From an uncultured Methylophilaceae bacterium (GTDB lineage: Bacteria; Pseudomonadota; Gammaproteobacteria; Burkholderiales; Methylophilaceae), in the NCBI GenBank assembly GCA_903849185.1, contig CAINIH010000092.1, positions 1-34,038 on the forward strand: 34,038 nt of DNA, written 5' to 3'. Shown piece after piece: positions 1 through 34,038 of this stretch. Position 1 is the first letter of the stretch; every line of letters starts with the position of its first letter. The translations under genes were made by a program, and so were the position numbers. The notes under the pieces are model-generated. The model was not told the DNA's origin and ran no database searches. It saw only the letters and a list, made by a program, of their open reading frames with translations.

Positions 1-366
1 AGTGCAAGTATTTTCAAATAATTTATTTTTGGTATTAAAACAATAATAAAAACTGACGGGATTAAAACAATAGCCAAAGTATCTTGGGCTTGTTAAAACA
101 AATATTTTTCCACGATGATTAAAATTAAGATTCTTTTTAATTTCATCTTGCATTGATTTTTTTAAACTATCTTTCGGATTTCCAAAATAATCTGTTCTTA
201 AAAAACAACCCAAATTAAAACGGTTATAACTCCAAAATAAATTATTTGAAAATACTTGCACTAAATCATCAAGATCAAGATATAGCATATGAACACGATA
301 TTGAAATGCGTGCTTCTTAGGCTTTACCCTTGTATGTTTTAAAGTGCCTTCGTAGATTGCATGCAT
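1..366 (-). CDS. DUF1365 family protein, N-terminal 122 residues, truncated by window start
   Basis: Manual minus-strand translation from ATG at 366: MHAIYEGTLKHTRVKPKKHAFQYRVHMLYLDLDDL...SPRYFGYCFNPVSFYYCF..., open to base 1. The H-x-R-x-x-P-x-x-H-x-F-x-Y and RYFGYxFNPVSFYYCF motifs fit DUF1365. Not in the ORF track because no stop lies in the window. The last ~10 codons lie in an inverted repeat and may be artefactual. Confidence 0.85.
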   Translation of the reverse strand, partial: MHAIYEGTLKHTRVKPKKHAFQYRVHMLYLDLDDLVQVFSNNLFWSYNRFNLGCFLRTDYFGNPKDSLKKSMQDEIKKNLNFNHRGKIFVLTSPRYFGYCFNPVSFYYCFNTKNKLFENTCT

Positions 367-1613
367 TAATGAAATCCATGCATTAAATTAAATTGCTGAA
401 TGGCATCGAGGGCACTTTTAACACCATCCTCATGAAAGCCATTGCCCCAATAAGCCCCAGCAAATGAAGTACGATTAACCCCCGAAATTAAATGATAATT
501 TGATTGTGCTTCAATGCTTCGCAAACTATATTGTGGATGTGCATATGAGAGGGTTTTAATAATTTTCTTTTTATTGATTTTTTGCTGTGGATTTAATGTA
601 ACTAAAATAGGTGCTTGAGCTTTTAAATTTTGCAATATATTCATATTATATGTAAGTGATGCTGGTGAAGTAGCACTATTATTAATATGATAATTCCAAG
701 CTGCCCAAGCAAGTTTTCTTTTTGGCATAAAGTTATCGTCGTAATGCAAGACCACTTCATTATCGTTATATGGAATAGCTTTTAAAATATTTTTTTCATG
801 CGAACTTGGGCTTTTTATTAACTTCAAAGCTTCATCGCTATGACAAGCAAAAAATACCCAATCAAATTTTTCTGTGCGATCTTGAAAACAAATAGCGACA
901 TAATCTTTTCTTCTATCTACATACTTTATATTTTGACTGAGTTTAATTTTTTTCTTAAAAGGCTGGATCATTTTCTCCACATAATTAATAGAGCCTCCTG
1001 AAATCGTAAGCCACTGAGGCCTATCATTAATATTTAACATGCCATGATTATTAAAAAACTGGATAAAAAATTTAGCAGGAAACTGCATCATCGCTTTAAT
1101 ATTCGATGACCATATTGCTGAGCCCATTGGCAAAATATAATATTTTTTAAAGAAATCAGAATAATTTTCTCGTTCTAGATACTCACCCAAGTTTATCTCT
1201 TCATCTTTATTTAATAACATGACTGATGACTTATTAAATCTAAGGATTTCCCTAATCATTTTATAAAAGCGTGGATTAATAAGATTTTTTCTTTGTGCAA
1301 AAAGTGCATTGAGATTAGTGCCGTTGTATTCAAAGTCTTTTTGGCTGTCTTTAACACTAAAACTCATCGCACTATTTTCGTAAGGCACTTTAAGTTCATG
1401 TAAAAGTTTTAAAAAATGAGGGTATGTCTTTTTATTAAATACAATAAACCCGGTGTCTACGCTAATTTTTTGATTAAAGAGATTAATTTGATGTGTGTGA
1501 GAATGGCCACCAACTCTATCATTTGACTCAAAAAGTGTAATCTGATGATCAGGATTTAAATAATATGCAAGCGTATTGCCAGAGATGCCTGATCCTATGA
1601 TGGCTATCTTCAT
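366..1613 (-). CDS. NAD(P)/FAD-dependent amine-oxidase-like oxidoreductase
   Basis: N-terminal MKIAIIGSGISGNTLAYYL Rossmann motif, then ESNDRVGGHSHT. Size and neighbours match the FAD oxidoreductase usually found next to DUF1365 and CFA-like methyltransferases. Confidence 0.88.
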   Translation of the reverse strand: MKIAIIGSGISGNTLAYYLNPDHQITLFESNDRVGGHSHTHQINLFNQKISVDTGFIVFNKKTYPHFLKLLHELKVPYENSAMSFSVKDSQKDFEYNGTNLNALFAQRKNLINPRFYKMIREILRFNKSSVMLLNKDEEINLGEYLERENYSDFFKKYYILPMGSAIWSSNIKAMMQFPAKFFIQFFNNHGMLNINDRPQWLTISGGSINYVEKMIQPFKKKIKLSQNIKYVDRRKDYVAICFQDRTEKFDWVFFACHSDEALKLIKSPSSHEKNILKAIPYNDNEVVLHYDDNFMPKRKLAWAAWNYHINNSATSPASLTYNMNILQNLKAQAPILVTLNPQQKINKKKIIKTLSYAHPQYSLRSIEAQSNYHLISGVNRTSFAGAYWGNGFHEDGVKSALDAIQQFNLMHGFH

Positions 1614-1615
1614 GA

Positions 1616-2557
1616 CTAATGATGAAGATGTTCTATTTTTTTAGATTCGCGGATATTGTCAGAGACAGTTCGGATATCCCAAATAATGCCTATCATTACT
1701 AAAAATTTTAAAACATAATAAGTTAAATCAATTTCCCACCAATAAAAGCCTTGTCTAGCCGACCCAGGGTAATGATGGTGATTATTATGCCAACCTTCAC
1801 CAAACGTCAGAATCGCAATAATAAAATTATTCCGACTTGTATCTTTAGTTTCATAACGCTTCTTGCCCCATTGATGCGCTACTGAATTTACTAAAAAAGT
1901 TGCGTGATAAAGCATGACTGTTGAAACTGAAAATCCCCATATCAATAACTGAAAGCCATTGGTATTGAGTTGTGGCTCATATTGATTCAAATAGTAACCT
2001 ACAAAAAATAAGCCAATCGATAATGCTAATGGCATGAGAAGATCAAATCGATCTATGATTCGTAACTCAGGAAATCTGATTAATTCAGGCACAAATTTTG
2101 TATTAGTCACAAAATTTGATTTAGTCAAAAACCATCCCATATGACTCCAAAAAAATCCATGCTCTTGAGGCGAATGTTTATCTTCTGGTGTATCAGAATG
2201 CATATGATGGCCTCGATGATGCGCTGCCCACCATAATGGACCTCTTTGAACTGCCGTAGCCCCAATCATCGCAAATAAAAGTTGTACAAATCTCGAGGTT
2301 CTAAAAGTTTTATGAGAAAAATAACGATGATAAAAGCCTGTAATGGCAAACATACGAATGGCAAAAAGAGTGATGCATACCGTAAAGGCTGTCCAACTAA
2401 ATCCAACGAGAAAAATAAGAAAACAGGATAAATGAAGAAGTATGAAAGGAATCACTCGCATCCAATCAATTTCTTTGCCAGAAGTAATCGAGGCATACTT
2501 TTCTTCTAAAAAAGAATTATCAAACCAAAAAAATAATTTTTTAAACAATTTACTCAT
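1616..2557 (-). CDS. Acyl-CoA/acyl-lipid delta-9-type fatty acid desaturase
   Basis: Three histidine boxes: HRYFSH, HRGHH, HNNHHH; multiple TM segments. ORF track start is 2581, but internal Met at 2557 removes the overlap with the upstream gene. Confidence 0.9.
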   Translation of the reverse strand: MSKLFKKLFFWFDNSFLEEKYASITSGKEIDWMRVIPFILLHLSCFLIFLVGFSWTAFTVCITLFAIRMFAITGFYHRYFSHKTFRTSRFVQLLFAMIGATAVQRGPLWWAAHHRGHHMHSDTPEDKHSPQEHGFFWSHMGWFLTKSNFVTNTKFVPELIRFPELRIIDRFDLLMPLALSIGLFFVGYYLNQYEPQLNTNGFQLLIWGFSVSTVMLYHATFLVNSVAHQWGKKRYETKDTSRNNFIIAILTFGEGWHNNHHHYPGSARQGFYWWEIDLTYYVLKFLVMIGIIWDIRTVSDNIRESKKIEHLHH

Positions 2558-2559
2558 GA

Positions 2560-3081
2560 TTAATTTGAATGTTCTATCCAACGTATTTTATTAATATCAT
2601 AGCCATCGATTTTAATTTTCTCTACTAATCGCTCTAAAGTCTTTTGCTCTATCTTTTTTTCACGAGACATGATCCAGACATAATCCCGATCATCTCTAGC
2701 AATGATCGTATTTTGGTAAGCGTCATCTAAATAAACAATTTTATATTGTGCTTTAATGGGCCATATAAATTGCATGCCCCATTCTGCATTGCCTGAATTC
2801 TTTATAACAAATCCTTTAGGCTTATATGTTTTAGGGGGGCCATTAAGATTACCTTCATTAAAAGTAAAGGTAGTACCAATTGTGCCATCTTCATTTAATA
2901 CATAAGACTCAATTGCATTAAATGCATTCTTTTCAATAAATGTTGGAATATGTCCGATGACGTACCATGGGCCCATAAATTTTTGTAAATTAACTTCAGA
3001 AACAGTTTTAATGGGTGGCTGAGTCATACATCCATTCAATAATAAAAAAAATGCTGTGAGTAAGAAATATTTAAATCGCAT
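2560..3081 (-). CDS. blc: Outer-membrane lipocalin (Blc-like lipoprotein)
   Basis: Lipobox-like LLLNGC in a signal peptide; lipocalin GPWYVIGHIPTFIEKNAFNAIESY motif; C-terminal DYVWIMSREKKI. Confidence 0.85.
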   Translation of the reverse strand: MRFKYFLLTAFFLLLNGCMTQPPIKTVSEVNLQKFMGPWYVIGHIPTFIEKNAFNAIESYVLNEDGTIGTTFTFNEGNLNGPPKTYKPKGFVIKNSGNAEWGMQFIWPIKAQYKIVYLDDAYQNTIIARDDRDYVWIMSREKKIEQKTLERLVEKIKIDGYDINKIRWIEHSN

Positions 3082-3082
3082 A

Positions 3083-3841
3083 TTATGTCTTCCAAAATCT
3101 AGGAATAATAGTATTCACTTTTTTCTGGTAAGTATCATATCCTTTAAATTTCTTAGTAAGATTAGCCTCCAGAAGCGTAACACCTGAAAATCTTAATATT
3201 AAAAAAGTCATAAGAAGAGGTGCGATCAAATTAAAATGGATCCCGGTCGTAAGCGTCGTTATAAAAAGGCCCCACCATACTAAAATTTCACCAAAATAAT
3301 TAGGATGTCGACTTAATTTCCACAAGCCTGACTGTAAAAGTTTTCCACGATTTTTAATATCATTTTTAAATTGCATCAATTGATAATCTGCAATTGATTC
3401 GTAGACTATTCCAAATAGCGTCACTAAAAAACCTAAGGTATCTAGCCAAGTAAGTGGGTGATTATTTTCTATAGCTATAAAAAGAATTGAGCCCACTATC
3501 CAAGCAAGAATCGATTGGAAGCCAAAAATAATATATGCGCTTTTGTATCTAAAATTAGGCTCATTATTTTGTCTAATTTTTAAATAACGCGCATCTTCCG
3601 GCTTACCCCAATTTCTATATGTCAGATAAATCGCAAGACGCACACCCCAGAGCAAGACTAATAAAATAATGAGGCAGGATCTTAATGAGGGTGCAAATGC
3701 AGTATAAAAATAAAGTCCATTAAAAACAAAAAATAAACTCCACATAGTATCAACATGCGTCACATTGTTTTTTCTAAGACTTAAAAGCCAGCCTAGACTC
3801 GCAAATAATAAATTAATAAGTAAGGCATTTAAAAATATCAT
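3083..3841 (-). CDS. DUF1295 family membrane protein (steroid 5-alpha-reductase/ICMT-like fold)
   Basis: Polytopic protein with C-terminal SGLWKLSRHPNYFGEILVWWGLF typical of DUF1295. ORF track start is 3901; ATG at 3841 gives an ATGA overlap with the upstream stop at 3838. Confidence 0.85.
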   Translation of the reverse strand: MIFLNALLINLLFASLGWLLSLRKNNVTHVDTMWSLFFVFNGLYFYTAFAPSLRSCLIILLVLLWGVRLAIYLTYRNWGKPEDARYLKIRQNNEPNFRYKSAYIIFGFQSILAWIVGSILFIAIENNHPLTWLDTLGFLVTLFGIVYESIADYQLMQFKNDIKNRGKLLQSGLWKLSRHPNYFGEILVWWGLFITTLTTGIHFNLIAPLLMTFLILRFSGVTLLEANLTKKFKGYDTYQKKVNTIIPRFWKT

Positions 3842-4344
3842 GCACGGAATCCATTCCATCTTTTTGCAATCACAAAAGATAAAGGTGTTAATAGCGCCCA
3901 TCCTAATGCCAATGCAAGAAGTGCATAAGAATTCATTAGCTGAATCGCATTTAATTTTTCTGCCGCAATATAAGCCAAAGGGCCGCCGATAAGGCCAAAT
4001 AGCACTGCAAGCAATTTATAATGTTTTAACCAACTTAAAGATATATTTAAAGTGGTTGCAAACAATCCCCATAAAGCGACAATCCAAATCGGTACAATAT
4101 ATTCTGAAAACTGGCTTTTGTATTCAATCAATCCAAAAGACAATAAGCATTGATCAAATATGGGGCCTAATAACATGATAAGTAGAAGTAAGATAAATGC
4201 TTCTTTTTTATAACGTGCCTGAATAATATAAATCATGAATATCAAAGCAACAGCTATCATCGATGGAAGCAATTCCTGGTGAGCCGCTCCCCATATCGCA
4301 ATGAACCAGCCCAGTTGGAAAAGTCCGAAATTAATGAGCTTCAT
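3838..4344 (-). CDS. DUF2878 family membrane protein
   Basis: Polytopic ~168 aa protein between a CFA-like methyltransferase and DUF1295, matching the usual DUF2878 context. Confidence 0.7.
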   Translation of the reverse strand: MKLINFGLFQLGWFIAIWGAAHQELLPSMIAVALIFMIYIIQARYKKEAFILLLLIMLLGPIFDQCLLSFGLIEYKSQFSEYIVPIWIVALWGLFATTLNISLSWLKHYKLLAVLFGLIGGPLAYIAAEKLNAIQLMNSYALLALALGWALLTPLSFVIAKRWNGFRA

Positions 4345-5400
4345 TTATTTTTTTGGTTTCTCGAATTGATAATGTGTCACCCACCACTCTTGACCATTTC
4401 TAAAACCAAATAATTCAGCACAAGCCATATAAAAAATTCGCCAACGATTAAACCATTGTGTTGCATTTTTATTGCCATATGTTTTTTGAAGGATAGGATA
4501 AATATCAATTTTTGCTTGATCCATATTTTCTAACCAAGCATTGGCTGTTTTTTCATAATGCGTTCCATCCCAGCACCATTTCTGTTTTAATTTTAGGTGT
4601 TCTTGAAAGTGCAATGGCAAATCATCACTTGGCATCATGCCGCCTGAAAAGAAAAATTTACTCATCCAATCATCTTGATCTTTGACTTCAAATGCGTAGG
4701 GCGTATGTTGATGCACAAAAATATGCATAAAGAATTTTCCGCCAGGCTTTAGCCAATCATTTAGCATGCGATAAAGCTTTCGATGATTGCGCATATGTTC
4801 AAACATCTCAATCGAAACAATCCTATCAAAGCTTTTAGGGATTTTAAAATTTTTAGGTTGAAATCGATTCATATCACATGTCATCACATGAATATTTTTA
4901 AGTTCCCTTTTTTTGGCCTCGCCTTCAATAAAAATTCTTTGGGAGTTTGAATTAGATACTGCAAAGATTCGACTCTTAGGATATTGTTGAGCCATAAAAA
5001 GAGTGAGTGAACCCCAGCCACAACCTAATTCAAGAATTGTCTGGTCATTTTTTAAATCCGCATGTGCTGCACTAATCTTCAGCGCATTCCATTCTGCATC
5101 ATCTAGATTTTTTGTATTTTGATCCCAATAACAACTGCTGTATTTTTTATGTTTTCCCAAGCAAAAATCAAAAAAGGTATATGGCACTTCATAATGTTGT
5201 TTATTTGCAAGGTGAGGGACTAATGCAATAGGTGATTGATCCATACTCTCAAAAAAATCACTTTTTAAGGTTTGTGATTTTTCTGCATCTTCGTGATTAA
5301 TTTCTTCAAGACGTTTTTTTAAAAGCTGTCTAATGCCAAAACGAATAAGCGCGTCTGGAAGGTAGCCTTTTTCTGCAAGTGACAAAGCTTGTTTTAGCAT
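4345..5400 (-). CDS. Cyclopropane-fatty-acyl-phospholipid synthase-like SAM methyltransferase
   Basis: YSSCYWD, SAM motif ILELGCGWGSLTLFMA, and FDRIVSIEMFEHMRNH, as in the CFA synthase family; shorter N-terminus than E. coli Cfa. Confidence 0.88.
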   Translation of the reverse strand: MLKQALSLAEKGYLPDALIRFGIRQLLKKRLEEINHEDAEKSQTLKSDFFESMDQSPIALVPHLANKQHYEVPYTFFDFCLGKHKKYSSCYWDQNTKNLDDAEWNALKISAAHADLKNDQTILELGCGWGSLTLFMAQQYPKSRIFAVSNSNSQRIFIEGEAKKRELKNIHVMTCDMNRFQPKNFKIPKSFDRIVSIEMFEHMRNHRKLYRMLNDWLKPGGKFFMHIFVHQHTPYAFEVKDQDDWMSKFFFSGGMMPSDDLPLHFQEHLKLKQKWCWDGTHYEKTANAWLENMDQAKIDIYPILQKTYGNKNATQWFNRWRIFYMACAELFGFRNGQEWWVTHYQFEKPKK

Positions 5401-5428
5401 ATTGAAATATTGTTATTAAAAATAAATC

Positions 5429-6433
5429 TTACTTTAACTTATCTAATTTATTCGAAATAACTTCTGCAAGACTCGTATTTAATTGATTGACCTTTTTTTG
5501 AATATTTTGTAGGGCCGTTACATCTTTTTCAGACTCAGCTATTTCTGCCAAGCCCATCATGGCATCAACATGCCTAGGGTTGATTTTCTCAGCCTTAGAA
5601 AATGCGTCTTTTGCAGCTTTAAGATCTTTTTTTCCTTGGTCAGCTAGGCCTAAAAAATACCAGGCATCAGGCGAATTGGGTTCTTCTTTAACCCACAAAT
5701 CTGAAATGGATTTAAGTGTATCCCACTCTTTATTTTGATAAGGGATCACCACTTTCATAAAATTAGGTTTTTGTTCGAACGGCATAGCCCAGAAGGGAAT
5801 ATCTAAAGTTTTAAGTGATTTAGCATCTGGCTCTTTCATAAGCTTTTTAATCCACTCTACCGGCAAGCTGTAAAAAAAACCTTGAGGTCCTGGGCTTTTA
5901 AATGTCGTAATTCCAATTAAATTATATTTTTCATCAAATAGGCCGCCCCCACTTGAACCTAAAGAAAAGGCCGCATCTGATCGAATTATGACACTGCTAT
6001 CTAAGTTATGCATGGCCTTAACTGAACCATAAGATGGCTGCGGCACATTGCTACCATTGGGATAACTAATACTAAAAACATCCTCTTCATATTGCAACGT
6101 TTTACTATCGCGAATAGGGACTGGCTTGAATGGCAACTCTTCAAACTTTAATAGACATAAATCATGTTTCCAATCCGCCTTAAATGCGATCGGCTTATAT
6201 GCATCATCATATTTAGAAATATTGGCCCCTAATGTATTGGCAATCACGTGACAATCGGTCGCAACATACTCTTTACTCACAACAACGCCTGTTCCCGTTC
6301 CTGATGAGCCATCGGGCAGGTCCACATTAACAACGACAATTGAATTATTAAGCTCTAATAATTTTTCAAAGGTAGGAATCGCTTGTACTTGGGTCGCAAT
6401 AAGCAACAAAAATAAACTTATGGTCTTTTTCAT
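5429..6433 (-). CDS. Exported trypsin-like serine protease with C-terminal TPR region
   Basis: MKKTISLFLLLIATQVQA signal peptide from Met at 6433 (ORF track 6544). Triad-like TDCHV, KHDLCLLKF, SLGSSGGGLFD; TPR-like ...DAWYFLGLADQGKKDLKAAKDAFSKAEKINPRHVDAMMGLAEIAE. Confidence 0.85.
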   Translation of the reverse strand: MKKTISLFLLLIATQVQAIPTFEKLLELNNSIVVVNVDLPDGSSGTGTGVVVSKEYVATDCHVIANTLGANISKYDDAYKPIAFKADWKHDLCLLKFEELPFKPVPIRDSKTLQYEEDVFSISYPNGSNVPQPSYGSVKAMHNLDSSVIIRSDAAFSLGSSGGGLFDEKYNLIGITTFKSPGPQGFFYSLPVEWIKKLMKEPDAKSLKTLDIPFWAMPFEQKPNFMKVVIPYQNKEWDTLKSISDLWVKEEPNSPDAWYFLGLADQGKKDLKAAKDAFSKAEKINPRHVDAMMGLAEIAESEKDVTALQNIQKKVNQLNTSLAEVISNKLDKLK

Positions 6434-6485
6434 AGTCAATGTGACTCTTATATATAAATATCGTTCATAGTGATATCTTAAAAAA

Positions 6486-6848
6486 ATGGCAATTAAGAAT
6501 GTTCTTGGAACAAAATTAGAAGTATGTAACCTTAACCCTATCACAGGATTTACAAGAAATGGATGCTGTGAAACAGGTCCAGAAGATATCGGTAAACATA
6601 CAGTATGTGCGGTAGTAACTCATGAATTTCTCCAGTTCTCTAAATTACAGGGTAACGACTTAATCACACCAAGACCGGAATTTGAATTCACAGGATTGAA
6701 AGCTGGTGATCGATGGTGCTTATGCGCAAATCGATGGCTTGAAGCTTTGGAAGAAGGCATTGCTCCTCCAGTGGTTTTAGAAGCTACACATGAAAAGGCT
6801 CTGGAAATAATCGATCTTGCAGAGCTTAAATATCACCAACTAAGGTAA
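6486..6848 (+). CDS. DUF2237 family protein
   Basis: NVLGTKLEVCNLNPITGFTRNGCCETGPEDIGKHTVCAVVT...GDRWCLCANRWLEALEEGIAPPVVLEATHEKAL. Confidence 0.88.
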   Translation: MAIKNVLGTKLEVCNLNPITGFTRNGCCETGPEDIGKHTVCAVVTHEFLQFSKLQGNDLITPRPEFEFTGLKAGDRWCLCANRWLEALEEGIAPPVVLEATHEKALEIIDLAELKYHQLR

Positions 6849-6851
6849 TCC

Positions 6852-7136
6852 ATGGCATATAACACAAAAGAAATAGAAGAAAAATTAAAATTCAGATGTG
6901 CTAGCTGGTCTTATATATTTCCTTCTATTGAAAAGAAATTTTCAACTACTAATTTTGACGAATCTATCAAAATTGCAAATGAAATTGCAAAAATTGCTAA
7001 TCAATTAAATCATCATCCGGAAGTTACATTTAGTCATAATGCCCTTGTTATTAAGACGCATACGCATGATGCATCCGGCATCACCGATAAAGACTTTGAG
7101 TTAGCTGAAAAAATTGATCAATTGTTATCAGCTTAA
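6852..7136 (+). CDS. 4a-hydroxytetrahydrobiopterin dehydratase (pterin carbinolamine dehydratase)
   Basis: PCD fold motif FDESIKIANEIAKIANQLNHHPEVTFSHNALVIKTHTHDASGITDKDFELAEKID. Confidence 0.88.
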   Translation: MAYNTKEIEEKLKFRCASWSYIFPSIEKKFSTTNFDESIKIANEIAKIANQLNHHPEVTFSHNALVIKTHTHDASGITDKDFELAEKIDQLLSA

Positions 7137-7138
7137 AT

Positions 7139-7666
7139 CTATTCCTTAAGCTTCTTTAAATCTTCAATAATTTCTTGGCTATGTTTTGAAGTATCTACAC
7201 TAAGATAGATTTTTGCAATCTTGCCTTGAGGGTTAATCAAATACGTATATCTTTTAGCGAGTTTGATCACTAAAAAATTATTTAAAGCACCGTAACGGCT
7301 TGCAACCTCTCCTGAAGCATCTGACAAAAGAGGAAAAGGTAAATTATATTTTTCTGCGAATTTTTTATGAGAAAAACTATCATCAATACTCACGCCAATC
7401 ACTTTAGCGCTTATAGCTTCTAACGACTTAAAATCATCTCTAAAGTGGCAAGCTTCAGTAGTACAGCCAGGTGTATCATCCTTTGGATAAAAATATAAAA
7501 CAACCCATTTGCCTTTATAGTCATTTAAACTGACTTGATTACCTAGGCTGTCTGGAAGCGTAAAAATTGGTGCATCATCGCCTATTTTCAAAATAGGTGC
7601 TGCCATGACATTCACCCTAAATAAATAAAATGCTATGGCAAAGCTAATTAAGATAAATATTTTCAT
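7139..7666 (-). CDS. Bcp/PrxQ-type peroxiredoxin with hydrophobic N-terminus
   Basis: FTLPDSLGNQVSLNDYKGKWVVLYFYPKDDTPGCTTEACHFRDDF; N-terminal MKIFILISFAIAFYLFRVNVMAAP resembles a signal or anchor. Confidence 0.9.
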   Translation of the reverse strand: MKIFILISFAIAFYLFRVNVMAAPILKIGDDAPIFTLPDSLGNQVSLNDYKGKWVVLYFYPKDDTPGCTTEACHFRDDFKSLEAISAKVIGVSIDDSFSHKKFAEKYNLPFPLLSDASGEVASRYGALNNFLVIKLAKRYTYLINPQGKIAKIYLSVDTSKHSQEIIEDLKKLKE

Positions 7667-7687
7667 AAGGATATTTTTAAGTCTCTT

Positions 7688-8056
7688 TTAACGAATCGTT
7701 TTAATAAGCTCTAGAAGTTTTGTCGCCATTTTAACAAGCGCTTCTTTTAAAACTTTAGCTTGCTCAGCAATGATAGATTGACTCTTATCATCAGCATTTG
7801 AAGTTTGAAGGTCTTCAATATAAAAAAGGCGGCTATCAAGCTTCAACCATAAGATCAAAACCATAATTCTTTCTTGGCTTGGAAAAGATAATCCTTTAAG
7901 CCATTTTCTTGCAGACTCTTGAGAGATGTGAAGTGAGGATTTTTTGCACTGCTTATTAAACTGGGTCGCAAAATAAAGCGCGGAAACTTTTTTAGACTTG
8001 TATTTAAGCTTTAATGCTTTGTTGAGTTCGTCAGAAAATAACTTATGTGTATTCAT
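7688..8056 (-). CDS. Putative HTH-domain regulator
   Basis: SLHISQESARKWLKGLSFPSQERIMVLILWLKLDSRLFY resembles a lambda/XRE-type HTH. Met at 8056 (MNTHKLF) preferred over ORF track start 8104. Confidence 0.6.
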   Translation of the reverse strand: MNTHKLFSDELNKALKLKYKSKKVSALYFATQFNKQCKKSSLHISQESARKWLKGLSFPSQERIMVLILWLKLDSRLFYIEDLQTSNADDKSQSIIAEQAKVLKEALVKMATKLLELIKTIR

Positions 8057-8108
8057 ATTTAGCAAATTAAATAGTAGATCTAATTCTCTGCCCCCTGATT
8101 CCATCTAT

Positions 8109-8137
8109 AAGTTGCAATTATTAAAAGCTTGCAACTT
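8109..8137. promoter_or_regulatory. Perfect dyad AAGTTGCAA-N11-TTGCAACTT, putative operator
   Basis: 9-bp arms at 8109-8117 and 8129-8137 in the intergenic region between the divergent HTH genes; each arm contains palindromic TTGCAA. Confidence 0.55.
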
Positions 8138-8162
8138 CTACTTCGAATTATGTCATCTAAGA

Positions 8163-8435
8163 ATGACAGAATTATTTTTTAATTTAATGCATAGTAACTT
8201 CGTGAACAAACTTACAAAAATTGATAACACTTTTGGTGCTGTATTAAGAAAAAAAAGAATTTCTAAGAAGCTCACCCAAGAAGCACTTTCAATTGAATCC
8301 AGTCTTTCACGAGCTTATATCAGTGAATTAGAAATGGGTCGCAAGGACCCAAGTCTCTATACGATATTTAAATTAGCTTCTGCTTTAAAAATCAAACCTT
8401 CCACAATCATCGACGAAGTCGAACGTCAGATTTAA
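8163..8435 (+). CDS. XRE-family HTH transcriptional regulator
   Basis: FGAVLRKKRISKKLTQEALSIESSLSRAYISELEMGRKDPSLYTIFKLASALKIKPSTII is a canonical XRE HTH. Upstream part of the track ORF (7998-8162) is probably untranslated; start may be 8163 or 8187. Confidence 0.85.
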   Translation: MTELFFNLMHSNFVNKLTKIDNTFGAVLRKKRISKKLTQEALSIESSLSRAYISELEMGRKDPSLYTIFKLASALKIKPSTIIDEVERQI

Positions 8436-8442
8436 TCTTAAA

Positions 8443-8703
8443 TTACTGAGGTGGTGCTGCAGGCGCCTTTCTGCCTGGCGCTGCTGGTGGTGTATAGCCA
8501 GCGATGCGACACTGAATACCTTCAATAAGCTTACCTTTTGCGCCATGTTGAATGATGGTACATGTCTGAATAAGATTCTTACTTTGTAATTCAGAAATCG
8601 TTTTTCTTAATTCTTTTAAATCAATGCCTGTGTCTTTGACGATTTCATAATCAATCTTTTGTCCGTGTTTTTGTAAATATTTTAATACCACTTCTTTTGT
8701 CAT
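8443..8703 (-). CDS. Small winged-helix-like DNA-binding protein, function unknown
   Basis: 86 aa; VVLKYLQKHGQKIDYEIVKDTGIDLKELRKTISELQSKNLI pattern consistent with a wHTH; Pro/Ala-rich tail. Confidence 0.55.
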   Translation of the reverse strand: MTKEVVLKYLQKHGQKIDYEIVKDTGIDLKELRKTISELQSKNLIQTCTIIQHGAKGKLIEGIQCRIAGYTPPAAPGRKAPAAPPQ

Positions 8704-8728
8704 GTTGTTACCTTCCTTTTACTAAATT

Positions 8729-8805
8729 TGGTGGGCCCACCTGGACTCGAACCAGGGACCAAAGGATTATGAGTCCTCTGCTCTAACCAACTGAGCTATA
8801 GGCCC
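8729..8805 (-). tRNA. tRNA with CAU anticodon, probably tRNA-Ile2 (lysidine-modified), CCA encoded
   Basis: Reverse complement GGGCCTATAGCTCAGTTGGTTAGAGCAGAGGACTCATAATCCTTTGGTCCCTGGTTCGAGTCCAGGTGGGCCCACCA folds as a cloverleaf. C4-G69/C5-G68 acceptor pairs favour Ile2 over elongator Met. Confidence 0.93.
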
Positions 8806-8819
8806 TCTGATAGATTGGT

Positions 8820-10760
8820 TTATTCTTTTCCGTTTTCTAAGAAGCTACGTAATCTTTCTGAGCGTGTTGGATGTCTTAATTTTCTTAACGCTTTCGCTTC
8901 AATTTGTCGAATACGTTCGCGTGTTACATCAAACTGTTTACCTACCTCTTCTAAAGTATGGTCAGTATTCATTTCAATACCAAAACGCATACGCAATACT
9001 TTTGCTTCACGCGGTGTAAGAGACTCTAATATTTCTGCGGTCACATCACGAAGAGATCCATACACAGCCGCATCAATCGGTGTCAATGTCGCTGCATCTT
9101 CAATAAAGTCGCCAAGATGAGAATCTTCATCATCACCAATCGGTGTCTCCATTGAAATAGGCTCTTTAGAAATTTTTAAAATCTTACGAATCTTGTCTTC
9201 CGGCATTTCCATTTTTTCAGCGAGTACAGATGGATCAGGCTCAGCTCCCGTCGATTGTAAAATTTGTCGTGAAATACGATTCATCTTATTGATCGTTTCA
9301 ATCATATGCACCGGAATACGAATGGTTCTTGCTTGGTCAGCAATCGAACGTGTAATCGCCTGACGAATCCACCAAGTCGCATATGTTGAAAATTTATATC
9401 CGCGACGATATTCAAATTTATCCACCGCTTTCATCAAGCCAATATTGCCTTCTTGAATCAGATCCAAGAACTGAAGACCGCGGTTGGTATATTTTTTAGC
9501 AATTGAAATCACAAGACGTAAGTTAGCTTCGATCATTTCGCGTTTAGCACGACGTGCTCTGGCTTCACCTGTCGTCATTTGCTTATTAATTTCTTTTAAA
9601 TCTTTAATCGATAAGCCCGCTTCTTTTTCAATCGCAATCAATTGGTCTTGCTGATCCACGATCGAATGTTTAAAACGTTCTAATTTTGCGTTGTAAGGCT
9701 TATCTTGTTTAAGTTCAGCGACTAACCAATCAAGGTTAGTTTCGTTACCTGGGAAGCTCTTAATAAAATGTGTGCGAGGCATACCTGATTTCTCAACACA
9801 GAAGTCCATCAATTTTCTTTCGTGCGTACGAATTTGATTCACACGATTTCTCACAGAATCACAAAGGGCTTCAACTTGTTTTGCTGAGAATCTAAATTCC
9901 ATCAATTCTTTTAAAACAGATTCATGCAGTTTTTTATACGCAGGATCATCAATGCCTTTTTTAAGACGAATGTCATTCATCTTCTGATTGGTTTTTCGAA
10001 TGGCAGCAAAACGTGTTAATACTTCTTCACGTAATTTTGCGAGCGCTTCAGCAGAGATTGCAGCAGCTTTAGCGCCATCTGCATCATCGTCTTCTTCGTC
10101 ATCAATCTCTTCTTCAACTTCTTCTTCAGGTTCAGGAGCCACAATCGGCGCTTCCACTTCCACATCGATTAAGCCATCCACAACTTCGTCGACACTTAAT
10201 TCATTCGATTCAACTTTGTCTACCATTGCAAGCAATTCAGTAATCGTTGTAGGACATGCAGCAATGGCTTGCACCATATGTTTTAAGCCGTCTTCAATAC
10301 GTTTTGCAATTTCGATTTCGCCTTCGCGCGTCAATAGATCGACGGTTCCCATTTCACGCATATACATACGTACAGGATCTGTTGTTCTACCAAATTCTGA
10401 ATCTACGGTCGCTAGTGCTTGTTCAGCTTCTTCAGCCGCTTCTTCATCGGTTACAGGTGGGGGCACATCGGCCATAAGAAGGGCTTCTGCATCAGGAGCT
10501 TGTTCATAAACCATGATCCCCATATCGTTGATCATGCTGACAATGCCTTCGATTTGTTCTGACTCTTGAATTTCGTCAGGTAAGTGATCGTTAATTTCAG
10601 CGTATGTAAGATAGCCTCGCTCTTTACCAAGAACGATTAAAGACTTAAGACGGGTGCGTCGCTCTTCGACATCTTTAGGATTTGCGTCATTCGCATTTCC
10701 ATAGAAATCTTTCATTTTGGGGTTCTTTTTTTGCGACGGGTCTTTTTTTGGTCTGGCCAT
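8820..10760 (-). CDS. rpoD: RNA polymerase primary sigma factor (sigma-70)
   Basis: Region 2 [56 protein letters not shown]; region 4 [51 protein letters not shown]. Confidence 0.98.
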
Positions 10761-10837
10761 GCTCTACCTCTTCTTATTAGGGCTTATTTTGCCTTATAAA
10801 TCAACAAAATATAAATAAACGCGTAACCTTTAAGTGT

Positions 10838-10858
10838 ACCAAAAAGGGTCTTTTTGGT
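10838..10858 (-). other. Hairpin between dnaG and rpoD
   Basis: ACCAAAAAG-GGT-CTTTTTGGT, perfect 9-bp arms, 12 nt after the dnaG stop; no clear U-tract on the minus strand. Confidence 0.5.
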
Positions 10859-10869
10859 CAATGAAAGGC

Positions 10870-12621
10870 TTAAGTTCTAGGGGGTGTTTTGAGTCTTTGG
10901 GTGAGGGTTTTAAGGTGCTCTTTTTCTTCCTCAGTTAAGCTACTTAAAGGCTTATCCTTTAGAGCACTAAAATGGGCTTTGGTTTTAGACGCTTTTCCTT
11001 GCTCTAGCAATGCCTTCCTCGCTCCCTCAATTTCAGACTCAAAATGGATTTGATCATCAAAATGAGTCAATTCTTCATGCACCAAATCCATAATGGCGCT
11101 ATCCACTTGTGACTTTAGACCATGAAGGATGGAAGAAGGTTTCGATTCGGGCTGGTTTAAAGTAAGTGCCAAAACTTTTTTAAGTAAATCATCTTCAAAA
11201 CTATCGCTTTGAGCCAAAGCCAAATCTTCGGTAATGGCAAGCTGAGGTTTTAAAATAAGAAGCAAAATAAATTTACGTTTAACTGAGGAAGGAAGTTTTC
11301 CCTTCGTTTTGATATTGGTTTTATTAGTTTGCATTTGAGGCTGAGCAACATGAAGCAGTTGATCCATTTCTTTGTCATTCAAATGCAGTAATTCTGCAAA
11401 ACGTTTCCGTAACAGTAAGCTTAATTTAGGTGCAGTAATTTCTTTTAAGATAGGTTCAGCTTCGTTGAGAAATTTCACCTTATCTTCTTGCGTGGCTAAA
11501 TGATTTTTTTCAGTTAAATGTTGCACTAAATATTGTGACAAAGGCATCGCGTCATGCATCATCGATTCAAAAGCTTCTTTACTGTGCGCTCTAATAAAAC
11601 TATCCGGATCATGCTCTTCAGGTAAAAATAAGAATTTCAAAACGACTTTATCGTTCAAACTTGGAAGTGCATTCATCATGGCACGCCACGCTGCAGCTTT
11701 ACCTGCATTATCGCCATCAAAACAAAAAATAATCGTATCGGTTTGACGCATCAATTTTTTAATATGAAATGCAGACGTCGCCGTACCTAATGTTGCAACC
11801 GCATTCATCACACCAAATTGTGCGAGACCCACAACATCCATATAGCCTTCCACAACAAGCACACAACCTTTTTCACGAATAGATCGACGCGCTGCAAAAA
11901 GACCGTAGAGCTCTTGGCTCTTTTGAAAGAGTGGGGTTTCAGGTGAGTTGTAATATTTAGGTGTATCTTCAGGATTAATCACACGCCCCCCGAAGCCAAT
12001 AATTTCACCCTTCATATTGTGAATGGGGAACATGATGCGATCACGAAAACGATCGTAGCGCTTACCTTGATCATTCTTTAAAACAAGGCCTGCGATATTA
12101 AGTGCTTCGTCATCATATTTTTTAAATACGTTTTCTAAATTTTGCCAACCTTCAGGTGCGTAACCTAATTGAAATGTTTTAGCGATTTGTCCTGTGAGTC
12201 CACGTTTTTTTAAATACTCAATCGCGCGTTCTGATTTTTTCAAAGCACTTTGATAATACTGAGAAGCCATTTGTAATGCCTCACCTAAAGCTAAATTTTT
12301 TTCTTTCGCTTCAGGTGAAATTTTTTGTGTGTCTTGGGGAACGGTTAAGCCCACGGATTTAGCAAGATCTTCCACCGCATCCACAAAGCTCATACCTTGA
12401 TATTCAATGAGAAAACTTAAAGCGGAGCCATGCGCACCACAACCAAAGCAGTGATAAAACTGCTTGGAAGGGCTTACCGTAAATGAAGGTGACTTCTCTT
12501 GATGGAAAGGACAGCAAGCGACATAGTTACTACCTGCTTTTTTTAAAGGCACACTTTTATCGATGACATCGATGACATCGACACGATTTAAAAGTTCCTG
12601 AATGAATGACTCTGGAATCAT
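10870..12621 (-). CDS. dnaG: DNA primase
   Basis: Zinc finger CCPFHQEKSPSFTVSPSKQFYHCFGCGAHGSAL; TOPRIM VLVVEGYMDVVGLAQFGVMNAVATLGTA. Confidence 0.97.
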   Translation of the reverse strand: MIPESFIQELLNRVDVIDVIDKSVPLKKAGSNYVACCPFHQEKSPSFTVSPSKQFYHCFGCGAHGSALSFLIEYQGMSFVDAVEDLAKSVGLTVPQDTQKISPEAKEKNLALGEALQMASQYYQSALKKSERAIEYLKKRGLTGQIAKTFQLGYAPEGWQNLENVFKKYDDEALNIAGLVLKNDQGKRYDRFRDRIMFPIHNMKGEIIGFGGRVINPEDTPKYYNSPETPLFQKSQELYGLFAARRSIREKGCVLVVEGYMDVVGLAQFGVMNAVATLGTATSAFHIKKLMRQTDTIIFCFDGDNAGKAAAWRAMMNALPSLNDKVVLKFLFLPEEHDPDSFIRAHSKEAFESMMHDAMPLSQYLVQHLTEKNHLATQEDKVKFLNEAEPILKEITAPKLSLLLRKRFAELLHLNDKEMDQLLHVAQPQMQTNKTNIKTKGKLPSSVKRKFILLLILKPQLAITEDLALAQSDSFEDDLLKKVLALTLNQPESKPSSILHGLKSQVDSAIMDLVHEELTHFDDQIHFESEIEGARKALLEQGKASKTKAHFSALKDKPLSSLTEEEKEHLKTLTQRLKTPPRT

Positions 12622-12645
12622 ATGCGTTTAATCATAGCTTAAAAA

Positions 12646-12667
12646 TAAAAAGGAGCCTTAAGCTCCC
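12646..12667 (-). terminator. Putative intrinsic terminator/attenuator between yqeY and dnaG
   Basis: Minus strand GGAGC-TTAAG-GCTCC-TTTTTATTTTT, after the yqeY stop and upstream of dnaG. Confidence 0.6.
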
Positions 12668-12699
12668 TCATCATTTTTTTAATTTTTTATATTGAATTT

Positions 12700-13143
12700 T
12701 TAACCGAGCTTTTGTTTGATCAGCGCTGACAATTTACCCATATCTGCACGACCCACCACTTGAGGTTTAACGATCGCCATCACTTGACCCATCTCTTTAA
12801 TGCTTGTCGCATTCGCGGCTTTAATTGCGGCATCTAGAATGGCACTGACTTCTTCATCACTTAAGGCTTGCGGGAGGTAGCTTTGTAAAATCACTACTTC
12901 AGCTTTTTCAGCATCCGCTAAATCTTGTCTTGCTGCCGATTCATAAGCCTCAATGGAATCACGACGTTGTTTTAACATTTTTTCAATGACAGCCATCACA
13001 TCTTGATCCGTCAGCTCAATACGCTCATCGACTTCACGTTGTTTAATAGCGGATTGAAGAAGTCTAATCGTGCCAAGACGAACAACGTCTTTAGCGCGCA
13101 TAGCTTCTTTCATGTCCTCAGTAATTTTTACTTTTAAGGACAT
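12700..13143 (-). CDS. yqeY: GatB/YqeY domain protein
   Basis: LKVKITEDMKEAMRAKDVVRLGTIRLLQSAIKQREVDER...GRADMGKLSALIKQKL. Confidence 0.93.
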   Translation of the reverse strand: MSLKVKITEDMKEAMRAKDVVRLGTIRLLQSAIKQREVDERIELTDQDVMAVIEKMLKQRRDSIEAYESAARQDLADAEKAEVVILQSYLPQALSDEEVSAILDAAIKAANATSIKEMGQVMAIVKPQVVGRADMGKLSALIKQKLG

Positions 13144-13152
13144 CTTAAAAAA

Positions 13153-13365
13153 TTAGAATAATTTTGGGGGGAGCATTTGATTGCGAAGACGACGGTACTG
13201 ACGTTTCACTGCAGCAGCAGCTTTACGTTTACGTTCCCATGTTGGCTTCTCATAGAACTCACGCGCACGTAAGTCGTTGATAAGACCGGTCTTCTCAATT
13301 AAGCGCTTGAAACGACGAAGTGCTACGTCGAATGGCTCGTTTTCTTTTACACGTACTGTTGACAT
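13153..13365 (-). CDS. rpsU: 30S ribosomal protein S21
   Basis: [52 protein letters not shown]. Confidence 0.97.
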
Positions 13366-13485
13366 TAAACTCTCTTATTTTAAATAATGCGTTTTTTTAG
13401 TGTTTTTCCCAAATGGAATTTTGGAAAAGTCCGTTATTTTAATGCTAATCTATTCATTTATCAATCTTTTTTGAGCCTTAACCCC

Positions 13486-14484
13486 ATGTTGGTACTTGGT
13501 ATTGAAACCTCCTGTGACGAGACCGGATTAGCCCTTTTTGATCATGAAAAAGGTCTTTTAGACCATACCCTCCATTCTCAGGTCGACCTTCATGAGGCTT
13601 ATGGTGGGGTGGTTCCTGAATTGGCGTCTCGAGACCATATTAGACTTATTTTGCCTCTACTTGAGACTCTTTTTAAGAAAACGGGAGTTAAAAAAGAGGC
13701 GATTGATGCGATCGCCTATACTCAAGGGCCCGGTTTATCTGGAGCTTTGTTGGTCGGGAGCTCGCTTGCTGAAGCCTTAGCTCTTTCGCTTCAAATTCCT
13801 ACTATCCCGATCCACCATTTAGAAGGCCATCTATTAGCACCCTTATTGGAAAAATATGCTCCCACTTTTCCTTTTTTGGCGCTCCTTGTTTCAGGTGGTC
13901 ACACACAAATTATTCATGTGAAAAAAATGGGTCAATATGAAATCATTGGGGATACTTTAGATGATGCCGCAGGGGAAGCTTTTGATAAAACTGCGCAGTT
14001 GTTAGGTTTAGGTTATCCAGGCGGTTTAGCTTTATCTCTTTTAGCTGAAAAAGGTAAATCTCATTTTGATTTACCGAGGCCTCTTATTCACACCAAAGAT
14101 TTAAATTTTAGTTTTAGCGGGTTAAAAACAGCGGTGCTTCATCTCATTCGTGCACAAGAAAATTTAACGGATGAAATTAAAGCTGATGTCGCGTTTGCAT
14201 TTCAAGAAGCGATCACAGATGTCTTGGCTAAAAAATGTCTTCATGCGCTCAATCAAACCAATTTAAAACAACTGGTTGTATCAGGCGGTGTAGGCGCTAA
14301 TAAACAATTACGTCAAAAATTAAAAACTGAATTAACTCAAAAAAATTATGAGGTATTTTTTCCGCGCTTAGAATTTTGTACAGACAACGGAGCGATGATT
14401 GCTTTTGCTGGTGCAATGCGATTGGAAACTTCTTTGAAACGTGATCTTGGTTTTTCAGTGAAACCTAGATGGCAACTCGCGTAA
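13486..14484 (+). CDS. tsaD: tRNA N6-adenosine threonylcarbamoyltransferase
   Basis: [19 protein letters not shown]...[12 protein letters not shown]. Conserved N-terminus begins at Met 13486, so ORF track start 13387 is probably too long. Confidence 0.96.
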
Positions 14485-14487
14485 GAA

Positions 14488-15078
14488 TTATTTCTTATCT
14501 TTAAAGCCTGATTCAGTGCCATCAATTAAGCGTTTGATATTTTCCATATGACGCAGAATTAAAATGAGCGCGATCATGGATGAAGCAATCAATTCATAAA
14601 AATCGATGCCGTAAAAAAATCCAATCACAGGGGATAAGCTTCCTGCGATGATGGCGGCCAGCGATGAATAACGCCACATAAAAAATACACCGAGCCATAT
14701 TCCTAATACTGTAAGTCCCATGACCCACGAAAACATAAAGAGAATACCTGCGGCTGTAGCAACACCCTTGCCTCCTTTAAAGCCATAGTAAATTGGAAAT
14801 ACATGTCCTATGAGGGTTGCAATCGCAATAAGTCCTACCATCAGAGAAGATAATTCAAAGTATTGCGCTAAGCCTACTGTTAAAGCACCTTTTAAAGCAT
14901 CACCTAAAAGAGTTAATAAAGCCGCTAGTTTTTTTCCTGTACGTAAAACATTCGTCGCACCTGGATTTTTAGAGCCTATGGTTCGAGGATCAGGCAAAGA
15001 AAATATATAGCTCATTACAATGCCAAATGAAATAGCACCGATGAGATAACTAAAAAGAAGGTAAATCACGTTCATCAT
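14488..15078 (-). CDS. plsY: Glycerol-3-phosphate acyltransferase PlsY
   Basis: LIGAISFGIVMSYIF...DPRTIGSKNPGATNVLRTGKKLAALLTLLGDALKG...GHVFPIYYGFKGGKGVATAAG. Confidence 0.96.
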   Translation of the reverse strand: MMNVIYLLFSYLIGAISFGIVMSYIFSLPDPRTIGSKNPGATNVLRTGKKLAALLTLLGDALKGALTVGLAQYFELSSLMVGLIAIATLIGHVFPIYYGFKGGKGVATAAGILFMFSWVMGLTVLGIWLGVFFMWRYSSLAAIIAGSLSPVIGFFYGIDFYELIASSMIALILILRHMENIKRLIDGTESGFKDKK

Positions 15079-15130
15079 TTGAAAATCACTTTATAATGAA
15101 AGCTCTATTTTACAATTTTTTGAAGCACTC

Positions 15131-15493
15131 ATGACGGCCCCACTTATTTTTATAGAAGAGATGAAAATTGAAACGATTATCGGTGTCTCTGAATGGGAGC
15201 GCGCCTTGCCGCAAACGTTGCTTATTGATCTTGAAATGACTTTACCTAAAATGACTTCAGCGACTTCTGATTTAATTACAGATACCATCGATTATGCTGT
15301 TGTGAATGAACGAATTAAATCTATCTCATCAAATCACACGTTTAAATTATTAGAGCCTTTGGCGCACCTCATTATTGAAACACTAGAAAAAGAATTTAAA
15401 TCGCCTTGGATCAAACTTAAAATTTCAAAACCGCAAATCTTGCCGCAAGTAAAAGCGGTGGGTGTCATTTTCGAAAAAGGTATACGCCCTTAA
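15131..15493 (+). CDS. folB: Dihydroneopterin aldolase
   Basis: IFIEEMKIETIIGVSEWERALPQTLLIDLEM...DTIDYAVVNERI...FKLLEPLAHLIIETL. Confidence 0.93.
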   Translation: MTAPLIFIEEMKIETIIGVSEWERALPQTLLIDLEMTLPKMTSATSDLITDTIDYAVVNERIKSISSNHTFKLLEPLAHLIIETLEKEFKSPWIKLKISKPQILPQVKAVGVIFEKGIRP

Positions 15494-16416
15494 CCTCTGG
15501 GGTGATGTGTTTCGTGAAGCTTCTTCAAACGCTCACGTGCCACATGTGTATAAATTTGCGTCGTTGAAATATCTGCATGTCCTAATAACATTTGAACCAC
15601 ACGTAAATCTGCACCATGATTAAGTAAGTGTGTCGCAAAAGCATGCCGTAATACATGCGGCGATAATGTTTTTTGAATGCCTGCAATTAATGCATAGCGT
15701 TTAATTAAATGCCAAAATGATTGTCGCGTCATCAATTCTCCACGCTGTGTGACAAATAAATCATCTGATACTTTTTGATTAAGAATATGGGGCCTTGCTT
15801 CTTTTAAATAACGATCTATCCATTCAACAGCGACTTCACCCATAGGGACTAATCTTGTTTTACTCCCCTTACCTGTCACACGAATCACACCATCAGCAAG
15901 ACTCACCTCAGTCACTCTTAAACTAATGAGTTCGGTCACACGCAATCCACATGCATAAAGAAGTTCTAACATCGCGCGATCGCGCAACCCTAAAGATGTT
16001 TCAATCTCAGGGGCTTTTAAAAGAGATTCGACTTCAGTTTCATTTAAACTTTTAGGAAGTGATTTTGGTAATTTCGGGGCTTCAATATGGAGCGTGGGAT
16101 CTTCTTCAATATGACGTTCACGTAAGTGATAACGGTAGAAACGTCGAAGTGTTGCGATTAATCTTGAAATACTTCTCGCTTTTACATGACTGAATTTATT
16201 CGCAAGATAACCTTGAATATCGCTTTCTCTAACTTCTAATAATATTTTTTTAAACTCGCGATTTAAAAATTCTGAGAATTGCATTAAATCAAAACGATAA
16301 CTCTCTAGCGTATTTTTGGCTAAACCATCCTCAAGCCATAAGTGATCAATAAATTGATCGATGACTTTTTTTTCGTCATCAGAAATGACAATGGGATCTC
16401 GTGTTTTCTTCACCAT
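15490..16416 (-). CDS. xerD: Site-specific tyrosine recombinase XerD
   Basis: FIDHLWLEDGLAKNTLESYRFDL...LYACGLRVTELISL...SPHVLRHAFATHLLNHGADLRVVQMLLGHADISTTQIYTHV. Confidence 0.94.
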   Translation of the reverse strand: MVKKTRDPIVISDDEKKVIDQFIDHLWLEDGLAKNTLESYRFDLMQFSEFLNREFKKILLEVRESDIQGYLANKFSHVKARSISRLIATLRRFYRYHLRERHIEEDPTLHIEAPKLPKSLPKSLNETEVESLLKAPEIETSLGLRDRAMLELLYACGLRVTELISLRVTEVSLADGVIRVTGKGSKTRLVPMGEVAVEWIDRYLKEARPHILNQKVSDDLFVTQRGELMTRQSFWHLIKRYALIAGIQKTLSPHVLRHAFATHLLNHGADLRVVQMLLGHADISTTQIYTHVARERLKKLHETHHPRG

Positions 16417-16437
16417 ACAAAAAGATTAACACAAATA

Positions 16438-16465
16438 AAAAAGCCCCGCTTTAACGGGGCTTTTT
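16438..16465 (-). terminator. Intrinsic terminator after rplS
   Basis: AAAAAGCCCCG-CTTTAA-CGGGGCTTTTT, strong GC stem flanked by A/T tracts, between the rplS stop and xerD start. Confidence 0.9.
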
Positions 16466-16468
16466 AAA

Positions 16469-16915
16469 TTACTCAGCTGCCTTATCGGGAGCTGCTTCAG
16501 GCGCTGACGCCTTAGGCGTTTCTGTTTTTGGAATGTCTTGAATAATTTCTTTTTCACGCGCATCTAATTTTTCACGGATACGTGCAGATTTACCTGAGCG
16601 TTCACGTAAGTAATAAAGTTTTGCACGACGCACATCACCGCGACGTTTTAATTCGATTGATGCGATTAATGGAGAATAAGTTTGGAATGTACGCTCAACA
16701 CCTTCACCAGATGAAATCTTACGCACAGTGAATGCTGAATTGAGGCCGCGATTTCTTTTTGAAATCACAACACCTTCGTAAAGCTGCACACGCTTTCTTG
16801 TACCTTCGACCACGTTTACACCCACTACAACTGTGTCGCCTGGTGCAAAGTTAGGGATGGTTTTACCTAGACGAGCAATTTCTTCTTGCTCTAATAATTG
16901 AATAATATCTGCCAT
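16469..16915 (-). CDS. rplS: 50S ribosomal protein L19
   Basis: [60 protein letters not shown]; Ala/Pro-rich C-terminal tail. Confidence 0.97.
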
Positions 16916-16931
16916 AATCCGTTCCTTTTAG

Positions 16932-17699
16932 TTATATAGAGTCTTGTTCCTGCTTATCTATTTCTTCAAGCAGCCGAGTCTCTTCTTTAGTCAACAGCCT
17001 TGCGGCCAACAAATCAGGTCGTCTGACCTTGGTTAACGCTAACGATTGCTGTAATCGCCAGGCGCTAATTCTAGCATGGTTACCCGATAATAATACATCC
17101 GGCACCTTAGATCCTTCATACACTTCCGGTCTCGTATAGTGAGGGCAATCAAGTAAGCCATTCACAAACGAATCCTCAATGGCCGAATTATCATCTCCTA
17201 ACACCCCTGGTAGTTGCCTAATAATCGCATCCATCACCACCATGGTAGGTAATTCCCCGCCACTTAATACGTAGTCGCCAATTGAAATTTCTTCATCGAT
17301 ACTACTTTCAATCAGCCTCTCATCCACTCCTTCATAACGACTCGCTAAAAAAATGAGTCCTGAAGCTTTTGACAGTTCCATTACTTTTTGATGTGTGAGT
17401 GGCAATCCTCTTGGGGATAAATGAATCACTCTTACATCTTGAATGCCTTTATTCATTTGCGCTTTTCTAGCGGCATCAATGGCCTTCTTCAAAGGCTCAA
17501 TCATCATCAGCATGCCTGGGCCGCCGCCATAAGGCCTATCATCTACTGTGCGATGTGCATCACTTGTAAAATCTCTTGGATTCCATAACGTTAAATCTAC
17601 AAACGCTTCATGAAATGCACGAGATGTAATACCAAAATCCTTTAATGCTTGAAACATCTCAGGAAAAAGTGTCACCACATCAAAAGACAAAGATTTCAT
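16932..17699 (-). CDS. trmD: tRNA (guanine-N1)-methyltransferase
   Basis: [23 protein letters not shown]...[17 protein letters not shown]...[29 protein letters not shown]. Confidence 0.97.
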
Positions 17700-18218
17700 T
17701 TAAAAATCTTTATCCCAGTCGACTTCAATTTCTTTTTTTGCCATATCCACATTTAAAATCACATGCGGAATAAAGGGGATTAAATACTCTTTGTCACCCT
17801 TTACGACTAAGACATCGTTCGCTCCCGTTTCCAGAAATGTTTGAACGACACCTAAATGTTCTTTCTGTTGATTGATGACTTTATGTCCCATCAAATCATT
17901 CCAGTAATATTCGCCTTTTTCTAAAGCAGGCAATTCATCTTTGGGTATTAAAATCGTTTTATTCTTTAACCCGAATGCTGCATCTCGATCATCAATATTC
18001 ACTAACTTAGCGACAATACTATTGCCATGTATTTTTGATGTTTCGATTGGGTAACTTATCGATGATTTTTCATCTCCAATAAGCCACTCTTTTTTATTCA
18101 GAAGTTGATGGATATCTACCGTGAAGGGCTGAATCTTAATCCAACCTTTGACACCATATGGCCCACTGATGCGTGCCATGATAAATTTTTCTATCTCACT
18201 CATATCACTTGTATTCAC
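17700..18218 (-). CDS. rimM: Ribosome maturation factor RimM
   Basis: MARISGPYGVKGWIKIQPFT...ALEKGEYYWNDLMGHKV...PFIPHVILNVD; located between rpsP and trmD. Confidence 0.94.
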   Translation of the reverse strand: MNTSDMSEIEKFIMARISGPYGVKGWIKIQPFTVDIHQLLNKKEWLIGDEKSSISYPIETSKIHGNSIVAKLVNIDDRDAAFGLKNKTILIPKDELPALEKGEYYWNDLMGHKVINQQKEHLGVVQTFLETGANDVLVVKGDKEYLIPFIPHVILNVDMAKKEIEVDWDKDF

Positions 18219-18233
18219 AAGTGAATCAAAACA

Positions 18234-18755
18234 TTAAGCGCTTTCAGCTGGTGGTTCAGTCGCCTCAGCTGGAGCTGCTTCTGGTGCTACTTCAGGAGCT
18301 GCTGCTTCTACTGGGGCCGCTTCTGGAGCTGCCTCAACTGGCGCTGCTTCTGGTGCAGGAGCTGCTGCAGCTTCTGCTGCTTTCGCTTTTTCTTCTGCTT
18401 CTTTAGCTTCCATCGCTGCTTTTAATTCTTCAGCTTTTTTAGCTGCTTCTTTAGCTTTTCTCGCTTCTACCTTGTCTGCATCTTTTTTCTTTAAAGCCAC
18501 AATTGCTTCTGGGCCTTTTGAGTGCAGTTTAACTAAGCGATTGACTGAATCTGAGAGGAGTGCGCCATGACCTTTCCAATGTGTGACACGTTCGTTATCA
18601 ATACGAAGTGCTTCGGTGCCAATTTTAGCCATTGGGTTATAAAAACCAATACGCTCAATAAAGCGTCCGTCGCGGCGATTTCTTGAATCTGCCACAACTA
18701 CATTGTAAAAAGGGGTCTTTTTTGAACCGCCTCTAGAAAGTCGAATAATTACCAT
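18234..18755 (-). CDS. rpsP: 30S ribosomal protein S16 with long Ala/Pro/Glu-rich C-terminal extension
   Basis: [41 protein letters not shown]; ~80-aa S16 core followed by a Lys/Ala/Glu- then Ala/Pro/Glu-rich tail. Confidence 0.96.
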
Positions 18756-18874
18756 AATTTACACTCTTCAATTAGTTAAAAATTTTCTTAAGAAAGGGGC
18801 GGATTTTACGCTATTTTTGGCATATTTGGCAAGCAAAATCACTTTAAAGACAAGAATTTAAGGTCTCTTTTTGT

Positions 18875-19543
18875 CTATTGATAAGGGGTAGGATCATCAA
18901 TCCCAGCGGCTTTAAAGCCATTTTGCCTTAAACGACAAGAATCGCAGACGCCACAAGCTAGCCCTGCTTGATCAGCCTGATAACAAGAGACTGTTAAACC
19001 ATAATTCACACCCAATGTCATACCTTTAGCAATGATGGCTTCTTTAGATAAATTAATGAGCGGAGTATGAAGTTGGATGGCTTGACCCTCGATAGCCGAT
19101 TTAGTCGCTAAATTAGCCATTTTTTGAAATTGCTCAATATATTCGGGTCTGCAATCAGGGTAGCCTGAATAATCGACGGCATTCACCCCTATAAAAATGT
19201 CATGGGCACCGATCACTTCTGCCCACCCTAAAGCGAGCGTCAGCATTAAAGTATTGCGAGCGGGCACGTAAGTAATAGGAATGTGGGTGCTTAATTCAGT
19301 CGGCACTTTTAAATCAGGATTGGTTAGCGCTGAAGTGAGCATCCAACTTAAATCCATCTCAACTGTTTTATGGTCTTTAACGTTAAATTGAATGGCAATT
19401 TTTTTAGCAGCTTCGAGTTCCGCAATATGGCGTTGGTGATAATTCACACTCAAAGCGTAACATTCATAGCCTTTACTTTTTGCGATCGCTAAGGTCGTAG
19501 CAGAATCAAGACCGCCCGATAAAAGAACGACCGCTTTAGACAC
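18875..19543 (-). CDS. queC: 7-cyano-7-deazaguanine synthase
   Basis: [36 protein letters not shown]...[14 protein letters not shown]. Confidence 0.96.
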
Positions 19544-20177
19544 CGGGCTTTTCTCCCCAAAGTAATTTATGTAATTGAATTTGCAAGCGCACAGGAAGTT
19601 GATCTTCTAAAATCCAATTCCCTAAATCAGTTGCGTTAAGCTTTTGGTACACAGGCGAAAATAACACATGGCATTTTTCGGTTAATTTATATTGATCAAG
19701 GATTTTTTTGGCCCAGTCGTAATCTTCGCGACTACAAAGCACAAATTTAATTTCATCTTTTGCATGAATGAGATTTAGATTTTCCCAATGATTTTTTTTC
19801 TCTTCACCTGATTCAGGTGTTTTGATGTCTAAAATAATTTTAATGCGAGGGTCCACTTCTTTAATAGAAATCCCACCCCCCGTCTCAAGCGATAAATCAT
19901 AATTTTGATCTGCTAAAACTTTTAGAAGGCTCAATACTTCTTTTTGCGCTAAAGGTTCGCCCCCTGTGACTGTGACGTAGTGTGTGTCGTATTTTTTGAT
20001 TGTCTCCATGATGTCATCCATATCCATCATCGACCCACCTTGGAAAGCATAAGCTGTATCACAATAATGGCAACGCATGGGACATCCGCTTAATCGAATA
20101 AAAATCGTAGGCAATCCCACGCGAGAGGATTCACCTTGTAGCGAATAAAAAATTTCAAAGATTTTAAGTTGTGCCAC
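19536..20177 (-). CDS. queE: 7-carboxy-7-deazaguanine synthase (radical SAM)
   Basis: [40 protein letters not shown], CxxxCxxC-type radical SAM motif; adjacent to queC. Confidence 0.95.
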
Positions 20178-20216
20178 GTTTAGGAATTTAAGACAAAAAA
20201 TTAAAGGGTAGAAATA

Positions 20217-20996
20217 TTAAGGCTTAATACTTTCTAAAACTTTTAAACGCTTTTGAGCATTTTGAATCACATCGCTCTTAGGATATTTTTTAATCAAATC
20301 CTTTAAACTTTTTTTAGCTTCAGGAATAAGTGCTAATTGAATTTGTGCGTTAGCTAAGCCAAGTAGCGCTTCTGGATTTTTTGCAAAATCTGGATGTTGA
20401 TCCAATAATTTTTGATAAGTACCGAGTGACGCTTTGTAATTTTTTAAACTAAATTGCGCATTCGCTAGGCCATATTTAGCATCAGGTAATAATGCGCTAC
20501 TAGGGAATTGTTTAATAAAGTCAGTGAAGGCCTGGAAGGCCTCTTTATATTTCATGCCATCTAAAAGTTGACTGGCTTGATCAAAAACTTCTTGATCTGA
20601 CGGTGCTTTCACTTCAGGTGTTGTAGGTGATTCAGCGACTTTATTAGGTAAAGCCGAATTATTTCCAACTGATTTTTCTTCAATCTTTCGAAGTCTGCCA
20701 TCTAGGTCTTGATAAAGATCTTTCTGGCGCTGCTCCACCGTAGCATTTAAATGACGAAGTGTTTCCATATCGCCACGTAATTTGGAAACATCTTGTTTCA
20801 TGAGTTCGATTTGATTCAGCATATCGTTGAGGCTACCACTTTTAATGACAGCCTCAAGATTTACAATACGCGCTTCTAACTCCGCTTCTTTTAATTGCAT
20901 CTCTTGAAGTTTTTTTCTAGCTTCCGTATCTTCAAAAAGTGCCGCGTGAACAGGTGTGACACATAAACACGCTAAAAGAATGAGTTTTTTCATCAA
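20217..20996 (-). CDS. cpoB: Tol-Pal associated TPR protein CpoB (YbgF)
   Basis: Signal peptide, coiled-coil N-terminus, C-terminal TPRs; adjacent to pal. Confidence 0.92.
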   Translation of the reverse strand: MMKKLILLACLCVTPVHAALFEDTEARKKLQEMQLKEAELEARIVNLEAVIKSGSLNDMLNQIELMKQDVSKLRGDMETLRHLNATVEQRQKDLYQDLDGRLRKIEEKSVGNNSALPNKVAESPTTPEVKAPSDQEVFDQASQLLDGMKYKEAFQAFTDFIKQFPSSALLPDAKYGLANAQFSLKNYKASLGTYQKLLDQHPDFAKNPEALLGLANAQIQLALIPEAKKSLKDLIKKYPKSDVIQNAQKRLKVLESIKP

Positions 20997-21006
20997 TATT
21001 TAATGC

Positions 21007-21513
21007 TTACTCTTTTTCGTAAGAGATATCGACGCGACGATCTTTGCCATAGCATGCATCATCTTTACAATTCGTATCTGCACGCTCTTCACCGAAACTT
21101 ACTGTTTCGATTTGTGTATCTTGCGCACCTAATACATTCATCGATTTCTTCACTGATACAGAACGTCTTTGACCAAGTGATACGTTATATTCACGTGAAC
21201 CGCGATCATCCGTATTACCTGTTAAAGTCATTTTTGCTTTTGGGTGAGTTGACACATATTTGGCGTGCGCTGCTACGAGATCTTTGTATTCAGCTTTTAC
21301 GACATCTTTATCATAATCAAAGTAAATGCTTCGTTTCGATAAAATATTATTAGGATCGCGTAGGCTTGCAAGATCAAGATCTTTTTCGTCATCAGATACT
21401 GAAGGGCCAGTAGGTTTTGATACATCATTAATGGGTGTCGAACTACAACCTACCAAAAACAATGAAAGTAATGTTGCAAGTAATAGTGATTTTTTCATTT
21501 TGCAAATCTCCAT
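21007..21513 (-). CDS. pal: Peptidoglycan-associated lipoprotein Pal
   Basis: Lipobox LFLVGC; OmpA-like SIYFDYDKDVVKAEYKDLVAAHAKYV...TGNTDDRGSREYNVSLGQRRS. Confidence 0.95.
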   Translation of the reverse strand: MEICKMKKSLLLATLLSLFLVGCSSTPINDVSKPTGPSVSDDEKDLDLASLRDPNNILSKRSIYFDYDKDVVKAEYKDLVAAHAKYVSTHPKAKMTLTGNTDDRGSREYNVSLGQRRSVSVKKSMNVLGAQDTQIETVSFGEERADTNCKDDACYGKDRRVDISYEKE

Positions 21514-21524
21514 AAGTTAATTTT

Positions 21525-22829
21525 TTATTTTACAAAAGGCCCCCAAGCGGGCTCTCTAATATCATCGGCATGAATATTGAATGATTGGCGAACCACTCCA
21601 TCAATCGATACGGTAGAAAGTTCGCCCGATCCGTTGATCTTATGTGCATATAGTATCACATGCCCATTCGGTGAAAACTTAGGTGCCTCATCAAAAGGGC
21701 CATCCGTAATTTTCGTAATTTGACCTGTTTGCAAATCATGCAATACGACTCTGAATCGACCTTCGTCTTGCATCACATAGGCAAGCATTTTGCCATCAGG
21801 TGAAATATTAGGATTTAAGTTTTGATTGCCTTCAAATGAGACGCGCTGTGGCTCGCCCCCGCTTGATGAAACTTTATAAATTTGCGGACGACCACCACGA
21901 TCGGATGTGAAATAAATAAATTTTCCATCAGGCGACCACACAGGCTCTGTATCAATATGCGCGCTCTGGATAAGTGGTTTTAAATTAGAGCCATCAGGAT
22001 CGATTAAATAAATTTGAGAGTTCGCGTTATACGTTAAAACAATCGCTAAACGTCTTCCATCAGGTGACCACGAAGGAGAGCTGTTATTACCTTTAAAATT
22101 AGCCACTACCGTTCTTTGTCCTGTCACTAAAGATTGAATATAAATAATGGGTTTTTTCTTTTCAAAAGATACATAAGCAAACTTGGTGCCATCGGGTGAC
22201 CATCTTGCCGAAATTAAAGGCTGAGGTGAGCCCACGACTGACTGTACATTAAATCCATCTGCGTCTGCCACATTTAAAGAATAACGGCCTTTATTTTTTG
22301 AGATATAAGAAATTTTGGTACTAAAGACACCTGGAATACCTGTTAATTTTTCATAAATCGTGTCAGAAATTTTATGTGCAATCGCACGATACTGAGCGAC
22401 TGGACCTGAAAATTCCATAGTGGTTAAAATAGTTTTTTTATTAATATCCACTAAAAACCAATTCACTTTCATGCGATTGTTGTTGATTTCGACCTGACCT
22501 AAAGTCATCACTTGCGCTTCAATCGCAGTCATTTCAGGGTAATTAATTTCACTCAAAGTCGATGGTTTATTAACTAACCCTTCAATATCTAAAGGTCTAA
22601 AAAATCCTGAGCGATAAAGATCAGCTGCAATAATTTGATGCATACGACTATTTGTTTTGTCTTGAGCGATTTCTTTATAAGGCATCACTGCAATATTAAT
22701 TTGCTTAGTGCCGCCTCCAGCAATCTCAATCGTTTCAATCGCAAATGCATTTGAATGAATAAAAGAAAAAAAGTATAAAGAAATAAATATTTTGAATATG
22801 TTTAGCATGCTGAAATTATATTTTTTCAT
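21525..22829 (-). CDS. tolB: Tol-Pal system beta-propeller protein TolB
   Basis: Repeated SPDGT/WSPDGRRLA propeller motifs; GTKQINIAVMPY N-terminal domain. Start could be 22829 or internal Met 22808. Confidence 0.95.
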   Translation of the reverse strand: MKKYNFSMLNIFKIFISLYFFSFIHSNAFAIETIEIAGGGTKQINIAVMPYKEIAQDKTNSRMHQIIAADLYRSGFFRPLDIEGLVNKPSTLSEINYPEMTAIEAQVMTLGQVEINNNRMKVNWFLVDINKKTILTTMEFSGPVAQYRAIAHKISDTIYEKLTGIPGVFSTKISYISKNKGRYSLNVADADGFNVQSVVGSPQPLISARWSPDGTKFAYVSFEKKKPIIYIQSLVTGQRTVVANFKGNNSSPSWSPDGRRLAIVLTYNANSQIYLIDPDGSNLKPLIQSAHIDTEPVWSPDGKFIYFTSDRGGRPQIYKVSSSGGEPQRVSFEGNQNLNPNISPDGKMLAYVMQDEGRFRVVLHDLQTGQITKITDGPFDEAPKFSPNGHVILYAHKINGSGELSTVSIDGVVRQSFNIHADDIREPAWGPFVK

Positions 22830-23604
22830 TAGGATGGAAATTAAGTTTTAAATTTTTAAATTTCGAAAATAAATCTGTATCTGTGGGTACCGGTAAAGGT
22901 TGTGATTGAAAAATAGCCCGCTCAACTGATTCATCACACACCGGAATACCGCTTGATTTTAACATTTTAGGATTACCAATCAATTCTCCTGTAGGCATGA
23001 GTCCAATTTCGAATTGAAGCTCAACAGGGCTAGACCCGCATAATTGCTTATTCACATTCTGTTGAATTTTTCTTTGAATTAATACTTTATATTTATCCAT
23101 TTCACCTAATTTAGCTCCACCCTCAGTAGGATTAGGATTGGATTGTTTCATATCTTCATGACGATTTAATGAAGGTTTGGATTTGTCTTGAAGTAATTCC
23201 TGCTGGAGCTTTGCCAATTGATCTTGTTTTAAAAGATCTTCCTGAATTTTTTTTAAATCATCTTTCTTCTTTTGATCCTCTAATTTTTTACGCTCTTCTT
23301 CTTTTTTTTGTTTCAAACTAATGTCAGCTTTATCGCTTGTAAGCGATTTAATAATTTCTTCTACTTTAGAAGGTTTAGGAACGGGCTTGGCAGGTTCTGG
23401 CTCAACTTTTTTTTCAACTGGAGGTGCTTCTATTGGTTTAGAACTTGGCTGAGGAATGGAATCCCATAACTCCACTTCAGCTACTTGAGGTAATTTCACC
23501 CTCCATTCAAAACTCACAATCATGATGAGAATTAAAACAATATGCACACTCACTGCATAAATCGCAGATCGCTTCGCTATGATTTTTTCTTGAGGTCTAA
23601 TCAT
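22816..23604 (-). CDS. tolA: TolA / TonB C-terminal protein
   Basis: N-terminal TM, Lys/Glu/Gln-rich central helix, C-terminal TonB-like domain; between tolR and tolB. Confidence 0.9.
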   Translation of the reverse strand: MIRPQEKIIAKRSAIYAVSVHIVLILIMIVSFEWRVKLPQVAEVELWDSIPQPSSKPIEAPPVEKKVEPEPAKPVPKPSKVEEIIKSLTSDKADISLKQKKEEERKKLEDQKKKDDLKKIQEDLLKQDQLAKLQQELLQDKSKPSLNRHEDMKQSNPNPTEGGAKLGEMDKYKVLIQRKIQQNVNKQLCGSSPVELQFEIGLMPTGELIGNPKMLKSSGIPVCDESVERAIFQSQPLPVPTDTDLFSKFKNLKLNFHPNEKI

Positions 23605-23612
23605 GTCTTAAT

Positions 23613-24002
23613 TTATTTTTGTGGCTTTAAAAGTAGGCCCACTTTAGATACATTATTTTGTTTTAAAAGATCCATGAGGCTAATTACTTCGTCATACTTC
23701 ACATTCTTATCAGCAGCAATCACGAGGGCTCGATCAGGTGTCGTTTTAATTAAAGACTGCACATGGCTTAAAAGTCGATCGCGCGTATAGCTTTCGCCTT
23801 CAATCTCAATCGTATTATTAAGTTTGACTGTAATCACAATGGGCGCACCTGTTTGCTTTAATGTTTCTCCCACTTCAGGAAGTTCTACAACACCTGGATT
23901 TGTCATGGGCGCTGTCACCATAAAAATGACAAGCAACACTAAAGTCACATCAATATATGGCACCACATTAATTTGATTCATTAAGCGACGTTTACGCATC
24001 AC
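23613..24002 (-). CDS. tolR: TolR (ExbD family)
   Basis: MNQINVVPYIDVTLVLLVIFMVTAPM. Confidence 0.95.
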   Translation of the reverse strand: MMRKRRLMNQINVVPYIDVTLVLLVIFMVTAPMTNPGVVELPEVGETLKQTGAPIVITVKLNNTIEIEGESYTRDRLLSHVQSLIKTTPDRALVIAADKNVKYDEVISLMDLLKQNNVSKVGLLLKPQK

Positions 24003-24674
24003 TTATCCTTTTCTTTGTAAGATATTCACGAATTCTTCCATAAAGCTTTCGTATCTCACAGATAGACGGTCCACAGATGTTGCAAAACGGTTATAAGCAA
24101 TCACAGCTGGAATCGCGGCGAATAAACCAATCGCGGTTGCAATTAAGGCTTCTGCAATGCCAGGGGCCACTTGTGTTAGGGTCGCTTGTGCGACATTCGC
24201 TAAGCCTCTAAAGGCATTCATAATTCCCCATACGGTACCAAATAAACCAATATAAGGACTCACAGATCCTACGGAGGCTAAAAAAGGCAAATGCGCATCT
24301 AAAAAATCTAACTCTCGATTGTAAGTCGCTCGCATGGCGCGACGCACACCCTCAATCACATCACTCATGTCGGTGCGAGATGTCTTGTGACGATTAAATT
24401 CTTTATAGCCTGCTTCAAAAATCGTCGCTAAGCCTTGATTTTTTATTCGGCCACTATGAATACTGTCGTGTAATTTATTAAGATCGCCACTTGTCCAAAA
24501 TGTATTTTCAAATTCATCAACCGCGAGTTCTGCATTTTTTAATACAGAGACTTTGATAAAGATATACCACCAAGAAAATCCAGAAGCTGTTAATAAAATT
24601 AACATCACGAGCTGCACTGGAATGGTGGCTCCTGTAATTAAACTTATAAAAGATAAATCATTTACTACATTCAT
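24003..24674 (-). CDS. tolQ: TolQ (ExbB/MotA family)
   Basis: FLASVGSVSPYIGLFGTVWGIMNAFRGLANVAQATLTQVAPGIAEALIATAIGLFAAIPAVIAYN. Confidence 0.96.
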   Translation of the reverse strand: MNVVNDLSFISLITGATIPVQLVMLILLTASGFSWWYIFIKVSVLKNAELAVDEFENTFWTSGDLNKLHDSIHSGRIKNQGLATIFEAGYKEFNRHKTSRTDMSDVIEGVRRAMRATYNRELDFLDAHLPFLASVGSVSPYIGLFGTVWGIMNAFRGLANVAQATLTQVAPGIAEALIATAIGLFAAIPAVIAYNRFATSVDRLSVRYESFMEEFVNILQRKG

Positions 24675-25081
24675 AAAGACTCCATGGTTTGTTTAACGGT
24701 GGATGGGATGCGTACGGGTTTAAATTTTTCACTATCAATGCATGCGATATCGACACTTGCATCAATTAATAATTCGTCGTCACGATAAATCATTTGTCTA
24801 AATTCAATTTTGCTAGAGCCTATATCAATGAGTTCACTTTTAACAATTAAGTCATCATTAAAGCGTGCGGGTAATTTATATTGGATATCGATGCGATGAA
24901 CCACAAACATAATATGCGCTTGATGTTTTAAATGACGCTGATCAATACCCACACTTCTCAACCATTCCGTTCTAGCACGCTCCATAAATTTTAAATAATT
25001 GGAGTGATAAACGACTCCACCGCTATCGGTATCTTCAAAATAAATGCGAACGGGAAAAGAAAAAGTTTTTATTCCTGCCAT
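24671..25081 (-). CDS. ybgC: Acyl-CoA thioesterase YbgC
   Basis: [37 protein letters not shown] hotdog thioesterase motif. Confidence 0.93.
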
Positions 25082-26106
25082 AAGTTATCGGTGAGATGTT
25101 GTGTAGGTGATTTCATACCAAAGTGAAGATACGTTGCCTGTGTAACAACTCGTCCACGAGGTGTGCGCATGAGATAACCTTGTTGAATCAAATAAGGCTC
25201 TAATACATCTTCAATCGTTTCGCGCTCTTCACCAATCGCTGCCGCTAAATTATCTAATCCTACAGGGCCGCCATTAAATTTTTCTAAAATGGCTTGAAGT
25301 AATTTTCGATCCATCACATCTAGACCTAATAAATCGACATCCAGCATTTTAAGTGCATCGTCTGCAATGCTAGCTGTAATTTTTCCATTAGATTTAACTT
25401 GTGCAAAATCACGTACGCGTCTTAATAAACGGTTTGCAATCCGAGGTGTGCCACGCGAACGTTTTGCAATTTCTAATGAACCTGAAGGATCAATGTCGAC
25501 TTCCAAAAGTGTCGATGAACGATCGACAATTTTAGCTAGTTCACTTTCACTATAAAATTCCAAGCGAGACACAATGCCAAAACGATCACGTAATGGATTG
25601 GTCAGCATACCTGCACGTGTAGTCGCCCCGACCAATGTAAATGGTGGTAAGTCGATTCTGACAGATCTAGCCGACGGACCTTCACCAATCATAATATCAA
25701 GTCGATAATCTTCCATTGCGGGATATAAAATTTCTTCAATGACAGGAGACAGGCGATGTATTTCATCAATGAATAACACATCGTTCGGTTCTAGATTTGT
25801 TAAAAGCGCTGCGAGGTCGCCTGCTTTTTCTAAAACAGGACCTGAAGTTTGACGAAGATTAACGCCCATCTCTTTCGCAATAATGTGGGCTAACGTCGTT
25901 TTGCCTAAACCAGGTGGTCCAAAAAGGAGTACATGATCTAAGGCTTCATTTCTATTTTTTGCAGCCGAAATAAATATTTCTAATTGGCTTCTCACTTTTT
26001 CTTGACCCACATACTCTTGAAGTTCTTTCGGGCGAAGTGCACGCTCAATCGATTCCTCGACGGGCTCATTTAAAGTGCTTGCCACAAAACGATCTGATTC
26101 AATCAT
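25069..26106 (-). CDS. ruvB: Holliday junction branch-migration ATPase RuvB
   Basis: [27 protein letters not shown]...[45 protein letters not shown]. Confidence 0.97.
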
Positions 26107-26115
26107 GGGTCGTCA

Positions 26116-26697
26116 TTAGCCTTTAGATAAATATTTTAAAGCTTGTTTAATGCCATCATTCACAGTGAGATTTACATCCAAACTTTTCACAGCATTTAAA
26201 GATTCACGTTCATTGTAACCGAGCGCAATCAATGCATTAAGCACATCTTGGCTAATCGATGTGATACCAGAGCCTTTTATACTCAAAGCTGAATCAAGCG
26301 TAAATTTATCTTTGAGCTCTAACAACAATCGTTCGGCTGTTTTTTTACCGATACCAGGTACACGCGTTAAAAGACCGGCTTCTTGAAGAGAGACTGCTTG
26401 AATAAGTTCATCAATAGATAAACCACTTAAAATAGCGAGTGCAGATTTTGCTCCAATACCATTCACTTTTAAAAGTTGTCTAAACATTAAACGTTCTTGG
26501 TTGGTGCCAAAACCAAATAAGAGTTGTGCATCTTCGCGCACTACAAAATGAGTAAGCAATGTCACTTTGTCGCCTATCTCAGGAAGTAGGTAAAAAGTAC
26601 TCATAGGTACTTCGCATTCATAGCCTACGCCATTGCAATCAATTAAAGCGAGCGGGGGCGTTTTGTCTAAAAGAATGCCAGAAATTCTGCCTATCAT
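26116..26697 (-). CDS. ruvA: Holliday junction DNA-binding protein RuvA
   Basis: [39 protein letters not shown]...[17 protein letters not shown]. Confidence 0.96.
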
Positions 26698-27242
26698 ACG
26701 AGTCTACCTTTTTTCATGCGGTAACTTAAAGCATCCATATTTTGTAATTGGTTATAAGCTTGTGCATGACACATCGCACAAGCAAGGGCGTCAGCAGAAT
26801 CGGCCTGAGGAACTTCGGGTAACTTTAAAAAACGTTTTACCATTTCTTGTACCTGCTCTTTTTTTGCATGTCCTGAACCTACCACAGATTTTTTAACTTG
26901 TAAGGCTGTATATTCATAAACAGGTAATTTTTTTATCACGGCCGCACTAATCGCAGCACCGCGTGCTTGGCCTAATAAAAGGGTGGATTGTGGATTCACA
27001 TTCACAAATACTTTTTCAATGGCAATTTGTTTCGGCTTATATTGATCCATCACTTCGAAGAGCCCTTCTAAAATAATTTGAATGCGCTCTGGCAAACTAT
27101 CACGCGCTTCTTCTTTAGCGCTCACAGTTTTAATCACACCACTTCCAAGATAACGAATCTTGTCACCACTTTTTTCAATAACACCAAACCCCGTCATTCT
27201 TAAACCAGGATCAATACCAAGGATGATGATAGGTTCGCTCAA
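26694..27242 (-). CDS. ruvC: Holliday junction resolvase RuvC
   Basis: [21 protein letters not shown]...[28 protein letters not shown]...[13 protein letters not shown]. Confidence 0.96.
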
Positions 27243-27250
27243 TGATGAAT

Positions 27251-27976
27251 TTAATCTTCAATCACTGCGGTGGTATAAACTTCCTGTACATCATCTAAGT
27301 CATCGAGTGCATCTAAAATCTTTTGCATCTTAATACCATCGTCACCACTTAGAGCATTTTCTAATGTAGGACGCATAGCGACTTCGGCCAACTCAATTTT
27401 TAAGCCTGCATTTAAAAGTGCTTCTTTAATTTGAATGAATTCTTGAGTTGGTGTGATGACTTCAATACTGCCATCTTCATCACTCATAATATCTTCAGCA
27501 CCAGCCTCCAAGGCTACTTCCATCACTTTATTTTCATCGGTACCGGGCGCAAAAAAGATACGACCACAATGTTTAAATAAAAAAGCCACTGATCCATCTG
27601 TGCCCAAATTGCCACCATGTTTCGTGAGCGCATGTCTCACATCAGCAACAGCTCTTTGTTTATTATCCGTTAAGCAATCAATAATAATGGCGGCTCCACC
27701 AATACCGTAACCTTCGTATCTCACTTCTTCGTAGCTCACACCCTCTAATTCACCCGTGCCTTTTTTAATTGCACGCGTGATATTGTCTTGTGGCATATTT
27801 TCTTCTTTGGCAAGTGCCACAGCAGCTCGGAGTCGTGGATTGAAATTCACTTCTCCACCACCAAGTCTTGCTGAAACCGTGATTTCTTTAATAATTTTTG
27901 TGAATACTTTTCCGCGCTTAGCGTCTTGGCGACCCTTGCGGTGTTGAATATTTGCCCATTTGGAATGTCCTGCCAT
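27251..27976 (-). CDS. yebC: YebC/PmpR family protein
   Basis: [40 protein letters not shown]. Confidence 0.96.
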
Positions 27977-27978
27977 GC

Positions 27979-28932
27979 TTAACCCTTTCTAGACCTTGAT
28001 TTTATCATGGGTTCTTTTTTAAGCCACGGCTGGACGAGCTCTTCCTCATGTTTCTTAATGCGATCATAGGAGATCATTAAAAGTGAGGCTCCAATTAAAA
28101 ACATACCCAATAATTCAAAAGGTTTAATCATTTCATGAAGCTCAATCGATGATGCAATCACAGCCAATACAGGGCATATCGTTGTGGTCATGGTAGCAAT
28201 GCCTGCGGACAATCGTCTTAATGCATAAAGCCATAAAAGCCATGCAATGGCATTTCCAAACACTGAGTTATAAATAAGCGCTCCAATAAAATAACCACTC
28301 CATTCAATCGAGGTTGAATGTGTCATTAATGCAACTGCCACAATAGGCAATGAACCAAAAAGCATTTGCCATGCGGTTAACGAAATCAAATCAAGATTGG
28401 GTGAGCGTGCTTGAAGTTTTTTAGCTAAGATCACGGCCAACGCCCATGAAATACCAGACACAATCGCTAGCACCATACTGAATAAATCAGTACCTAAATG
28501 AAGAGGGTCCAAAATAAATAAAATCCCCATGAATGAAAAAAAAGCTGCGGGCCATTGCCATCCGCTTAATTTTTCGCCTAAAAGTGGCCATGCAAAAAGC
28601 ATAGTCCAAAATGGCATGGTGTAAGTCAGTACCGCCGTTTTGCCGGCACCGCCCTCCACTAAAGCCCATACTAAAAGCCCGGTAAACCCAGCGGTTTGAA
28701 GGAGCCCTAAGACAATCAAGCTTGGAATTTCTTTAATTCTGAAAGGTTTTTTTAAAACAAGCATCACAATAAATAAACAAAGCGCGCCAAAGACAGTTCG
28801 AAGGGCTGCGAAATCAAAAGGGCTTGAAAAATGAAGTGCGTTTTTCATAACCACCCAGTTGTAACCCCAAATAAGGCACAAAAGCATGAGGGCTAAAAAA
28901 GCCATCAGGCTTTGATTTTTTTTAGAAAGCAT
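27979..28932 (-). CDS. DMT-superfamily (EamA) transporter
   Basis: Two EamA-type repeats, ~10 [19 protein letters not shown]...[37 protein letters not shown]. Confidence 0.88.
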
Positions 28933-29006
28933 TTTTACACTTGTTTAATATGATGACATTATTATAAAGTGTATCTTTGACTTTAAGCTTTCAAAAAAGG
29001 TGACTT

Positions 29007-29438
29007 ATGAAAACAGCCGCTCAACTTATTGAGGATAAAAAACATAAAGAAGTGATTAGCATTGCGCCCAATCGCCCTGTGATTGATGCACTTATTATCC
29101 TAGCTGAATATAAAATCGGTGCTTTAGTTGTGATGGATCAAGACAGAATGGTAGGTATTTTTTCAGAGCGCGATTATGCGCGTGAAGTTGTCTTAAAAGG
29201 CAAATCATCCAAAGTCACTACTATTGAAGAAGTGATGACTAAAAATGTACTTGTAGGGCATGGTAAAGATACTTTCGAAAAAGCGATGACACTCATGACA
29301 GAAAATCATATTCGTCACCTGCCCATTATGGATGGTCATAAAGTGATTGGTATGTTGTCTTTAGGTGATGTCGCCAAAGAAATGATTATCTATCAAAAAA
29401 ACTTAATCAAAGAGCTTGAAGGTTATGTTAAACAGTAA
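29007..29438 (+). CDS. Tandem CBS-domain protein
   Basis: VIDALIILAEYKIGALVVMDQDRMVGIFSERDYAREVVL...VMTKNVLVG...HIRHLPIMDGHKVIGMLSLGDV. Confidence 0.92.
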   Translation: MKTAAQLIEDKKHKEVISIAPNRPVIDALIILAEYKIGALVVMDQDRMVGIFSERDYAREVVLKGKSSKVTTIEEVMTKNVLVGHGKDTFEKAMTLMTENHIRHLPIMDGHKVIGMLSLGDVAKEMIIYQKNLIKELEGYVKQ

Positions 29439-29504
29439 TTACCTTTGAAATTGGCTTCGTTTTGTAAAATGGCTATTTTATAAATTTTGATTTACACTCA
29501 TCCC

Positions 29505-29954
29505 ATGAAAAAAATCATTTTTATTATTGTTTTATTAATTTTATCTGGCTGTGCTACTACAGATAATCTAGGCGATTTAAGTAAACGCTTCGAAGAAATT
29601 AAAAAGATTGAAACTTTACTTTTTAATCAAATGCCACTTCCTAAAGATGCGCGCATCTCCCCCGACAAATCGTTAATTTTAGGTGAAGGAGATAATTGGG
29701 CAGGTCGTATTGAATTGTCATCCAGCATGGAGCCTTTAGAAGCGAGTGCTTTTTTTACTACCGAATATCCAAAACATAATTGGCAACTTATTTCATCAAC
29801 TAAAGCAAAGTTAAGTATTCTGGTGTTTACAAGTAATACGCGAACATTAACCTTGGAAATTACTGAAGGCGGTCCATTGGCTGCCAAATCAATGATTGTA
29901 ATGACGGTCGCACCTAAGGTGCAAAATCAAGCATCGCCTGACTCAAGGAAATAA
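29505..29954 (+). CDS. Putative lipoprotein, unknown function
   Basis: MKKIIFIIVLLILSGCATT signal peptide with lipobox LSGC. Start preferred at 29505 rather than track start 29487. Confidence 0.75.
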   Translation: MKKIIFIIVLLILSGCATTDNLGDLSKRFEEIKKIETLLFNQMPLPKDARISPDKSLILGEGDNWAGRIELSSSMEPLEASAFFTTEYPKHNWQLISSTKAKLSILVFTSNTRTLTLEITEGGPLAAKSMIVMTVAPKVQNQASPDSRK

Positions 29955-29956
29955 AT

Positions 29957-31345
29957 TTATTTTTCGATTTTTAATTCTTTGACTTTTCGAGTTAAAGTAT
30001 TTCTTCCCAGACCTAACATCTCAGCCGCTTCAATACGTCTACCTTTTGTAAAGCGAAGTGCCTCTTCGATAAGAATTTTTTCGAAAGTTTGATTTAAGAA
30101 GGTCAATATATCTTTCTGATTTTTATTTAAAGCTAATTGCACTTCTTGTTTGAGCGCGTCTTTCCAATCAGTTGACGCTTCTTTATACATATCATTATTT
30201 TTGAGTTCAGGCGGCAAATCAGCAATATCAATATTTTGTCCAGGTGCCATGACCGTTAACCAATGACACACATTTTCAAGCTGACGAACGTTACCACTCC
30301 AATGGAGATGCGATAGATAATTTAAAGTCTCTTCAGATAAAATTTTTGTTTCCACCCCTAATTGCTGCGCACTTTGTTGCAAGAAGTGCCGAGCTAAATC
30401 TGGAATATCTTTTGCGCGCTCACGCAATGCAGGTAAGCGTAAACGAATAACGTTTAATCGATGAAATAAATCTTCACGGAAGAGTCCTGCTTTAACGCGC
30501 TCTTCCATATCTTGGTGTGTCGCTGCGATCACACGCACATTAACCTTGATCGGGTTATGTCCACCGACACGATAAAATTGACCATCACTTAAAACACGCA
30601 AAAGTCTTGTCTGAAGATCTGCTGGCATATCACCAATTTCATCTAAGAAAAGTGTGCCGCCATCCGCTTGTTCAAAACGACCTTTACGTAAAGCTTGGGC
30701 TCCGGTAAATGCACCGCGTTCATGACCGAATAATTCTGACTCTAATAAATCCTTTGGAATCGCTGCGGTATTAATTGCAATGAAAGGCTTATCAGCGCGA
30801 GGAGAATGTTTATGAAGCGCACTTGCAACCAATTCTTTACCGCTTCCTGATTCACCATTAATAAGAACAGTTGCATGTGAACGGCTAAGGCGTCCGATCG
30901 CACGAAAAACTTCCTGCATGGAAGGGGCATGCCCAATCATTTCGGTTGAATTTTCAAAAGAAACTTCTTGGATACTTTGCTTTAAAGATTCATCAATCGC
31001 GCGGTGAATAATTTCAATCGCTTGATCGACATCAAAAGGTTTGGCTAAATATTCAAAAGCTCCGCCTTGAAATGCGGCTACCGCACTTTCTAAATCGGAA
31101 TAGGCTGTCATGATAATGACAGGGATATACGCATATTTTTCTTTTATGACTTGAAGAAGCTCCAAGCCCGAACCTTGCGGCATTCTAATGTCACTTACAA
31201 TCACTTGTGGCTCTTCATCTTTAATCGCTTGAAGCGCATCTTTAATCGAACTAAAGGTTTTAAAATTTAAATCAGTACGTGCGAGGGCTTTTTCAAATAC
31301 CCATCGAATGGATTTGTCATCATCGATAATCCAAATGGCTTTCAT
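29957..31345 (-). CDS. ntrC: Nitrogen regulation response regulator NtrC
   Basis: Receiver VIVSDIRMPQGSGLELLQ; AAA+ GESGSGKELVA and GAFTGA loop; C-terminal FIS-type HTH. Paired with ntrB and near glnA. Confidence 0.95.
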   Translation of the reverse strand: MKAIWIIDDDKSIRWVFEKALARTDLNFKTFSSIKDALQAIKDEEPQVIVSDIRMPQGSGLELLQVIKEKYAYIPVIIMTAYSDLESAVAAFQGGAFEYLAKPFDVDQAIEIIHRAIDESLKQSIQEVSFENSTEMIGHAPSMQEVFRAIGRLSRSHATVLINGESGSGKELVASALHKHSPRADKPFIAINTAAIPKDLLESELFGHERGAFTGAQALRKGRFEQADGGTLFLDEIGDMPADLQTRLLRVLSDGQFYRVGGHNPIKVNVRVIAATHQDMEERVKAGLFREDLFHRLNVIRLRLPALRERAKDIPDLARHFLQQSAQQLGVETKILSEETLNYLSHLHWSGNVRQLENVCHWLTVMAPGQNIDIADLPPELKNNDMYKEASTDWKDALKQEVQLALNKNQKDILTFLNQTFEKILIEEALRFTKGRRIEAAEMLGLGRNTLTRKVKELKIEK

Positions 31346-32469
31346 AGTGAAGATCCTTGTGATTCTTGGTGGTTGGAATAAATTTCTTTTGTATCTGAAT
31401 CTTTAATCGGCAATAAAATGGTGAATACTGTTTGTCCCGGCTCGCTCTTACATTCAATCATGCCTTGGTGTTGGCTCACATAAGTTTGCGCTAATGAAAG
31501 ACCTAAGCCTGAGCCACCTTCACGACCGGAGACGAGCGGATAAAATATTTTGTCACGAATACCAGGTGGTATTCCTGGTCCATTATCAATGATGTCAAGT
31601 TTAATACCCACACGATAGCGTTTTTTAGCAAGCATGATTTGACGCTCAGCACGTGTTTTAAAAATGATGAGTCCTTGTTGTTTTTTTTCATGCATCGCTT
31701 GTACCGCGTTACGTGCAATATTTAAAACGGCTTGAATGAGTTTTTCGCGATCACCAATAATGTCAGGCAAGCTCGTATCATAATCGCGCTGAATTTTTAT
31801 TTCATCAGGGGATTCAGCTAACAATAAACTTCGAACGCGCTCTAAAACTTCATGGATATTAGTCGCTTCGTATTTTGGTTTTTGATGGGGGACAAGCAAT
31901 CGATCCATCAAAGACTGCAAGCGATCAGCTTCTTTAATAATAACTTGTGTATATTCTTTTAAAGAAATATCGGGTAACTCATGCTCTAGAAGCTGTGCAG
32001 CTCCGCGTAAGCCACCCAACGGATTTCTAATTTCGTGCGCTAAATTACGAATCAATTCAGAGTTTGCTTGCTGTTGAATCAACATGCGCTCTTCTTTTGC
32101 AATTCTTAATTGCTGATCCATTTGCTGGAATTCGAGAATGTAGCGAATCGTTTGGCTATCAATCGGTGTGATGGTGCATGTCACAGAATATGATTGATGT
32201 TTTAATGTAGTAATTAAAAATTCATGTTCACGATAAGGCGTGTCGCTATTAAGAGCTTGGCTAATGGCTAATTTTAAAATGTCAGAATGAGGAAACACTT
32301 CATTCAATGTCATTTTGTAAATATGTTTAGCACTTAACCCAAATAAAATTTCAGCCGATGGATTCATATACAAAATATGGCCCTCGACATCACATAGCAA
32401 TACTGCACTGGCTAAGTGTTCTATCCCCTTTAATTCGGGAGCTAACGATGGCATGGTATTTTTTTTCAT
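31342..32469 (-). CDS. ntrB: Nitrogen regulation sensor histidine kinase NtrB
   Basis: PAS domain; H-box NLAHEIRNPLGGLRGAAQLLEHEL; DNGPGIPPGIRDKIFYPLVSGREGGSGLGLSLAQ. ATGA overlap with ntrC. Confidence 0.95.
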   Translation of the reverse strand: MKKNTMPSLAPELKGIEHLASAVLLCDVEGHILYMNPSAEILFGLSAKHIYKMTLNEVFPHSDILKLAISQALNSDTPYREHEFLITTLKHQSYSVTCTITPIDSQTIRYILEFQQMDQQLRIAKEERMLIQQQANSELIRNLAHEIRNPLGGLRGAAQLLEHELPDISLKEYTQVIIKEADRLQSLMDRLLVPHQKPKYEATNIHEVLERVRSLLLAESPDEIKIQRDYDTSLPDIIGDREKLIQAVLNIARNAVQAMHEKKQQGLIIFKTRAERQIMLAKKRYRVGIKLDIIDNGPGIPPGIRDKIFYPLVSGREGGSGLGLSLAQTYVSQHQGMIECKSEPGQTVFTILLPIKDSDTKEIYSNHQESQGSSL

Positions 32470-32495
32470 GAATTTTCCGTTTTCATTTATATATA

Positions 32496-32511
32496 AGCAA
32501 AACTTAAGCCA
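32496..32511 (-). promoter_or_regulatory. Putative sigma-54 -24/-12 promoter upstream of ntrB
   Basis: Minus strand TGGCTTAAGTTTTGCT; GG and GC doublets separated by 10 nt as in TGGCACG-N4-TTGCW. Confidence 0.6.
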
Positions 32512-32582
32512 ACTTTGATGGATGTTCTTATGGCCTATTTATTAAGCTTTATGAGGGTATTGTAAGGAATATCAATACTTAA

Positions 32583-32599
32583 TGCACTAAAATAGTGCA
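32583..32599. promoter_or_regulatory. Putative NtrC binding site
   Basis: TGCACTAAAATAGTGCA, perfect dyad matching the TGCAC-N7-GTGCA NtrC site pattern; about 100 bp upstream of the -24/-12 element's inferred TSS. Confidence 0.8.
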
Positions 32600-32629
32600 T
32601 ATATTGAAATGGCCCGAAACGAAGGCATA

Positions 32630-32659
32630 AAAAAAGACGGCTCTAAAGCCGTCTTTTTT
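32630..32659 (-). terminator. Intrinsic terminator of glnA
   Basis: AAAAAAGACGGC-TCTAAA-GCCGTCTTTTTT, perfect 12-bp arms, just after the glnA stop on the minus strand. Confidence 0.92.
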
Positions 32660-32676
32660 AAATCACTCAAAACGAA

Positions 32677-34038
32677 TTAGCAGCTGTAATACATACCGAA
32701 TTCGATTGGATGAGGTGTCATACGCATTTTAGTCACTTCTTCCATCTTAAGACTGATATAACTATCAATCCAGTCATCAGTAAATACACCACCGCGTGTT
32801 AAGAATTCGCGATCCTTATCTAGATACTCAAGCGCTTGCTCAAGAGATGAACATACAGTGGGTACTTGTGCATCTTCTTCAGGTGTTAAATGGTACAAGT
32901 CTTTTGTTGCTGGTTCACCTGGGTGAATTTTATTTTGCACGCCATCTAAACCTGCCATCATCAATGCACTGAATGCAAGGTATGGATTCGCTGTAGGATC
33001 TGGGAAGCGCGCTTCGATACGACGTGCTTTATCACCTTCCACGAATGGAATACGAATTGATGCTGAACGATTTTTAGCAGAATATGCTAATTTCACCGGA
33101 GCTTCAAAGCCTGGCACTAAACGTTTATATGAATTTGTACCCGGATTAGTAATCGCATTGAGTGCACGCGCATGTTTAATGACGCCACCGATATAGAACA
33201 ATGCGAATTCACTTAAACCTGCATAACCTGAACCTGCGAATAAGTTCTTACCATCTTTCCAAATCGATTGATGCACGTGCATACCTGAACCGTTATCACC
33301 TACGATCGGTTTTGGCATGAATGTCGCAGTTTTGCCGTAGTTATGCGCTGTATTTAATACCACGTATTTAAGAAGTTGTGTCCAATCCGCACGTTGTGTA
33401 AGCGTACTAAATTTAGTACCGATCTCACATTGACCTGCGGTGGCCACTTCATGGTGATGCACTTCAACAGGCACACCCATCGCTTCTAAAGTGATAGACA
33501 TTGCTGAACGCACATCTTGAAGAGAGTCCACTGGAGGCACTGGGAAGTAACCACCTTTCACACCTGGGCGGTGACCAATATTGCCACCTTCATGTTGTGT
33601 TGCAGAATCCCATGCACCTTCTTCTGAATTAATTTTAACGTGACAGCCTTCCATACCTTGAGACCAAGTGATGGAATCAAAAATAAAGAATTCAGGTTCT
33701 GGGCCAAAGTAAGCCGTATCACCTAAACCTGTTGATTTTAAATAAGCTTCTGCACGACGCGCTAAGCTTCGTGGGCAACGCTCATAACCTTTACCGTCTG
33801 TAGGGTCGACAACATCGCATGTGAGGATAAGGGTTGGCTCTTCCATGAATGGATCGATGTTAGCGGTTTCAGGATCTGGCATGAGCAACATGTCAGAGGC
33901 TTGAATACCTTTCCAACCAGCAATCGATGAACCATCGAATGCGTGACCTTGTTTAAATTTGCTTTCATCAAAAGCTGAGACAGGCACGCTGACGTGCTGT
34001 TCTTTGCCTCGTGTATCCGTGAATCTAAAGTCCACGAA
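32677..34038 (-). CDS. glnA: Type I glutamine synthetase, N-terminus truncated by window end
   Basis: [28 protein letters not shown]...[12 protein letters not shown]...[23 protein letters not shown]...[35 protein letters not shown]. Frame is open through base 34038; the track 'Met' at 34035 is a GTG internal to FVDFRF. Confidence 0.97.

Follow-up and report, generated by a model that had tools for sequence, protein, structure and literature searches.

The DNA analysed here, a window of 34,038 nucleotides, is a contig from an uncultured Methylophilaceae bacterium. Its first 5,400 nucleotides carry seven genes, all on the minus strand, whose named domains were found by profile searches (Table 1); in NCBIfam, none of the seven proteins was assigned above the cut-offs. 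The compact seven-gene cluster described by an earlier sequence-only reading is thus confirmed, with all seven genes present and all of them intact except the DUF1365 gene. With start codons set by comparison with relatives, neighbouring genes are separated by gaps of 0-2 nt or overlap by 1 and 22 nt. For the desaturase and DUF1295 genes, the TTG/ATG starts that the ORF caller lists (2581 and 3901, respectively) probably lie too far upstream.

Table 1. Features at the start of the window
Feature	Position	Strand	Length and profile matches
FufM-like SAM methyltransferase ("CFA-like" gene; assignment probable)	4345..5400	-	351 aa; PF02353 8e-34
DUF2878 small membrane protein	3838..4344	-	168 aa; PF11086 1.8e-39
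DUF1295 membrane protein, steroid-5-alpha-reductase-like	3083..3859	-	258 aa; PF06966 4.9e-67; Steroid_dh 2.3e-8
Blc-type lipocalin, probable lipoprotein	2560..3081	-	173 aa; PF08212 4.9e-36
Three-His-box desaturase, acyl-CoA-desaturase-like	1616..2557	-	313 aa; PF00487 1.2e-20
UfaD homologue, FAD/NAD-binding oxidoreductase	366..1613	-	415 aa; PF01593, PF13450
UfaO homologue, N-terminal part of DUF1365, gene cut by contig end	19..366	-	PF07103 1.3e-33, 117 bits
Fold-back assembly artefact, inverted copy of 234-262	1..29	.	contig end

The contig stops inside the DUF1365 gene. Collinear sequence begins near base 19 and bases 1-18 are artefactual; because the first 29 bases are a fold-back copy, the final DUF1365 codons in that stretch stem from the assembly. 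We rejected the idea that DUF1365 truly ends here. Its C-terminal end is located on another contig of the same genome, C18. C18 ends within the 3' part of the gene, and about 344 nt of DUF1365 are missing in the assembly gap between the two contigs, whose join we infer. An intact UfaM-type gene lies outside the window, at C18:7600-8799, and represents the eighth gene of the cluster. It is 94% identical to its counterpart in a relative of the same genus.

Loss of co-localisation in relatives had been named as one outcome that would refute the sequence-only reading, and the cluster passed this test. In the gene-neighbourhood comparison the relatives carry these genes in unchanged order, together with a separate UfaM-type gene beside UfaO, and six genes have dN/dS of 0.04-0.13 against a near relative. 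Identical gene order together with these values shows that the tight packing is not a product of chance. The full gene set is also present, reordered, in gammaproteobacterial loci.

Activities of UfaM, UfaD, UfaO and FufM have been demonstrated experimentally, UfaO being the O2-dependent furan-forming enzyme (PMC7380195). Homologues of the first three are found here. The FAD protein belongs to the UfaD family (RSP1091/RPA2571) and aligns over its full length, with 38% identity in 423 columns, to the protein at the UfaD position of Rhodopseudomonas. The UfaO homologue lies beside it, and its N-terminal part is 33% identical over 114 aa to Rhodopseudomonas UfaO; DUF1365 has no convincing PDB relative. 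The UfaM-type protein encoded outside the window, on C18, is 37% identical to Rhodopseudomonas UfaM. Two statements of the sequence-only reading have to be corrected. The role of DUF1365, listed there as not established, is established as that of UfaO (PMC7380195), and the three-His-box enzyme, taken for the desaturase of the pathway, is an extra: it was rejected as UfaD because the FAD protein belongs to that family.

The window methyltransferase had been labelled CFA-like, but it looks FufM-like instead. It shares 47% identity with a Rhodopseudomonas FufM-type protein, whose gene was named by elimination, neighbour and literature rather than by accession, versus 22-23% with UfaM types and 22-25% with UfaM and Cfa proteins taken together. 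Its best PDB match is coclaurine N-methyltransferase 6gkv (214 bits over residues 6-348, 34% identity, full-length homology); E. coli Cfa (6bqc) gives 89 bits. In the tree, FufM and plant N-methyltransferases are separated from Cfa and UfaM at 100/100. The window protein falls inside the FufM clade, which is divided from the plant enzymes with moderate support (85/96); the two plant rows form their own branch (100/96) that does not include it. The active-site set of Cfa, C139/E239/H266/I268/Y317, reads S/E/H/F/Y in the window protein; the Glu, His and Tyr are retained and Phe replaces Ile268. At the position of E. coli Cfa His266, all 57 of the 57 UfaM-type proteins compared have Gln. With an incomplete active-site set and a place outside the Cfa/UfaM branch, the window protein does not belong to Cfa; identity, tree and the separate UfaM gene led us to reject it as either UfaM or Cfa. 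Its homology and phylogenetic position suggest that it is probably a FufM-like second methylase of the furan ring.

FufM was found in 33 of 399 Pseudomonadota. UfaD accompanies it in 30 of these 33 genomes, versus 121 of the 366 without FufM, and the three FufM-positive genomes lacking a UfaD match imply that FufM may have other substrates. In four of five Rhodopseudomonas genomes a single FufM-type gene directly follows a DUF1295 gene, and in all five UfaD-UfaO-UfaM stand apart at a locus of their own; RPA0923-0924 and RPA2571-2569 would be expected to be arranged in this way. Across the phylum, DUF1295 lies near FufM in 21 of 32 loci. Deletion of RPA0923, probably a DUF1295 gene, is an entry in a published strain table (PMC7380195). 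DUF2878 also occurs downstream of UfaM in many gammaproteobacterial loci without FufM.

Among the accessory proteins, the desaturase contains the His boxes HRYFSH, HRGHH and HNNHH, and its nearest structure is acyl-CoA desaturase 1 (4ymk, 103 bits). The lipocalin has a lipobox-like N-terminus (LLLNGCMT) and matches PRK10477 Blc at 1.3e-21, under the cut-off of that model. The DUF1295 protein carries an RHPNYFGE motif and has a marginal PDB match to steroid reductase 7c83 (E 0.066). Searches of the literature yielded nothing on DUF1365 in combination with cyclopropane synthase and lipocalin, nor on DUF1295 in combination with lipocalin, cyclopropane and photolyase.

Elsewhere, sigma-E/ChrR governs this set of genes. 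The absence of a ChrR-like pair, remarked on previously, holds beyond the window: the ChrR anti-sigma model TIGR02451, with Caulobacter as positive control, is absent from this genome and from 15 genomes of the same genus (0/61 over the cut-off). Scans for sigma-70 promoters and terminators gave sites no more numerous than in shuffles, and we claim no promoter.

From homology and gene order, the locus is likely to be an operon for furan fatty acids that modifies the acyl chains of membrane phospholipids. FufM, the methylase of 9M5-FuFA, puts a second methyl on the furan ring, and a complete pathway to dimethyl furans, made up of UfaM, UfaD, UfaO and FufM, is therefore probably encoded here. 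UfaM would methylate a monounsaturated chain, UfaD would introduce a conjugated second double bond, UfaO would insert oxygen derived from O2 and close the furan ring, and the FufM-like methyltransferase would add the second ring methyl. For R. sphaeroides and R. palustris the chemistry of these four steps has been demonstrated (PMC7380195), and homology and gene order lead us to infer that the core pathway operates in this organism too. Monoenoic chains probably come from the three-His desaturase, and the lipocalin probably binds or moves modified lipids, while DUF1295, from a reductase-like family, and DUF2878 could be membrane helpers; such helper roles, like the product and its chain length, are conjectural. 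Shielding of membrane lipids from reactive oxygen would be a likely purpose. The sequence-only reading holds in part: stepwise remodelling of acyl chains towards a furan, one of the products it named, is well supported. A lipid analysis was found neither for this organism nor for any other Methylophilaceae.

The identities of the UfaO and UfaD homologues, 33-38%, are modest and count against a furan operon, as do the indirect naming of the Rhodopseudomonas FufM gene, the moderate support for the FufM clade against the plant enzymes and the three FufM-positive genomes lacking UfaD. The modest identities leave some room for methyl-branched or cyclopropane chains without a furan ring, with DUF1365 and the FAD protein performing another oxidation, the more so as overexpression of Halomonas UfaM in E. 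coli was accompanied by cyclic (cyclopropane) acids alongside the methylated acid (PMC12089945). We nevertheless regard this as improbable, for the UfaD-UfaO-UfaM trio is maintained as a unit across Pseudomonadota and that of R. palustris is enough for 9M5-FuFA formation in R. sphaeroides (PMC7380195).

Two further readings concern the window methyltransferase. Its membership in Pfam CMAS, and the fact that the pathway requires a UfaM, would agree with a monomethyl cluster of UfaM, UfaD and UfaO in which the protein is UfaM or a Cfa enzyme. With a distinct UfaM-type gene beside UfaO both in relatives and at the C18 end, and with the low identity and tree position given above, this reading is already contradicted and very improbable. 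Equally little, or slightly less, credence is due to an amine or alkaloid N-methyltransferase placed in the cluster incidentally. Its best solved relatives are indeed plant coclaurine, pavine and tetrahydroprotoberberine N-methyltransferases, and a Methylotenera homologue was proposed, from sequence similarity, to act in berberine degradation (PMC9457531). Yet the bacterial proteins group with the Rhodopseudomonas FufM type in a clade distinct from the plant enzymes, and their genes lie among, or co-occur with, furan genes; the active-site His and Tyr common to the window protein and Cfa are replaced in both plant rows compared; and FufM itself is 38% identical to plant protein AT4G33110 (PMC10940516). 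With a dimethyl-furan operon, the Methylotenera protein can also be interpreted differently.

Plants, fish and microbes contain furan fatty acids, which are antioxidant lipids, and FufM is, to our knowledge, the sole characterised enzyme of the second ring methylation in bacteria. The pathway and its helpers become directly testable through a single tight locus of streamlined methylotrophs, the matching set of Stenotrophomonas maltophilia and the conserved pairing of FufM with DUF1295. More speculatively, and with doubt prevailing, DUF1295 might be a dedicated partner of FufM for dimethyl furan acids, for instance through an NADPH-dependent reaction that precedes or follows the second methylation; desaturase and lipocalin might join the four known enzymes in a self-contained module that covers supply of substrate, formation of the ring, both methylations and transfer of lipids. 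If so, the coclaurine-type methyltransferases found in bacteria, algae and plants would largely derive from a furan-lipid enzyme.

The locus shares with the R. sphaeroides/R. palustris pathway (PMC7380195) homologues of all four enzymes, with R. palustris the UfaD-UfaO-UfaM order and with Rhodopseudomonas the association of FufM and DUF1295. It differs in uniting at one locus the trio and FufM, which Rhodopseudomonas keeps at two, while R. sphaeroides has ufaM apart from ufaD/ufaO; it adds desaturase, lipocalin and DUF2878, and is without ChrR. Plant coclaurine N-methyltransferases (6gkv, 5kn4, 6p3m) are homologous to the window methyltransferase over their full length, but the two rows compared stand on a separate branch and differ at the active-site His and Tyr. 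The Aeromonas salmonicida operon SnoaL-SDR-FAD-DUF1365-cfa-DUF2878 (PMC10012899) and Vibrio cholerae VC1123, the DUF2878 gene of the PhrR regulon (PMC12971978), resemble a core of UfaD-UfaO-UfaM-DUF2878 type; for the former, SDR and SnoaL are listed instead of FufM, DUF1295, lipocalin and desaturase. S. maltophilia smlt2375-smlt2367 is a coordinately induced nine-gene cluster under sigma-Ec/ChrR control, with a desaturase, an FAD oxidoreductase, a hypothetical cytosolic protein, two CFA-type enzymes, two membrane hypotheticals and a lipocalin, described as membrane lipid modification with furans unmentioned (PMC11832516). It has the same set as here, in annotation and order matching the gammaproteobacterial loci, but differs from the window in gene order and in its sigma-Ec/ChrR control. 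Furan synthesis would offer a chemical explanation for the effect of this cluster on superoxide tolerance.

The cluster is best read as a complete dimethyl-furan fatty acid operon. Furan fatty acids are built on phospholipid chains by the SAM methylase UfaM, the FAD/NAD-binding protein UfaD (RSP1091) and the DUF1365 protein UfaO (RSP1090), whose oxygen source is O2, and a second ring methyl is added by FufM (RPA0924) of R. palustris (Lemke et al. 2020, PMC7380195). Since RSP1091 and RSP1090 are of these types, the FAD protein of the cluster is the counterpart of UfaD and its DUF1365 protein that of UfaO. The sequence-only reading had been right in outline about furans, with specific enzyme assignments corrected: its view that no role is established for DUF1365 is out of date, and the three-His-box desaturase is not the desaturase of the pathway, UfaD being the FAD/NAD-binding protein. 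UfaM, UfaD, UfaO and FufM types encoded at one locus would yield dimethyl-furan acyl chains on phospholipids; product and substrate chain length are what we infer from the observed gene families and neighbourhood.

Coordinates of the features discussed
Feature	Sequence	Position	Strand
Seven-gene cluster	window	1-5400	minus
Inverted repeat, first arm	window	1-29	
Inverted repeat, second arm	window	234-262	
FufM-like methyltransferase	window	4345-5400	minus
Trypsin-like protease with TPR repeats	window	5429-6544	minus
UfaM-type gene (eighth gene)	C18, another contig of the same draft	7600-8799	
DUF6134 gene	L050, other family member	7392-8054	
Same-order furan cluster with DUF2177 gene and divergent ECF sigma/cupin ChrR-like pair (sequence reading)	L193	11524-12684, 12730-14222	

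Open reading frames and Pfam domains (DUF1365, FAD/amine oxidoreductase, fatty acid desaturase, lipocalin, DUF1295, DUF2878, CMAS methyltransferase) bear out the seven tightly packed genes seen earlier. With start codons backed by relatives, the spacing between neighbours is 0-2 nt, apart from overlaps of 1 and 22 nt, and dN/dS for six of them against a near relative is 0.04-0.13. On the upstream side, 28 nt separate the methyltransferase gene from the protease gene, which may be co-transcribed with it; the protease is retained in a same-genus relative (L035) and absent in L050. The window is one complete contig of a 1.3-Mb draft in 153 contigs. Its terminal inverted repeat, perfect over 29 nt and located inside the DUF1365 gene, is a fold-back assembly artefact: the window aligns collinearly with a relative from base 19 onward. 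Since bases 1-29 repeat bases 234-262 in inverted form, the point where the DUF1365 reading frame seems to stop is likewise an artefact.

Co-localisation is conserved: in same-genus relatives with long enough contigs the order is methyltransferase, DUF2878, DUF1295, lipocalin, desaturase, FAD protein, DUF1365 and a second CFA-type methyltransferase, strongly different from the first. This eighth gene is intact in the window's genome (94% to a relative), on a contig whose end falls among the final codons of a DUF1365 gene. In the relative, a single DUF1365 gene matches that contig end on one side and the window start on the other, with about 344 nt between them unassembled, and we infer that the two contigs join across this gap.

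The best solved-structure match of the eighth gene is E. coli Cfa. The window methyltransferase, called CFA-like before, does carry a CMAS domain, but is FufM-like as judged by sequence: it is 47% identical to a Rhodopseudomonas FufM-type protein, 25% to E. coli Cfa and 22-23% to UfaM types, and its best solved relatives, over full length, are plant coclaurine-type N-methyltransferases (214 bits versus 89 for E. coli Cfa). In a maximum-likelihood tree a 100/100 split sets FufM types and plant enzymes apart from Cfa and UfaM; the window protein falls inside the FufM clade, itself supported against the plant enzymes at 85/96. Enzyme names were anchored in named Rhodopseudomonas records, located through an LH2 antenna peptide that matches light-harvesting chain 7zdi exactly; these genomes were then searched. 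A single-copy FufM-type gene directly follows a DUF1295 gene in four of five genomes, and all five have a separate UfaD-UfaO-UfaM locus. A third gene, resembling Cfa, is present in R. palustris XCP and 2.1.18. This layout agrees with the description of RPA0924, RPA2571-2569 and RPA3082 by Lemke et al., whose strain table also holds RPA0923 deletions, alone and combined with RPA0924 (PMC7380195). FufM is 38% identical to Arabidopsis AT4G33110 (Omata et al., PMC10940516). A Methylotenera homologue in the family, WP_013148163.1, was proposed to be a berberine-degrading N-methyltransferase from similarity to Coptis enzymes (PMC9457531); compared by that paper's description, the genomic context of the window gene points to furan-lipid methylation and not to a berberine role.

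In an alignment with E. coli Cfa, Gln replaces His266 in every one of the 57 UfaM-type proteins of the set. FufM types keep His266 (60/63), Glu239 and Tyr317 (63/63 each), with Ile268 replaced by Phe in 58/63. In Cfa structures these residues are associated with the bicarbonate site; loss of a bicarbonate ligand would be consistent with UfaM adding a methyl group and closing no ring.

FufM occurs in 33 and UfaD in 151 of 399 Pseudomonadota genomes. UfaD accompanies FufM in 30/33 genomes versus 121/366 others (Fisher p ~5e-11, the genomes being phylogenetically non-independent). Three genomes of one genus (G100, G423, G443) have a FufM-type gene and no UfaD match, which suggests gene loss or another FufM substrate. 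Around FufM, DUF1295 is adjacent or near in 21/32 neighbourhoods, which include at least one from every family encountered (12 in all); UfaD lies within the stretch in 19/32. DUF1295 is found in 15/19 UfaD loci with FufM versus 0/19 picked without it; the latter form a UfaD-UfaO-UfaM unit, often with DUF2878, and have a desaturase nearby in one case and a lipocalin in one. From these loci, DUF2878 tracks the trio, DUF1295 tracks FufM, and desaturase and lipocalin belong mainly to the full set.

Accessory roles are putative. The desaturase is structurally closest to acyl-CoA desaturases, so the simplest guess is that it supplies monoenoic chains. The lipocalin resembles Blc, and its N-terminus looks like that of a lipoprotein. 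DUF1295 weakly matches the steroid 5-alpha-reductase family and carries RHPNYFGE, which may point to NADPH-dependent chemistry, but related folds are methyltransferases. In larger genomes of the family a DUF6134 gene lies between DUF1295 and lipocalin; it is absent from the window's genus.

A search for ChrR, alone among sigma/anti-sigma factors, found none in the window's genome and 15 same-genus genomes, as the sequence-only reading had noted for the window; control of this cluster must therefore differ. In Chlamydomonas, singlet oxygen acting via SAK1 induces two CFA-type genes, one also annotated as coclaurine N-methyltransferase, with a DUF1365 and a DUF2177 gene (PMC4067076); DUF2177 recurs in one same-order cluster, L193. 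A reordered full set (desaturase, UfaD, UfaO, UfaM, DUF2878, DUF1295, FufM, lipocalin) occurs in L196, L197, L198, L202 and L223, genomes of this type being taken as gammaproteobacterial from our reading of a 'same class' label; DUF2878 was not detected in the L200 cluster. As read from sequence, L196 also carries, ahead of the desaturase, a periplasmic gene and, divergent from it, an ECF-sigma-like gene. In S. maltophilia, smlt2375-smlt2367 encode a periplasmic protein, acyl-CoA desaturase, FAD oxidoreductase, hypothetical protein, CfaS2, two membrane hypotheticals, CfaS1 and lipocalin; ChrR loss raises their expression about 165- to 700-fold, and superoxide tolerance reverts when the cluster is deleted from the chrR mutant, furans going unmentioned (PMC11832516). 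This order agrees with that of the gammaproteobacterial full set; the two are equated from annotation and gene order, together with the gamma loci.
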